From contig JAAFIR010000024.1 of assembly GCA_013297885.1 (NCBI GenBank), positions 1-64,000 on the forward strand: a stretch of 64,000 nt of DNA. Direction: 5' to 3'. Position numbers and translations under genes: made by a program. Shown here in pieces: positions 1 to 64,000 of this stretch. This DNA is from Leptospirales bacterium. GTDB taxonomy: Bacteria; Spirochaetota; Leptospiria; Leptospirales; Leptospiraceae. How positions within the stretch are numbered: position 1 is the stretch's first letter; each line of letters opens with the position of its first letter. The notes under the pieces were generated by a model, which was not told the origin of the DNA, did not search any database, and saw only the letters and a list, made by a program, of their open reading frames with translations.

Positions 1-189
1 TCCCCCATCTCTTCTCCCAACGCTCTGCTGCTCGAAGCCCATTCTCGTTCCCTTGGGTCACTCTCCCCCATCTCTTCTCCCAACGCTCTGCTGCTCGAAG
101 CCCATTCTCGTTCCCTTGGGTCACTCTCCCCCATCTCTTCTCCCAACGCTCTGCTGCTCGAAGCCCATTCTCGTTCCCTTGGGTCACTC
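1..189. repeat. three exact 63-bp tandem repeats at the window edge
   Basis: Units 1-63, 64-126 and 127-189 are identical base for base, and the array runs off the left edge, so the copy number is a minimum. The unit is clearly GC-richer than the AT-rich sequence that starts at 190. Its length is 21 codons, so any open frame repeats in phase: one plus frame and two minus frames have no stop across the unit. I cannot tell whether it is a VNTR, the end of a repeat-coding gene, or an assembly-edge artefact. No protein is called here. Confidence 0.95.
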
Positions 190-267
190 GAATATATTTA
201 AAATTAACTTGGCAATTTTGGAAAACAGAAAAGTATAGTGCTTTGAATTCATTTCAAGGGAAAAATA

Positions 268-1401
268 ATGCAAACTTCCTTAAAATTACTCATACTAATT
301 TTATTTTTTTTCACTAATTGCTATAAAGACCAAATTTTATTAACAGGTGAAAGACATCACCCCACAACTTCGGATAAATGGATGCTCACATTGGAAAGAT
401 TTCTTCCGAGTAATGGTGCTCCAGCAAGAAAATTTCCTGTTATCATTTGCCACGGTGTGATAGCCAACAGAAATTATTTTAAACTACGTGAAAATGATTC
501 TATCGTTCAAACTTTACGTGAAGCAGGTTATGAAGTTTGGCTTTTAGATTTACGTTCAAGAGAAGGAGGAACTCCTGCAAAACTTTGGTTCAGTGATTCT
601 GACAATCCAGAACACAAAGAGTTTAAATGGAAACATTTATTATCTTCCCAGTGGTGGTTTGGTAATAAAAAATATTCTGATTTTAATTTTGACGATTATG
701 TTTTAAAAGACGCAGACACAGCAATTACTTATGTATTAAATGTTACTGGTGCATCTAAAGTAAATTGGATTGGACATAGCATGGGTGGAATGATTGCATA
801 CACCAGACTTGGAACATTTAACGAAGATAGAATTGAAAACTTAGTCACTATTGGATCCCCTTTTTATTTTCATAAAGATGCAATGGGCAATCAACTCAAA
901 AATATAAATTCTACTTTTGGTTGGACAACAAATATTTTACCAACAGTTCCAACAGGAACAGGTTCTAGAGCTAATGTAAATGGACTTTATACACCATTTT
1001 TAAAATTATTTTTTTATTCAGATAATATTTATCCCGATGATGAACTCCAACTGAAAAGATATTCGTCAGTAAATGAAAGTCCAAAAGTTTTTAAACAATT
1101 TAAAGACGCTATAATTACTGGAGAATTTTCTTCTTATGATAAAGTTTATAACTATACTTACAATTTAAAAAATATCACAACTCCTTCTTTGTTAGTTGCA
1201 GGAAGAAGAGATCATTTAGCTTCCCCTGTAGTTGTTCGTTCCATTTATGAATCAATAAATAGTGTTGATAAAGAAATGCTTACTGTTTCAAGAGGTAATG
1301 GAGCTAAAGAAGATTATGGACATGTTGATTTGATTGTTGGTAAATTCGTGAATAAAGATGTTAATCAACCAATTATCACTTGGTTAAATAAAAGGAATTA
1401 A
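268..1401 (+). CDS. alpha/beta-hydrolase lipoprotein
   Basis: A 377-residue protein with an N-terminal hydrophobic stretch ending FFFTNC, a spirochaete-style lipobox, so Cys18 is the probable lipidated residue. The alpha/beta-hydrolase signs are an HGV oxyanion turn near residue 62, the nucleophile elbow GHSMGG with Ser171, a GRRDH segment near residue 320 that would hold the acid, and a YGHVDL segment near 355 with the catalytic His. The family hydrolyses esters, amides or lipids; the substrate is not visible. It is 2 nt from the next gene, which looks like a diverged paralogue, so they are probably one transcript. An AAGGG sits about 10 nt before the ATG. Confidence 0.8.
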   Translation: MQTSLKLLILILFFFTNCYKDQILLTGERHHPTTSDKWMLTLERFLPSNGAPARKFPVIICHGVIANRNYFKLRENDSIVQTLREAGYEVWLLDLRSREGGTPAKLWFSDSDNPEHKEFKWKHLLSSQWWFGNKKYSDFNFDDYVLKDADTAITYVLNVTGASKVNWIGHSMGGMIAYTRLGTFNEDRIENLVTIGSPFYFHKDAMGNQLKNINSTFGWTTNILPTVPTGTGSRANVNGLYTPFLKLFFYSDNIYPDDELQLKRYSSVNESPKVFKQFKDAIITGEFSSYDKVYNYTYNLKNITTPSLLVAGRRDHLASPVVVRSIYESINSVDKEMLTVSRGNGAKEDYGHVDLIVGKFVNKDVNQPIITWLNKRN

Positions 1402-1403
1402 GA

Positions 1404-2459
1404 ATGAAAAAAATTATTTTATTTACATTAATATTATTGATTGCATGTGCAACTCCAAGAAGTAATTTTACTACTAAAGTTGATTCTAGAATTAGTTTAA
1501 ATGTTACAACTTATCCAAAAATCCCTAATTTGATATTTAATACAATCAAACCTTCTATTGTGATTATTGGACCAATTCTATTTAAACCAACTGCGTTATT
1601 CAGAATTGATGATAAAAAAGAATTTGGTTTAATTCCTTATTTGAATAAAGCTGGATACGATGTTTATTTAGTAAGTAATAGTAGTGATAAAGTTGATTTA
1701 GATCTTCAAGCTCTAGAACTTCAAGAAATTCTTCAAAACGTAGTTACAATTTCAAAAAATGAAAATATTATTTTGGGTGGAACTTCTGTTGCTGGACAAA
1801 CAATTTTTAAGTTTTTAAGAAATGATTTTGGACAATTTCCTACTTATAAAATCAAAAAATTATTTTTTATTGGAACCGGAGTAGATTATAATTACCCAAA
1901 TAATTTTGTAGATAATGAAATTGATTCAGTTAATAAAAAAAGCAACCAAATTTGTTCAGATAATATCAAAAATAGTTTTTGTGAAAAATATATTACTGAA
2001 GGAAATATTAACGAAAATTATAAATACAATTCTAATATTTTAAAAGAAAAATATGTAAATTATAAAAATTTCAAAAAAGAAGTTTTCCAGTTTTTACCGA
2101 AAATTTCTAAAAATGCTTTGGAGGATGTTCCAGATTCAGTTTTTCAAATTCCAACTTTTGTTGCTTATGGAAAAATTGACAATGTTAGTCCAGAAGAGTC
2201 AGTTTATCCTTTAATTCAAAAAATCAATCCAAAAGAATTTGGCTTTTTTTCTAAAGTTCATATTTTTTTCAAAGAAACTTTCACTAAACATAAAGAACCA
2301 CTTCATAGCAAAGTTGTAGAAATGAGCGTTGCAAATTCAAAATCTCAAGATTATGACCATGCAGATTTATTTATGTATGAAAATAAAGGTTTGTTTTTTA
2401 CAGATAGAGTGGAATCAGAATTATATAAACCACTTAAATACTGGTTAAATAAAGAATAA
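1404..2459 (+). CDS. diverged alpha/beta-hydrolase-like lipoprotein
   Basis: A 351-residue protein with a lipoprotein signal ending LLIAC (Cys15). Segment order matches the upstream hydrolase: a PSIVIIGPI strand where HG would be, GTSVAG in place of the GxSxG elbow, a FVAYGKIDNVSPEES segment where the acid loop falls, and YDHADLF where the catalytic His segment falls. The elbow Ser, Asp and His may still be present, but the elbow is not canonical (GTSVAG), so activity is uncertain. Probably an outer-membrane or periplasmic lipoprotein produced with its neighbour. The next gene starts 4 nt after its stop. Confidence 0.6.
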   Translation: MKKIILFTLILLIACATPRSNFTTKVDSRISLNVTTYPKIPNLIFNTIKPSIVIIGPILFKPTALFRIDDKKEFGLIPYLNKAGYDVYLVSNSSDKVDLDLQALELQEILQNVVTISKNENIILGGTSVAGQTIFKFLRNDFGQFPTYKIKKLFFIGTGVDYNYPNNFVDNEIDSVNKKSNQICSDNIKNSFCEKYITEGNINENYKYNSNILKEKYVNYKNFKKEVFQFLPKISKNALEDVPDSVFQIPTFVAYGKIDNVSPEESVYPLIQKINPKEFGFFSKVHIFFKETFTKHKEPLHSKVVEMSVANSKSQDYDHADLFMYENKGLFFTDRVESELYKPLKYWLNKE

Positions 2460-2463
2460 TTTT

Positions 2464-3006
2464 ATGAGGCTTGTGAAATTCATAAGTCTCTTATTGCTTT
2501 TTCCAATTTTTATTTTTCCAGATAGAACATTTACTGAAAAACCCGATTTTTTAGATTATCATTTTCCAGATGAAAAATTGCCACGCCAAAATATGTTACG
2601 TTTTCCTTATTCTGGTGTCATGATTTCAGCATTTTGCAGTTTTAAAAAAAACAAATCATACCAAAGTAGAGAATGTAAAGCTTGGAAAGTTTATGATTAT
2701 ATTGATTCTGGACAATTAGTACCATTAATTCGAGAAAAAGGGTTTTTTACAGAATCAGATCCCAAAACAAGAGTTGCAAATTTAATTTGTAAGGAAGTTA
2801 GTGGAATTATAGAAACTGAAGTAGATGAATATTCTATTAATGGCAGAAGACAAGACCCAGAAGATTTTTGCACATTCCGAGATGGAAGCTCAGTTCCTTA
2901 TAAAGGAATTTTGCTATATATTTATAGGAATGCTCCTCAAATCAAAAAAGAAATTGAGTCTGAAAGAAAAAAAAGAGCTGAAGCTAAAAAGAAACTCAAA
3001 CTCTAA
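2464..3006 (+). CDS. secreted hypothetical protein
   Basis: A 180-residue protein with a clear signal peptide (MRLVKF then a leucine-rich core ending near FIFPD). The mature part has several Cys residues (CSF, REC, LIC, DFC) that could form disulphides in the periplasm. The C terminus is a Lys/Glu-rich, probably helical tail ending KKKLKL. No family recognised. It follows the two hydrolase lipoproteins by 4 nt and probably shares their transcript. Its last 11 bases overlap the 3' end of panC on the other strand. Confidence 0.6.
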   Translation: MRLVKFISLLLLFPIFIFPDRTFTEKPDFLDYHFPDEKLPRQNMLRFPYSGVMISAFCSFKKNKSYQSRECKAWKVYDYIDSGQLVPLIREKGFFTESDPKTRVANLICKEVSGIIETEVDEYSINGRRQDPEDFCTFRDGSSVPYKGILLYIYRNAPQIKKEIESERKKRAEAKKKLKL

Positions 3007-3847
3007 CTATTATATTATCAATTAATCTCACTTCGCCAAAAAATATTGCACATGCAATTAAAACAACTCCTCGAACTTCTGGAACTGATGAAAGTGTTTT
3101 TGCATCTAAAATTTCTAGGTAATCCAATTTTAATTTATCTGATGTAATTGCTGTGGTGATAAAAATTCTTTTTACTGCTTGAATGTTTCTACCACCAGTT
3201 TTTAAATACTCCTGTACTTTTTGAAAAGCTATAGGAATATTTTTAGCAAAAGTTCTTTGTTCATAAGTAAGTCTTGCATTTCTTGAACTTAGTGCAAGTC
3301 CATCTTCATCACGAACTGTGTTAACAACATTTACAACTAAATTAAAATTTGTATATTTTACAAATTCTTTAATCAGCAGATATTGTTGGTAATCTTTTTT
3401 TCCAAAATAAGCATTTGTTGGTTCAACAATATGAAACAAAACTGAAATCACAAGTAGCACACCTTCAAAATGTCCTGGTCTAGCAGTGGCACATAAACTT
3501 TTTGTCAAATGAGGAATTTTCATTTGAAGATCAGGGATTTTTCCGTTGTCATAAATATCTTCTTTGTCGGGCATATAAACGGCATCTACTTCAGAAAGTC
3601 TACAAATTTCTAAATCTGATTCTTCGTTTTTTGGGTAGTTTATAAAATCGGATTCATTATTAAATTGAGCAGGATTTACAAATATGGAAACTACAGTTAC
3701 ATCGTTGTATTTATTTGATTCATCTATTAGTTTTTTATGACCTTGGTGTAAAAATCCCATAGTTGGAACAAAACCAATTTTTTTGCCTTCAGCTTTCCAC
3801 TCTGCAATTTTTTCTTTTAAAAGAATTTTGTTATAATAGATTTCCAT
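2996..3847 (-). CDS. panC: pantothenate synthetase
   Basis: This 283-residue cytoplasmic enzyme condenses pantoate and beta-alanine using ATP, the last step of pantothenate (vitamin B5, CoA precursor) synthesis. Diagnostic segments are PTMGFLHQGH at 28-37 (HIGH-type nucleotide site), GHFEGV at 125-130, YFGKKDYQQ at 147-155, and DGLALSSRN near 182-190 (KMSKS-equivalent). Length is normal for PanC. It is the last gene of an ssb-pirin-panC run, 43 nt after the pirin gene. Its 3' end overlaps the convergent secreted-protein gene. Confidence 0.95.
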   Translation of the reverse strand: MEIYYNKILLKEKIAEWKAEGKKIGFVPTMGFLHQGHKKLIDESNKYNDVTVVSIFVNPAQFNNESDFINYPKNEESDLEICRLSEVDAVYMPDKEDIYDNGKIPDLQMKIPHLTKSLCATARPGHFEGVLLVISVLFHIVEPTNAYFGKKDYQQYLLIKEFVKYTNFNLVVNVVNTVRDEDGLALSSRNARLTYEQRTFAKNIPIAFQKVQEYLKTGGRNIQAVKRIFITTAITSDKLKLDYLEILDAKTLSSVPEVRGVVLIACAIFFGEVRLIDNIIVRV

Positions 3848-3890
3848 AATGATAAGAACTTTTTTTTGTAATTTTTTTCAAGTAGTTTAT

Positions 3891-4724
3891 TTACTTTAAA
3901 AACTTTCCTGAATTAAAATCTTCTATAGCTTGGTAGATTTCTTTTTCAGTGTTCATAACAAATGGTCCATATTGAACAACAGGTTCGTTTATTGGCTCAC
4001 CTAAAACAATTATTCCTTGTGAAATAGAATCTTTTTTATTTTGGAATTGAATATACTTGCCATTTGAAAAAACACCGAGATCACCTTCTTTTAAACTCAT
4101 TTGGTTTGATTCAACTTCACCTGAAATCATATGAACAAATCCGTTATAATTTTCCGGTACATCAATATGCATTAATTGGTTTGGTTTAATTTTAAAATCG
4201 AAGTATAAAACAGGTGTTAGATTTTTTGCAGGACCTTTTTTACCAGAAACTTCTCCTGATAAAATTTCCAAAATAAAATTATCAGTTTCTAAAAATTTCC
4301 AATCTTTTTTTAAGTAGTCATTATAACCGGGTTTAGTCATTTTTAAATTGGAAGGTAAATTAACCCAAAGTTGGTAACCTCTAAGAAGACCAGTTTTTTG
4401 TTTTGGAAATTCTGAATGTACTATTCCACGACCAGCTGTCATCCATTGTACTGAACCTGTTTCCAAAATTCCTTTATTTCCCATAGAATCTTTATGTTCC
4501 ATGATACCCTCTAATAGATAAGTAACTGTTTCAAATCCTCTATGCGGATGATCTGGAAATCCAGCTAAATAATCATTTGGATTATCAGAACGAAATTCAT
4601 CTAGCATCAAAAAAGGATCTAAGAATCGAATTTCTTCTGTTCCGATATATCTTTTTAGTTTAACTCCTGCTCCATCTGAAACAGAAATTCCTTTGTGAAT
4701 TGAAATAATTTTTCTATGAAACAT
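3891..4724 (-). CDS. pirin family protein
   Basis: A 277-residue bicupin. The N-terminal cupin carries the pirin metal ligands: His59 and His61 in PDHPHRGFETVTYLLEG, His103 and Glu105 in GIVHSEFP. Family members bind Fe or Ni and have been described as quercetinases or redox-state-dependent transcription cofactors; the role here cannot be told. Its start overlaps the ssb stop as TAATG, so it is translationally coupled to ssb, and panC follows at 43 nt. Confidence 0.92.
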   Translation of the reverse strand: MFHRKIISIHKGISVSDGAGVKLKRYIGTEEIRFLDPFLMLDEFRSDNPNDYLAGFPDHPHRGFETVTYLLEGIMEHKDSMGNKGILETGSVQWMTAGRGIVHSEFPKQKTGLLRGYQLWVNLPSNLKMTKPGYNDYLKKDWKFLETDNFILEILSGEVSGKKGPAKNLTPVLYFDFKIKPNQLMHIDVPENYNGFVHMISGEVESNQMSLKEGDLGVFSNGKYIQFQNKKDSISQGIIVLGEPINEPVVQYGPFVMNTEKEIYQAIEDFNSGKFLK

Positions 4725-5158
4725 TAAAAAATATCATCCACCGAAACTTCATTCATTGAAGAACCGTTTGATGAAGATGAATAAGAATTTTCATTTGAGG
4801 ATTGTGATGAAGAACTGCTACCTCCAGAGGGTTTGCTACCTAGAAGTTGAAAATTATCAACACGTACTTTTATTCTTGACATTTTTTTCCCGTCTTGTCC
4901 ATCCCAAGTGTCTTGTTCTAGTCGACCTTGAACCATAACTTGTGTACCTTTTTTTCCATAATCTCTCATAATTTCAGCAAGTTTTCCCCAAATCACACAA
5001 TCAAAGTAACTAACTTCTTCTTTTTTTTCATTATTAACTGTATAAGTTCGATTGTTTGCAATACTAATATTCACCAAAGATGACTGACCAGCCATTTTAA
5101 ATTCAGGGTCTCTTGTGAGCCTTCCAATTAAAACTACACTATTCAAATCTGTTGCCAT
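4724..5158 (-). CDS. ssb: single-stranded DNA-binding protein
   Basis: A 144-residue protein with an N-terminal OB fold (LIGRLTRDPEFK near 12, FDCVIWGKLAE near 52, GRLEQDTWDGQDGK near 77). A Ser/Asn/Gly-rich linker follows, ending in the acidic tip DDIF that recruits replication and repair proteins. It coats single-stranded DNA during replication, repair and recombination. A strong ribosome site (AGGAG, 8 nt before ATG) and a TATAAT box lie just upstream. It heads the ssb-pirin-panC run. Confidence 0.96.
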   Translation of the reverse strand: MATDLNSVVLIGRLTRDPEFKMAGQSSLVNISIANNRTYTVNNEKKEEVSYFDCVIWGKLAEIMRDYGKKGTQVMVQGRLEQDTWDGQDGKKMSRIKVRVDNFQLLGSKPSGGSSSSSQSSNENSYSSSSNGSSMNEVSVDDIF

Positions 5159-5159
5159 A

Positions 5160-5200
5160 TTTTTCTCCTATGAATCTATTATAACCAAACTGGGGACAAA
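5160..5200 (-). promoter_or_regulatory. probable ssb promoter and ribosome site
   Basis: Read on the minus strand, TATAAT lies at 5183-5178, about 20 nt before the start codon, followed by AGGAG at 5170-5166. A TTGTCC about 17 nt before the -10 box could serve as the -35. If used, the 5' leader would be only about 10-15 nt. This rests on sequence match alone. Confidence 0.4.
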
Positions 5201-5278
5201 TTAGAAATTTTATACAAATTTTCTAAAAAAAAGAACTTTTAATTAAAAAAAAATAGTGGAACAAACTTATTTATTCAT

Positions 5279-6928
5279 TCAAGGCACAACTTGTTCTCTA
5301 TTTGGTTCTGGATTAGTTTCAGGAATTTTATTTGGTTCGGGATTTACTCTGATAGAATCAGGGGTTAACCCCTGAGTTGAAGGTTCTTCAACAAATGTTT
5401 TTACAGGTTGAACAATTTCTTTTTGTTGAGGAGGGTTACCTTTATAATCTACAAAGCTAACGAACTCAGGATCAGAAAGCCATTTTTTAAAACTGAAATC
5501 AATTTTAGCTTTGATCCAATAAATTGGTTTTTTTGTGGCAGCTTTAAAAAGTAATTCTTTTGTTTTAATTAAATCATTTCTGTTAGAATAAATCTTTGCA
5601 AGTAAATAATTTGCAGCAGAAAATTCAGGAAGTTTTTCTAAATTTTTTTCAGCACTAGAAAATTTGTTTTGGTAAAAATAATTTTTTCCTAATGCAAAAA
5701 TCAATTTTTTATTTCCGGGTTTTATTTTGGAATAAGGAATTAAATATTTTAAACCTAATTTATATTTTGCTCGATTGGTATAAAAAAAACCACTGATCAA
5801 AAGACTTTCTGCAAATTTATCTGGAAGCCTATTCAAACTAGAATACTCTTTGTTTATCCAACGATTTAATTGAAATAAATTCTTATATCCGATTTTTTTT
5901 TCACCAAGTGCAATATTAGATAAAGATTTATACATCAAACCTTCTTTATTATTTGAATCTTTTTTTAATACTTCTTCAGAAATTTTTCTTGTATAAGCAT
6001 AATCTCCGTTTTCATAGTTTAATCTCATAATCGGAATTAGAGGAGTGAGACTTGGATTAAATTCATATGCTTTGAAATATAAAAATAATGCAGTGTTAGT
6101 GTTTCCTAATTTTTGTTCAGCCTGACCTTGGTTCAAATATAAATAATATAAAAGTTGTTTATCATTGATTTCATCAGAAAGTTTTTTTGCTTTTTCAAAA
6201 TATTCTGAAGCAAGTTTAAAATCATTTAATCGAAGTTTAGTCATTCCAGCTTTATACAAATAATTTTTATTTCCAGGATTGATATTTATTAATTCATTTA
6301 AAAATTTATCTGCTTTTTCAAACTCTTCTTTTTTTATTAAGTTTAAAGCTTGGTTCCATTTTTTTTCTTCGGCGGAATCTTCTTTTTCAACTTCTTCTCT
6401 TTTTGGTTTTGGTTCTTCTTTTCTAATTATGACTTCTTCTTTTTCACGCTCTTTTTCTTTTTTCTCTTCGGGTTTTTTTCTAGAAACTTCATCAACTCTT
6501 GCATAACCTGGATCATTTCCATTATTTGCAGCAGCTTTATCTCTCATCTTCAATGCTTCACGATGATTAGGATCCAACTTCAAAAGTTTATTTGAATAAT
6601 GGGAAACCAAATCCCAATTCCCAGTATATTGGTAATACAATAGAATTTTAACTAAACTAGTTTTTTTATACTTTGCATTTAATTGTAAATCAACTGCTTT
6701 ACGAAACATATTTGTAGCTTTACCAAAATCTTTTTCTGATTCATAAATATAACCCATCAACATATATGGTTCACCATCTGATGGATTTTCTTTTGAATAT
6801 TCAGTAAAAAGTTTTATTGCTTTTTGGAATTGTCTTTGTGCAAAAGCTTTTTTTCCTTCTTTTAATGTTGCAAAAATACTTGTTGAAAAATAGAATAAAA
6901 GTATAACAAAATATAGAATTTTCTTCAT
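5279..6928 (-). CDS. secreted TPR-repeat protein
   Basis: A 549-residue protein with a signal peptide (MKKILYFVILLFYFSTSIFA). Residues about 20-135 hold TPR units (AFAQRQFQKAIKLF, GEPYMLMGYIYESEKDFGKA). A highly charged Glu/Lys/Arg linker spans about 150-195, then more TPR units run to about 480 (WNQALNLIKKEEFEKADKFL, LYKAGMTKLRLNDFKLASEYF). The tail is rich in Pro, Asn and Glu (NPEPNKIPETNPEPN). TPRs are protein-interaction scaffolds; the location is probably periplasmic. It is divergent from the SHOCT lipoprotein and element A. Confidence 0.8.
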   Translation of the reverse strand: MKKILYFVILLFYFSTSIFATLKEGKKAFAQRQFQKAIKLFTEYSKENPSDGEPYMLMGYIYESEKDFGKATNMFRKAVDLQLNAKYKKTSLVKILLYYQYTGNWDLVSHYSNKLLKLDPNHREALKMRDKAAANNGNDPGYARVDEVSRKKPEEKKEKEREKEEVIIRKEEPKPKREEVEKEDSAEEKKWNQALNLIKKEEFEKADKFLNELININPGNKNYLYKAGMTKLRLNDFKLASEYFEKAKKLSDEINDKQLLYYLYLNQGQAEQKLGNTNTALFLYFKAYEFNPSLTPLIPIMRLNYENGDYAYTRKISEEVLKKDSNNKEGLMYKSLSNIALGEKKIGYKNLFQLNRWINKEYSSLNRLPDKFAESLLISGFFYTNRAKYKLGLKYLIPYSKIKPGNKKLIFALGKNYFYQNKFSSAEKNLEKLPEFSAANYLLAKIYSNRNDLIKTKELLFKAATKKPIYWIKAKIDFSFKKWLSDPEFVSFVDYKGNPPQQKEIVQPVKTFVEEPSTQGLTPDSIRVNPEPNKIPETNPEPNREQVVP

Positions 6929-7061
6929 GAAAACTAAACTTAAACAGAATCAATTTTTGAAAAGGATGTTAAAAAATTATTTTAGCGACTACTTCTCAGA
7001 ACACTTTCAAGATATTTATTTTTCTAACTTTTTAAAAGATATAATTTCATCAAAATATTTT

Positions 7062-7181
7062 GGGCGAATTTTTTTTCAAGCAGTAGGAAGACAATGGGTC
7101 TTGACCCACTGCCAAAAGCTTGAAAAAAAAACGGGCTTTCAACTACTTCCGCTGAAGCGGAAACGTTTCAATCCCTTTCGC
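7062..7181 (-). repeat. structured dispersed element, copy A
   Basis: Read on the minus strand: outer-stem arm GCGAA (7181-7177), A, inner-stem GGG, ATTGA, AAC, G; hairpin 1 (TTTCCGCTTCAGCGGAA); TA, GTT, GAAAG, inner-stem partner CCC, G; hairpin 2 in a long T/A-flanked palindrome; outer-stem partner TTCGC, then CC. Hairpin 2 carries a GTGGGTCAAGACCCA-type core that also appears, as GTGGGTTGAAACCCAC, in hairpin 1 of copy B. The element lies directly before the SHOCT lipoprotein gene. Confidence 0.85.
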
Positions 7182-7859
7182 TTGTATTGTTTAATCTTAT
7201 TTGTATTGAACAGTGATTGTAAAACAGTGCAAACAGAAAATTTGATTTATAAATCAGAATCTATTTTAGTATATGAATTAAAATCTTCTTCTGTGGAATT
7301 TAGAAATCCAGAAATTCTTTTTCCAATTTTTTTAGAATTGTACAAATCTAAAGATAAAAAAGAAAAAATAATTTTACTTGAAAACTTTGAAAAAATAATT
7401 CCAATTTTAAATAAAAAAACAAATTATTTAATCATTCAAAAAATAGAAGATTCAATTTCTCCTTATACACGTTTTTTAAGAACTAGTTTTGAATTGAATT
7501 TACAAAAAGAAAATATTGAAATTTATTTTTTTGAAATAGATAAATCATTTAATTTAGGAACTAATATTGAATTTCAAGATTGGGCAGTTTTGCAAAATAC
7601 TGAAAAAAAATGCAATTCATTTCCAAAAGTCTTTTTTGATAAAAAAGGAATGGAATACAAAAAATTGGAAAATTGTAAAAATCAATTTTATTTTCTAGAA
7701 ATTGATAAAGATAAATTTTTTGCACCTGAAACAATCGAAAAAAAAATCAAACCAAGTGCCGAGTTAAGACTTGAAAAATTAAAATTACTTTTAAAAAAAG
7801 GTTTAATTTCCAAAGAAGATTATGAACTAAAAAAAGCAGAAATATTAGGAGAATTATGA
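7182..7859 (+). CDS. SHOCT-domain lipoprotein-like protein
   Basis: The open frame starts at 6927, but its first 85 codons run through element A and overlap the TPR gene start, so they are unlikely to be native. I place the start at the TTG at 7182, the first base after the element. This gives a short hydrophobic leader ending LNSDC, a poor but possible spirochaetal lipobox, and a protein of 225 residues. The middle has no family I recognise. The C terminus (ELRLEKLKLLLKKGLISKE, then EILGEL) is a SHOCT motif. The stop overlaps the rsmE start by 4 nt. A longer form that includes element-encoded residues cannot be excluded. Confidence 0.6.
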   Translation: MYCLILFVLNSDCKTVQTENLIYKSESILVYELKSSSVEFRNPEILFPIFLELYKSKDKKEKIILLENFEKIIPILNKKTNYLIIQKIEDSISPYTRFLRTSFELNLQKENIEIYFFEIDKSFNLGTNIEFQDWAVLQNTEKKCNSFPKVFFDKKGMEYKKLENCKNQFYFLEIDKDKFFAPETIEKKIKPSAELRLEKLKLLLKKGLISKEDYELKKAEILGEL

Positions 7860-8536
7860 TTTTTTTTAGAGAAAATTTTCAGTTTAGTGAAAAAATTGAT
7901 TTAACAAAAGATGAAATTGAACATCTTAGAAGCCTACGATTAAATGAGGTTGAAAAAGAAATTGAATATAGAGATGGAAATGGAAATTCTTATTTTTATT
8001 CATTTAGTTCAAAACAAAAAACAGGTTCTTTAATTGATAAAAAAAATTTTCAAATTCAAAAATTAAATTTATCTATTGCTTCTGCAATTCCAAAATCTCA
8101 CAGACTAGAATTTTTACTTCAAAAAACAACTGAACTTGGAATTGATAATTTGTATTTTATAAATTTTTTTCAATCTGATAGAAAAGAAATTAATCTAGAA
8201 AGATGTAAAAAAATTTTACTGGAAGCTTGTATTCAATCCAAAAGACACACTATTCCTGAAATAAAAATTTATTCTAGTTTAGAAAAATTTATTTTAGAAC
8301 ATCCTAATTCTTTTTATTTAAATCCAGAAGCAAATGAGAAAATTTCAGAAATTGAAGATTGGAATTTGATTCCAATTATTGGACCAGAAGGTGGATTTAG
8401 AAAAGAAGAAGTTGATTTAATGGAGAAAAATAATTTAAAACAATTTAAACTTGGAGAAACAATTCTCAAAATTGAAACTGCTTGTATTTATCTAACAAGT
8501 TTAAAAAAATTTCATTTAGAATCACCTCATTCTTAA
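7856..8536 (+). CDS. rsmE: 16S rRNA m3U1498 methyltransferase, RsmE family
   Basis: A 226-residue SPOUT-class methyltransferase that N3-methylates U1498 of 16S rRNA using SAM. The C-terminal knot motifs are clear: PIIGPEGGFRKEEVDLM near 176-192 and LGETILKIETACIYL near 203-217. The N terminus (EIEHLRSLRLNEVEKE) matches the PUA-like RNA-binding domain that begins these proteins. ATGA overlap with the preceding gene implies translational coupling. Element B follows 21 nt after the stop. Confidence 0.92.
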   Translation: MIFFRENFQFSEKIDLTKDEIEHLRSLRLNEVEKEIEYRDGNGNSYFYSFSSKQKTGSLIDKKNFQIQKLNLSIASAIPKSHRLEFLLQKTTELGIDNLYFINFFQSDRKEINLERCKKILLEACIQSKRHTIPEIKIYSSLEKFILEHPNSFYLNPEANEKISEIEDWNLIPIIGPEGGFRKEEVDLMEKNNLKQFKLGETILKIETACIYLTSLKKFHLESPHS

Positions 8537-8557
8537 GAACAGTTTTTCTATTAACAA

Positions 8558-8747
8558 GCGAAAGTGATTGTAGCGTTTCCTAAGACAGCTGGTAGCTACC
8601 AGCTGTGCAGTGGGTTGAAACCCACTGTCTTGGGAAGTAGCGAAAAGCACGGTTTTTTTACCTAACCCTGTTAGCCTAATAGAGAAGGGAAGGCGGTGTA
8701 ATATTATTCAATTCAAACATAATTGGGTTAGGTGAAAAAATTCGCCC
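8558..8747 (+). repeat. structured dispersed element, copy B
   Basis: Box 1 GCGAAAGTGATTGTAGCG is at 8558-8575. Hairpin 1 is compound: arms AAGACA 8582-8587 and TGTCTT 8626-8631 enclose a 16-bp palindrome at 8588-8603 and CAGTGGGTTGAAACCCACTG at 8608-8627. Box 2 GTAGCGAAAAGCACGG ends at 8652. Hairpin 2 pairs CCTAACCC 8661-8668 with GGGTTAGG 8725-8732. The outer-stem partner TTCGC is at 8741-8745, then CC. The inner stem is GTG/CAC. It lies between convergent rsmE and an outer-membrane-protein gene whose stop codon is 3 nt past its end. Confidence 0.88.
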
Positions 8748-8750
8748 AAA

Positions 8751-10247
8751 TTAGAATCTTAAATTATAACCAAAACTTACCCAGAATAAATGTCTAACTA
8801 TATCTTGGTTTTGGTATTGACCTTTTAAATAACTTTTTACAGCTCCTGAAGTATCTAAACCATCAATTGCAGTATAAACTGCAGTGTTCACAGGACCATA
8901 AAGTTTTGAAGGGTCAGCAGTTTTTCCATCATAAGCAGATCTGTTTGGTTGAGTTTGACTACCTTGTGAAAGAGGGAAAAAGAATTGGTCGTTATCATAC
9001 ATATGTAAATCAGGTCTGTAAGCATTGTTTACACTTACAAAAAAATCACCAAACAAAAATCTTAAATTGGTAGTTGCATCATAAAAACCAGATTTTTGTT
9101 CAACTGTGTTGTTTACATATTTGTATCCTAAATTGAACATAGGTTGGATTCTAAAAAACTTTTCTTCAAAAAATGTATGAGACATGGAATAAGCTAAATA
9201 ATGTCCCCCAGCATAGATGGAACTGAAATCAAAAGAAGCTTGAGTATAGAGAGAAAATGTAGGTTTGATTACTCTTTGTAAAAATGGCAGTCCATAAATG
9301 ATAAAATATTCATCCCAAGAGTATTTTGCATTTTTATCCAATTGGTAATAATACCAAATACCCCATGTTATATCTCCAAATTTTTTGTTTTGAAAATTGT
9401 ATGCAAAAGTAGTGAAAACACCATCAGTTCTAGCCATACCATTTTTTTCTTTTTGGAATCCTACTTTTCTTGGATCAACAAAAGCACCATCAGGGTTTGA
9501 GCAACCAAGAGTTGAATCAGCAACACATTTATTATTATTAATGTTGTTAAATGGATCATAAAAAAAACCAACATTATTAAAATTATTTACAGATGGATCA
9601 TTTGCAATTAAACCTTGTTTGTATGCAAAAGCATTTGGATCTATTGCAGGTCCACCAGAAAATGCTTGAAGTCTCATGTCAGAGTCTCTGTCTGCTCTAC
9701 CGACTAAGGGGAAGTTGCCCCAAAGTTCCATGTACAAACCTTTTACTGGAGCATTAACTCTCAAGTTTGGTTGAAATGCCCAGTATTGTTCTGTTCCTTT
9801 GTATTGAGTATTATTTCTGCGAGCGAGATATTCACCACCATAAGAATTTCCTCTCCATATAAAGTCTGATACCACTTCAGTTGTGAGTTCAATGGATGCG
9901 TCATCTTCAGCTTTTGGTAGATTGGCTGTGGACTTAGTGTCAGCTGTTTTTACTGCAGGAGCAGGGGCTGGATTGTTTGGAGTATTTGATTCAGTTGAAG
10001 GAGCAGGAGTAGTGTTATTAGAAGGAGTAGTTCCTGTTCCTGGTTCACGTATATTATCATCTTTTTCAGCGGATTCTAATTCAGTATTCCTAATTACTTG
10101 TGCAACATCATTTTCGTCTCTATAAACAACATAAGACTCGGTTTGTTCAATAATTTTACCATAAAGCTTCTTGCCATTTTTTAGTTTAAATGTATCTGCT
10201 TGAATTGTAAATAATAATGTACTAAAAGCTATGAAGAATAATTTCAT
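8751..10247 (-). CDS. outer-membrane beta-barrel protein with N-terminal SH3-like segment
   Basis: A 498-residue protein with a signal peptide (MKLFFIAFSTLLFTIQA). It is followed by a short DTFKLKNGKKLYGKIIEQ segment typical of small SH3/Sm-like domains in exported proteins, then a Thr/Pro/Ala-rich linker (about 65-110). The rest is barrel-like, with alternating aromatic strands (VVSDFIWRGNSYGG, ITWGIWYYYQL), and ends on Phe (FGYNLRF) as barrel proteins do for BAM recognition. The VSDFIWRG start resembles Gcw_chp/TorF-type porins, but I would not name a substrate. It stands alone; its stop codon is beside element B. Confidence 0.65.
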   Translation of the reverse strand: MKLFFIAFSTLLFTIQADTFKLKNGKKLYGKIIEQTESYVVYRDENDVAQVIRNTELESAEKDDNIREPGTGTTPSNNTTPAPSTESNTPNNPAPAPAVKTADTKSTANLPKAEDDASIELTTEVVSDFIWRGNSYGGEYLARRNNTQYKGTEQYWAFQPNLRVNAPVKGLYMELWGNFPLVGRADRDSDMRLQAFSGGPAIDPNAFAYKQGLIANDPSVNNFNNVGFFYDPFNNINNNKCVADSTLGCSNPDGAFVDPRKVGFQKEKNGMARTDGVFTTFAYNFQNKKFGDITWGIWYYYQLDKNAKYSWDEYFIIYGLPFLQRVIKPTFSLYTQASFDFSSIYAGGHYLAYSMSHTFFEEKFFRIQPMFNLGYKYVNNTVEQKSGFYDATTNLRFLFGDFFVSVNNAYRPDLHMYDNDQFFFPLSQGSQTQPNRSAYDGKTADPSKLYGPVNTAVYTAIDGLDTSGAVKSYLKGQYQNQDIVRHLFWVSFGYNLRF

Positions 10248-10349
10248 TAGAGCCTTCCCAAAAAATTTGTTTTAGTAAAAAAAAACCTCAAAAAAAAGCA
10301 ATAATTTTTTTACAAATTAATACTTTTATTAGTCTAAACAAATAATAAT

Positions 10350-10745
10350 TTATTTAAAAGCTTCATTCGCAAGTTTATCAGCTACTTTATTTTTTTCTCG
10401 TTTAACATGAATTAGCTGTAAGTTCTCTAAATCTTTTTTTAAATTCAAAACTTGTTCTTTAATTTTTTGTAGTTCAGTATTTTTAGTTTTGTATTCACCT
10501 TTAAATTGTTTTACAACTAATTCAGAATCCATATAAACTTTTGATTCTAAAATATTTCTTCTAACCAATTCTTCAACTAACCGTAATAATGATGTCCATT
10601 CAGCAATATTATTTGTTGCATGTCCAATTTTTTCTGAAACTTGAAACAAAATTTCTTTTTCTGTTTCATCTACATAACAAATAATTCCAATTGAAGCTGG
10701 TCCCGGATTTCCTTTTGAAGCTCCATCTAAATAAGCAACTTTCAA
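10350..10745 (-). CDS. ribonuclease HI family protein
   Basis: A 131-residue protein with an RNase H fold. The four acidic catalytic positions appear as Asp7 ([12 protein letters not shown]), Glu48 (ATNNIAEW), Asp73 ([10 protein letters not shown]) and an Asp near 124 ([10 protein letters not shown]). Such enzymes cleave the RNA strand of RNA-DNA hybrids. The [10 protein letters not shown] form is typical of the short RnhA-like/archaeal-type branch, so I withhold rnhA. Its start overlaps the stop of the chemotaxis receptor by 4 nt, so the two are co-translated, an odd pairing that is probably not functional. Confidence 0.88.
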
Positions 10746-12313
10746 GTCTGGTTTAAACCTTGTTTTAAGTTTTCAGAAATATGACCAAGTAGCTCTGTGT
10801 TTTCTTCTAATATACTTGCTGTCATAGTGAGTTCAGTTGAACTATTGAGAACTTTTTCTAAAGAACTAAAAATTTCATTACTCAAATTTTTTTGAGAAAA
10901 AGTAACTTTTTCTAAAATATTTGTATTGTCTGAAATATCTTTTGTTTCTGATAAAACAGTTTGGATCATTTCCATTTCGACTTTAATTTTTTCTTCCATT
11001 TCTTTTAGAACCAAGACAATATTTCTAATTCCAGAAATAATTTCACCAGTTCCTTTTGCAACCGTTTGTATATTTGAATAAGATTGGATTGTTGCTTGGT
11101 TCATATTCGCTACGAATACGCCAATTTCATTTGAGTTTCTTCCTGTCATTTCTGCAAGTTTTGCTACTTCTTCTGCAACTACTGTAAAACCTTTTCCTGC
11201 TTCTGAATATCTTGCTGCTTCAATGGCAGCGTTAAGAGCAAGTAAATTGGTTTGTTTAGAAATTCCATTTATTATATTTACTGATTTTGCAACTTGTAAA
11301 GATAAATCTTTTAAATTTTCAATTTGAGAAATAGTGAGCTTCAAATCACTTTCAATTTTAGTAGCTTTAGTTAAAATTTTATCCCCTTCAAAAAAAACTT
11401 TTTGATAAGAATTTTCAGTTTCATTTAAAGTATCATTCAAACTAGAAATTGAATTAGAATTTTTTTTGACTACAACTTTCTGAGTATCACTAATCTGATG
11501 AAGAGAGCTAGTATTTTCAACTGATTCAGAAACAAACTTTCGAATATTGTCTAGATTTGTTTTTTGAACTTTATTTAATTTTAAATTTGAACTTACAACT
11601 TGTTCCATATTATTTGATACTAAATTTAATTCACTAATTGCAGTATTCGATTTTTTTATAAAAAGTTTTAAATTTTCTGATTGTTCAGTTTTAATTTGTA
11701 CACTTTGAATTTGTTCATCAACTAAATTTCTAACATATTTTGTACATGTATGTGCAGCAATTGCAAATGCAAATAAAAATAATGAGTTGATTATTATTCC
11801 GGAAGCAGTGATTTTAACTAATTCATCAGATTTTATGGAATTCACTTTTAACATTGTTAATATTGAAATTAATAAATAAACAATGAGAGCTCCAACAGAA
11901 GAAAAAAAAACAAACCTTGGTGAAAATCGAAGTAAAGCTGAAGTAATTAAAATAAAAAATATTCCAAAAAGTGCTGGGCTTCTAAATGCTACAGCAACTT
12001 CAGTTTTGGTTTCAAATCTTAGATAACCACTTAGTACGATAACAAAACCCACGTATTCTAAAATCATAGAATAGTATTTAAAAGATAAATTTAATTTAGG
12101 TTTTTTTAAATTATAAACTGTCAAAAAAACTGAAACAACATAAAGCGAAATTCCAAATACAAAGTTCCCAAGTATTCTTGGAACTTCATTCTTTGCTAAA
12201 ATCCCAACTATAACAGCTAAAACATAGACAGAAACTAAAAATAATCTTAAATAAAGAGAAGCTCTTTCACCTTTTATTTCTAACAAAAATCTTTCATTGG
12301 AAGTATTCATCAA
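10742..12313 (-). CDS. methyl-accepting chemotaxis protein
   Basis: A 523-residue receptor. About six hydrophobic segments fill residues 20-195, with no large periplasmic sensor, so sensing is probably inside the membrane or through a partner. A coiled-coil signalling domain follows, with the conserved hairpin tip [20 protein letters not shown] and then [16 protein letters not shown] (about 350-390), the contact site for CheA/CheW. It should feed the flagellar chemotaxis pathway. It is divergent from the WG-repeat lipoprotein across 130 bp. Confidence 0.93.
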
Positions 12314-12443
12314 ATAGTTATCTAAACAGTTATACTTAAAAGTATTTTAAAATCGTCAAAATAAAATTCTTTTATTGATGAAAATTGTTTAAGACAGATT
12401 AATTAAAAATGAAATTCTGGTTTAAAAATTATAGGTTAAACTC

Positions 12444-13613
12444 ATGAGATTCAAATTAAACTTATTCAGCATTATTCTTTTTTTAATGATTGCTTGTAAA
12501 ACTCCAAAACCCATCATTTCTCAACCAAATAATGAAAATGAAACAAACAACTCTCTAGAGAGTGAAGAATCTTATTCTGAAGTAACAAGTATTTTAAAAA
12601 TGGAACCTGAAACTAAATGGGTTGCTATAAGTGAAAAAATAAAATTTAAAATCGAACCCAAATTTATTTATATTGAATCATTCCAAGATAAACTAGCTTT
12701 TGCAAAAATTCAAGATAAGAAAAATTTAAAAGATGGTTATATTGATCAAGAAGGAAATTTTCGAATTCTGACTAATTATGATTATCCTAATTTTTCATTT
12801 AACTTTGGTTTGGCGAAAGTAGTAAAAAACAATAAAAAAGGATTTATTGATAAAAAAGGAAAAATAATCATTCCAATTCAATTTGAAGATGCTGGAGATT
12901 TTTTAGATCCAATTACTTGGTATAAAGAAAATGGAAAATATGGATTTATTGATACCACTGGAAAAAAAATTATTGCAGCAAAATATGATTATGTGGAAAA
13001 TTTTTCTGGTGAATTAGCATTAGTTTCTCAAAATAACAAATATGGTTTTATTGATAAAAATGGGAATATAAAAATCAAATTAGAATATGAAAAAGTAAAT
13101 TCGTTCAATGAAGGAGTTGCTTCAGTTAAACAAAATGGAAAGTATTTTTATATCACTGAATCAGGAAGAACTTCCTTAAAAGGAAAATTTGATCTTGCAG
13201 GGAATTTTTTTGGTGGATTAGCAAGAGTCAAAAAAGATGGAAAATTTGGTTATATCAATAAAAAAGGAAACTGGGTTCTAAGTCCAATTTTAGATGAAGT
13301 ATTTCATGATGCATATAATTTTAAAGAAGAAAGAGCTGTTTTTATAAAAGATGGAAAATATGGTTATCTTGATTTAAATGGAAAAGAAATTATAACTGCA
13401 AATTTTGATTTTGCTGATTCGTTTAACAATGGTTTGGCTGTGGTTGAAATAAATCAAAAAGTAGGTTATATCAATCGTTTTGGCGAATTTGTAATTAAAC
13501 CACAATTTGAAAACGGAGAATCTTTATCTGAAGGAATGATTATTGTCAAAAAAAATGGCTTTTTTGGTGTGATTAAGCTAGAAGACTTTGCGTCAGAAGT
13601 AAAACTTAAATGA
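12444..13613 (+). CDS. WG-repeat lipoprotein
   Basis: A 389-residue protein with a lipoprotein signal (core FSIILFLMIAC, Cys18). The rest is about eight tandem WG-type repeats of about 40 residues with the pattern KxGFIDxxGKxIIxxxFDxxxxFxxGLAxV (for example NKKGFIDKKGKIIIPIQFED and GKYGFIDTTGKKIIAAKYD). WG repeats form beta-propeller-like or solenoid structures; the ligand is unknown. The TGATTA junction makes its stop overlap the next gene by 4 nt. Confidence 0.88.
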   Translation: MRFKLNLFSIILFLMIACKTPKPIISQPNNENETNNSLESEESYSEVTSILKMEPETKWVAISEKIKFKIEPKFIYIESFQDKLAFAKIQDKKNLKDGYIDQEGNFRILTNYDYPNFSFNFGLAKVVKNNKKGFIDKKGKIIIPIQFEDAGDFLDPITWYKENGKYGFIDTTGKKIIAAKYDYVENFSGELALVSQNNKYGFIDKNGNIKIKLEYEKVNSFNEGVASVKQNGKYFYITESGRTSLKGKFDLAGNFFGGLARVKKDGKFGYINKKGNWVLSPILDEVFHDAYNFKEERAVFIKDGKYGYLDLNGKEIITANFDFADSFNNGLAVVEINQKVGYINRFGEFVIKPQFENGESLSEGMIIVKKNGFFGVIKLEDFASEVKLK

Positions 13614-13978
13614 TTATTGAAATAGATAATTTAGTTTCTAAACTTTCAAAAGTCCAAGAAATTTGGAAATCTTATTTATATGTTAAATATGCCAACTTAA
13701 GTAGAGATCGAATTCCTGAAGAAGATTTGGAAGAGTTAACAAAACATTTTGTTAAACTATCTTTTGCTAAAGATGAAATGGATTTTAAATTTTTTTTTAA
13801 AGAATTAGAATTGATTTTAACAGAATCAGATTTTGAAAAAGAATTTTTTTTTACAGAAACTTTTGTAAAAAAAATAATTTTATTTTCGAATTGGACAGAA
13901 CTTGATATTTATAATAGATTTCAAAAATATTTTGGTGAGAATACAAAAGACTTATTTATGGATTTAATAAAGGTCTAA
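13610..13978 (+). CDS. hypothetical protein
   Basis: A 122-residue soluble, mostly helical protein with many Lys, Glu and Phe. No signal peptide and no family recognised. It is coupled to the WG-repeat lipoprotein by a 4-nt overlap. Its 3' end overlaps the convergent glycosyltransferase gene by 23 bp, which suggests both stops are real because neither frame is disrupted. Confidence 0.55.
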   Translation: MIIEIDNLVSKLSKVQEIWKSYLYVKYANLSRDRIPEEDLEELTKHFVKLSFAKDEMDFKFFFKELELILTESDFEKEFFFTETFVKKIILFSNWTELDIYNRFQKYFGENTKDLFMDLIKV

Positions 13979-14690
13979 ATTTTTTTTCTGCTTTGTAAAA
14001 AGTTTCTAAATAGTATTTAAATCTTTTTCTTTTTTTATCTAAGTCTTCTCCAAAACTTCTATCATCTGTTATATAAATTTTATCAACAGCTAATTCTTCT
14101 ATTAAAAGTTGATTAAATTTAGCATATGACCAAAATTCAAGAGGGAATGAATAACCATTTTCTGAAAAAGAATTTTGTTTTAGTCTGCTAACTTTATATC
14201 TTTTAAAACCACAAAAACTATCTGTTAAATTCCAAGAGTATTTTTTGTTTAATTTAAAAGTGATTCTTTTATTTATTTCAACTCTATCAACTGGTGGTTT
14301 TATTCCTAGCGATTTTGATTCAAGTTTATATCTACTTCCGCTTACAACATCGATTTCAAAATTAAAATCTCTAAATCGAATTAAATCTTTAGGTTGGTGT
14401 TGTTCATCACAGTCCATCGTAATTAAATATTCATGCTTATTCTGAATAGCAAATTCAAAACCATGAATCATAGAAGAGCCATATCCAGAATTTTTCTCTT
14501 TGTGAGAAATTAAAATTTCGGGATTATTAGATTTTATTTTATCCAAAATTTTTTTTGAATTATCAGTTGATCCGTCATTTACAAAAAGTAAATCTGCCCA
14601 TGAATTCGAAATTGGATTTGTTTCATCAAAAACTTTTTCTATTACTTCTTCTTCGTTAAAAACAGGAATTAGAATTAAAAATTTCTTCAT
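13956..14690 (-). CDS. family 2 glycosyltransferase
   Basis: A 244-residue GT-A fold enzyme. The N-terminal strand LILIPVFNEEEVIEKV and the FVNDGSTDNSKKIL loop bind the nucleotide sugar. TMDCDEQHQPKDLIRF supplies the metal-binding DxD-type site. The closest pattern is dolichyl-phosphate-mannose-synthase-like enzymes that move a sugar to a lipid carrier, but there are no C-terminal membrane helices. Its start overlaps the sensor kinase stop by 1 nt. Confidence 0.85.
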   Translation of the reverse strand: MKKFLILIPVFNEEEVIEKVFDETNPISNSWADLLFVNDGSTDNSKKILDKIKSNNPEILISHKEKNSGYGSSMIHGFEFAIQNKHEYLITMDCDEQHQPKDLIRFRDFNFEIDVVSGSRYKLESKSLGIKPPVDRVEINKRITFKLNKKYSWNLTDSFCGFKRYKVSRLKQNSFSENGYSFPLEFWSYAKFNQLLIEELAVDKIYITDDRSFGEDLDKKRKRFKYYLETFYKAEKKFRPLLNP

Positions 14691-15739
14691 TAAAGAATCG
14701 GAATTAAAATTGAAAATTCACTTCCTTTATTAACTTCAGACTCAACATAAATTTTACCTTGAAGAATTTCCAAATATTTTTTTGCAATACATAGGCTTCG
14801 AGGATTTTCTGAATTAATTGCTATTTTTTTTGAAAAATCAACTAAATCTTCATCAAAAATTTTTGATAATTTTTGATTATTAATTCCAATTCCAGTATCA
14901 GCGAAAATAATTTTAATTGAATTATCTTGAACTTTTGCTTCTACTTTGATTTTTCCTTTTTCAGTATATTTAATTGAATTATCAATTACAAAAGAAAAAA
15001 CTTGGGTGAGTAAAGTTTCATTAGCTAAAATATAAATTGAATCAGTAGGTAAACTAAACTCAAAAGATAATTTTTTTGAGCTAGCTATTGCTTGAAAAAA
15101 TACTAAATCTTCTCTTAAAGCTTTTATTACATCAATTTTTTGGATATAGAAATTTTCTAGTTCATCAGCTTCTGCAATTTTTCGAAAAATATCTAGAATT
15201 CTAAATACTTTGTTAAATGTTTTATTTTGTTGTGTAAATAGATTTTGCAGATTTTTTGCTTCTTTTTCTTGTTCAATTTGTAATGAATTTAAAACCAACT
15301 CTTGTAAATTTTCTCTTATATGTAAATCGTAATTTTCTATAAAATTTCTTTTAACTTGGTTAAGAATTTCTTGGAAACTTTTTTGAAGAAGTTCTTTTAC
15401 TTCAGCATAAGTGCTAGTTAAATCGCCTAAACATAGAATTTTATCTACAGAATGGAATAGTAAAAAATTCACTCTTAAAATTAAATCTGATTTAGATTTA
15501 AAAGAAATGAATATTGATTGTTCTTCTAAAAAAGTTCCTCTAAGAATGATGTCATCAATAGCTGAATATCTTTCTGATTCTTGGTACACAAATTGGAATA
15601 AATTAATTCCTATAATTTCAGAATCTTTATATCCTAATAGATCTAATAAATTTTTATTTAATTCTAATATTTTCCCATTTTTCTGAATAACTAAAATTGC
15701 TTGTTTGGTATTAGAAAAAAAATCATTTAAATTTAACAT
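14690..15739 (-). CDS. PAS-domain sensor histidine kinase, soluble
   Basis: A 349-residue protein without membrane helices. Residues 10-110 are a PAS domain (AILVIQKNGKILELNKN, LLGYKDSEIIGINLFQFV). A helical region of about 120-215 holds a possible but degenerate phospho-acceptor (YDLHIRENLQELV) instead of the usual H-E/D-x-x-[TN]-P. The C-terminal HATPase has an N box (FVIDNSIKYTEKG) and a G1 box (FADTGIGINNQKL). Whether it autophosphorylates is uncertain. It lies 46 nt after the MlaD-like gene. No response regulator is nearby. Confidence 0.75.
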   Translation of the reverse strand: MLNLNDFFSNTKQAILVIQKNGKILELNKNLLDLLGYKDSEIIGINLFQFVYQESERYSAIDDIILRGTFLEEQSIFISFKSKSDLILRVNFLLFHSVDKILCLGDLTSTYAEVKELLQKSFQEILNQVKRNFIENYDLHIRENLQELVLNSLQIEQEKEAKNLQNLFTQQNKTFNKVFRILDIFRKIAEADELENFYIQKIDVIKALREDLVFFQAIASSKKLSFEFSLPTDSIYILANETLLTQVFSFVIDNSIKYTEKGKIKVEAKVQDNSIKIIFADTGIGINNQKLSKIFDEDLVDFSKKIAINSENPRSLCIAKKYLEILQGKIYVESEVNKGSEFSILIPIL

Positions 15740-15785
15740 ATTAATTAAACTACTTTTTAAATATAAGAGCTTTGTAAAGTTTGTT

Positions 15786-16565
15786 TTAGTTTTTATTTAC
15801 TGAATCAAATAATTGTCTATACAATATTAATGAAAAAGGTATAAAAATAGTATCTGCTTCTCGTGCTGACTCTTGAAATCTTCTGAATTCTCTTAAAGTA
15901 AGTTTTGCATCATAAGTTGTCTCATCCAAAAAAATATAAGCAGTATCTTCATTTAAAAATTTGGGAATTGTTCCGTTTGTGCTATTTAACTTATATGAAA
16001 TTTCTTTTAAATTTATAATCGTGCTTCTTAAATCTTTTTCATTTTCTTTTAGAGTATTATTTGCAGCTGCAAAAAAATCATCATAATATTTTCCAGTTGG
16101 AGATTTTTTTGAACCATATTCATTTGGAGTATAAGTTGGATTAAATGAACCAGCTATTTCTTTTGATTCATTTCCTGGATTAATATCTATAGTTCGATTT
16201 GAAAAAGCGGTTTTTGATTTGAATTTAATTTCATAGTTATCCCAAAGTGTAATTGGTTCTTTAACTGCAATTATCAATTCAATAGCAGTTTCTTTACCTG
16301 GTTCTAAAAGTCTTTTATCTGGAACAAGATTTGAATCAATTTTATTAATTTCTTTTATAAGACCAAATTTTGTACCAAGAAGATAAACTTCTTGTCCTTC
16401 TTTAATTCCATCAGTTCTAGAAAAATACATTCTCATTTTATAAGGATATTCTTTTTCTGTATTTGTTTTTTCAACAATTGTTACTTGGAATAAAAAAATT
16501 AGGAAACTAAAAAAAAGGATTCCAACTAAAATTTCTTTCATATATCCTATGAATTCGTTTAACAA
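15786..16565 (-). CDS. MlaD/MCE-domain protein
   Basis: A 259-residue protein with one N-terminal membrane helix (KEILVGILFFSFLIFLFQV) and an MCE domain (YFSRTDGIKEGQEVYLLGTK, then FGLIKEINKI). A helical tail follows. MCE proteins form hexameric rings or tubes that carry phospholipids between inner and outer membranes, with an MlaE permease and an MlaF ATPase. The only MlaE in the window is at 24219-25346; no MlaF is seen. It is divergent from rsmI. Confidence 0.78.
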   Translation of the reverse strand: MLNEFIGYMKEILVGILFFSFLIFLFQVTIVEKTNTEKEYPYKMRMYFSRTDGIKEGQEVYLLGTKFGLIKEINKIDSNLVPDKRLLEPGKETAIELIIAVKEPITLWDNYEIKFKSKTAFSNRTIDINPGNESKEIAGSFNPTYTPNEYGSKKSPTGKYYDDFFAAANNTLKENEKDLRSTIINLKEISYKLNSTNGTIPKFLNEDTAYIFLDETTYDAKLTLREFRRFQESAREADTIFIPFSLILYRQLFDSVNKN

Positions 16566-16659
16566 ATTTGTTCAATAATTTTTTTCTTGTTAAAATTTAA
16601 GATAGTATAAATTTAATTCTACTAACTTAAGTTGCATAAAAAAAGTTTATAAAATAAAA

Positions 16660-17328
16660 ATGAATTCAATATTATATATAGTTTCAGTTCCAATCGGAAA
16701 TAACAAAGATATTTCTATGAATGCAATTGAAAAATTAGCAATGGCAGATTTAATCATTGGTGAAGAATATAAGGAGACGTCTAAACTATTAAGACTAAAT
16801 GGATTAGAAAAACCTTTTGAACTTTTAAATGAACATTCAACTCATGATGAAATTGATGAGTTAGTAAAAAAAATTATTAATTCAAGAATTACTTGTCTGG
16901 TTTCTGATTCTGGAACACCTTCAATTGAAGATCCTGGTGAAGCATTAATCAATATCTGCCTCCGTAAAGGGGTTGGACTTAAAATTATACCTGGAGCAAC
17001 AGCACTAGCTTCAGCTCTTGCACTTTCTGGATTCAAAGTAAGTCCTTTTACATTTGTTGGATTTTTAGATAGGGATGAAAAAAGAAGAAGAGAAGAATTA
17101 ATTAAATATTTTTCTTATCAGCACACTTTAGTATTTTATGAAACACCATATCGTTATAAAAAAGTAATTCAGGAAATGGCAAAAATCTCAAAACGAGATT
17201 ATAGAATTTTTTTGGGGTTAAATTTAACAGCTGATGATGAAATTCAAGTGAGAGGAACTTTAAAAGAAGTTGCACAAAAAATGGAGAATCTACCTAAAGC
17301 CCCACCTGTAATTGTAATTGAGATTTAG
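16660..17328 (+). CDS. rsmI: 16S rRNA 2'-O-methyltransferase, RsmI family
   Basis: A 222-residue tetrapyrrole-methylase-fold enzyme. Motifs are LYIVSVPIGNNKDISMNAIE at the N terminus (usual form ATPIGNLxDIT), CLVSDSGTPSIEDPGEALI near 82-100, and IIPGATALASALALSGF near 109-125. RsmI 2'-O-methylates C1402 of 16S rRNA. It is shorter than typical RsmI (about 280 residues) because the C-terminal extension is missing, and ALALSGF replaces the common ALxxSG. Its last 35 bp overlap the convergent ferredoxin gene. Confidence 0.85.
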   Translation: MNSILYIVSVPIGNNKDISMNAIEKLAMADLIIGEEYKETSKLLRLNGLEKPFELLNEHSTHDEIDELVKKIINSRITCLVSDSGTPSIEDPGEALINICLRKGVGLKIIPGATALASALALSGFKVSPFTFVGFLDRDEKRRREELIKYFSYQHTLVFYETPYRYKKVIQEMAKISKRDYRIFLGLNLTADDEIQVRGTLKEVAQKMENLPKAPPVIVIEI

Positions 17329-17491
17329 TGTTTGTTTCACAATATTTTTTCATATCAATTAAACAAGCAGTGCAAGTCTCACCGGCATTTTTTTCTTTTG
17401 CAATTTGTTTATAGCTACAATTTTTATCTATTGATTCCCTCGAAATAGCTTCAAAATATACACCGCTACAATGACATTTATTCATATCCAT
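17294..17491 (-). CDS. Bfd-like [2Fe-2S] protein
   Basis: A 65-residue protein with four cysteines in the bacterioferritin-associated-ferredoxin pattern: KCHCSGV near the N terminus and ETCTACLIDM about 35 residues later. Bfd proteins pass electrons to bacterioferritin to release stored iron. A near-perfect Fur-type palindrome sits 13 nt before the start, so it is probably induced by iron shortage. No bacterioferritin gene is in the window. The 3' end overlaps rsmI. Confidence 0.75.
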   Translation of the reverse strand: MDMNKCHCSGVYFEAISRESIDKNCSYKQIAKEKNAGETCTACLIDMKKYCETNTKSQLQLQVGL

Positions 17492-17504
17492 TTTTTCAAT
17501 ATAC

Positions 17505-17519
17505 TGAGAATCGTTCTCA
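17505..17519 (-). promoter_or_regulatory. Fur-type operator upstream of the Bfd-like gene
   Basis: TGAGAATCGTTCTCA fits the 7-1-7 layout of Fur boxes (TGAtAAT-n-ATTaTCA). Arms TGAGAA and TTCTCA are perfect inverses and the position-7 pair is the only break. Its place just before the start codon would let a bound repressor block transcription or initiation. No other copy of this exact palindrome was noticed in the window. Confidence 0.6.
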
Positions 17520-17569
17520 AAGTCAAGATTTTTTTTCAGAATTTCCTAGTTTATTCTGGAGATTTAATG

Positions 17570-17679
17570 CGATAGAGATTCAAAATGTCGCTTTTGCGAG
17601 TGCGAAGCACCAGGCATTTTGAAGCTCGGGTCTGTTTTAGAAAAGATCCTTTTTCTACTTCTAAAATTGACATCGCCCA
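17570..17679 (+). repeat. structured dispersed element, copy C
   Basis: Outer stem GCGAT 17570-17574 / ATCGC 17673-17677, then CC. Inner stem GAG/CTC (GATAGAGATT ... GAAGCTCGG). Hairpin 1 pairs CAAAATG 17582-17588 with CATTTTG 17616-17622. Hairpin 2 pairs TTTTAGAA with TTCTAAAA. It lies between the divergent Bfd-like and ppa genes and is the most diverged copy in the box 1 tail. Confidence 0.75.
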
Positions 17680-17696
17680 TTAATAAATACTTAATA

Positions 17697-17731
17697 TAGG
17701 CATAAACCCCTAATTAGGGTTAATACCTATT
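17697..17731. promoter_or_regulatory. 35-bp imperfect palindrome upstream of ppa
   Basis: ATAGGcATaAACCC and GGGTTaATaCCTAT flank a CTAATTAG centre; 12 of the central bases (CCCTAATTAGGG) are perfectly symmetric. It is about 120 bp before the ppa start, in the 358-bp gap that otherwise holds the Fur box and copy C. It may be an operator for a dimeric regulator. It has no U-tract, so it is not a typical terminator. Confidence 0.45.
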
Positions 17732-17849
17732 GTAATAGAATAATTTTTATGTTAAGTTCAATTTAATTAAAGTCTGATAGTTAGGAGAAAGAAAAAACTA
17801 AAAAAGGAAATCTAATTTACAAATGGTTTTCAATTTTTAATTTGCTAGT

Positions 17850-18476
17850 ATGAACTCAAATAAATCTGATTATGTATTACATCCTTGGCATGGAATTTCT
17901 CCTGGTGATAAAGTTCCTGACTCTGTTGACGCTTTTATTGAAATGCTTCCAACTGACACTGTTAAATATGAAGTGGATAAAGATTCTGGTTATATAAGAC
18001 TTGATAGACCTCAAAAATATTCTAACCATTGTCCAGCACTTTATGGTTTTATCCCTCAAACATTTTGTGGTGAAAAAATTGCAAAATTTTGTATGGATAA
18101 AACTGGAAAAAAAGATATTGAAGGGGATGGAGATCCACTTGATATTTGTGTATTAACTTCAAGTGCTATCACTCATGGAAATATTTTGATGAGAGTAATT
18201 CCAATTGGTGGAATGAGAATGATTGACAAAGGTGAAGCAGATGATAAAATTATAGCGATTCTTAAAGGTGATTCAATTTTTGGACATATGCAAGATATTC
18301 ATCATTGTCCTGCAGATTTAATTAACAAGCTAAAACATTATTTTTTAACTTACAAAGCAATGCCTGATGAGAGCGAACCTCCAACAGTCGAAATTACAGG
18401 AGTTTATGGTGCGCAAGAAGCTAAACAAATTATTCTCACTTCCCTTCAAGATTATAAAGATAAATTTAATTCTTAA
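17850..18476 (+). CDS. ppa: inorganic pyrophosphatase
   Basis: A 208-residue family I pyrophosphatase that hydrolyses PPi to phosphate and drives biosynthetic reactions. The signature metal-binding segment GDGDPLDICVL is near 91-101. Also visible are LPTDTVKYEVDKDSGYIRLD (about 34-53), GGMRMIDKGEADDKIIA (about 123-139) and the lysine-rich region before HYFLTYK. AGTATGAACTC marks the start. It is slightly longer at the N terminus than the E. coli enzyme. The efflux gene downstream begins inside its 3' end. Confidence 0.95.
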   Translation: MNSNKSDYVLHPWHGISPGDKVPDSVDAFIEMLPTDTVKYEVDKDSGYIRLDRPQKYSNHCPALYGFIPQTFCGEKIAKFCMDKTGKKDIEGDGDPLDICVLTSSAITHGNILMRVIPIGGMRMIDKGEADDKIIAILKGDSIFGHMQDIHHCPADLINKLKHYFLTYKAMPDESEPPTVEITGVYGAQEAKQIILTSLQDYKDKFNS

Positions 18477-19869
18477 TTTTTTTGGGTTACTAATACTTTT
18501 ATTCTCAGTCAATTTATTTGCTGAGGATAAAACTAAATCAACAAAAATTGATGATGAACTTCCTACTGATTTTTATTCCAATAAAGGATTAGAGGAAGTT
18601 GAAAAAAAAATGTCAAACTGGACATTAGAGCAAATTGAAAAATATGCAGTAAACAACAACCCGCTTTATAATGCAGAAAAACAAAACATTAATCTTGCAA
18701 TAGGTGATTTGATGACAGCGAAATTAAATCGAAATCCTGTTCTTGGTTACCAACAACAATTTATTCCTTTAAGAGTAAGTGATTCAATTACAGCTTCTGG
18801 TCCATTTGCAGGAACAACTGGTGCAGGCTTTCAAGTTTTTAGACAATCACTTCCCGGTGGTGCAGGAGGACAACCAGAATTAGCCCCTTCTTTATCTTGG
18901 GAGTATGATTTTGGAGTAATTAGAAATCAAAAAACTAAAGTGGCTCAACAAGGAATCAAATTTGAAAAAGCAAAATTTTCAGATTTTGATAGAGTATTTA
19001 GATTAAGACTGCGTCAATACTATTGGCTTCATAAATATTTAACTGAATATGTAAATTTTCAAAAAGAGTTTTATGAAAATTATAATGAACTTTTGGACTT
19101 AACAAAATTTCGTGCTGAGAAAGGTGATATATCATTATTAGAATATGATCGTTTAACATTAGAAAGAATTCGTATCGAAAAAGAATACAAAGAAGCTGAA
19201 ATCATGAGAGCACAAGCTGCAAAAGATTTACGATTTTTTATTGGAATTGCACCTTCCAATCAGGCATTACTTTTTAATGGTAAATTAGAATTTTATTCTT
19301 TAAAAGAACTTGGACTAGATTTAAAAAATTACAATATTGAAAATAGAGCAGATTTACAAGCCTTAAAATCAAAAGCTATTCAAAACAAATTAACTATTGA
19401 GTTAAAAGAAAAAGAGGTTAAGGTTCCGTATGTTAATTTTGGTGGTGAAGTTCGTTTAAAAGGAAATGAACAATACGCTGGTATTTTTGCAAGTATTCCA
19501 TTAAAAATAGAAGACCGAAATCAAGGTGAAATTTACAAAGCACAAGAAACTTTTAAAAAAAGCCAATTAGAAGTAGAATCCAAAACAAAACAAATTTATT
19601 CTGAAATTCGTGCTGCATTAAGAGAAATTTTATCTAGAGAAGAACTTTTAAAAGAATATAAAAGCATCAAGTTAATTGATAAAAATAAAACAGTACAAGA
19701 AAAATATCGTTTAGCTTATATTCGTGGAGCATCCAATTTAGTAACTTTTCTTGAAGCAGAAAAAAATTATCTTTCAGTACTTAGAGGTTATTATGAACAA
19801 TTGTATTTGTATTATAACGCTATAGAAGGATTTAGAGCAGCCATTGGGAAATTAGGAGAGAACGAATAA
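18406..19869 (+). CDS. TolC-family outer-membrane efflux channel
   Basis: The open frame reaches back to 18367, but I choose ATG 18406. It is preceded by AGGAG at 3-nt spacing and gives a good signal peptide (MVRKKLNKLFSLPFKIIK, then a hydrophobic core ending LFAEDK). The start therefore lies 71 bp inside ppa in another frame, with translational coupling. The mature part has the long heptad-rich helices of outer-membrane efflux proteins (WTLEQIEKYAVNNNPLYNAE; ISLLEYDRLTLERIRIEKEY; YIRGASNLVTFLEAEKNYL). It forms the exit channel for the RND pump encoded next. Confidence 0.85.
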   Translation: MVRKKLNKLFSLPFKIIKINLILNFFGLLILLFSVNLFAEDKTKSTKIDDELPTDFYSNKGLEEVEKKMSNWTLEQIEKYAVNNNPLYNAEKQNINLAIGDLMTAKLNRNPVLGYQQQFIPLRVSDSITASGPFAGTTGAGFQVFRQSLPGGAGGQPELAPSLSWEYDFGVIRNQKTKVAQQGIKFEKAKFSDFDRVFRLRLRQYYWLHKYLTEYVNFQKEFYENYNELLDLTKFRAEKGDISLLEYDRLTLERIRIEKEYKEAEIMRAQAAKDLRFFIGIAPSNQALLFNGKLEFYSLKELGLDLKNYNIENRADLQALKSKAIQNKLTIELKEKEVKVPYVNFGGEVRLKGNEQYAGIFASIPLKIEDRNQGEIYKAQETFKKSQLEVESKTKQIYSEIRAALREILSREELLKEYKSIKLIDKNKTVQEKYRLAYIRGASNLVTFLEAEKNYLSVLRGYYEQLYLYYNAIEGFRAAIGKLGENE

Positions 19870-21077
19870 TGGGAAAATTAATAGAAACATTTAAAAACTT
19901 AAATAAATATTGGAAGCTTGCAATCCTTTTGTCAATTTTTGGAATTGGTTTTGTGATTTTTAAACTAAGTAGCAAAAAAATTCCTGATCAAGTTAAAGAG
20001 TCAAAAGAAGCAACAAATGATACTACAACTCAAAAAATTAAAATCCCAGATGATATTTTAAAAACACACCCACTTTCTTATGTTAAAGTTAGAGAAAGAG
20101 GATTTTACGAAGAAATTGTTTTACCTGGAAAAGTTTCTTATGATTTAGAAAATTTAGCTAATGTTGGTTCTCGTGTAACAGGCAGAATAACTGAAGTTCA
20201 CGTTAAAGAAGGTGATCAAGTTAGACGTGGAAGTCCACTAGCAGTAATTTCATCTGTTGATTTAGGAAATGCTCAAGCTAATTATTTAAAAGCAAAAACA
20301 AAACTAGAAGCTTTAAAACTTCAAGCAGATAGAGCGAATGAACTTTTTGAAAAAAAAATTATTTCAGCAAGAGAATTTGAAGTAGCAAATATGGATTATA
20401 AAACTGTAAAAACTGAACTAGAAACAAGTTATAATGCATTAGAAATTTATGGTTTAAATAAAGCTGAAATTTCTTCACTTGATTCTGGAAAACAAAAACA
20501 ACAAAATTTAATTTTAAGAAGCCCAATTGATGGAACAATTACTGACAGAAAAGCTGTAAACGGTCAGGCAGTTGTTCTAGAAGAAAATTTATTTGTGGTA
20601 GCAAATCTCCGCAAGCTTTGGATTATTTTAGATGTTTATGAAAAAGATTTGTATTCAGTAAAAATGGGAGCTGAAGCACAAGTATATACTTTAGGTGAAA
20701 AACCAGAATCAGTTAAAGCTGTTGTTGCTCATGTCTCTGAAGTAATCGACCAAGTAAAACATACTGCTGAAATTCGTCTTGAAGTGAACAATGCAGGATT
20801 TAAGTTAAAACCCGGTCAAACTGTCAGTGCAAAAGTTCAAGGTCTAATTTCTGAAAGTAAATCTAGAAAAATAATGGTAGTACCTTCTGTTGCAGTTCAT
20901 AAAATCGAAGGTAAGTCAGTTGTTTTTATTGCAAACCAAGATGGAAGTTTTGAAGCCAAAGAAGTTGCAACTGGAGAAGCAATAGATGATGATATTGAAA
21001 TCAAATCAGGGGTTTCAATTGACGCAAATATTGTAAGTGAAGGATCATTTGTTTTGAAAAGTGAATATTTAAAATGA
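19869..21077 (+). CDS. RND efflux periplasmic adaptor, CzcB/CusB type
   Basis: A 402-residue membrane-fusion protein with an N-terminal anchor ([17 protein letters not shown]). Its lipoyl-like hairpin halves are [20 protein letters not shown] (about 108) and [20 protein letters not shown], flanking a coiled coil ([20 protein letters not shown]). It bridges the inner-membrane pump and the TolC channel. No His- or Met-rich metal-binding segment is visible. Start and stop overlap both neighbours by 1-4 nt. Confidence 0.92.
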
Positions 21078-24000
21078 TAGAGTCATTAATTGAACTTTCC
21101 ATTAAACGCCGATTTGCTGTTCTAATTTTAACAGGTTTAGTTACTTTAATCGGTGCTTACAATGCCATGTATCTTTCAGTAGATGCTGTTCCTGATGTTA
21201 CAAATGTTCAAGTTTCAGTGGTAACTCCTTCACCTGGTCTCTCCCCTATTGAAGTAGAACAATTCATCACTTATCCTGTTGAAATTGCAATGACAGGTCT
21301 TCCAAATGTTGAAGAAATTCGTTCGATTTCTAGAACTGGTGTGAGTAGTGTAACAATTGTTTTTAAAGATCATGTGAATATTTGGTTTGCCCGTCAACTT
21401 GTGAATGAAAGATTAAAAGATGTTGAAAATGAAATTCCACCTGGGTATGGCACTCCAGGACTTTCTCCAGTAGCTACCGGTCTTGGAGATATTTATGAAT
21501 TTGTTTTAACTTCAGATAAACATTCTCCAATGGAACTCAGAACTTATATGGACTGGGAACTTTCTAGAAAAATTAAAGCACTCCCTGGTGTTATTGATGT
21601 AAACACAATTGGTGGCGAAGCAAAACAATACCAAATTATTATTGAACCTAGAAGACTTGCGGTCCATAATATTACTCTTTCAGAAGTATTAGACAAACTT
21701 GAAGAGAACAATAGAAATGTTGGTGGTGGTTACATTATGAAAGGCAACGAACAAGTTGTGATTCGTGGTGAAGGACAATTCAAATCTTTAGATGAACTTT
21801 CTAGAACAGCTATCAAAACAGAAAAAGATGGAACTCCACTTTTACTAGGAAATATTGCAGAAGTAAAAATTGGTCCGAGTATTCGATTTGGTTTAATTAC
21901 TAAAAGTGGTAAAGGTGAAGTAGTTGGTGGAACTGTGATGATGCTCATTGGACAAAATTCAAGAGAAGTAGTTACTGTTATAAAAGAGAGAGTTGAGGAA
22001 TTAAAAAAAGAACTCCCTGAAGGAATGAAAATAGAACCGTTTTATGATCGATCCGAATTTATCAATCGTGCATTAAAAACTGTTTTTATCAATTTAGCTG
22101 AAGGTGCAACATTAGTTTTTATTGCACTAATTGTTTCACTTGGAACTGTAAAAGGTGGGGCTTTGGTCGCATCTGCTATTCCAATTTCCATGTTAGCAGC
22201 AGTGATTTTTATGCGGGCATTAGGTGTAATTGGAAACTTGATGAGTCTTGGTGCATTAGATTTTGGTCTCCTTGTAGATGGTCCTATTGTCATGTTGGAA
22301 TCTGTGATGGCTGGATTCATAATAAAAAGATCTTATTTTCCAGATGACCTCACTGAAGAAGAAAGATCAAGACGCTCTATTGAAGTTATAAAAAATTCTT
22401 GCATAAGAGTAGCAAGAGCTGCTGCATTTTCTGTTGCAATCATCATGTTAGTGTATCTACCTTTAATGGTGCTCGAAGGTGTGGAAGGTAGAATGTTCAG
22501 ACCGATGGCAATTACAGTTGCATTAGCACTAGGTATGGCATTATTATTTTCACTTACAACTTTTCCAGCAGCAGTTTCTTATTTATTTGAAAAACCAGAT
22601 TTTCATCATTCACATTATTGGGATGTAATTGAAGAAAAATTTAAAATCTTTTTGGATTGGGGACTTGCTAGAAAAAAAATGGTTGTTATTTTATCTACAT
22701 TACTTTTCTTTTTATCATTAATACTTGGAGTTAATTTGGGAGCTGAATTTATTCCAAGGATTGATGAAGGAGAATTAAACATTGATGTAAAAAGACTTCC
22801 TTCAACTTCGATAAATCATTCAAGAGATCTGAACATGGAAATCGAAAAAGTGTTAATGACTTTTCCAGAAGTAACATCTGCAGTTTCCAAAACAGGTCGT
22901 GGTGAATCAGCTGCTGAACCAGTTGGTACAGATGAAGGTGAGCTGATGGTTAAGCTCAAAGATAAAAAAGAATGGACTACTGCAAAAGATAGAGAAGAGC
23001 TAATGAGCATTATGAAAGATAAAATTAATGCACAAGTTCCATCCAGTTATATTTCTATGTCTCAGCCAATCGAAAATAGGGTTAACGCGTTGTTAGCTGG
23101 TTCTAAAGCAGACGTGGTAATAAAAGTTTATGGAGATGATTTAGTTACTCTAAAAAAAATTGGAGAAGACATTGCAAAAATTTTAGAAAAAATTCCTGGC
23201 ACGGGTGACTTACGTGTTCAAAGAGTTCTTGGTTTACCACTTTTAGAAATAAAAGCTAATAGAGAAAAAATGGCACGTTATGGTGTTACTGCTAATGAAA
23301 TGTTAGATGTTGTAGAAACTCTGCGTGTAGGAAGAAGTGCTGGAAAAGTTTTTGAAGGTTTAAAAAGGTTTGATCTGGTTGTTAGAATGGATATTGATTT
23401 TAAAGACATTGAAGTAATAGAAAATATTCCTGTGATGACTTCTTTTGGAACAACAGTCCCACTTGGTTTAGTCTCAGATATAAAATTAACAGAAGGTCCA
23501 GCTTCAATCACTCGTGAAGCTTTAAAAAGAAGATTATTTGTAGAAGTAAATATTCGTGGTAGAGATTTAGTTTCTTATATTGAAGAAGCAAAAGCAAAAA
23601 CAGAAGAAGTCATTTCCAAACGTCCCGAAGGTTATGAAGTAAAATGGGGTGGACAATTTGATAATTTTACCAGAGCAAAAAATAGATTAGCACTTGTTGT
23701 TCCAATTGCAATGGTAATTATTTTTGGAATGTTAATTGCAGCATTTGGTTCTGCTAAATATGCAATTGGAGTTTTCTTAGTTGTGCCACTTGCAATTTCA
23801 GGTGGGATTTTAAGTCTATTACTTAGAGGACTTCCGTTTAGTATTCCTGCTGGTGTTGGTTTTATTGCGGTTAGCGGTATAGCAGTGTTAAACGGAGTTG
23901 TTTATGCTTCAGTTCTAAGAGAAGTATTGGCTGAAGGAGTAAAACTTTCAGAAGCTGTTATCAAAGCTTCAGTATTATCATTAAGACCAATTATGACAAC

Positions 24001-24217
24001 AGAATCAATTGCAGCAATTGGTTTTATTCCAATGGCAATTTCTTCAATGGCAGGAGCTGAAGTTCAAAGACCACTTGCAACAGTTGTAATTGGTGGAGTT
24101 TTGGTTGCGACACTACTTTCAAGGTTACTACTTCCAATTTCTATGGAATTTTTATTAAAAGATTCTGATGAAGATTTAACAAAAGAAAATCCTAAAAGAA
24201 GAAAGTCAGATTTATAA
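21074..24217 (+). CDS. heavy-metal efflux RND pump, CzcA type
   Basis: A 1047-residue proton-driven trimeric pump with 12 membrane helices and two large periplasmic loops. Family signs are [20 protein letters not shown] near 30-50, [13 protein letters not shown], and [15 protein letters not shown]. The TM4 segment [16 protein letters not shown] carries the Asp-x6-Asp-x6-Glu triad of CzcA-type pumps for divalent cations (Co, Zn, Cd, Ni), not the CusA form. Exact metals are inferred. It is in an operon with the channel, the adaptor and the MlaE permease. Confidence 0.93.
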
Positions 24218-24218
24218 A

Positions 24219-25346
24219 ATGACAAAAAATAAAGCTGACTTAAAATTTAAAGTTGATAATGAAGAACTTTGTATTCATCTAATAGGTGAATACAATATTC
24301 ATACAGTTCCAAATATTTGGAAAGAAGTAAATTTGATTTTAAAAGATCAAATTTATAGAAAAATTTCTCTAGAGTGTAAAGAGTTAACACATTCAGAAGT
24401 CGCAGGAATTTCTCTTTTATTTCATATTAAAGAATTTGCTAAAGAAAATAAAAAAGAATTTAAAACTGTAAATTTACAGTCAAGATTTTTGGAACTTTTG
24501 GAAATGTTTTCTTATGAAAAAAAACAGTCTTCACTGGTTCCATTTCAAGATACTTGGTACACACCTGAAAGAGTTGGAACTAGAACAATTGAAATAGTTG
24601 AAAACTTAAAAGAAATTGTAGAATTTTTAGGTGCAACTATTTATATGCTGTATTTTGCTTTTAAAAATCCTTCTAAAATCAAATGGAAAGAAGTTCTTGC
24701 AATAGCCGAAAAAGCTGGAGTGAATGCAATTCCAATTATTTTATTAATAGGTTTTTTATTTGGACTAATCATGTCTTTTCAATCTGCTATTCCAATGCAA
24801 AAATTTGGGGCTGAAATTTATGTAGCAAATCTAGTTGCCCTTTCTCTTTTTAGGGAACTTGGACCATTAATGACATCTGTTATTCTTGCTGGACGAACAG
24901 CTTCCTCTTTTTCTGCTGAGATTGGCACTATGAAAGTTTCAGAAGAAGTTGATGCAATTATCACAATGGGATTAAGTCCACTTCAATTTTTAGTTATACC
25001 AAGAATTATCGCAGCAATAATTGTAACACCAATCCTCACTATTTTTTTTAATTTAGCAGGACTTCTTGGTTCGCTACTTGTTATCTTATCATTCAAATAT
25101 CCTTTTATCACTTATTATAATCAAGTTGTGACTTCAGTAAAAAATCTGGATATGCTCGGTGGTTTATTTAAAGCAACAGTCTTTGGAATTGTGATTGCTG
25201 GTATCGGTTGTTTTCATGGGCTTAACACAAAAACAGGTGCCTCAGCAGTTGGTGAATCTACAACAAGATCAGTTGTAAACGGAATCATTTCAATTGCACT
25301 TATGGATGGAATGTTTGCGGTGTTATTTTTTTATTTGGGGTTATAG
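24219..25346 (+). CDS. MlaE-family permease with N-terminal STAS domain
   Basis: A 375-residue protein. Residues 1-95 are a STAS domain (IHLIGEYNIHTVPNIWKEV; CKELTHSEVAGISLLFHI). The MlaE core spans about 150-375 (FQSAIPMQKFGAEIYVANLV, FRELGPLMTSVILAGRTASS, IGTMKVSEEVDAIITMGLSP). MlaE permeases work with an MlaF ATPase and MCE proteins to move phospholipids across the envelope. It starts 1 nt after the CzcA stop, so it is co-expressed with metal efflux. No MlaF is in the window. Confidence 0.9.
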   Translation: MTKNKADLKFKVDNEELCIHLIGEYNIHTVPNIWKEVNLILKDQIYRKISLECKELTHSEVAGISLLFHIKEFAKENKKEFKTVNLQSRFLELLEMFSYEKKQSSLVPFQDTWYTPERVGTRTIEIVENLKEIVEFLGATIYMLYFAFKNPSKIKWKEVLAIAEKAGVNAIPIILLIGFLFGLIMSFQSAIPMQKFGAEIYVANLVALSLFRELGPLMTSVILAGRTASSFSAEIGTMKVSEEVDAIITMGLSPLQFLVIPRIIAAIIVTPILTIFFNLAGLLGSLLVILSFKYPFITYYNQVVTSVKNLDMLGGLFKATVFGIVIAGIGCFHGLNTKTGASAVGESTTRSVVNGIISIALMDGMFAVLFFYLGL

Positions 25347-25397
25347 TAATTTTTTTTTGATGAGGAAAACTTAAAAGGTTCATTTCAAAAAATATTT

Positions 25398-26174
25398 TTA
25401 AGTAAAAGCATTTCCAAATTTGAGTAAAAGTACAATTAACAAACTAATTGAAAAATAAATTCCCATTGGGACTTTCATTTTAAGAAATGATTTTGTTTTA
25501 TCTCGAATTAAAAAACTAATACAAAATCCAATTATGTAGGCAAAATTTAAAAATAAAATAAATAATGGAAATCCAGTGATATAACCAAAAACAGATACAA
25601 AAAATACATCACCTAGTCCCAGACCGTTTGGAGAAAAAAAATGAAGGATGAGAAATAGCACTAGCAAAAATAAAAACACATAAAGACGCTCGAGAGTAAA
25701 AAAATTTTCCCCAAAAAAATAATGAACTAAAAATCCAAACAAAAAGATAAATGGCAAATTTTCATAATCAATTGAAAATTTTTTATAATCAGTATAAGCA
25801 GTTAGCAATAAATGTCCCACTAAAAATAAAAAACTAAAACTTAAAGCCAAATTTTTTGTGATAAAATAAAGCCCTATAAACAAAATCCCAAAACAAATTT
25901 CTGTGATAAAATAAATTTTTGGAATTTTGTAACCACAAGATTTACATTTTTCTTTTGAAAAAAAATATCCTAGAACAGGAATGAGGCTAATTGCTGTTAA
26001 ATGAGTTTTGCAAGATTCACAATTGGAACTTTCAAAAAGTATTTTTTTCCACTTCTCAACAGAAGAATATTTTTTTCTTTCAGGTGTATAAAAATAAAAA
26101 TAAATTCTATAAACTAATGTCGTGTAAAAACTTGCTATAGAAACTGCTAATATAAAAAATAGAATTAGCTCCAT
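25398..26174 (-). CDS. prepilin peptidase (type IV, A24 family)
   Basis: A 258-residue multi-pass membrane protease. Zinc-type cysteines are Cys52 and Cys55 (NCESC) and Cys77 and Cys80 (CKSC). The two catalytic aspartates are Asp129 in TAYTDYKK and Asp189 in NGLGLGDVFF (the GxGD motif). It would cleave leaders of type IV pilins or type II secretion pseudopilins and N-methylate them. No pilin genes are near. Its ribosome site is inside a hairpin (26178-26207). Confidence 0.9.
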   Translation of the reverse strand: MELILFFILAVSIASFYTTLVYRIYFYFYTPERKKYSSVEKWKKILFESSNCESCKTHLTAISLIPVLGYFFSKEKCKSCGYKIPKIYFITEICFGILFIGLYFITKNLALSFSFLFLVGHLLLTAYTDYKKFSIDYENLPFIFLFGFLVHYFFGENFFTLERLYVFLFLLVLFLILHFFSPNGLGLGDVFFVSVFGYITGFPLFILFLNFAYIIGFCISFLIRDKTKSFLKMKVPMGIYFSISLLIVLLLKFGNAFT

Positions 26175-26177
26175 TAA

Positions 26178-26250
26178 CTCACCTTTCGCACTTCGTGTTC
26201 AGGTGAGGTAATATGGTTTGCCCCTGACAGGGGGGTCTGCTTCCGCAAGC
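26178..26250 (-). promoter_or_regulatory. structured leader masking the prepilin peptidase ribosome site
   Basis: On the minus strand, AGGTGAG (26184-26178) is the ribosome site 3 nt before the ATG. It is exactly complementary to CTCACCT at 26207-26201, so a hairpin with a 16-nt loop would hide it. Two more small GC-rich hairpins precede it: CCCCTGTCAGGGG (26233-26221) and GCTTGCGGAAGC (26250-26239). Together they suggest translational control; the trigger is unknown. Confidence 0.45.
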
Positions 26251-26338
26251 TTTTAAATTTTATTTGAAAATCAAAATTTTTTTTAAATATTTTTCTATTT
26301 AAAAACTTAATAATAAATTTCTTTCTTAACATGAGCCA

Positions 26339-27433
26339 TTAAGCAAGTTCTTGAAGAGCCTTCATCCCTTTTTCCAAATTTGATTTTTCAGATGCAAAAC
26401 TAATTCTGATATAGGAATTGGTTTGGTTAAAAATAAATCCCGGTACAGTGATTAATTTTTTTTCTAACACAGCTCGTTTTACAAATTCTTCATCATTTCC
26501 TTTAATTGGAATGAAGTAATAGAATGCACCTTTGGATTTTTTGATATTGTAATAATCTTTTAATGAATGATAAACAAAATCTCTTTTTTCTTTATAATCC
26601 AAAATATAAGAACTCATATCAGTTTTTAATGCTTCTAATCCAGCATACTGAGTAGTAGAAGGTGCACAAACAATTGTATATTGTTGGAGTTTTGTCAATT
26701 CTCGAATCACTTCTTCTTCTGCAACAATTGAAGCCAATCGAAGTCCAGTCATATTATATGTTTTGGAAAAACCAGAGAGTGTAATTGCTTTATCGTAAAA
26801 TGAACCAACTGAAATAAATTCTTTATCATAATCAAATAGTTCATAAATTTCATCTGAGATCAAATAAGAATTAAATTTTTCAGCAACTCCAACTAATAAT
26901 TCCAATTGTGATTTTGAAAAAATATACCCTGTCGGGTTTGAGGGATTGGAATAAATAATCAATTTTAAATTTTTAAAGTTTAATTTTTTTACATCCTCTT
27001 CAGTAAAATCTTCAGGAAGAAAATGAAGTTTCGCACCATGAAATTTTAACATAGAAGGATACATCAAAAAATAAGGAGTGATAATTAAACATTCATCATC
27101 TCGATTTACAAGTGCAGTAAAAAGTAAAAGTAGTGCTGAACTAATTCCTGATGTGACTAAAATTCGTTCTGGAGTAGCATAATTGATTTGGTTTGCTGAT
27201 TTGTATTTTTCAGATAGAGCTTGTTTTAGTTCTGGAATTCCACCTGTTAAAGTATAAGCTGTTTTACCTAAATTAGCTGCTTCGTTTAGCGAATTAATAA
27301 TATTAGGCGGACATGGAAAATGTGGTTGCCCAATTGATAAATTAATTGGGTCTTTAATTGTTGCAGCAAGTTCAAATGCTTTTCTAATGGGTGAAGTATC
27401 AAGTCCATTCATTGAATCGGCAAAATTTTTCAT
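26339..27433 (-). CDS. class I/II PLP-dependent aminotransferase
   Basis: A 364-residue fold-type I enzyme. Visible are INLSIGQPHFPCPPNI near 32 (substrate site), TSGISSALLLLFTAL (cofactor phosphate region), LIIYSNPSNPTGYIFS near 155-170 (Asn contact with PLP), ISDEIYELFDY (Asp contact), and SGFSKTYNMTGLRLAS near 215-230 with the Schiff-base lysine. The amino-acid substrate cannot be fixed; the pattern is closest to aspartate or methionine-type aminotransferases. It starts 9 nt after gyrB and is probably co-transcribed. Confidence 0.9.
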   Translation of the reverse strand: MKNFADSMNGLDTSPIRKAFELAATIKDPINLSIGQPHFPCPPNIINSLNEAANLGKTAYTLTGGIPELKQALSEKYKSANQINYATPERILVTSGISSALLLLFTALVNRDDECLIITPYFLMYPSMLKFHGAKLHFLPEDFTEEDVKKLNFKNLKLIIYSNPSNPTGYIFSKSQLELLVGVAEKFNSYLISDEIYELFDYDKEFISVGSFYDKAITLSGFSKTYNMTGLRLASIVAEEEVIRELTKLQQYTIVCAPSTTQYAGLEALKTDMSSYILDYKEKRDFVYHSLKDYYNIKKSKGAFYYFIPIKGNDEEFVKRAVLEKKLITVPGFIFNQTNSYIRISFASEKSNLEKGMKALQELA

Positions 27434-27442
27434 AACTAATTC

Positions 27443-29416
<1,974 letters not shown>

Positions 29417-29455
29417 TTATTGATTCTATTGATATTTATTGCAAAGAAATAAAAA

Positions 29456-30043
29456 TTACAAAACTTCCACCAGCAAATCAGAATCAAACATACTGGAAGG
29501 TGGAATCACAGTTTCATTGTACGGAATTTTTAAACCATATCTTTTAAACATTAAAATTTTTACAGCAAAACTACTTAGATCAAAATCTTTTAATCGCCCA
29601 AGTTTTCCAACTTCCAAATTAAATACTGATTTATAAATTTTCCAAATCAATTCAGAACAATAAATTTTATCATCAGCCCAACCAAAATATATATCATATG
29701 GTTTGCCAAAATATTTTTCACCTTCAGAAATAAATTTTTCTTGGTTTTCCTTTGTAAAAACTTCTGAAGAATTTTTTAAACGTTTGACTTTATATTTTTT
29801 TCCAATTCCTCTACCGATAAATTTTTCAATTGGAGTTTTTATCACAGGACCAATTGCTTCAAGCACCATCAATTGATCTTTGTATTTCATCACAACTCCA
29901 ACATGTGTGTATTTTGATTTTGTTGCGAGCTTAATTGCTTTTGCTTGTTCAGAATTTGTTTCTTGAAAAATTATATCTCCAACTTGAAATTCTATTCCAA
30001 AAATATTTATGCTAAACAAAACAAATAATAAAATGACTTTCAT
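29456..30043 (-). CDS. YiiX/NlpC-P60-like cysteine hydrolase, exported
   Basis: About 195 residues. I prefer the ATG at 30043 (signal MKVILLFVLFSINIFG) over one 10 codons upstream. The permuted papain-like layout shows FQVGDIIFQE near the mature N terminus, SKYTHVGVVMKYKD with the catalytic His, a Glu after it (VLEAIGPV), and DDKIYCSELIWKIYK with the catalytic Cys. This is the YiiX/YebB-type arrangement of the NlpC/P60 superfamily, which cleaves amide or thioester bonds. Substrate unknown; periplasmic by its signal. Confidence 0.75.
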   Translation of the reverse strand: MKVILLFVLFSINIFGIEFQVGDIIFQETNSEQAKAIKLATKSKYTHVGVVMKYKDQLMVLEAIGPVIKTPIEKFIGRGIGKKYKVKRLKNSSEVFTKENQEKFISEGEKYFGKPYDIYFGWADDKIYCSELIWKIYKSVFNLEVGKLGRLKDFDLSSFAVKILMFKRYGLKIPYNETVIPPSSMFDSDLLVEVL

Positions 30044-30154
30044 AAAAATTAAGTATTTATCAGAATAATTCAAAATACAAGCTTTTATTTTTTTTGTTAT
30101 TTTTGAATTGATTAATTATTTTTTTATTAAATTCTGGGTGTGTAGGTTAATACC

Positions 30155-30373
30155 ATGAAAAGTCAAGCTTTATTAAACCAAGAAATGAATTCAAAAAAAG
30201 TTGAAATAATTTCTTTTATTACACATCTGGATAAAAAAAAAATTGAAGCTGGACTTTTAGATATAGAGGAAGGTAAAATTGTTACTAATGAAACAGTTAT
30301 GAAAAAAGCACAAGAAAAATTAGACAATCGCTCAGATTTGAATTTGATCATTTTTGAATTGGAAAAATTCTAG
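30155..30373 (+). CDS. orphan antitoxin-like small protein
   Basis: A 72-residue acidic/basic helical protein. The segment KKKIEAGLLDIEEGKIVTNE followed by a lysine-rich helix resembles the C-terminal part of many small ribbon-helix-helix or RelB-like antitoxins (the ...GLxDIExGrvvshEEV... pattern). No toxin-like frame follows: the next 98 bp lead into element D. It is either a solitary regulator or the remains of a toxin-antitoxin pair. Function is inference from pattern only. Confidence 0.45.
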   Translation: MKSQALLNQEMNSKKVEIISFITHLDKKKIEAGLLDIEEGKIVTNETVMKKAQEKLDNRSDLNLIIFELEKF

Positions 30374-30470
30374 TAAACTTTCTTAAATAGAAATTATTGA
30401 GATAAGAAAGAAGAATTATTAAAGTCAAATTTTTGACTAATCATGAATAGTTTTTTCTATACAAAAAAAA

Positions 30471-30571
30471 GCGATAGAGATAGTAGCGAAAATCCTTTTG
30501 CGAGAGAAGCGAAGCAAAAGATTGTAGCGGATAGCTCGGTCGCAACTCGTTTACGATGTTGCGAATCGCCC
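30471..30571 (+). repeat. structured dispersed element, copy D
   Basis: Box 1 GCGATAGAGATAGTAGCG at 30471-30488. Hairpin 1 pairs CTTTTGC 30495-30501 with GCAAAAG 30514-30520. Box 2 is GTAGCGGATAGCTCGG. Hairpin 2 pairs CGCAAC 30541-30546 with GTTGCG 30558-30563. Outer partner ATCGC 30565-30569, then CC. Inner stem GAG/CTC. It lies between the convergent antitoxin-like and TonB-receptor genes. Confidence 0.87.
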
Positions 30572-30606
30572 CCATTCTGCATTAATAATTCTAAATTCAA
30601 CATTAT

Positions 30607-33579
30607 CTAAAATCTATATCCAACTGTGAGCCACATATTTCTTCCTTCAAGTGGATGCATACTAGGATATGGATTATTTCCTGTTCTCACACCAGCATCA
30701 TAAAATTGTTTATTTAAAACATTATTCACTAAGAAGTCTAAAAACATTCCTTGAAATAAAAAATTCTCCCAGTGTAAATTCATACGAACAAAAATGTATG
30801 GCGGAACAACTTTATTCGCCCAGTTAGTTGAAACAGTTCTTCTGATGTCAACATAATTTGCTCCAGTGTACAATGAAACATTCTCTGTAAAATAAAATGT
30901 TGTTCCTAGATTTACTTTATGAGTTGGGTAATTTGGAATCGCTCCTTCCCCGGGAACATCTCTTCTTCTTAGAATTGCATTTCTAATATCTAAAGCTAAA
31001 TCATCTCCAGGTCTTCCTTCTGTTGAAGGGGAACTTGTTAAAAATGGAGATGGTTTTACAAATAAACCTCTGTTGTAGGAATAATTTCCATTTATGCTCA
31101 AATTTTTTAATACTTGAATTTCTGTTGTGAGCTCAGAGCCAAGAATTCTTGCATCAACTGCATTTTGGTTTTGGGTCCAAAATCTCGCTGGGTTAGTTGC
31201 ATTCGTTCCTGTACCGGGAATTTGTTCTTGAGTTTGAACTTCAAGTAACAAACCGGAAATTGTATTATAATTCACATTTCCAGAAACATAATATTTTTGT
31301 AAAAAACGATAACCAAGTCCCATCTCATAAGATTTTAATCTTTCTGGTCTTAAATTTTCATTCCCTTTTCTTGTTGAAGTTTGGCTGAACATTTCCCAAC
31401 CAGAAGGAGCAGAAAATCCAGTTCCAGCAAGTAACTTCAAAGTTAAATCTTTTGTGAGTTTAAATACACCTGAGATACGTGGATTATTTGTTGAACCAAA
31501 ATTTGTGTTCACATCATGCCGACCACCTAGTGTTAAACTAAACCATTCAGTTAACTTCCATTGGTGTTGGATATAAGCACCATAATTATTAAATGTAAAT
31601 CTTTGATCGGAATTATAACCTCTTGGAACAACAGTGTGAATACCTTCTATTCCAACTGTAAGCGAATGTTTTTCATTTGGACTATAACTTAGTCTTTCCC
31701 TAAATTCATAACCATAATCTGGTCTTGCTCTTTGGTTAAGAGTTAGATTTGTGGGATTTACATTTGTAGTTCCTTGTCCAGTTAAACTTGTAACTCCGTT
31801 TACATTTGTTGTGCTTCCTGTTGGGTTTGCAGTATTGTAAAGATTGTAATTGTATTCGCCATATACCCCTGTTCGTGAATAATTATTATCTCTACTTGAA
31901 TTTAAAATTTCTGTGCTTCGTGAAATTACTTCTGAATCTAAACTTAATTTATCTGTGAAATTGTGAGAGTAACCAGTTGCAATACTTGTTCCTTTCATAT
32001 CCCAATGAGGACCTGAAGCTCCTGCTGAATTAATTCTTCTTTGAAAAATTCCAACTCTTCTTGCGTTATTTCTAAAATCAAAATTATCTGTTTCAAGTCC
32101 TCTATCAGTATAATCTAATCTCTGAGTTCCTGAAAAAAAAGTTCCTGAACCTTGTAAGTATTGCCAATTGATAACTTCAAAACGAAAATTTTTAAAGGAA
32201 AGTTTTCCGGTGATATTATACGTATCTGTTGAAGAGTTTGAATATCTTTTGGACCACCATTGTCCAACTGAATTTGCTCCTGGACGACATTCTCCACCAC
32301 ATGCTTTTTGTTCTACAAAATATCTTGCATCATTTGGGTTTGCATAATTTGGTGCTGTTGAATCAATTTGTTGTTTATCTTGTCTTTGAACACCACCAAA
32401 ATAGGGTCCTTCTGTTTGGTAATAATACCCGCCCACAGAATACTGTGCGTGTTCAGTTTTGGATATGTCCACAAATCCTCTGCTGGCAAATGCACCTGAA
32501 TAACCAGGATTACGCCCGTTTGATTCAAAACTTCCATACATTGCTTGGACTTGATTTCCGGGAGATGACTTTCCATCTTTTGTAATTACGTTGATTATAC
32601 CATTAAATGCATTTGCTCCATAAAGTGCTGAAGCAGGACCTGCAACAACTTCAATTCTATCGACATTAAATAATGGATATTCAATTGTTCCACCAAGTGC
32701 AGAATTTTCGGAAAGAATATTCACAGGAATTCCATCTATGTACACTAAAGTTTTTTGATTGGAAAAAGTTGTGAGACCTCTTTGTTGAATTAAATGTGGC
32801 CAAACTCCATAAGCATGTACAGCATTAAAACCTGGTAAATCTTTTAGTGCTTCAAAAAGTGTTCTATATCCTCTTTCACGAATTTGTTTTGAAGTCACAA
32901 CATAAATTGTCGCTGGTGCATCTCTTACAGAAATTTTACTTCTTGTAGCAGTAACTACTTCTTGGTTTTCAGATTGTAAAAGTTTAAATACCTCATTTGC
33001 AGCTGCACTTGCATCTTCTTTTTTTACAGGAAATTTAATATCTTTCCCAATTTGATTTCCAGCAATATGTTCATCTATGTTTTCATTACGAATATTTTTT
33101 TTTGGATTTACTCTAACAATTGTAGAAAGTTTTTTTGTAAATTTTTCAATTTCTTTATCTTCATTTGTTTTCATTTCTTCTTTATCCAAATTAACTCCAT
33201 CAATAGAAGAAAATTCTAAACCTTGGCTGAATGCATCAATTACAACTCCTGTTTCGGGATCATATACTTGTCCATAAAGTCGCACTCCAGTATCACTTTC
33301 TTGGTAATAACCATCTACGAAATAATTGGAATTGTTTTGCTTCGATTGATTTAGTTTGGAATTCAAATCTCCAGAAAGATTTTTTGTTTCATAACCATAG
33401 GATTGAAATTGAGATTCTAATGAAGATTTGATTTTATCTTTGATTCTAGGGTTTGAATTGGTTTTATAAGATTGAAATTCTCCAATAGAGACAAGCTTTT
33501 GGTTTCTTTGAGAAGTTTCTTTTTCTTGAGTAAATATGGAAATAGTGATTGATAATAAAATTAAAATAAAATTTTTCAA
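30607..33579 (-). CDS. TonB-dependent receptor with extra N-terminal domain
   Basis: A 990-residue protein. Signal peptide 1-17 is followed by an unusual 190-residue region with an alpha/beta pattern (LVSIGEFQSYKTNSNPRIKD; YFVDGYYQESDTGVRLYGQV; DPETGVVIDAF) that recalls TolB-N/FlgO/CsgG-like domains. The plug starts near 205 (VVTATRSKISVRDAPATIYV, VYIDGIPVN, RIEVVAGPASALYGANAFNG). A 22-strand-type barrel rich in Tyr and Asn follows and ends WLTVGYRF. It imports a siderophore, vitamin or other ligand using TonB energy; the ligand is unknown. No Fur-like box was seen upstream. Confidence 0.9.
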   Translation of the reverse strand: MKNFILILLSITISIFTQEKETSQRNQKLVSIGEFQSYKTNSNPRIKDKIKSSLESQFQSYGYETKNLSGDLNSKLNQSKQNNSNYFVDGYYQESDTGVRLYGQVYDPETGVVIDAFSQGLEFSSIDGVNLDKEEMKTNEDKEIEKFTKKLSTIVRVNPKKNIRNENIDEHIAGNQIGKDIKFPVKKEDASAAANEVFKLLQSENQEVVTATRSKISVRDAPATIYVVTSKQIRERGYRTLFEALKDLPGFNAVHAYGVWPHLIQQRGLTTFSNQKTLVYIDGIPVNILSENSALGGTIEYPLFNVDRIEVVAGPASALYGANAFNGIINVITKDGKSSPGNQVQAMYGSFESNGRNPGYSGAFASRGFVDISKTEHAQYSVGGYYYQTEGPYFGGVQRQDKQQIDSTAPNYANPNDARYFVEQKACGGECRPGANSVGQWWSKRYSNSSTDTYNITGKLSFKNFRFEVINWQYLQGSGTFFSGTQRLDYTDRGLETDNFDFRNNARRVGIFQRRINSAGASGPHWDMKGTSIATGYSHNFTDKLSLDSEVISRSTEILNSSRDNNYSRTGVYGEYNYNLYNTANPTGSTTNVNGVTSLTGQGTTNVNPTNLTLNQRARPDYGYEFRERLSYSPNEKHSLTVGIEGIHTVVPRGYNSDQRFTFNNYGAYIQHQWKLTEWFSLTLGGRHDVNTNFGSTNNPRISGVFKLTKDLTLKLLAGTGFSAPSGWEMFSQTSTRKGNENLRPERLKSYEMGLGYRFLQKYYVSGNVNYNTISGLLLEVQTQEQIPGTGTNATNPARFWTQNQNAVDARILGSELTTEIQVLKNLSINGNYSYNRGLFVKPSPFLTSSPSTEGRPGDDLALDIRNAILRRRDVPGEGAIPNYPTHKVNLGTTFYFTENVSLYTGANYVDIRRTVSTNWANKVVPPYIFVRMNLHWENFLFQGMFLDFLVNNVLNKQFYDAGVRTGNNPYPSMHPLEGRNMWLTVGYRF

Positions 33580-33720
33580 AATAAAACCTTTTCGTAATAA
33601 AATTGATTTGAATTTGTAATATTTGAAATCAAATTGAACAGTGTTTAATTGTCAATTTAAATTAGAATTTCACAGATAAAATTTTCTATTTGAGAGCAAA
33701 ATTTTTTTTGAGAAAAATAG

Positions 33721-34336
33721 ATAGTTATGCAAAATTTGTTTAGCTTTATAAAAAGGGGAAAGCCTTCCCCTCGCTCCAAAGCTTGCTATCCAAGCTTTTC
33801 CGCTACCCCTTCTCCGAGAAATCAGATAGTTATGCAAAATCAAATAAAATGGCTCAGACTCAACTTTATTTTATAAGGGTCTAAACTGTTAAACTTATTT
33901 GCCTAGTTAGATCAAACGAAATCTAAATAGTTATGCATAATTGGAATTTCTGAAGTTAAAATTTTTTGAAAAAAGGAAGATTAATTTTAAATTAAAAAAT
34001 TGTTTTGGATACTAAAAATTATAGAAGAGCTTTAACTTTTCTGAAAAGGAAAACTTTTATTTTGTTGCGAAATTTTTTTGCTGAGTGAACTTTCTTGTAT
34101 TTGGGAAATTTGCTGCTTTGGAAAACTTTCTGGTATTGTTAAATTGAATAGTTATGCAGAATTTTAAATTCTTGGAAGACTTGGTATTGGATTTTGTAAA
34201 GCTTTGTTGTAAGAATTGATTTGTTTTAAGGGGACTTATTAGCTTTGAACTAAATTTTCTTTTATAAAAAGACTTTTTTTAGATTGTGAGACTTTTTTGT
34301 TTTGTTAAACCCAATAGCTTTCTGAATAGTTATGCA
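33721..34336 (+). repeat. five direct ATAGTTATGCA repeats, left arm of the DUF1564 array
   Basis: Core ATAGTTATGCA occurs at 33721-33731, 33826-33836, 33927-33937, 34148-34158 and 34326-34336. It is mostly preceded by GA or AA and followed by AAAATT, GAATTT or a variant. Start-to-start spacings are 105, 101, 221 and 178 bp. The 800-bp gap from 33580 to 34380 has no credible gene. From about 33950 the plus strand is rich in G and T, with recurring ACTTTCTTG- and GACTTTTTT-like words. Confidence 0.9.
33752..33816. repeat. twin GC-rich hairpins between array repeats 1 and 2
   Basis: GGGGAAAGCCTTCCCC and AAAGCTTGctatcCAAGCTTT are two neighbouring hairpins joined by TCGCTCC and followed by CCGCTACCCC. 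Read on the minus strand the order (GGGGTAGCGG, hairpin, GGAGCGA, hairpin) loosely recalls the structured element, but the outer stem and box 1 are not recognisable. It is a possible degenerate relative only. Confidence 0.4.
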
Positions 34337-34380
34337 AAGTTTTTTTTACTCAAAAAAAACAATTCTTCATTATACAAAGT

Positions 34381-34947
34381 ATGGGGCTAAAAAAAAAAAT
34401 TATTTATAATCAAAATTATAAAAATGATTTTGATACAAAACTTTTATCAGATGGAAAAAAAATCAGTCAAATCACAAGAGCCACAATTCTTGTGCCAGAA
34501 TTTTTATACGATTTCTTTCTGGCACATGGCTCAAGAAAAAGGTCGCGGGAATATTTCAATTTGCTTTTGAAGCGCTATCGTTACATTCTACACACCGATA
34601 AGGGCGAATTTTCTGGTGATTTTAACACTTCTTACCAAGATGAAGGCATGAATTTAAAGGCAAAAACCATTTCTTTAGAATGCGAAACTTGGGCTGAGGT
34701 GAAAGTATACAAGCAACTCACAAATTGGTCTTGTTGCAAAATTATGACTTATCTTTTATATTTGGATTATTTAGGTGTTGGAGAAAATATACCTGCCGAA
34801 TTTGGAAATTTTGTGATCCCGAAAGAGCCAAAATTTTTTCTTTGTAGTAAAATTTATTTTAACACAAAAACTTGGACCTACCATAGAAGATTTTATTATA
34901 GTAGGTTTGACTTTCACGATAGTGAAGAATCTGTTTTGAATAAGTGA
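34381..34947 (+). CDS. DUF1564-like protein
   Basis: A 188-residue soluble protein. The segment ATILVPEFLYDFFLAHGSRK, then YFNLLLKRYRYIL, SYQDEGMNLKAKTISLE, WAEVKVYKQLTNWSCCKIMT and LLYLDYLGVGENIPAEFGNF follows the order and spacing I remember for DUF1564, a multi-copy family known from Leptospira with no assigned function. The match is from memory. The gene is visibly richer in GC codons than its surroundings (gcg, cgc, ggc), as if acquired. No clear ribosome site precedes the ATG. It is the only gene in about 1.9 kb and is flanked by the ATAGTTATGCA array. Confidence 0.65.
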   Translation: MGLKKKIIYNQNYKNDFDTKLLSDGKKISQITRATILVPEFLYDFFLAHGSRKRSREYFNLLLKRYRYILHTDKGEFSGDFNTSYQDEGMNLKAKTISLECETWAEVKVYKQLTNWSCCKIMTYLLYLDYLGVGENIPAEFGNFVIPKEPKFFLCSKIYFNTKTWTYHRRFYYSRFDFHDSEESVLNK

Positions 34948-35000
34948 ATTTTTTTTAATCTGAAAAAATTTTCTGAAATCGACAGAACTTTGAGATACGA

Positions 35001-35497
35001 ATAGTTATGCAGATTTCGGTGAGTTTTTTCGACACTGAAAGATTAATCAGTACAAATCAAGTTCCACAAAGCAAGAAAGTCCAACTCGAAACAGAAAATT
35101 CTCTCTACTCTGAGAATTTTTCTCATCGCAGTAAAATCCCTCCAATACAGCAATGCCTTTTTGAATCTAAAAAAGTTTTTCAATACAACTTTTTTGGAAA
35201 AAAGTCCTACACTCGAATTCCAATTTTGCATAACTATCTGGATTTCAGAAGATTTTTCAATGCAAGAAAGTTTCTCTTTCCAAAAAAAGTTTTCTCACTT
35301 CAAATCTATTACACGAACCTCAGAAATTCCTAGCAAAACAACAAAGTTTAGCAAAACCGATTCAATTTCACAAACACTAGCACTGCCGCAAAAGAGATCG
35401 AAGCGTTATCAAAAAATTGCAACTGCAATTTTTTGATATTAGCTAAGAGCTCGTTTTTTTGTGGGAAGTTATGTCATATGAAATTCTGCTTAACTGT
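35001..35497. repeat. right arm of the DUF1564 array: one direct and two inverted repeats
   Basis: A sixth direct copy is at 35001-35011, 54 nt after the gene stop. Then TGCATAACTAT at 35227-35237 is a perfect inverted copy, and TGCTTAACTGT at 35487-35497 an inverted copy with two changes whose flank (GAATTT when reversed) still matches. The plus strand between about 35040 and 35390 is rich in A and C, the mirror of the left arm, and contains reversed versions of the ACTTTCTTG words. No credible gene lies between 34948 and 35542. Confidence 0.85.
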
Positions 35498-35523
35498 CTA
35501 TTTTTCCCACAAAAAATTTGCCC
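35388..35523 (+). repeat. structured dispersed element, copy F
   Basis: Box 1 GCAAAAGAGATCGAAGCG at 35388-35405. Hairpin 1 is a 14-bp perfect stem (35408-35421 with 35424-35437, 2-nt loop). Box 2 AGCTAAGAGCTCG ends at 35453. Hairpin 2 pairs TGTGGGAA 35460-35467 with TTCCCACA 35504-35511. Outer partner TTTGC 35517-35521, then CC. Inner stem GAG/CTC; third triplet AGC/GCT. The loop of hairpin 2 holds the last array repeat. It lies between convergent genes. Confidence 0.88.
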
Positions 35524-35542
35524 TAAAAAGATTTCAGAAGAA

Positions 35543-36292
35543 TTAATTTTGGTTAACAGCTTTTTGATAAAAATCTTTCTCAACAGTATCAATTCCTTTT
35601 AAGATAAGTTGAATCGTTTTTTCATCTAATTCAGAAAAAATAATTTTGCCTTGATCTATAATAAATATTCCAAGCTCAATTCCGCTAATATCAGATTGAT
35701 TATAAATATTGGGTTTTTCTTTCATCTTTTCGATTACATAAATCATTACTTCTTTTACTTTTTCTAAAAGTTTTTGGTTGGATAAAGTTTCAAATAAAGA
35801 AATAATTTGTTTTCTAAATTCATTAGCTTCTTTTTTTTCTATTCTAGAAATTAATTTGTTAAAAACAATTTCATCATTTAGATCAAATCCTTGCTCTAAC
35901 ATTTGTTTTGCTTCAATGAATAAAGTTACTTCAAATTGATTTGCTTTGAGATAAGATTTTAGAGCTGAAACACCAGCTTTGGCAGCAGAAAAAAATTGTT
36001 TTCCAAATTTAAAAATAATAGTTCCAACAGAGCCGATTAGTCCAAATAATTTATCAGGTGAATGAATAAAATTTCCAAGTGCTATAAATGCTTTATCAAG
36101 CTCAATTCTTTTTTCAATTTCAGGATATAGAAGTTCTAAAAAATAATTTACTAATTTTTCTATTCTTTCTCTTGGAATTGAGTCGAACTCTTTGTATGTA
36201 GATAAATTTTCTTCTGAATATCTTTTAATTAATGAATTTCTATATGCACTGATTAATTTTGGAAAATCTTTTTCTTCTAAAATTTTTTTCAT
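35543..36292 (-). CDS. hypothetical helical protein
   Basis: A 249-residue protein with no signal peptide. It is strongly helical, with Lys/Glu-rich ends and a mildly hydrophobic middle (LIGSVGTIIFKFGKQFFSAA). No family recognised. It overlaps the amidase gene by 4 nt and ends the flavin reductase-DjlA-amidase run, so it may act in the envelope with them. Confidence 0.5.
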   Translation of the reverse strand: MKKILEEKDFPKLISAYRNSLIKRYSEENLSTYKEFDSIPRERIEKLVNYFLELLYPEIEKRIELDKAFIALGNFIHSPDKLFGLIGSVGTIIFKFGKQFFSAAKAGVSALKSYLKANQFEVTLFIEAKQMLEQGFDLNDEIVFNKLISRIEKKEANEFRKQIISLFETLSNQKLLEKVKEVMIYVIEKMKEKPNIYNQSDISGIELGIFIIDQGKIIFSELDEKTIQLILKGIDTVEKDFYQKAVNQN

Positions 36293-37623
36293 TGAACAAC
36301 TTCCTCAAAATAACTCTTACCACTTAGACCGATATATTTTTCAAAATCAATTTTTTTTCCCTTTGGTAAAAATGGAAAATTTTCTTTTTTGGGTTCTAGT
36401 CCGTGAAATAAGGAATATATTCCAACAGCAATAGAAACAGCTGTCTTTCTTTTTTTCTTAGTTAAAAAATACATATCTTTATCTGAAGTAATTTCGCCTA
36501 ATTCTAAATATGCGGAAATTGCATTGATAAAAGTTGGAACAGAATAAGTGGAAATATAAGGTCGTAAAATTGGACTTGGTTCAGAATGTTTGTCAGATTC
36601 ATTTGGATTTAGTCTCAAACCATATTGTAAAAATCTCAAAATTTCTGAACTAGCATAATGATTATCTCCTCCATAACCTTCTAAGCCTCCTTCTCTTCGC
36701 ATTAATTCCAATTTAGATTTTTCTCTTTCCCAAAATTTTCCTGTAGCCCGAAAACCTTTGTGTGAAATGGAATATGGTCCAGTTTTATCTTTGATTCTTT
36801 GTTCCCAACCTTCAGAATCTTTATAACTCCATGTTATCATATTGTAACGATAACCTTCAAATGCAGAACGGTCTGTATCTTTTCCATCCTTTGTGGGCCA
36901 GTAACCGTTAAAATAAATCCAAGTATCACCAACTGCATTTTCGAATCGATTCCAAGAGTCTTTTGAAATTAACCAATTTTTCCATTCTAGTTTTTCAAAC
37001 TCAGATCGAGATTCATTTCCTTCAGAAATTTTTTTTAACAAATTAAAAACTGGATATGGTGGTGCGATAACAGCTCCCATTCCTGATGCACCAGGACCAC
37101 CATTCATTGAGTTAATATGAAGTGATAAAACTAAATGTGGTTTTTCTTTATTCATAAATGAAATACGACCCAAATTATTTTTTCCAGTTTTATTATCTGG
37201 AAAATCATAAAGTCTATATTTTGCATTTTTATCATCTTTAGCTCTAAATTTATTATCTTTGTAAGAGTCGGTTCTTGTCATTATAGAATCAATTTCAATC
37301 CAAGGCGATTCAGTGTCCGAAAATTGTTTTATATAAGATTGAAATTTTTTAAAACCTTTTTCTGTTTTGGTGAGTTGTAAAATTTCATGAACTTCTTTTC
37401 CAACTTCCAAAACAATTTCCATTTCTGTTCTGTTTTTATATCTTGCACCGTCTTTGTAATTTTCAATAAATCGTTGGTTTATAGTATCAAATTTATCACC
37501 TAAAAACGCAACTTCATCAACTTTGACACCACCGTGACCTGGATCAACTACTACTTTGAATTTTTTGATTGGACCAGAAAAAATAGAAATTGAAAAAACA
37601 AAAAAGATAAATTTAAAAATCAT
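36289..37623 (-). CDS. N-acetylmuramoyl-L-alanine amidase-like protein
   Basis: A 444-residue exported protein (signal MIFKFIFFVFSISIFS). The Amidase_3 zinc motifs are VVVDPGHGG (His30), NRTEMEIVLEVG (Glu near 67-69) and LVLSLHINSMNG (His near 172). These enzymes cut the sugar-peptide bond of peptidoglycan in growth and cell separation. It is longer than most, with a large insert between the Glu and the second His and a 250-residue C-terminal region of unknown role, so catalytic identity is likely but not certain. Confidence 0.75.
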   Translation of the reverse strand: MIFKFIFFVFSISIFSGPIKKFKVVVDPGHGGVKVDEVAFLGDKFDTINQRFIENYKDGARYKNRTEMEIVLEVGKEVHEILQLTKTEKGFKKFQSYIKQFSDTESPWIEIDSIMTRTDSYKDNKFRAKDDKNAKYRLYDFPDNKTGKNNLGRISFMNKEKPHLVLSLHINSMNGGPGASGMGAVIAPPYPVFNLLKKISEGNESRSEFEKLEWKNWLISKDSWNRFENAVGDTWIYFNGYWPTKDGKDTDRSAFEGYRYNMITWSYKDSEGWEQRIKDKTGPYSISHKGFRATGKFWEREKSKLELMRREGGLEGYGGDNHYASSEILRFLQYGLRLNPNESDKHSEPSPILRPYISTYSVPTFINAISAYLELGEITSDKDMYFLTKKKRKTAVSIAVGIYSLFHGLEPKKENFPFLPKGKKIDFEKYIGLSGKSYFEEVVQ

Positions 37624-37656
37624 GCGATTCCAACTTAGTAGAAAAGCTAGTCTTGT

Positions 37657-38547
37657 CTATTTCCTTTTCTTTAAAAATTCATAAGCAGATTTAGCTTCAA
37701 TAAATTTTCTGTTCATCATTTCATAAACCTCTTTGGAAGAGTTATGAAATTTATCGGGGTGGTATTGGATTGCAAATTGTTTCCAAGATTTTTCAAGCTC
37801 TTGCAAAGTGTAATTTTCATTTAAGTTAAATAGTTTTAAAGAATTTTTTAATTCTTCATTGAAATTTGTTTTTTGGTAATTCGAATTGGATTTATAATTT
37901 CTAATCCGATGATTGTATTCAGCAGTCCTTTTAATATTTAAAATAAAATTTGTTGGAATTGAATACTGGGCACATAGCCTATTAAAAAAAGTTTCTTCAA
38001 CAAATGAAACTGAACCATCATCTGCAAGAGCTACTTCATAGATCATAGTGAATAAAATAGAAGTTAGTTCAATTCTTGCTTCCCATCCTGCAAATTGTAA
38101 ATAGGAATAAAATAAATTTACTACAGTAATTAAAGAACCAAAAAGTTCTTCAATAGAGAAATTTTTAATTTCTTCTTTGGTAAGTTTTACTATATCAGCA
38201 ATTAAATACTCATCAACTTCATTTTGAAATTCTCTTTTAATTGTATGCCTAATGGATTCAATTTCTTTTTCGGAAATTCTTCCATCTGATTTGGCAATGT
38301 GAATGGCAGCAGAAGTTACAATTCCTGCATATTTTTCAATTTCAGATCTTTGTTCAATTTTAGTTTTTAATTTTTCAAATATAGCTTTTGAATTTTCTGA
38401 ATATTCAACTTCATTTTCAATTGGTTTGATTCCATTATAAATATCAAAAACAGTATAGATCACCAAAACAAAACCAAGACCAATAAGCAATGGCTCACTT
38501 GAATTAAAAACTAGCAAGACACCCAGTAAAACTAAAAGTATATTCAA
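37657..38547 (-). CDS. DjlA-like membrane co-chaperone (TerB + DnaJ)
   Basis: A 296-residue protein. A hydrophobic N terminus (VLLGVLLVFNSSEPLLIGLG) makes one or two membrane helices. The middle (about 65-190) is TerB-like (AAIHIAKSDGRISEKEIESI; ALADDGSVSFVEETFFNRLC). The C terminus is a J domain with the HPD motif (FAIQYHPDKFHNSSKEVYEM). J domains stimulate DnaK ATPase. It lies 6 nt after the flavin reductase gene and 33 nt before the amidase gene. Confidence 0.85.
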   Translation of the reverse strand: MNILLVLLGVLLVFNSSEPLLIGLGFVLVIYTVFDIYNGIKPIENEVEYSENSKAIFEKLKTKIEQRSEIEKYAGIVTSAAIHIAKSDGRISEKEIESIRHTIKREFQNEVDEYLIADIVKLTKEEIKNFSIEELFGSLITVVNLFYSYLQFAGWEARIELTSILFTMIYEVALADDGSVSFVEETFFNRLCAQYSIPTNFILNIKRTAEYNHRIRNYKSNSNYQKTNFNEELKNSLKLFNLNENYTLQELEKSWKQFAIQYHPDKFHNSSKEVYEMMNRKFIEAKSAYEFLKKRK

Positions 38548-38553
38548 TTGATA

Positions 38554-39030
38554 TTATATAGTATGGTATTTTTTAAAATAGTATAAAAGTGGTTTTTTAG
38601 ATTCGTTAGTAGTCGCAAATTCAACTTTACCTAAAATAATTTTATGATCTCCAGCATCTATTATTGAATGAAGCGAACAGTCTAAATTACTCAAAGCATC
38701 ATTTAACATTGGTGTACCGCTTACTTTATAAAAAAAACCAACTTCATTAATTTTTGCATTTCTATCAGTATTTGGAGTAGCAAAAAAATTCGAAAGTTCT
38801 TCCTGTTCTTTTGATAAAATATTTACTGCAAACGATTTTGATTCAGAAATTTTTTCGAGTGCTGTTGAGTTTGAATTTATACAAAACAAAATTAAAAATG
38901 GATCCATTGATACTGAACTAAAGCTTGATGCAGTTAATCCGGAAAATTTTTCTCCTTCTTTATAGGTTATAATGGTTACACCTGATGCCCAATGTCCCAT
39001 CGATTTTTTGAAGTCTTCTTTTGTTATCAT
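38554..39030 (-). CDS. flavin reductase-like FMN-binding protein
   Basis: A 158-residue split-barrel protein: MGHWASGVTIITYKEGEKF near 11-29, GLTASSFSSVSMDPFLILFC near 31-50, SFAVNILSKEQEELSNFFA and LGKVEFATTN complete the flavin reductase-like pattern. Members reduce FMN/FAD with NAD(P)H, often for an oxygenase partner. No oxygenase is adjacent. It heads a four-gene minus-strand run and has two inverted repeats upstream (39037-39133). Confidence 0.85.
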   Translation of the reverse strand: MITKEDFKKSMGHWASGVTIITYKEGEKFSGLTASSFSSVSMDPFLILFCINSNSTALEKISESKSFAVNILSKEQEELSNFFATPNTDRNAKINEVGFFYKVSGTPMLNDALSNLDCSLHSIIDAGDHKIILGKVEFATTNESKKPLLYYFKKYHTI

Positions 39031-39036
39031 ACTTCA

Positions 39037-39104
39037 TTAACTTATTCAAAATTAAAATTGTCAAATAAGAAATTTTTACTATTGTGGTTTATTGAATAAG
39101 TTAA
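39037..39104. promoter_or_regulatory. 13-bp perfect inverted repeat upstream of flavin reductase
   Basis: TTAACTTATTCAA (39037-39049) and TTGAATAAGTTAA (39092-39104) are exact inverses 42 bp apart. The first arm starts 7 nt before the gene start, so the pair spans the probable promoter. It could be a pair of operator half-sites allowing looping, or an mRNA-leader stem. I cannot name a regulator. Confidence 0.45.
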
Positions 39105-39133
39105 AAAATCCTCAACTCAAAATCAGGATTTTT
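39104..39133. terminator. 9-bp hairpin with T-rich arm
   Basis: AAAAATCCT (39104-39112) and AGGATTTTT (39125-39133) form a perfect stem with a 12-nt loop. It may be a weak intrinsic terminator on either strand. It adjoins the 13-bp inverted repeat. The rest of the 425-bp gap up to 39455 holds copy G and nothing else I recognise. Confidence 0.35.
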
Positions 39134-39280
39134 ACTCACCAAAAAGCCATAGTTATTGAACTAGAATAATCTTATGGTTGGCAGATTGAAAAAGTTTAAG
39201 TAAAAACAAAGATTTTGGATTTTAAGATAAATCTCGTAATACTATGTACTACCTTAAAACAATTGTGTTTCTAAATACAA

Positions 39281-39430
39281 ACGAAAATGATCGAAGCGTT
39301 TCTGAATAACCTCAGACTTTAGTCTGAGGTTTCAGAATTAGCTGAGAGCCTGACGGCAAAAAGATGCCTGGCTTACTCTCGCTAGGGAATAGTATCGCTA
39401 GACAGGAGTATTGAGTATACCAATTCGCCC
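39281..39430 (+). repeat. structured dispersed element, copy G
   Basis: Box 1 ACGAAAATGATCGAAGCG at 39281-39298. Hairpin 1 stacks TTCTGAA 39300-39306 / TTCAGAA 39331-39337 around AACCTCAGACT / AGTCTGAGGTT. Box 2 is TAGCTGAGAGCCTG. Outer partner TTCGC 39424-39428, then CC. This is the weakest fit: the outer stem has 4 of 5 pairs and the inner stem 2 of 3 (ATG with CCT). The third triplet AGC/GCT pairs fully. Confidence 0.72.
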
Positions 39431-39455
39431 TAATTACCAAAAATATTTAGAAATA

Positions 39456-40604
39456 TTAAGGATTTACCACTCCATAAGTCAAAATTCCACCTGTTAACCA
39501 TATCCCTGAATTATTAGCACCACTAAAATTTCCATCTGGAGATTTTCTTGCTGGAATTACATGTGCAGCAAAAATATAAGATTCAACTAAATAACTTTTT
39601 CCACCAACTCTATAAACTAAATGTACTGAGTCTCCGTTTCCTAGTCCATACCCAGTTGGAGCTGGTGGTGGGATTGGTGGAGTGATATAAGAATTATTAT
39701 TGAATGTTTGAGCTGGAATTGGAACTAAAGTTGCAGAATCAGTAGCTGAATTAAAAGAACTACCACAAATTCCTGCATCACAAGAGTACCAATCCGTTCC
39801 AGAAATATTTATATTTACACCACTAATATTTTTTAATTCAATAAAATCTGCATTTCCTGGGGAGCTTGGTGTTCCCATACAATTATTTGAGCATAATTCA
39901 TTTAGTGTAATTCTAGGAACACAATTAATGTTTACAGTTGTTGTGTCTACATCTGTTGTTGTTCCTGTTTGACTAGAATTATTTGTAGCATTTGCATTAG
40001 GAAAAAAACAGAATGAAGTATCTGAATGACTAGAAATTGATACAGAATAATTTCTACCATCAAGAACAGTTGTATCAAATTGGTAAGCCCCATTTGCTGT
40101 TAAAGTTTTTGACTGTGTTGAATCACCAGTCATATTTAAAATAATACTTCCTGTTATACCAGAAACTGTTCCTCCAATTTTTGTAAAAATTGTACCCGCA
40201 GCTGCGGCACAAGTTAAGTCGGCATTTTTTATATCCATAGTTGGTGTTCCTGTTGAATTTAAAATGGAACAAGTTAAACCAGTTGCTTCTTTAATTTCAA
40301 TTTTATATTCAGTGTTTGTTCTGTGGTTTAAAAAAAAGTTCTGTAAATTTTTGTTCTCTTTTAAAATAATTGTCGAACCACCATTTAATTGAAGTGTAAC
40401 CGAACTTCCGTTTGGAATACCAGTTACTTTTCCTCCTAGATTAACTAAATTTGTTCCGGAAATATTTGCATTAGGAACTGATAATCTAGATCCAAAAAGA
40501 AAAATTCCAAAAAGATTTTTTGGAATCTCTTTTTTTTGTTCAAATATTTGTGAACAAAATCCTATTAGTATTATTGATATAATTAGTTTTAAATTAAATT
40601 TCAT
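39456..40604 (-). CDS. lipoprotein with C-terminal lamin-tail (LTD) domain
   Basis: Start placed at ATG 40604, 8 nt after AGGAG, giving 382 residues. The open frame runs 16 codons further upstream into the porin gene. The signal ends IGFC, so a lipoprotein. Two repeats of about 95 residues (GGKVTGIPNGSSVTLQLNGG and GGTVSGITGSIILNMTGD) look like small beta-sandwich units seen in Leptospira surface proteins. The end (ITLNELCSNNCMGTPSSPGN, then ADFIELKN) matches an LTD domain, common on secreted or surface proteins. Third gene of the envelope operon 44388-39456. Confidence 0.75.
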   Translation of the reverse strand: MKFNLKLIISIILIGFCSQIFEQKKEIPKNLFGIFLFGSRLSVPNANISGTNLVNLGGKVTGIPNGSSVTLQLNGGSTIILKENKNLQNFFLNHRTNTEYKIEIKEATGLTCSILNSTGTPTMDIKNADLTCAAAAGTIFTKIGGTVSGITGSIILNMTGDSTQSKTLTANGAYQFDTTVLDGRNYSVSISSHSDTSFCFFPNANATNNSSQTGTTTDVDTTTVNINCVPRITLNELCSNNCMGTPSSPGNADFIELKNISGVNINISGTDWYSCDAGICGSSFNSATDSATLVPIPAQTFNNNSYITPPIPPPAPTGYGLGNGDSVHLVYRVGGKSYLVESYIFAAHVIPARKSPDGNFSGANNSGIWLTGGILTYGVVNP

Positions 40605-40617
40605 AAAATTTCTCCTA

Positions 40618-42495
40618 TTAATTTCTTTCAGACATTCTTTCAACAGCACCAAAAATAAATTGTGCTCTGATAAATATTTGTCTGTCTATCATTTCTTTTC
40701 CTAACCATTCATTTGTTGAAAATTGTCCCGGTAAATTATAACCGAGACGATTATAGTTTCCGGTGTATGAATAAAATGATTGATTGGATTCAAATTGTTC
40801 TGAAAGGTTTCTTCCTGTTGCGGAACTTCCTGGTAGAGTAGGAACTCTTTCTAAACTATTTTCTCTTGCTCTTCTTCCAACTGGATCTGTTGCTCTTGAT
40901 TCACTCACACCAAAACTAATTAAAAAATCTGAAGTCATTTGATAAGTCGCACCAAGAATTGTACTTTTAAAAATCGCCTTTCCAAGGTCTAAACGATTTG
41001 AATCTGTATAACTAAAATCCCCTAAAATATTATTTTTTGAATCTTGTTCTAAAACTTGTTCAGCCCAAGACTTGGATGATCTTGTGCCCAATTGACCTAG
41101 GCTAGTTCCAGCAGAACCAAAAGTATACCTAAAAAATAATCCATAGTCTAGCCATTTTATATGAGATAATAAATAATTTGCATTTCCAATTCTATCAGAT
41201 TCAGTTTGGTAATAAGAAGTATAATTCGCAGCAGAAATATTTGGATTTTCTCCATATAATAAACCACGAGAAAGTCTTAATGCTTCACCTCTTCTGTCAA
41301 CTTTATAAACTGTTCCAACACCAAAAGTAAATTTAATGGTCTCTAAGTTTAATGAATAATCTGTTTCCATTCCATATGAATAATCTTGCTTAGCTCTTTT
41401 AGTTCCTTTGTAAAAAGAAAAATTAGGAACACCAGATTGAGAATATTCACAAATTGTATTTGGTGCATTTAAAGTTGTTACAATTGCTGTAGCAGGAAGA
41501 TTTTCTTGATTTCCACAAATATCTGCTGCTAAAAACTGAGTTTCATTTCCGCTCACTCCGTGAACATTTTCAAATCTAAATGGAAAGTTTACACTTAAAA
41601 TATTTTTTTTATTATAACCTGTTGGTATAATAGAAACAAGTGAAGAAAGTGAAAGTCCATTAGAATCATTAACACCAGTTGAAAGTCTATGGACTGAAAG
41701 TTCAGGGTTTGCAAAACCAGAATTTATTCTTTCACCATTATTCCTAAATGGACCTTCACCATTTCCTAAAAGAAAATGCCCTGCATAATATTCAGAATTA
41801 TGAAAAATACTAATGCCTCTATCAACTGAAGGAGAAAGTCCAATATCTTCCCAAGTTGTTCTAGCAACAAAACGATGTGCCCAAGCATCTTCTTGAAGTG
41901 AAATTCTAGACTGTGCATTTACTGTTGGATCATGTTGTTGACCAATTCTAATAAATGTATCTTTTCTTTTTAAAATAGGAATACTCACAAAAGCATATTT
42001 CATATACATTGTATATGGATTTGATTGTGAACAAGAATTGTTTAAACATCCATCTCCCATTTTTCCAATTGGTGCAATATCAGAAGTTAAGCGAAATGAA
42101 TACCCTTCATATTTTTCATCAGTTGATTTTCCTCTAACATTCAAATATGTTCTAGATAAACCAAAACCAGTAGATTCATCAGTTGAACCAGTTGCATCAT
42201 CTCTACCGTTTGTAGCTCTATCTCTAGATTCATATCTTGGAAAAAATATTCCATCTAATCCTAATTTATAATTACCTGTTGACAAATCATTTTGCATATT
42301 TGATTTAATAACTTCTTTTGGTTGTGAAGAACTGTTTTCAGTTTTTTCAGCAGGTTTAGTTTCCAAAGGTTGTTCCACTTGTTTTAATGGAGCATTTTCA
42401 GTTGTAGGAATAACTTCTTTTGTTGGTGGATTAACTTCTTGTGCAAAAAGATAAATTGAATTAATAAAAGTAAATAGTAAAATTAAATTTTTCAT
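40618..42495 (-). CDS. outer-membrane porin-like protein
   Basis: A 625-residue exported protein (signal MKNLILLFTFINSIYLFAQ). A Pro/Glu/Thr-rich linker runs to about 70, then a barrel-like region with repeated amphipathic strands (YKLGLDGIFFPRYESRDRAT; LSRTYLNVRGK; YSFRLTSDIAPIG). RIGQQHDPTVNAQSRISLQE and strands such as LFFRYTFGSAG are porin-like. No substrate can be named. It starts 3 nt after the choice-of-anchor gene stop and is followed by the LTD lipoprotein, implying a shared surface role. Confidence 0.65.
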   Translation of the reverse strand: MKNLILLFTFINSIYLFAQEVNPPTKEVIPTTENAPLKQVEQPLETKPAEKTENSSSQPKEVIKSNMQNDLSTGNYKLGLDGIFFPRYESRDRATNGRDDATGSTDESTGFGLSRTYLNVRGKSTDEKYEGYSFRLTSDIAPIGKMGDGCLNNSCSQSNPYTMYMKYAFVSIPILKRKDTFIRIGQQHDPTVNAQSRISLQEDAWAHRFVARTTWEDIGLSPSVDRGISIFHNSEYYAGHFLLGNGEGPFRNNGERINSGFANPELSVHRLSTGVNDSNGLSLSSLVSIIPTGYNKKNILSVNFPFRFENVHGVSGNETQFLAADICGNQENLPATAIVTTLNAPNTICEYSQSGVPNFSFYKGTKRAKQDYSYGMETDYSLNLETIKFTFGVGTVYKVDRRGEALRLSRGLLYGENPNISAANYTSYYQTESDRIGNANYLLSHIKWLDYGLFFRYTFGSAGTSLGQLGTRSSKSWAEQVLEQDSKNNILGDFSYTDSNRLDLGKAIFKSTILGATYQMTSDFLISFGVSESRATDPVGRRARENSLERVPTLPGSSATGRNLSEQFESNQSFYSYTGNYNRLGYNLPGQFSTNEWLGKEMIDRQIFIRAQFIFGAVERMSERN

Positions 42496-42498
42496 ATT

Positions 42499-44388
42499 CT
42501 ACCTTCTCTCCTGAACTACAACTTCATACAAAGTTATACTACCACTTGTTTCATTACTAACAAGTACTAAGTCTTTTCCATTTGGGCTTTGGCTTGCATG
42601 AATAAAAATTACTCCCTCAGGACCAAGATCTCCTGATCTACCAAGTCTAGCTAATTGTTCTGTTCCTTGAATAGTGCTAGTATCTGGGGCTGTTGCATCA
42701 GCTCTAAAATTTAAATAGTATTGAAAAGAGGGTTGTGCAGGATTTGTGATATCATATGCTACAAGTCCACCTGGTCTTTCTACTCCTATAAATGCAAAAA
42801 GTTTATCACCAATTTTTCCCAGTGCAGTTCCTTCAGGTTCAGGTCCTTGCCTGTCAGATCTTCTATCATTTCTAGTTCTTTCAAATGATGCGTTATAAAA
42901 TGGATTAGCGGGAGTGATAGCTTCTCTACCAGTTCCAATTTCAGAAAGATTAAAAGCTCTACCAATGTATTTGTTTCCTGAAAGCATCTCTTCAAAATCA
43001 CTTCCACTATCCCAAACTAATCTTCCATCACCTGTAAAAATTGAAACTGATCTTCCACCAAAAGCATATATTTCATCCACAATTCCATCGCCATTTGTGT
43101 CTCCTCCAATTTTTGATACTCGAAGCGGATTACTTCCAAATGAAAAACCTGCTACTCCTGCACAAATTGCAGATGAAATAGTTTGGTTATTATAAGGAAC
43201 AAGACTGGAAGGATTACAAATACTTGTTATAAGAACTTCTTCATTATAAAATTCAGAAGTTGGATCTCCAGCTTCATCACCTTGACGACTTTGGTAATTT
43301 CTAGAATCACCTTCATTTGCTGTGAAAAAATAAGTTTCACCATTAAAAGTAAAAATTTTTATTTCATCAGGCTGGTATTGACCTTTGATAAAACTTGGAA
43401 GATATGTTTCAGTTCCAGTTACAGTAGATCCCCAAGTTGGGGCTCCACCTCTTCTAAAATCAATTCCATTTCCAGAGTAAGGAGCAGCCTGAGTCCAATC
43501 TTTAAAACCAAGTGGCATTAAACGAAGCCAACGAAATGTGGTTAAGTCTAAAATTCCAACAGCATTATTTTCTTGTAATGAAACGTAAGCAAGTCTTCCA
43601 TCTGCTGTCACTGAAATTGATTCTGGTTCAAGATCTTTTGGAACAGATGCACCTGGACCTGTGATACGAATATTTTTGTCTATATTGGAATTATTAAAAC
43701 CTTGAAAACCAATTTGTCTAGTTTTGGCTTCTAAAAAATTTACACCAGTTGTTAAATCTATTACTGTTACTGAACCCTCAGGATCCCAAGAATAATCATC
43801 ATTTGGTTCGCCTTCATTTGCAACTAACGCATAACAGCCATTAGGCGTAAATGTTACAAAATCTGGTTGTGCCCCAGTGATTGCTTCACCTAAATATTTT
43901 CCCCATGAATCAAAAAAAATAACTTTACCTTGTTGTTGTCGAACACGACTTTCAGCTGTTGCAGCAAAGATTCCATTCTTAAATGCAATATTGGTTGGGC
44001 GATGACCATATCCTCTTGTTCTAAAATCAATTGATCTAACAAAAAATGGATTTTTTGGATTTGTAATATCAAATATATCTAATGTTCCATCCAAACCGTT
44101 CACAGTAAAAACCCATTTTGATTCAGGAGAATAAGCAGATATTAAAGAAGTTCCAATTTTGTTTAAGTCATCCCAAAATCTTTTATTTTGAAATGTCCCT
44201 AAAAAATTTAAACTGATAGATTGAACAGAACGATTATCACTGATCAAATCTGAAGTTGATGGTCTGCATGAATTTGTTTTTCTTGGAGATAACAAAGCTA
44301 AACCAAATAATAAACCCAAATTTGATTTTTCTTCAGTACAATTGAATGTAAGTGCTATAGTGAGTAGAATTATAACTAATTTTTTCAT
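42499..44388 (-). CDS. choice-of-anchor I family lipoprotein (beta-propeller, phytase/phosphatase-like)
   Basis: A 629-residue protein with a lipoprotein signal ending LTFNC (Cys17). The body matches the choice-of-anchor I pattern: FTVNGLDGTLDIFDITNPKN, PDFVTFTPNGCYALVANEGE then PNDDYSWDPEGSVTVIDL, VSLQENNAVGILDLT, FTANEGDSRNYQS, GPEPEGTALGKIGDKLFAFI and LGPEGVIFI. These domains form calcium-binding propellers on exported proteins. Enzymatic function is not established. First gene of the operon with the porin and the LTD lipoprotein. Confidence 0.8.
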   Translation of the reverse strand: MKKLVIILLTIALTFNCTEEKSNLGLLFGLALLSPRKTNSCRPSTSDLISDNRSVQSISLNFLGTFQNKRFWDDLNKIGTSLISAYSPESKWVFTVNGLDGTLDIFDITNPKNPFFVRSIDFRTRGYGHRPTNIAFKNGIFAATAESRVRQQQGKVIFFDSWGKYLGEAITGAQPDFVTFTPNGCYALVANEGEPNDDYSWDPEGSVTVIDLTTGVNFLEAKTRQIGFQGFNNSNIDKNIRITGPGASVPKDLEPESISVTADGRLAYVSLQENNAVGILDLTTFRWLRLMPLGFKDWTQAAPYSGNGIDFRRGGAPTWGSTVTGTETYLPSFIKGQYQPDEIKIFTFNGETYFFTANEGDSRNYQSRQGDEAGDPTSEFYNEEVLITSICNPSSLVPYNNQTISSAICAGVAGFSFGSNPLRVSKIGGDTNGDGIVDEIYAFGGRSVSIFTGDGRLVWDSGSDFEEMLSGNKYIGRAFNLSEIGTGREAITPANPFYNASFERTRNDRRSDRQGPEPEGTALGKIGDKLFAFIGVERPGGLVAYDITNPAQPSFQYYLNFRADATAPDTSTIQGTEQLARLGRSGDLGPEGVIFIHASQSPNGKDLVLVSNETSGSITLYEVVVQERR

Positions 44389-44488
44389 TAATTTAATTTT
44401 GAACGATTTTTATTACGATTTTATTACATAGTTATAAATATGTATCTTGAACTTTAAAACTTTAGTATTTTATTTAGATCAAATTTTC

Positions 44489-44523
44489 AAAACAGTAAGG
44501 ATTTGGTATTCACTTACTGTTTT
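44489..44523. terminator. 11-bp perfect hairpin between minus-strand genes
   Basis: AAAACAGTAAG (44489-44499) and CTTACTGTTTT (44513-44523) form a perfect stem with a 13-nt loop. It lies about 100 bp after the stop of the 44620-45021 gene and about 100 bp before the choice-of-anchor gene, so it could end one transcript or act as an operator for the next. The stem itself ends in a T run on both strands. Confidence 0.45.
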
Positions 44524-44619
44524 AACAACCAAACTTTCCTCAAACTTCTTATTTAAATCATAACTCCAAGATAAGGTCAGAAAAATATATCTAACTTTTG
44601 GGGAGTCTACTTATAAAAT

Positions 44620-45021
44620 TTAAACTGCCATTTCTAAATCAAAATCAATTTTTTTACAATGATTTTCAAATAATTTTGTCATACTGATTCGATCAAAAAT
44701 GGGATGATTTTCATTTTTTTCTTTCATTAATTTTTGTTCTTGGCTAACTCCATCAATATGAATCCAAGAATCAAATTTTGATCCCCTTTTTGTATAAATT
44801 TTGACACCAATAAAAAATTCAAATTCACCAAATCGTTTGATAAAAATATCTAAATTATCATTTTCAGTTAATACAACTTCTTCTCTAAAATCTTGGCAGG
44901 GAGAATTTTTTGGATTTGTAAAAGAATAATATTTATTAATTTGATGAACGATCATTTTAAAATCAGTTTTATTTTCTACAAGTTGAAACCAAGCCGATAC
45001 ATTTTTTTTGTTTTTCTTCAT
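44620..45021 (-). CDS. hypothetical protein
   Basis: A 133-residue soluble protein with mixed alpha/beta character (EVVLTENDNLDIFIKRFGEF; FFIGVKIYTKRGSKFDSWIH). No signal peptide, no family recognised. It follows the FAD oxidoreductase gene by 40 nt on the same strand and may be the last gene of the hisZ-purA run. Confidence 0.5.
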   Translation of the reverse strand: MKKNKKNVSAWFQLVENKTDFKMIVHQINKYYSFTNPKNSPCQDFREEVVLTENDNLDIFIKRFGEFEFFIGVKIYTKRGSKFDSWIHIDGVSQEQKLMKEKNENHPIFDRISMTKLFENHCKKIDFDLEMAV

Positions 45022-45061
45022 ATCTACACCTCTGTACTAGGTAGTAAATAAAGTTCAGTTT

Positions 45062-46114
45062 TTAAGTAAAAATTTCAGAAATTTTTTTTGTTCCAAGTGC
45101 AATTTGGCTTACTCTTGGTCCAAAAATAAAATCTCCCAAAATATAAATATTATGATTTTTGCATAACTCAATATAATTTAAAAACTCTTGATTTGAAAAA
45201 TCAATTTCAGTTGGTGTAAATAATGGAAAATCTGCTTGGGCATATCTCCAACGATGAGCTTTAATTTCATTTGGTGCAATATGAACAAGTTCAGAAATCG
45301 CAATCAATTTTAAAACTTTATCGAAAAAAAATTGGTTACAATTTAAAATATATTGCATAGGTTTTTTTTCTGAATCAATCCATCTTTCTAAATTTTTTGA
45401 ACTAAATGCTGATGAAAATTGAATTGTGATAACCAATGAATCAGTTTCATATTTAAAACTTTCAACAGATATATATTCTGCGTCTTCATCTTTAAATAAA
45501 AAAGTTGCTTGTTCCAAATTTAAAATTTTTGCAATTATTTCTGGAGATAAATTTTTCCAAATCCCAGTTAGAACAAGAGTAGAACGATATTCACCCCGAA
45601 ATTTTATCCACTCATCCCATTTGCTCATTATACCTGATGTTTTTAAACTTGAAATAATTTGAGGAATGGGAGCTGTTAAAAAAACTTTTTCAAATTCAGA
45701 TTCAAATCCATTTGTAAATTTTAATTTCCATTTCCCAGAATCAGTTTTAGAAATTGTTTCAAGATTGTGTTCTAAAAAAATTTTTTTATCTTTTAAAAAT
45801 TCTTCAGCTAAAGATTGCATTCCTTTTTTTGGGTAATAAGAATTCGGATAAGTTTTATGTTTTAGAATTTCTAAATTAGGAACTTGAGATTTTAAAAAAT
45901 CTAAAAAATCGAATTCTTTTGTTTCTCCCTTTTCCACATAAGAAATTTTATCTTTAAAAACAGTTGCTCCAATATCAAAAATTTCTCCCTCTTGAAGTCT
46001 TCTAGAAGTGGTTCTGCCTCCAACATGTTTAGATCTTTCAAAAACTGTGGAGTTAGGAATTAAGTTAGATAAAATCGAACCAGAAATCCCAGCACCAATT
46101 ATTGCAACACTCAT
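45062..46114 (-). CDS. NAD(P)/FAD-dependent oxidoreductase (renalase/amine-oxidase-like)
   Basis: A 350-residue flavoprotein with an N-terminal dinucleotide fold VAIIGAGISGSILSNLIPN and the following GGRTTSRR motif of amine-oxidase-like proteins. The middle (KVFLTAPIPQIISSLKTSGI) and the C-terminal YILGDFIFGPRVSQIALGT, where a second FAD contact is expected, match renalase-like proteins. Substrate unknown. It starts 1 nt after the purA stop. Confidence 0.8.
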   Translation of the reverse strand: MSVAIIGAGISGSILSNLIPNSTVFERSKHVGGRTTSRRLQEGEIFDIGATVFKDKISYVEKGETKEFDFLDFLKSQVPNLEILKHKTYPNSYYPKKGMQSLAEEFLKDKKIFLEHNLETISKTDSGKWKLKFTNGFESEFEKVFLTAPIPQIISSLKTSGIMSKWDEWIKFRGEYRSTLVLTGIWKNLSPEIIAKILNLEQATFLFKDEDAEYISVESFKYETDSLVITIQFSSAFSSKNLERWIDSEKKPMQYILNCNQFFFDKVLKLIAISELVHIAPNEIKAHRWRYAQADFPLFTPTEIDFSNQEFLNYIELCKNHNIYILGDFIFGPRVSQIALGTKKISEIFT

Positions 46115-46115
46115 T

Positions 46116-48390
<2,275 letters not shown>

Positions 48391-48524
48391 CTTCTAAAAA
48401 TTAAACTAGCCCGAAGTTTTCAATCAAAACTTAAATCTATAAATTTCTCTTTTCTGTTTTTTTAAAAATTGATTGAAATTTAAATAAAATACTTTCAAAC
48501 TTATTAAAATTTTGAATCAGGTCA

Positions 48525-48616
48525 GGGTGAATTTTTGCTCAGCAAAAAACACGCTCGCCTCTCTGGTCAAAAAAATTGTATCCACAATTTTTTGACCCCG
48601 AGTTGATCGTTTTCAC
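48525..48616 (-). repeat. structured dispersed element, copy H
   Basis: Minus-strand reading: box 1 GTGAAAACGATCAACTCG (48616-48599). Hairpin 1 pairs 48597-48584 with 48579-48565. Box 2 is AGAGAGGCGAGCGTG. Hairpin 2 is TTTTTGCTgAGCAAAAA (48548-48532). Outer partner TTCAC, then CC. All three stems pair with triplets or arms not seen in the other copies: GTGAA/TTCAC, ACG/CGT, CTC/GAG. It lies 100 bp from copy I in opposite orientation. Confidence 0.85.
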
Positions 48617-48715
48617 GTACTTTTTTTTATTAAGAAACTTTTCTAAACTTAGAAATCTCTTACACTTTTATAATATTCTATATGCTCCAATTAAATTGAT
48701 TTTCGGAAATAATAT

Positions 48716-48821
48716 GCGAAAGTGATTGAAGCGTTTCCTTCAACTTCAACCTTTAGGGTGAGGTTGAAGGAAGTAACTGAAAGCACGCTTCGCTGGTTTT
48801 TGCTTTAGCAAAAATTCGCCC
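48716..48821 (+). repeat. structured dispersed element, copy I
   Basis: Box 1 GCGAAAGTGATTGAAGCG at 48716-48733. Hairpin 1 (about 48735-48771) pairs CCTTCAACTTCAACC with GGTGAGGTTGAAGG imperfectly. Box 2 is GTAACTGAAAGCACG. Hairpin 2 TTTTTGCTttAGCAAAAA at 48797-48814 is nearly the same as that of copy H. Outer partner TTCGC 48815-48819, then CC. Inner stem GTG/CAC. With copy H it fills most of the 508-bp gap between the divergent hisZ and PAS-sensor genes. Confidence 0.88.
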
Positions 48822-48898
48822 AAATTAAAAATAGAAAATTTCTTTTCTTACATTCTAAAAGCATTGGGATAGGTTTATTCAGCCGAAAATAAAATTAG

Positions 48899-50626
48899 AT
48901 GTTACAGAGAAAAATTTTACTTTTATTAACTTTGGCTTATCCTTTATTTGGAGGATTGTTTAATTATACAAAAAGCAATTTTGATGATTTGCGAATTAGA
49001 ATTCTTATTTCAGGCTTTGTATTTTTAGCTTACAAACTTTCAAAAAAAAGAGTAGTTCGTTTACGTAAAATTCCAAACTTAATTCCTTATTTAGCATTTA
49101 ATTTAATTGTATATCATTCTATGTATTTGTTAATTGTAAACTCTTACAAACCTGAATATTTAGTTCAAATTTCAGCAATGATTTTTTTTACTTCACTTGG
49201 TTTTTATAGAAAATATGATTTACTTTATTATTTATTTTTTGTATTATTGATGCTTACTCCTTTTACAGTTACAATTTTAACAAAGTTAGATATTTATTAC
49301 ATATTATGTGTATTACTTTTGGTTGCTGGAATTTCATTTTATATTCAAAATACTTTGATAAATTATTTAAAACAACTTTTATCTAATGATAAATCTTTGA
49401 TGAGATCAATTGACTCAGTTACAGATGCAGTGATTATAACTGACACTGAATATTTTATTTTGTATGCAAATGATCTTGCTACTAAGATTTTAGATTTTGG
49501 ACAAGAATTTTTGATTGGTTCAAAACTTTCAATTCCAATACCAACTGAAACAAGACTCACCGGAAAAATCTCAAGGATTTTAACAACAGATGAAAAAAGA
49601 TTATTTGAAGTTAGAATGATTAAAATTGAAAGAGAAAGTCGTCCAGCATTCTTTATCATTTTAAAAGATATAACTGAAGATGAAAAAGTTAAATTTGAAA
49701 TTGAACGTAAAAGAATTTTGAATGAATCTATTTTGGAATCAATGTATGATTCAGTACTCGGAATAAACAAAGATGGAAAAATTATTTATTCAAATACTGA
49801 ATCCAAAAAATTACTTGCAAAAGAAAATGAAGAAATTTTAGATTTAGATTTTCATGAGAATTTTCATCATACTTGGATAGATGGAAATCAACATGAAAAA
49901 GATAATTCACCTATCTGGGAAACATTGCTAGAACAAAAAAGAAATCGAATCCATAACGAAATTTTTTGGAATAAAAAAGATTCTTCAATTCCTGTTGAAT
50001 ATACTTCAACTCCTTTAAAACATCCAAACATGGAAGGTGGATCAGTAGTTGTGTTTAGGGATAATACAGAAAAAAAACGTATAGAAAAAATTGAAAGAAA
50101 TTACAAAGATGGTTTAAGTTTTTTATCTGACTCTGCGATGAAGTTTTTACAACTGAATTCAATACAAGAAATTTATTCTTATGCCACTGAGACTTTAAAA
50201 AATTCATTTGAAATAAGAGGAGTAATCCTAACAATTTATAATGAAAAAGAAAATTTTGAAACTGTATCTGTTTCTGGTTTTAAATTAATTCAAACTTCGA
50301 TTATGAAAGTTTTAAAATCAGAATTAATTGGAATCGAATATAAAGTTGAAGAATCAAGATTGATTAATTTTCAATATTCATATAATAAATTATATTTTTT
50401 ACCCGATGGTTTATATTCGATAAATTTTGGTTATATAAATAGAAAAGATTCTTTAATTATCGAGTCATTATTAAATGTAAAAAAAGTTTATACCGTTACT
50501 TTATTTGATGAAAAAATTTATGGAAGTTTGATTTTACTTTTTTCAGAAGAGGATAAAATCAAAGAATCAGTAATTGAAATTTTTAGTTCTCAACTACTAA
50601 TTGCTTTAAAAAAATTTAGTCTTTAA
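48899..50626 (+). CDS. membrane PAS-domain sensor without a visible output domain
   Basis: A 575-residue protein. Residues 1-155 hold about six membrane helices. Two PAS domains follow: about 165-270 (SIDSVTDAVIITDTEYFILY, ending FFIILKDITEDEKVKFEIER) and about 280-395 (YDSVLGINKDGKIIYSNTES, ending VVFRDNTEKKRIEKIERNY). The C-terminal 170 residues look GAF-like (SIQEIYSYATETLKNSFEIR). I see no kinase, GGDEF, EAL or phosphatase motif, so it either signals through a partner or has a divergent output. Its 3' end overlaps the convergent repeat protein by 11 bp. Confidence 0.7.
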   Translation: MLQRKILLLLTLAYPLFGGLFNYTKSNFDDLRIRILISGFVFLAYKLSKKRVVRLRKIPNLIPYLAFNLIVYHSMYLLIVNSYKPEYLVQISAMIFFTSLGFYRKYDLLYYLFFVLLMLTPFTVTILTKLDIYYILCVLLLVAGISFYIQNTLINYLKQLLSNDKSLMRSIDSVTDAVIITDTEYFILYANDLATKILDFGQEFLIGSKLSIPIPTETRLTGKISRILTTDEKRLFEVRMIKIERESRPAFFIILKDITEDEKVKFEIERKRILNESILESMYDSVLGINKDGKIIYSNTESKKLLAKENEEILDLDFHENFHHTWIDGNQHEKDNSPIWETLLEQKRNRIHNEIFWNKKDSSIPVEYTSTPLKHPNMEGGSVVVFRDNTEKKRIEKIERNYKDGLSFLSDSAMKFLQLNSIQEIYSYATETLKNSFEIRGVILTIYNEKENFETVSVSGFKLIQTSIMKVLKSELIGIEYKVEESRLINFQYSYNKLYFLPDGLYSINFGYINRKDSLIIESLLNVKKVYTVTLFDEKIYGSLILLFSEEDKIKESVIEIFSSQLLIALKKFSL

Positions 50627-52529
50627 AATCCTCTTCTTCAAATTTAATTGGTCGCAATAGTTTATTCAAACTGATTTTTAATACTTTTGAAGAATCAAAT
50701 GGATTTACTAAATACAAATAATAAACTGCTTTTCTTAATGCTTTGTTTTTAAAATGTTCAACTGCGGATTCTTTTTTAAATCCATTAATATAACTAAATT
50801 CAAATTGATGGATCAATTCATTTTTTTTGTTAAATTCTTTATGAAGTATCAAATTAGCTTTGTCATCATAAAAAAATTCATCTTTAGCATTTCCTTTTTT
50901 TGGATCAACAAGTTTTAAGTCTTTATCTAAATATTCAATTAAGCTAATACAATCTGCTTCTTTTTTTAATTTTAGACAAGCTTCATTATACTTAAAATTA
51001 ATTTTTGCAAATCCTTCGTTGTTTGTAGTAAGTTTATCATTTTCATCAAAAAATTCTTCTGAAGTTTTGAAGCCTTTTTTATTAAAGGTATTAATTTGTT
51101 TTGCATAACCCAATTCTGAATTTGTCAAAGAATTATCTACGCCAAAATTTTCTATAGATATTAATTTTTTTTCATTGTTATATTTTCTAATTTGTTTAGA
51201 GTAACCTTCATCCCCAATTACAGATTTATCTTCGACAGAAAAATAACTTTCTTCTACTAATAGTTTTCCATTAAAACTTGCTCTGAATTTTGCATAACCA
51301 TCTTTTGAATCGATTAATTCTTGGTTAACATTTCTATATTCTTCGTAAACTTGATTGTTTAAATTATCATAATTTTTTAAAACAATATGATAACCGTCTA
51401 GAGAATTACATGGTTTTTTATCTACATCAAAAAATTCTTCTAAAATTTCATACCCATTTTTCATAGGGGTTTTTGTGATTTTAATATAAGCAACACCTAA
51501 TACTTCATTGATTGAAGGTTTTTCATTTTCATCATAAAAATAAATTTGTTTTGTTTCTACTTCATTTGAGCTAGAATATTCAGTAATAGTTCTTGAAACA
51601 TTATCAGTGAGGTCGTTTTTTAATTTTCCATCTTTACCATATTCTTCTTCTAATAAAATATTTCCTTTTACATCATAAGACCAAATTCGTTTAGCTATTC
51701 CTTTTTTATCTTCAACATAATTATCTTTATCGTTTTTAAAAATTTCAGAAATTTTATTTCCATTTTTATCATAATTATAAATATATTTTGCAATTCCAAA
51801 TTTATCATTTTTTGCTTTTTTTTCTTTATCAAAAAATTCGTTTAACACCAATTTTCCGTTAATGTTAGAAGTATAATCATATGAATTAGATTCTATCGCA
51901 TAACCATTTTTGGATTCTGTGAGAGTGTTTTTTTCATCAAAAAATTTTTTTGTTAGAAGATTTCCAAAAGCATCATACTTGAATTCATATTTTGCAATTC
52001 CAAATTTATCTTCCTTTGGTTTATCTAATAAATCAAAATATGATTCAGAAATTTTTTTACCTAATTTATTATAAGAAAATAAAACTTTAGAAATACCATT
52101 TTTATCAATTGTAGATTTTTTATTTTCGTCTTGATATTGAATTTCTAGAGGATTTGCATGTACATCAAAATTAATTTTTTGAAAAATTGCTTTTCCTTTT
52201 TTATTTTTTCCTTTAAAAGTAGAAAAACTAAATCCTTCTTTTATTCGTTCAATTTTATCTGAAAAAATTAACTTTTTATCAATTGTATATTCTTTTACTT
52301 TTAATATTGTGCTTCCTTGGTTAAATTTTAATTTGATAGTAGAAAGTTCACCCATTGAACTAAGAGTCTCTTGGTCTTTATCAACTTGAATGAAGCTTAG
52401 AGAATTTCTAACTCCGGATTTATTTTTTTTTACTTTGATAAAAATGGGTTCATCTTTTTTTCGATCAAGCAAAAAGTTTTCTTCACTGAACAGACTAAAT
52501 GTTAAAATTAAGTAAATAAAATATTTCAT
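50616..52529 (-). CDS. exported protein of about thirteen 32-residue YD-like repeats
   Basis: Start placed at ATG 52529, giving signal MKYFIYLILTFSLFS and 637 residues; the frame extends 17 codons upstream. From about residue 135 the protein is a run of about 13 units of 31-38 residues with the pattern G[IY]AK-x4-[YF][DN]-x2-GN-x3-E-x-[FY]-D-x3-K (for example GIAKYEFKYDAFGNLLTKKF and GYAKQINTFNKKGFKTSEEF). The YD-x2-GN core recalls RHS/YD repeats, but the unit is longer and lacks the RHS core. Probably an extended surface or periplasmic solenoid. Function unknown. Confidence 0.7.
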   Translation of the reverse strand: MKYFIYLILTFSLFSEENFLLDRKKDEPIFIKVKKNKSGVRNSLSFIQVDKDQETLSSMGELSTIKLKFNQGSTILKVKEYTIDKKLIFSDKIERIKEGFSFSTFKGKNKKGKAIFQKINFDVHANPLEIQYQDENKKSTIDKNGISKVLFSYNKLGKKISESYFDLLDKPKEDKFGIAKYEFKYDAFGNLLTKKFFDEKNTLTESKNGYAIESNSYDYTSNINGKLVLNEFFDKEKKAKNDKFGIAKYIYNYDKNGNKISEIFKNDKDNYVEDKKGIAKRIWSYDVKGNILLEEEYGKDGKLKNDLTDNVSRTITEYSSSNEVETKQIYFYDENEKPSINEVLGVAYIKITKTPMKNGYEILEEFFDVDKKPCNSLDGYHIVLKNYDNLNNQVYEEYRNVNQELIDSKDGYAKFRASFNGKLLVEESYFSVEDKSVIGDEGYSKQIRKYNNEKKLISIENFGVDNSLTNSELGYAKQINTFNKKGFKTSEEFFDENDKLTTNNEGFAKINFKYNEACLKLKKEADCISLIEYLDKDLKLVDPKKGNAKDEFFYDDKANLILHKEFNKKNELIHQFEFSYINGFKKESAVEHFKNKALRKAVYYLYLVNPFDSSKVLKISLNKLLRPIKFEEEDFKD

Positions 52530-52689
52530 AAAATGATTTTGAAATTTGAATCTAAAATGTAAAACGATTTTTATTTTCACTTTTTTCTTTTGAATAAAAA
52601 AAATCTTAAAATAGTAACTAATTTGTCTGTTAAATTATTAATATTTTTTAAGATATATAATCACTATTTTATTCTAGGAGAATAACAAT

Positions 52690-52941
52690 ATGCATCAAGT
52701 TAAATTGAAGAAAGTTAAAAAAAACCAAAATTTAGATGAGGAATTTAATAGCCAAGTTGAAAATTTTTGGAAAATTTTTTTAATTCCTTTTCTTGGATTT
52801 TTAAGTTTATTTAATACTCCTAAAAGTTTTGAATTAACTTTTATCGATATTATAGGTTTTTTATTTCTACAATTATTATACCAAATAGCAGTTTTTAGCC
52901 CATTTATAATAATTATCAATGCTGTTTTCTTAGTAGAGTAG
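52690..52941 (+). CDS. small membrane protein
   Basis: An 83-residue protein with a good ribosome site (AGGAG, 9 nt before ATG). The lysine-rich N terminus (HQVKLKKVKKNQNL) is followed by two hydrophobic segments (FWKIFLIPFLGFLSLF; FLFLQLLYQIAVFSPFIIII). No family recognised. It stands alone between the repeat protein and the serine hydrolase. Confidence 0.5.
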   Translation: MHQVKLKKVKKNQNLDEEFNSQVENFWKIFLIPFLGFLSLFNTPKSFELTFIDIIGFLFLQLLYQIAVFSPFIIIINAVFLVE

Positions 52942-53070
52942 ATTCATGAAGCCTAACCATAGTTTTCAAAAAAATATTGGAGCTGTTTTTGATTGAATTT
53001 TAAACCTCCACACTTGAAAAGTATTTGACAGAATTTAATTTGAGATTCTTCCATTTAGCTTGAGGAAATT

Positions 53071-54207
53071 ATGAAGAAAAAATTATTTTTAATACTATTG
53101 CCTACAATTTTGTTTGCAGATACAAAACTCCCTAAAGGTAATTATTTTCCAACTAAAGAATGGAAAATAAAATCCCCAAAAGATTTGGGATACAATGAAG
53201 CCAAAATTAATGAAGCCCTTGATTATGCTTTTATGAGAACAGGTGATGAAAAAGACAGAAAAGGGAATCGCACAGATTCAGTAGTTGTTATAAAAGATGG
53301 ATTTTTAATTGCTGAAAAATATGCACGAGGTTTTACAAAAGACAGCAGGCATTTGAGTTGGTCAGTTGGAAAATCATTTGTGAATACATTATTTGGAATT
53401 GCTGAAAAAGAAGGTTTGGTAAATCGAAATGATTTTGCATATAAATATTTTCCTGAGCTTGATAAAGATGAAAAGCGTGAAATTAAAATTGAACATTTAC
53501 TAAACATGTCTTCTGGTTTAGATTGGAATGAAGGTTATGAAGCTTCACCTTTAAACTCAACTGTAATACAAATGTTGTACACTCTTGGAAAAAAAGACAT
53601 GGCAAAGTACACTGCAGAAAGACCGATGAAGCACAAACCTGGAACTTACCTATATTATTCAAGTGGGGATAGCAATTTGCTAATGGGAATTTTAAAAAAT
53701 ATTTTAAAAGAAAAATATTCAAATTACCCAAAAGAAAAATTATTTGATAAAATCGGAATGAAAGATGTTTTTTTTGAAAGAGATGCTTCCGGAACATTTA
53801 TTGGCTCATCTTATATTTATGCAACTCCAAGAGATTATGCAAAATTTGGATATTTGTATTTGAATTCTGGAAATTGGGAAAACGAAAAAATTTTTTCTGA
53901 TGAGTGGATGAAATTTACTACAACACTTGCTCCTTCATTTGAAAAAACTGAAAGTTATTTTGGATTAGAAGAACATTTTTTATCTGCACAATGGTATGTG
54001 AATACGGGAATGAAAAGTAGAAATTTTCCAAAGATGTGGCCAAATGCTCCTGAAGATACTTTAGTATCATCGGGACATTGGGGTCAAAAAATTTGGGTGA
54101 TTCCTTCACTAGATTTGATAGTTTGTATTTTTGCGGATCATAGAGATAAATCATTTGATGAAAATAAATTTTTAGATTTAGTATTAGAGGGAGTGAAAAA
54201 GAAATGA
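53071..54207 (+). CDS. serine hydrolase, class C beta-lactamase family
   Basis: A 378-residue exported protein (signal MKKKLFLILLPTILFA). Catalytic motifs of the penicillin-binding-protein-like fold are SVGK with Ser98 and Lys101, YYSSGDS near 195 as the Tyr-x-[SN] motif, and SGHWGQKIW near 342 in place of KTG. Such proteins are esterases, peptidases or lipid hydrolases more often than true beta-lactamases. Coupled by a 4-nt overlap to a small Cys-rich protein. Confidence 0.88.
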   Translation: MKKKLFLILLPTILFADTKLPKGNYFPTKEWKIKSPKDLGYNEAKINEALDYAFMRTGDEKDRKGNRTDSVVVIKDGFLIAEKYARGFTKDSRHLSWSVGKSFVNTLFGIAEKEGLVNRNDFAYKYFPELDKDEKREIKIEHLLNMSSGLDWNEGYEASPLNSTVIQMLYTLGKKDMAKYTAERPMKHKPGTYLYYSSGDSNLLMGILKNILKEKYSNYPKEKLFDKIGMKDVFFERDASGTFIGSSYIYATPRDYAKFGYLYLNSGNWENEKIFSDEWMKFTTTLAPSFEKTESYFGLEEHFLSAQWYVNTGMKSRNFPKMWPNAPEDTLVSSGHWGQKIWVIPSLDLIVCIFADHRDKSFDENKFLDLVLEGVKKK

Positions 54208-54506
54208 AAAAAATTTTAAAATATATTGGTTTACTTATTCTAGTTGGTTTGAGTTTTTTTATCGTTACTAATTTTAAAGATTTAAAAGCTTTTCCATATA
54301 TCATTTCTTCTTATTATTCAAAAGAATTTTGCTCCTGCTATTTTATCACAAACCGAGATAAAGAATTTTGTCATAACTATACAAGACAATACATTCCAAT
54401 TTCGGATTTTAAATTGGATGATGAAAAAAAAGAAGTTACAGTTTCTGGACTAGGAATCACTTCCAAAGCAAAATTTAATTCTGAATTTGGATGTGTTGTA
54501 GAGTAA
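54204..54506 (+). CDS. small anchored Cys-containing partner of the serine hydrolase
   Basis: A 100-residue protein with an N-terminal membrane helix or uncleaved signal (YIGLLILVGLSFFIVTNF). It then has four cysteines in the order FCSCYF, FCHNY and FGCVV, with a VTVSGLGITSKAKFNSEFG segment. From memory this pattern (CSxxFV...C...V-x-S-x-LG...A-x-[YF]...GC) occurs as the N-terminal part of some proteobacterial serine hydrolases of the same class. Here it is a separate gene translated together with the hydrolase. Confidence 0.5.
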   Translation: MKKILKYIGLLILVGLSFFIVTNFKDLKAFPYIISSYYSKEFCSCYFITNRDKEFCHNYTRQYIPISDFKLDDEKKEVTVSGLGITSKAKFNSEFGCVVE

Positions 54507-54535
54507 TAATTTGGGCTTTATCTTAAGAAAGTTCT

Positions 54536-54608
54536 AGGACGGTTTTTTTCTTACTTAACATTGATTAAACGAAAATTTAATATTTATAAGTTAGAAAAAT
54601 TTCGTCCC
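54536..54608. terminator. long imperfect inverted repeat between convergent genes
   Basis: Left arm 54536-54557 (AGGACGGTTTTTTTCTTACT...) and right arm 54587-54608 (...AGAAAAATTTCGTCCCT) pair over about 22 positions with a few mismatches and a 29-nt loop. It fills the 119-bp gap between the Cys-rich-partner gene and the convergent transporter gene, where a two-way terminator is expected. Confidence 0.5.
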
Positions 54609-54625
54609 TTTTATCATTAAAAATA

Positions 54626-56047
54626 TTATATTCCAAAAACCAAACTCCCGAGGCTAATTACGATTAAACTAATCACAAAAATATAAATAATGTTTAGATA
54701 AATTCCTGCTTTGATCATATTTGAAATTTGAATTTTACCAGTTCCATAAACAATTGCATTTGGTGGAGTTCCAACTGGAAGCATAAAGGCACAACTTGCA
54801 GAAAGTGTAATTGGAATCGCCATAAAAAGTGGACTTTTACCTAGACCAACAGCAACAGCAGTAAAAATCGGAAGGAACACTGCAACTGTTGCAAGATTAC
54901 TTGTTAGTTCCGTGAGAAAAATAATTAGAGCGACTGTGATAAAAATTATTAGCACAAATGGAAAATTCTGCACATAAATAGAATTAGCCCCAATCCATTC
55001 AGCAATTTTTGTTTTTTCAATCATGGCAGCGAGACTCAGTCCCCCACCAAATAAAAGCAAAGCATCCCAAGGAAGTTCTTTAACTGTTTCCCAATCCAAA
55101 ATACTTTCTTTCTTTTCATTCTTCACTAAAAATAAAATCAGTACACCAAAAATGGCAATTGTAGTATCAGATAAATTTTTTAGAAAAGAAATATGAATTA
55201 GGAGTGGTTGCAAAACCCAAAGACTTGCTACAAGCACAAAAACAAAAGCAACTACTTTTTCGGAAAAACTCATCTCGCCTAATACTGATTTGTCGATATT
55301 CAAATTTTCTGTTTGAAATTCCCCAATTGGAAAAAGAAATTTGGTTAGTGTAAAGTATAAAATTGGAATTGAAATAATTACAACTGGGACACCCACTAAC
55401 ATCCAAGAAATAAAATTAATTTTTAGATTATAAGTTTGAATCAAAAACCCAGCCATATGAGCGTTTGGTGTTGTACCAATTAATGTTCCAAGCCCACCAA
55501 TACTTGCTCCATATGCAATTGAAAGTAATAAACAAATTGTAAAATTTTTGATGTTTTCAGAATTTTCTCTTAAATTGTTTTTTTCTAAAATAGAAATAAT
55601 GGGAAGTGCAATTGAAACCATCATCATCGCTGTAGAAGTATTATTCACCCACATACTTAAAAACATAGTGGAAATTAAAAAACCAAGTATGATTTTTTTG
55701 GGACTAGTTCCAATAAATGAAATGATATTTAGTGCAATTCTCTTGTGAAGCCCCCATTTTTCCATTGCAAGTGCAATCATAAATCCACCTAAGAATAAAT
55801 AAATTAATGGATTAGAATAAGGAGCTGTAACTTCTTTTATATTAGCAATTCCTAATATTGGAAAAAATAAAATTGGAAGTAGAGATGTAATTGGAATGGG
55901 AATGATTTCAGTAATCCACCAAATTGAAATAAAAATAGAAACCCCAATAGTGATGAATCCTTGTTTAGAAAGGTTTTCTGGTGGCTCTAGCAATATAGAT
56001 AAAACTAAAAAGAATATAGATAAAATTAATCCGATTTTTTTTTTCAT
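54626..56047 (-). CDS. SLC13/DASS-family sodium-coupled anion transporter
   Basis: A 473-residue inner-membrane protein with about 11-12 helices. Family marks are WWITEIIPIPITSLLPILFF near 43-62, MWVNNTSTAMMMVSIALPI with the first Na/substrate SNT-like loop, GGLGTLIGTTPNAHM, FLTELTSNLATVAVFLPIF with the second loop, and MLPVGTPPNAIVYGTGKIQI. It imports C4-dicarboxylates, citrate or sulphate; which one is not decidable. Confidence 0.9.
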   Translation of the reverse strand: MKKKIGLILSIFFLVLSILLEPPENLSKQGFITIGVSIFISIWWITEIIPIPITSLLPILFFPILGIANIKEVTAPYSNPLIYLFLGGFMIALAMEKWGLHKRIALNIISFIGTSPKKIILGFLISTMFLSMWVNNTSTAMMMVSIALPIISILEKNNLRENSENIKNFTICLLLSIAYGASIGGLGTLIGTTPNAHMAGFLIQTYNLKINFISWMLVGVPVVIISIPILYFTLTKFLFPIGEFQTENLNIDKSVLGEMSFSEKVVAFVFVLVASLWVLQPLLIHISFLKNLSDTTIAIFGVLILFLVKNEKKESILDWETVKELPWDALLLFGGGLSLAAMIEKTKIAEWIGANSIYVQNFPFVLIIFITVALIIFLTELTSNLATVAVFLPIFTAVAVGLGKSPLFMAIPITLSASCAFMLPVGTPPNAIVYGTGKIQISNMIKAGIYLNIIYIFVISLIVISLGSLVFGI

Positions 56048-56170
56048 AATTCAAAAAAAGCTTTAATTCTTCTTGTTCAATCTTTTTTTTATTTTGACTC
56101 ACTCAATGAAAATTCTTTTTCGCTTGACTGAGTAAATTAATGGATAAATATTTTTACTGAGGTTGAAATT

Positions 56171-56413
56171 ATGCAAAAGCTAATTATCGAAGTTGATGAT
56201 CCTATTGATTTACAAGTTTTACTTCCATTAATAAAAAAACTTAATTACAAATTCAAAATTGAAGATACGATTTCAATTGAAGAAAGAAATAATAAATTAA
56301 AAAAACTTTTCGCTAAATTAAATGAACTAGGAACTTTTGGAGAAATAACAGATCCAGTAGCTTGGCAAAGAGAAATCAGAAAAGATAAACCTTTATTTGG
56401 AAGAAAAGTTTAA
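56171..56413 (+). CDS. VapB-like antitoxin
   Basis: An 80-residue protein coupled by TAATG to a PIN toxin gene. The N terminus (KLIIEVDDPIDLQVLLPLIK) is a beta strand plus helix. The C terminus (GEITDPVAWQREIRKDKPLF) looks like the unstructured tail by which VapB proteins plug the toxin site; the same tail pattern is common in antitoxins paired with PIN toxins. A DNA-binding fold is not obvious. The call rests mainly on gene context. Confidence 0.7.
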   Translation: MQKLIIEVDDPIDLQVLLPLIKKLNYKFKIEDTISIEERNNKLKKLFAKLNELGTFGEITDPVAWQREIRKDKPLFGRKV

Positions 56414-56772
56414 TGCTTTTAGATAGTAATATTTTAATATACTTATCAAATAATAGTTTGAAGAATTTTTTTGACAAGCTAAACACTGATTATTTTGCAT
56501 CAAAAATTACTTTAATAGAAGTATATGGTTTTACATCTTTAAAAAAAGAAGAAAAATCGATTCTGGAAGAAATTTTTAGTTCTATCAGTTTAATTGAAAT
56601 TGACGACAAAATTATTTATAAAGCGATTTCACTTCGTCAAAAAAAGGATATTTCACTTGGTGATTCAATTATTGCAGCAACTGCTTTAATTCATGAACTA
56701 CCATTAGTCACTGCAAACACAAAAGATTTTGATTGGATTGAATCTTTAGAACTTATAAATCCTCTCACTTAA
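56413..56772 (+). CDS. PIN-domain toxin, VapC-like
   Basis: A 119-residue PIN nuclease with all four acidic residues in place: Asp4 (MLLDSNILIYL), Glu36 (TLIEVYGF), Asp84 (ISLGDSIIAATAL) and Asp105 (TANTKDFDWIE). VapC toxins cut specific tRNA or rRNA loops with Mg. Forms a complete module with the preceding antitoxin. The next gene is 19 nt downstream. Confidence 0.88.
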   Translation: MLLDSNILIYLSNNSLKNFFDKLNTDYFASKITLIEVYGFTSLKKEEKSILEEIFSSISLIEIDDKIIYKAISLRQKKDISLGDSIIAATALIHELPLVTANTKDFDWIESLELINPLT

Positions 56773-56791
56773 TTTTAAAATAACAAATATT

Positions 56792-57233
56792 GTGAAAAAA
56801 GAATCTATTCAAAATTTTGTAACTATCGGAATCCAAGCTGGGGATTCTTCTTCTGTAGTTGTTAGCGATATTATTTTAAATTTAAGAAAACTATTTAATG
56901 AAAAAATGGATAAAAGATATATTGAAGAAGTAGATGAATTTTCTTTTGTATTAAGAATTGATGGTGAATTTTCGTTTTGGAATTTTGAAGTTACGAATCA
57001 GAAAAAAAGATAAATATATAACAATTGATATTGGAGTTACAAAAAGAATCTGGCAAAACTTTGAATTTAATGAACTAAAAGAATATCTCAGTGATTGCAT
57101 TTTAGATGGATTTAATCAATTTATAAAAAAATTTAAAAAAGAAAAATTTTTAGTTAAAGAAGAATTATTAATACAAGATGTAAAAAAAATTTTAGAGATT
57201 TGGCGAGATATTCCAAACACAGTGCGAAAGTGA
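56792..57233 (+). pseudogene. hypothetical gene split by a frameshift at an A7 run
   Basis: GTG at 56792 opens a 73-codon frame ending at TAA 57011-57013. The frame one base ahead continues from the A7 run at 57002-57008 to TGA at 57231-57233. With six As instead of seven the two join into one 146-residue protein (EFSFVLRIDGEFSFW into YITIDIGVTKRIWQN) with continuous character. No family recognised. The explanation may be a real mutation, a sequencing error, or transcript slippage on the A run. The stop codon lies in box 1 of element J, so the original C terminus may be lost. Confidence 0.6.
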
Positions 57234-57345
57234 TTGAAGCGGGGTCATTATTTTGTGAATACAAAATAATGACCAGAGCGAAAAGCACGGTTTTTTATTT
57301 GTAGGTCAAGCATATATGCTTGACCTACAAATAAAAAATTCGCCC
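57224..57345 (+). repeat. structured dispersed element, copy J
   Basis: Box 1 GCGAAAGTGATTGAAGCG at 57224-57241. Hairpin 1 is a 14-bp perfect stem (57243-57256 / 57261-57274, 4-nt loop). Box 2 AGAGCGAAAAGCACGG at 57275-57290. Hairpin 2 is a perfect 48-bp palindrome (57291-57338, 24-bp arms, no loop). Outer partner TTCGC 57339-57343, then CC. Inner stem GTG/CAC. This is the cleanest copy. It supplies the stop codon of the preceding gene. Confidence 0.92.
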
Positions 57346-57430
57346 AAATTTAACCCAACAAAATGACTTGAATAAATATTTCTATTGGCATTTATTGAAT
57401 GAGATTCTATTTATTGGAGATTTCTAATTC

Positions 57431-58840
57431 ATGAAAAAAATACTTTTATTATTAAGTATTGTTTTAATTACCGGACAAGTTTTTGCACAGTCTAAAAAGA
57501 CAAAAAAAACCACTAAGAAAACAACTAAAACAATTACTACAACAACCACAACTTCAACAGCAAAAGAAGTGAAAGAAGAAAGTTCTGAACCAAAATCAAA
57601 TTTATTACCCGAAGACCAAAAAAAATTAGACTTAAGTATTGGAAAAAAACTTTCTGGTTTGGTAAAAACTGATGCATTAAAAGCAAATTCCAATTCAGGA
57701 ATTACTGTTAGAAGATATATTTCCAATGAAGATGGAAAATTTGGAGCAGATATTTTTGAACCTTCATCTGATTCAAAATATTCTACTGAATCAATTAAAT
57801 CAATTCTTTCTGGTTATATTGCTGATAATTTTGAATATTCAACTAGTGATGCAGATTTACTTTCAGATTTTGTAATTGCTTATAATACTGTAAACAGAAA
57901 AGCTCAAGATTATATAATTCAAAATTATTCTACAAATGTTGTACTTGCTACAAAAAAAGATAAAATTGGTTACGAAGAAAAACCAGCTGGTAAAACTCAA
58001 ATCCTTCTTCCAACTGAAAAAAACTTAATCAAAAAATTAGCTTTAGATGTTCATGTATTAGAATTATTACATGGTGCAAAATCGGAACTTGTTCTTTCAA
58101 AAGATGGACAGGAAAAAGTTTCTAAATTTAATTCTTTTTACAAAAAAAAATTAAGTTCTGAATTAGAAGAAGTTAACTCAAAACAAATCACAGCAACTCC
58201 TGCAGAAGTAAAAAGTTTTTCAGAAAAAATGGCTCAAGTAAAATTAAGACAAGAAATGAATATTGAAAATTTTACTTCTGAAAAAGATTATCTAGAATCT
58301 AAAAAATCAAAAACATCCTCTTCCACAACTTCTACCACAACAACAGTTTCTACTACTTCATCAAATGGAATTATTCAAGCAGTAAACGCACCTGAGTTAC
58401 CAAGAAATAAATTTACAACTTTTATTTATGGATTTAATCATCCAGGAATTAATGCTAGAGAATTTATTCATGTTCCAAATTTAGGAATTATTTCAATTGG
58501 ATATGATGCTGCAAAACTTTCAAAAAAAGAACTTCAAGTATTTATTACTTCAAACGGTGATTATTTATTAAAAAAATCTTCAGAAGGAATCAAAATTCCA
58601 GACACTTCTCCACTTATTTATTCGCTTGGAAAAATTTATGTATTTGAAACTTTAAAAAATGAAACTTATCTTGTTCAATTTAACCAAGATTTAGAATTTG
58701 AATCTAGAACCGAAAACTCTATTAATCCAAATTCAACTGTTCAAGTTATTGGTGAAGAAGTAATCCTTTCTTCCACAGACAAAGCAACAAACAAAACAAC
58801 AGTAAAAATTTACAAAGTAAAAGATTTAACTTCAAAATAA
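57431..58840 (+). CDS. P83/100-family-like exported protein
   Basis: A 469-residue protein with signal MKKILLLLSIVLITGQVFAQ and GGAG 9 nt before ATG. A Lys/Thr tract (about 22-45) precedes the main domain. The stretch SDFVIAYNTVNRKAQDYIIQ, then YEEKPAGKTQILLPTEKN, follows the pattern I recall for spirochaetal P83/100 antigens (YNAVYRGxxDYFxxKY...GKTQxxIPL). A central coiled region includes a Ser/Thr tract near 290-310. The C-terminal 150 residues (IYSLGKIYVFETLKNETYLV) look like beta-propeller blades. Probably periplasmic. Function unknown in any species I know. Confidence 0.6.
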   Translation: MKKILLLLSIVLITGQVFAQSKKTKKTTKKTTKTITTTTTTSTAKEVKEESSEPKSNLLPEDQKKLDLSIGKKLSGLVKTDALKANSNSGITVRRYISNEDGKFGADIFEPSSDSKYSTESIKSILSGYIADNFEYSTSDADLLSDFVIAYNTVNRKAQDYIIQNYSTNVVLATKKDKIGYEEKPAGKTQILLPTEKNLIKKLALDVHVLELLHGAKSELVLSKDGQEKVSKFNSFYKKKLSSELEEVNSKQITATPAEVKSFSEKMAQVKLRQEMNIENFTSEKDYLESKKSKTSSSTTSTTTTVSTTSSNGIIQAVNAPELPRNKFTTFIYGFNHPGINAREFIHVPNLGIISIGYDAAKLSKKELQVFITSNGDYLLKKSSEGIKIPDTSPLIYSLGKIYVFETLKNETYLVQFNQDLEFESRTENSINPNSTVQVIGEEVILSSTDKATNKTTVKIYKVKDLTSK

Positions 58841-58850
58841 TTCAAAAACA

Positions 58851-58901
58851 TTTCCCCTCCTTAAAACTTCTTTTTTTATAGAATTTATTAGGGAGTGGAA
58901 A
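58851..58901. terminator. weak inverted repeat between convergent genes
   Basis: TTTCCCCTCC (58851-58860) and GGGAGTGGAAA (58891-58901) pair imperfectly across a 30-nt T-rich loop in the 80-bp gap between convergent genes. It is a plausible shared terminator, but the stem is short and the loop long. Confidence 0.3.
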
Positions 58902-58920
58902 CTATTATTTTATCTTTGGT

Positions 58921-59400
58921 TTACTTTATCACCTTTGCTTTATAAACATTATCTAAATGTGCTTCCATATCTAATTTTGTTTTATCAATTTTTAAGAGCA
59001 TATTCAACTCAGACAAATTCAAATTCTCTTTAAAAAAAATATTTTTATTTCCCAGTTCATACAAATTATAATTCGGGCTATCTTGCCATTCAAGATTGTA
59101 ATGATAAGCTTCAATGATTTTATTATTTTTATCAAGCTTCAAACTTAAGATATGGTGAATGATTGATTCTTTATTTGAATATGAAACAAAACCATAAGAT
59201 AAATTCATATAATGAATGATTTTAAAATTTCCTTTTTTAATTGGAAAATTTGAAATCATAAAACTGGAATTTTGTTTTGGTGGTTTGTCGAAATTTTTCA
59301 TATCAAAATCTGAATTTTCCGAAATGCTTGTTATGATATAAAAATTACTTTCTTTAGAGCTTAATTGAAAACATAAAAAAAATAGTAAAAAAATTTTCAT
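58921..59400 (-). CDS. exported hypothetical protein
   Basis: A 159-residue protein with a short signal peptide (MKIFLLFFLCFQLSSKES). The C in the core could make it a lipoprotein, but the lipobox is poor. The mature part alternates strands and turns with many Asn, Lys and Ile. No family recognised. It overlaps the preceding membrane-protein gene by 1 bp and so is probably made with it. Confidence 0.5.
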   Translation of the reverse strand: MKIFLLFFLCFQLSSKESNFYIITSISENSDFDMKNFDKPPKQNSSFMISNFPIKKGNFKIIHYMNLSYGFVSYSNKESIIHHILSLKLDKNNKIIEAYHYNLEWQDSPNYNLYELGNKNIFFKENLNLSELNMLLKIDKTKLDMEAHLDNVYKAKVIK

Positions 59401-60722
59401 TAGAATTTATCCTCCCAATCTGTGTCAGCAGTAAAACGAAGTAGTGCTACAAAAGTAAAAATAGTTGCAACTGTAATTAACAAACCAGTATGTTCAGGGA
59501 AAAAAAATGCAATTGAAAAAAACCATTGAAAGATAAACGAAGAATACAAAAAATTTCCTGTGAGCCCTTCTTCACGATTGAGTAATTTTCCATAATAAAA
59601 AATGATTCCTGTTGAAACAACAAGTGATATTAAAATTCCAAAAAAAACATTCATATAAGAAATCAAATAAGAACCGAGTAAGTAAAATGTAAAAAACGAT
59701 GCAAGCAAAAATAAATAATTCATTGGATGAAATTTTATTTTTTTCACTGTTACAAATAAAACTACACTCACTAAAAATAAAAACAAAGATAATGGAGAAT
59801 AAAAAAATAATTTGGAGGCAATTTTTCCATAATTTCCATCTGCTTCCACTTCAATTGCAATGTTTTGTCCTGTTACTAAATTTTGAAAATTCCATTCTAG
59901 AATTGATTTTTTGGAATCTGAAGTCTCAGTTGTAACAGACATGGAATTATCTGGAATTTTAAAATCTGAATAATCTGTTTCAAGCTTTGCAGCAAATTTT
60001 TTAATTTCAGTTTGCATCACTCCCAAATTGTAATAAAAAGATTTTGTCCCTTGTGCTTTGTATTTGATTTTTAATTTTTTAAATTCGTCTTTAGCAAGAA
60101 CTCCTTTCCATTGAATTCCATCTGCAAAATTTATATCTTCTTTATAAGGTTTGTCATTTATTTCAACTTCAATATTTGTGATGTTTCCAGCTTGTGTGGG
60201 TAAACTAAATCTAAATTCAATTTTTTCTGAGCTAGAATTTTTATTGCTAAAAATATAAATTCCTTCAAATTCTAAATTGTATCCTGGAAAAGTGAGAAGT
60301 CCTTTTTTCCGAATATTTTTTATCAATTTCAAATTCAAATTTTGTTCTTCAAACGCTAAACCTTTTTCAACAATTGTGGACTGTGTAACTAATTTTCCAG
60401 TTGTTTTATTTTCATATTCACGATAACCATCTGCTTCATAAACTAAACTTGGTGGCTCTTGGTTTACATATCCACCCCAAATTTTATTTACTGATTCTAA
60501 ACTTCTCGAATAAGATTCGTTATGCCTTGAATCAATTTTTAGTCCAATTGCAACAGCAGCAATACAGAACACAATCCAAAACGATAATAATAAAATATAT
60601 CTTAAAATTTTAAAAACAAAACTTGCATTGATTTGGTAAATTCTGACAGACACCAAAATAAATGAAGACACTAATAAACAAATTCCTAAAAATAATAATC
60701 CAGAAGTTACAGCAGCACCCAT
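59400..60722 (-). CDS. inner-membrane protein with large periplasmic domain, CreD-like
   Basis: A 440-residue protein. Two N-terminal helices (SGLLFLGICLLVSSFILVSV; FWIVFCIAAVAIGLKI), a beta-rich region of about 90-305 (FEGIYIFSNKNSSSEKIEFR, then SLPTQAGNITNIEVEIND), and about six C-terminal helices. This layout, and the ILxxFPGYNLEFEGIY-type start of the middle domain, resemble CreD envelope-integrity proteins, but the match is by layout only. Downstream of element K and coupled to the exported protein. Confidence 0.5.
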   Translation of the reverse strand: MGAAVTSGLLFLGICLLVSSFILVSVRIYQINASFVFKILRYILLLSFWIVFCIAAVAIGLKIDSRHNESYSRSLESVNKIWGGYVNQEPPSLVYEADGYREYENKTTGKLVTQSTIVEKGLAFEEQNLNLKLIKNIRKKGLLTFPGYNLEFEGIYIFSNKNSSSEKIEFRFSLPTQAGNITNIEVEINDKPYKEDINFADGIQWKGVLAKDEFKKLKIKYKAQGTKSFYYNLGVMQTEIKKFAAKLETDYSDFKIPDNSMSVTTETSDSKKSILEWNFQNLVTGQNIAIEVEADGNYGKIASKLFFYSPLSLFLFLVSVVLFVTVKKIKFHPMNYLFLLASFFTFYLLGSYLISYMNVFFGILISLVVSTGIIFYYGKLLNREEGLTGNFLYSSFIFQWFFSIAFFFPEHTGLLITVATIFTFVALLRFTADTDWEDKF

Positions 60723-60791
60723 AAAATATCCTCTACTCTAAATTTCAATTTCGCATAAAAAAAAGAAAGTCATTTTTTAGTTTTTATTTTT

Positions 60792-60883
60792 GGGAGTTCC
60801 CCCTTTGGGGTCGGGCTTTTCGCTACTTCTGAATCGGCGGGCTAAAGACCGCCGCTATTCAGAAACGCTTCAATCCCTAACTT
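60792..60883 (-). repeat. structured dispersed element, copy K
   Basis: Minus-strand reading: box 1 AAGTTAGGGATTGAAGCG (60883-60866). Hairpin 1 nests TTCTGAAT/ATTCAGAA around GCGGCGG-type arms. Box 2 is GTAGCGAAAAGCCCGA. Hairpin 2 is CCCCaaaGGGG. Outer partner AACTC (60798-60794), then CC. The outer stem AAGTT/AACTC keeps 4 of 5 pairs although all five bases differ from other copies; the inner stem is GGG/CCC. Confidence 0.78.
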
Positions 60884-60975
60884 AAGCTTCGTTGTATTGG
60901 AAAATTTTATTTTTGAAGAATAAATTGAAATAAAAAATCATCTCAGCTTTTCAAAAATAATTTTTGCTAAACTTT

Positions 60976-61080
60976 CTAAATCATTTTTTCAGATTCAGAA
61001 TTATTTTCTAAATCCCAAAGATAACCATATTGATCTTTTAAAATTTTTTTTTGATTCTCCTTGGAAGATTTTAATAGCAT
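60976..61080 (-). CDS. short unassigned reading frame (34 codons)
   Basis: ATG at 61080-61078 opens MLLKSSKENQKKILKDQYGY, ending ESEKMI before TAG at 60976. The same frame is open 14 codons further upstream without a start, so it may be the remnant of a longer coding end. No ribosome site is visible. The 413-bp gap 60723-61135 otherwise holds only copy K. Confidence 0.25.
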   Translation of the reverse strand: MLLKSSKENQKKILKDQYGYLWDLENNSESEKMI

Positions 61081-61135
61081 TACACGATTGTTTGAAAAAA
61101 ATGCATATATTGCTTTTGAGATATTTTAATTATAC

Positions 61136-62554
61136 TTAAACTTTTTTTGGTCTTTTTTTTGTCGGAACTAGTTCAAAGTTTTTAATTTCATAGTAGTTGG
61201 TTGTGAGTTTTGGTTTTCGATTTGGGTCAGAGCTGTATGGATCTCCGTCATATTCAGTTAAATTTTCTATTACTAGTTTATCTTTAAATTCTAATTCGAT
61301 TTTATTCATAGGATTATTTAAATAAATTTCTTTAAACCCACTCCCTGTCCAAACTTTTAATGAAACAGGAGGAGAAACACACATACAAACACAAATATAA
61401 CCATATGGATTTACTAATTCTTCATTTCCATCTTGATCCACATCTTCTATTTTATTTTCGGTTATTCCATATACTCCTTCAGCATAATAATATTCTCCTT
61501 TTTTTAAATAAAAAATATCACGATTATTCACTTTAAAAAACTTATATTTTTCTTTTACTTGAATTGGAAAGTCCTCAATTGTTAAAGTTTTTACATTTAG
61601 TTTTCCATTGTATGATTTGTTGATGTCTTCTAAAAATTTTTTATCAAAATTTTGACCATATTTTTCAGAAGTGTATTTAAAAATATCTTCTACAAATGTA
61701 ACTTGCTTTTCAGAAATCCAAGCCTTATATCCATTATAACACCCGTGGTCTTCATTAAAACCTTCTACAAGATAAAATTTTTCATCTTTGACTTTTGCTA
61801 TAGCTTGGACTTGGTGAATTTCTTCTTGTTTTGGAAATGCTTTTAAATCAACTTCTCCACATGAAGATTGATCTCCTTTTTTTACTTCAACATTATAGGA
61901 AGTAAAATAAACTGGGAACTCTTTTAGTTCAATGTAACCAGATATAAGCTCAGAATTATCATCAAATGAAATAAAATTTGGATCTAGATTTTCTTCTAAA
62001 TTTTTTGTCATATAACCTGCATAACTAAATCCAGTTTTACCTTCTTTGGTTTTGATTTTCATCCAAGTATCATATTTTAAATCTATTTTTTCGAAGAGTT
62101 GACCTTCCCATAAAATTTCTACAATTTCAGATTTTGGAATTGCTGTAATTACTTTTCCATTTAAGTCAGGAGTTTCTCGAATTCTTAATGAGCTAGCTTT
62201 GATTTTTGCTTTTGTATCAGGATGAGCATAAAGAAACGCAAACATATTTTTTTTGATTTCTGAAATGATTGGAATATAACCAAACTGTTCCCCAAAATAA
62301 ACTTTGTAGTACATGGACTGTGGATTTTTAATATCAGTGATTTTTGTTTCTAAAATTTTTACAGAATCAGTTTTTACAAATTTTTTTAAAATTGGGGAAG
62401 CTTCTGGTTTTTCAAACATTACAACATCATCATTGTAAAAAAAGATTTCCCCGATAAGTTTTTTTTCTGATTCAGAAATGGAATTTTTTTTACAATTAAA
62501 TGAAACTAGAATTAGAATTAGAAATAAAAATCTTAGGATCTTATTGTTTGTCAT
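61136..62554 (-). CDS. lipoprotein with bacterial SH3 domain
   Basis: A 472-residue protein with a lipoprotein signal ending VSFNC (Cys21). Residues about 110-185 are an SH3b-type unit (KASSLRIRETPDLNGKVITA, WMKIKTKEGKTGFSYAGYM), which usually binds cell-wall peptides. An earlier half-like unit (SVKILETKITDIKNP, YGIPII-like FGYIPII) precedes it. The rest is beta-rich with Cys pairs (YICVCMCVSPPVSLKVW). Function unknown. Probably an envelope protein facing the periplasm. Confidence 0.65.
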   Translation of the reverse strand: MTNNKILRFLFLILILVSFNCKKNSISESEKKLIGEIFFYNDDVVMFEKPEASPILKKFVKTDSVKILETKITDIKNPQSMYYKVYFGEQFGYIPIISEIKKNMFAFLYAHPDTKAKIKASSLRIRETPDLNGKVITAIPKSEIVEILWEGQLFEKIDLKYDTWMKIKTKEGKTGFSYAGYMTKNLEENLDPNFISFDDNSELISGYIELKEFPVYFTSYNVEVKKGDQSSCGEVDLKAFPKQEEIHQVQAIAKVKDEKFYLVEGFNEDHGCYNGYKAWISEKQVTFVEDIFKYTSEKYGQNFDKKFLEDINKSYNGKLNVKTLTIEDFPIQVKEKYKFFKVNNRDIFYLKKGEYYYAEGVYGITENKIEDVDQDGNEELVNPYGYICVCMCVSPPVSLKVWTGSGFKEIYLNNPMNKIELEFKDKLVIENLTEYDGDPYSSDPNRKPKLTTNYYEIKNFELVPTKKRPKKV

Positions 62555-62747
62555 TTTTGCACCTTAGTTTAATTCGTTTATGAGCAATAATCTTTTCTCA
62601 CATAGTAATTCATTTTGTAAAAATTGTCAATTCTATAAGATTTAATCTTCTAAAATTCTTTTGACTAGATTTGACTTTAAGCTAAGAAAGAAAAAAATAG
62701 TCTCAAGATACTAGAAAATTTTTTCTGATTAAAAAAGGGTTAGCTTA

Positions 62748-63893
62748 ATGCTTGAAAAAAACATTCCAATCATTGTTAAACAAATCACAAATAAAAAAAA
62801 TATAAATGATTTTATCAACTATCCGTATGAACTTTATAAAAAAGATTTAAACTGGATACCGCCTTTAAGAATAGAAAGACAAGATTTTTTTAATCCAAAA
62901 AAAAATCCGTATTTCGAACATGCAGAAGTTGTTTATTTCTTAGCTTACAAAGAAAACAAAATTGTTGGCAGAGTCACAGCTCATGAAGATCAAGTGTGGA
63001 ATAAACATTATCAAACACGACAAGGATTTTTTGGTTTTTATGAATCTGAGAATGATACAGAAGTAGCAACTGCTCTCATGCAAGCTGTTGAAGATTGGTG
63101 TAAAAATCGCGAAATTACAAATATACTCGGACCAATGGATTTTAGCACAAATCATGAAATTGGTTTTCTAACTGAAGGTTTTGATTCCCCACCTGTCCTA
63201 CTTTTGAAATACACAAAACCTTATTATCTTCAATTACTAAATCAACTAGGCTATGTTCATGCAAGAGGACTTTTATCCTATGAATGTACAGAAGAATTAT
63301 CCATAACAGAAAAATTTAAAAAAATATCTGAACGTGCTAAAAAATTCGCGGGTGATTCATTTAAAATTAGAAATATAAATTTAAAAAAGTTAAGACAGGA
63401 GTTAAATCCTATTCTTGATATTTATAACGAAGCTTGGAGTGAAAACTGGGGATTTATCCCAATGAGTCCTGGCGAAATTGATTTGATGGCAAACCAATTT
63501 CGTTTATTTAGTGATCCAAGATTCATTTTTATTATAGAAAAACAAGAAGAGATGGTCGGTTTTCTGATTTCGCTTCCTGATATCAATCAAGCGCTTTTAA
63601 AAATTCGAAATGGCAAATTATTCCCTTTTGGTTTTTTGAAATTATTATGGAATTTTAGGAAAATAAATCGCGGTTCAGTTATTTTACTCGGAGTAAAAAA
63701 AGAATTTAGAAATAAAGGATTAGAGCTTATTTTATTTGAAAAGACGATATTAGAAGGAACAAAACCACCTCAAAAATATCATACTATACAGACTACTTGG
63801 ATTTTAGATAGTAATAAACCCATGAATTCAATTATGGAATTTTTACAGGCGAACATTGTTCGAAGATATACCGTAATGTCTAAAGATATGTAA
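62748..63893 (+). CDS. GNAT-family N-acetyltransferase-like protein
   Basis: A 381-residue protein. The start is typical of a large YghO-like GNAT group (PYELYKKDLNWIPPLRIERQ; PKKNPYFEHAEVVYFLAYKE; GRVTAHEDQVWNKHY). The middle has NILGPMDFSTNHEIGFLTEG and the C-terminal acyl-CoA region is near ILLGVKKEFRNKGLELILFE. The substrate is not known for this group. It overlaps the end of a convergent gene at the window edge by 14 bp. Confidence 0.8.
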   Translation: MLEKNIPIIVKQITNKKNINDFINYPYELYKKDLNWIPPLRIERQDFFNPKKNPYFEHAEVVYFLAYKENKIVGRVTAHEDQVWNKHYQTRQGFFGFYESENDTEVATALMQAVEDWCKNREITNILGPMDFSTNHEIGFLTEGFDSPPVLLLKYTKPYYLQLLNQLGYVHARGLLSYECTEELSITEKFKKISERAKKFAGDSFKIRNINLKKLRQELNPILDIYNEAWSENWGFIPMSPGEIDLMANQFRLFSDPRFIFIIEKQEEMVGFLISLPDINQALLKIRNGKLFPFGFLKLLWNFRKINRGSVILLGVKKEFRNKGLELILFEKTILEGTKPPQKYHTIQTTWILDSNKPMNSIMEFLQANIVRRYTVMSKDM

Positions 63894-64000
63894 ATTTATA
63901 TATGATGTATAGAAATCCTGTTGCCAAAAACCCCATTAATGGAATTAGGAATGCAAATTTTTCAGGTAATATAATGTCTTCTCGGCTTAAATGCTTTGAA
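63880..64000 (-). CDS. partial membrane protein, C terminus only
   Basis: An open frame enters from the right edge and stops at TAG 63882-63880. The 39 visible residues (SKHLSREDIILPEKFAFLIP, then LMGFLATGFLYIIYKFTYL) form a polar stretch and one membrane helix at the extreme C terminus. Too short to identify. Confidence 0.5.
   Translation of the reverse strand, partial: SKHLSREDIILPEKFAFLIPLMGFLATGFLYIIYKFTYL

Follow-up and report, generated by a model that had tools for sequence, protein, structure and literature searches.

The window, by which we mean the whole 64-kb stretch of DNA analysed here, harbors a single gene set within an array of short repeats, and the genes neighbouring this unit encode a TonB-dependent receptor, an unknown protein and an amidase-like protein. 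The repeat, ATAGTTATGCA, occurs as six direct copies on the plus strand, at 33721–33731, 33826–33836, 33927–33937, 34148–34158, 34326–34336 and 35001–35011, and as two inverted copies on the minus strand, one exact (35227–35237) and one with two changes (ACAGTTAAGCA, 35487–35497). The original prediction had placed all eight at exactly these coordinates and had seen one gene-bearing block among them; the only convincing gene is indeed the one at 34381–34947 (plus strand), which encodes a 188-residue member of the DUF1564 family (PF07600; E 3.4e-11; 43.6 bits against a curated Pfam cut-off of 25). The fifth direct repeat ends 45 bp before its start codon, and the sixth, which reads ATAGTTATTCA in homologous copies, lies shortly 3’ of the gene. 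At 31.6% GC, the gene is richer than the left array (26.5%) but not, as had been supposed of its surroundings in general, than the right block (32.2%). By eye, the repeats fall into a terminal type, in which AG is followed by ATAGTTATGCAAAA and which lies at or near the ends (direct repeats 1 and 2), and an internal type preceded by (G/A)A (direct repeats 3, 4 and 5).

All seven exact copies of ATAGTTATGCA in the window belong to this locus, where they are spread over 1.5 kb; a first-order Markov model predicts 0.035 for the entire window, both strands included, and a reversed control motif is absent from it. Across the source genome (4.6 Mb in 72 contigs), 48 copies were counted versus 2 of the reversed control. 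These copies form oriented, non-random groups, and many of them point outwards from the terminal 400 or so bases of a contig, as is typical of a repeat that interrupts assembly. Wherever several copies are assembled around a gene, that gene is a DUF1564 of one subfamily, and the random scatter without a DUF1564 link that would have spoken against the association did not appear in the genome search. However, the array is present at only 3 of the 22 DUF1564 genes of this genome, and nothing comparable in the way of short repeats was found at the other 19.

Copies of the same unit recur throughout the genome. Ten left halves (C1, C2, C10, C18, C19, C27, C33, C53, C55 and C69) and ten right halves (C16, C22, the end of C23, C29, C30, C31, C44, C52, C56 and C66), mostly 95–99% identical, end contigs at unrelated loci, and the left half on C19 includes a complete DUF1564 gene. 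The flanks beyond the shared part are unrelated among copies, which indicates that the unit has dispersed; in having multiple near-identical copies at unrelated loci, it resembles an insertion sequence or transposon. C11 holds a whole, two-ended and somewhat older copy (about 83–90% identical); older again is the copy in the window, at about 74–80%. The order in C11 is Flavo-1 hairpin, repeat array, DUF1564, inverted repeats and inverted Flavo-1; a composite of C19 and C44 likewise reads left hairpin end, direct repeats, DUF1564, degenerate direct repeat, inverted repeat and right hairpin end. Between the window and a recent copy, the motif positions are 90% identical versus 74% for other noncoding sequence, with three sites untouched: direct repeats 3 and 4 and the inverted repeat at 35227 are intact at the homologous positions in recent copies, the latter two also in C11, and the flanks of the inverted repeat are only 68% identical. 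Overall, the window locus is an old representative of a dispersed element, about 1.5–1.8 kb long and probably mobile. The suggestion that the array is part of a locus with a mobile or regulatory character and a link to DUF1564 was borne out, and the repeats proposed to delimit about 1.8 kb are real, but the element reaches beyond them, to about 33690–35524.

The ends of the element are hairpins. To our knowledge, the Flavo-1 family (RF01705) has had no assigned function since 2010. It is listed as a candidate RNA of Bacteroidetes (Rfam; Weinberg et al. 2010, PMC2864571), and in Flavobacterium psychrophilum its matches lie sense or antisense to transcribed regions without preference, many of them outside such regions altogether (PMC9723704). 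Read inwards, the sequence shared by the ends of the element runs CGGGCTTTTCGCTAC, hairpin, ACGCTACAATCCC, which is Flavo-1 in reverse. The right ends on C16, C30, C31 and C44 reach the curated RF01705 score of 42 bits; in C11, DUF1564 is enclosed by a minus-strand match at 35108 (52.3 bits) and a plus-strand match at 36669 (38.8 bits). About 70 copies in the genome score at least 42 bits, with solo copies up to 61 bits. These ends were recognised with RF01705 in other copies of the element before the right end of the window copy was. An Rfam search of the window locus itself gave chance matches only, and reported no Flavo-1 at its right end even at E 0.5, where only an extended model finds it.

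This extended model, R1, adds an outer stem and a second hairpin and was built from an alignment of 15 diverse copies. In the alignment, 93% of cells are paired, two-sided changes occur in 18 of 24 pairs, and covariation is 0.577 versus 0.181 when shuffled and at most 0.219 with slid partners. Because the sequences were trimmed by reference to the outer stem and the core triplet, the pairing of these two is biased upwards by design; the inner core pairs played no part in trimming and are 100% paired too. An independent count found a fully paired core triplet in 29 of 30 solo copies (at most 21 in 5,000 shuffles), and these triplets are of several kinds: GTG/CAC, GGG/CCC, ACG/CGT, AGG/CCT and GAG/CTC. 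G-U pairs are nearly absent from the stems, which would fit selection on DNA. The end structures share with Rfam Flavo-1 a core stem with symmetrical internal loops and a variable hairpin; unlike it, they have two variable hairpins and an additional outer stem, occur as inverted pairs at element ends, and appear to behave as DNA.

In the window, the right end is an extended Flavo-1 at 35388–35524 (plus strand) with outer stem GCAAA/TTTGC, core GAG/CTC and two variable hairpins, the degenerate inverted repeat lying in the loop of the second; it scores 62.8 bits (E 5.2e-17) and is itself one of the 15 model members. The probable left end, at 33690–33825 (minus strand), is degenerate and Flavo-1-like. 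Its outer arm GCAAAATTTTTTTTGAG is followed by direct repeat 1 in a hairpin loop and then by CCCCTCGCTCC, a hairpin and TCCGCTACCCC, a layout that matches the clear left end of C11. R1 scores it at only 12.1 bits (E 0.27, 33693–33730), so that we assign it, with low confidence, by homology and by eye, and regard it as the weakest part of the map.

With the element delimited in this way, the individual repeats can be weighed as crossover sites. The original prediction offered a cassette-type locus as one reading, and the array does resemble an integron cassette array in that repeats of the same orientation partition blocks; moreover, the blocks differ in content, and in the recent copies C18 and C55 the shared sequence starts either at a repeat or no more than about ten bases from one. 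Yet the eight other left junctions lie elsewhere, and the direct repeats sit inside one dispersed unit whose ends are the inverted Flavo-1 hairpins, located at or around its outermost repeats. The prediction had itself doubted the integron and DnaA-box readings, with good reason: the core departs from the GTTRRRY consensus at position 5 (GTTATGC, with T), the repeats are not attC palindromes, and no IntI gene lies nearby. The tyrosine recombinase gene for which it called was found neither in the element nor beside it. An integron-like or other site-specific cassette array is therefore strongly disfavoured and, in our estimate, very improbable.

The remaining evidence on how copies arise is mixed. 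Among nine two-ended copies, no target-site duplication was detected above chance (mean flank match of 2.67 bases versus 2.90 in shuffled pairs). IS200/IS605-type and REP elements likewise leave no target-site duplication; its lack is neutral for HUH-type elements, yet it removes the usual proof of insertion. All recent copies in the assembly are half-elements, which leaves left and right halves without assignable partners. At the window locus, relatives differ in neighbouring gene order, so that an empty site could not be recognised there. The end hairpins are mosaic, with one hairpin shared by C27 and C69 and the other by C69 and C19. Such new combinations of variable hairpins suggest that ends are often exchanged or rebuilt, and recombination among resident copies may account for part of the spread. 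In one Flavo-1-ended DUF1564 element (L066; C69:24600–26500), apparent remnants of another, broken gene can be seen by eye between the left end and DUF1564.

R1 also places Flavo-1 beside DUF1564 genes in general. At 13 of 20 DUF1564 loci of the genome (six of them model members and seven not), a match lies downstream on the same strand, compared with about 1.5 of 20 estimated from the window density within about 1.1 kb; at 4 of 20 loci a match lies upstream on the opposite strand, and L033 and L049 have both ends. Similarly, 210 kb around DUF1564 genes in sister genomes within the genus (Leptospiraceae bacterium UBA2033 and related MAGs) yielded six matches, none used in the model. Four of these lie 115–150 bp past the DUF1564 stop on the same strand, and one sister locus (L154) has a second, opposite-strand match upstream, and hence both ends. 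The unextended Rfam model, with 8 matches in 65 kb of DUF1564 loci versus 4 in the 64-kb window as control, was not clearly above background; the link becomes clear only through the extended model together with the fixed position and strand. Among the loci examined, a set partly chosen around DUF1564, no gene but DUF1564 is broadly recurrent next to Flavo-1. We conclude that two long-unexplained families, Flavo-1 and DUF1564, are linked parts of one probable mobile element.

DUF1564 occurs in 18 of 296 genomes of the phylum, all 18 in the same order; it is multi-copy in most Leptospiraceae searched, with up to 49 genes per genome. R1 at E 1e-5 matches 6 of 30 genomes of the order, overwhelmingly the source genome. 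The array-type DUF1564 protein was not found in named genomes, and no DUF1564 was found on plasmids or phages. The literature searched describes no tested function for the family, although one PF07600 protein carries the UniProt annotation “mobile element protein”, given without functional evidence, in a recent Leptospira paper (PMC12457778). Searches of NCBIfam and PHROGs returned nothing for the window protein except one insignificant PHROG. An AlphaFold2 model, computed from the window protein and 35 relatives, predicts two beta-alpha-alpha units (strand 32–39 with helices 40–49 and 55–72; strand 92–99 with helices 101–114 and 118–130) and a C-terminal beta hairpin. Confidence is moderate overall (pLDDT 67), with 81–91 in the cores, and DUF1564 is accordingly predicted to be a tandem ribbon-helix-helix (RHH) DNA-binding protein with both units in one chain.

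The best PDB matches to this model come from F-plasmid relaxosome entries, namely chains E, F and G (Foldseek E 8.2e-3, probability 0.99; Z 7.2, below 8, over 97 residues at 11–12% identity), which we read as TraY from their tandem fold and chain lengths; a weaker match is the archaeal-virus regulator AvtR. A profile search of PDB sequences gave no significant match and did not return TraY. TraY of the F plasmid is a monomer whose single chain adopts an RHH-dimer fold; three copies bind at oriT, two direct and one inverted (PMC12117103). The resemblance would thus extend from the predicted single-chain tandem fold to the asymmetric direct and inverted sites beside hairpin-prone DNA. The differences are that DUF1564 has a C-terminal beta hairpin and no significant sequence similarity to TraY was found, that the sites here are 100–680 bp apart rather than contiguous, and that the setting is chromosomal and multi-copy, with no relaxase or conjugation genes.

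On balance we favour, as the likelier though far from certain account, a mobile element with inverted Flavo-1 ends whose TraY-like DUF1564 binds the ATAGTTATGCA repeats and which is cut in trans by a separate enzyme. The element is dispersed, keeps its architecture, and conserves both its gene and its sites. As a single-chain tandem RHH protein, DUF1564 would present an asymmetric DNA-reading surface, and it most likely binds the non-palindromic ATAGTTATGCA sites, direct and inverted, beside the ends; such a surface would suit target sites that are not palindromic and recur in both orientations, and lineages that have different DUF1564 subfamilies also have different motifs. If it acts as TraY does at oriT, bound DUF1564 might bend the ends, recruit a cutting enzyme or repress its own gene. 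Hairpin ends, no target-site duplication and no nuclease gene in the element together suggest cutting in trans, by an enzyme that would recognise the folded ends and may be an HUH-type nuclease.

Other readings of the same parts deserve consideration. The element could be a non-autonomous, MITE-like transposon served by a conventional transposase elsewhere, with DUF1564 as a passenger and the repeats as subterminal transposase sites. DUF1564 is the only gene of the element, no transposase gene or tie to one was found, and the positions invariant across 25 DUF1564 proteins look structural, with no recognisable catalytic residues among them; gene-less miniature copies are also common. Against a passenger role, DUF1564 is under strong purifying selection (dN/dS of about 0.11–0.12 among array-type copies), is multi-copy in most Leptospiraceae searched, and is the one gene broadly recurrent beside Flavo-1, albeit in loci partly chosen around it. 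We consider this reading improbable.

Slightly less improbable, but still unlikely, is that the repeats form an operator array, DUF1564 being an ordinary autorepressor that acts upstream of its own gene, with spread by recombination or duplication and any mobility incidental. RHH proteins are commonly autorepressors. The relaxosome protein MobC of plasmid RA3 is reported to combine a relaxosome role with autorepression (PMC4175270). Support for operators also comes from a second genus of the family (G006), whose genome has 49 DUF1564 genes. There, a different 13-mer, TGTGGGAACTCCA, occurs in 94 copies (control 0; one match across seven other genomes), and it precedes 23 of 34 tested DUF1564 genes, only upstream and on the same strand, at 171–581 bp (0.34 expected by chance; maximum of 4 in 2,000 random draws). 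Many further copies precede apparently decayed DUF1564 genes. No Flavo-1 was found near these G006 loci, which indicates that repeat array and Flavo-1 are not always together. In the source genome, on the other hand, ATAGTTATGCA also lies 3’ of the gene, inverted, and at the element ends, and the presence of ten near-identical copies at unrelated loci calls for active dispersal. With ATAGTTATGCA in one genus and TGTGGGAACTCCA in the other, the pairing of a repeat with DUF1564 is a recurrent design with lineage-specific sequence, a recurrence that also speaks for the favoured reading.

Three G006 loci (L138, L141 and L145) feature tandem 66–67 bp units that combine TGTGGGAACTCCA with a TTTTGCAC..GTGCAAAA hairpin, with no adjoining DUF1564 gene. 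In another genome (L131 of G003), a DUF1564 gene lies between 60-bp direct repeats (1081–1140 and 2087–2146; 93% identical), possibly the footprint of an insertion or a local duplication.

Returning to the favoured element with its enzyme in trans, a close counterpart in organisation is the REPIN/RAYT system, which likewise consists of inverted doublets of palindromic units in many dispersed copies, with a single associated protein family and gene-less miniatures (PMC3116915). The protein here is a tandem RHH rather than a Y1 HUH transposase, and the units are about 100–170 bp with two variable hairpins. No nuclease tied to the Flavo-1 ends was found. The only Y1 transposase gene of the genome (C42:66004) is flanked by CAGTGGGT..ACCCACTG palindromes with no Flavo-1 seen immediately beside it; no RAYT linked to the units was found, and this gene as the mobiliser of Flavo-1 is unsupported.

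A broader proposal, which we put forward tentatively and hold to be somewhat more doubtful than probable, is that Flavo-1, rather than being an RNA gene, forms the folded DNA ends of a bacterial mobile-element class of its own, whose Leptospirales members carry only a TraY-like DUF1564 reading a lineage-specific repeat and move without a recognisable transposase of their own. The link between Flavo-1 and DUF1564 itself gives both families a testable role. It would also reveal how a TraY-like protein with its own repeat sites can work for a chromosomal mobile element, and would reclassify some or all of an Rfam family as DNA instead of RNA. The link further accounts for a major repeat load of the genome: R1 matches 148 of 150 candidates scored, and its nine strong matches in the 64-kb window extrapolate to several hundred copies genome-wide.

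Finally, many of these copies stand apart from DUF1564. Several inverted Flavo-1 pairs with a short interior form gene-less mini-elements. One such miniature pair of extended Flavo-1, with about 100 bp between its members and no gene, lies at 48524–48822 in the window and is probably a deleted relative of the DUF1564 element. Other solo copies in the window are found at 7061–7181, 8558–8678, 17569–17679, 30471–30572, 57224–57346 and 60791–60883. Inverted pairs that enclose ordinary genes (7061 and 8558 in the window; C30; C26) look like chance neighbours. The copy at 7061 is inside the 5’ part of an ORF (6927–7859) and may have altered the start of a lipoprotein gene. In the copy at 8558–8678, and likewise at L073 and L095, the Flavo-1 hairpins contain the same CAGTGGGT..ACCCACTG palindromes that flank the RAYT-like Y1 gene (L111), as if REP units insert into Flavo-1 loops.
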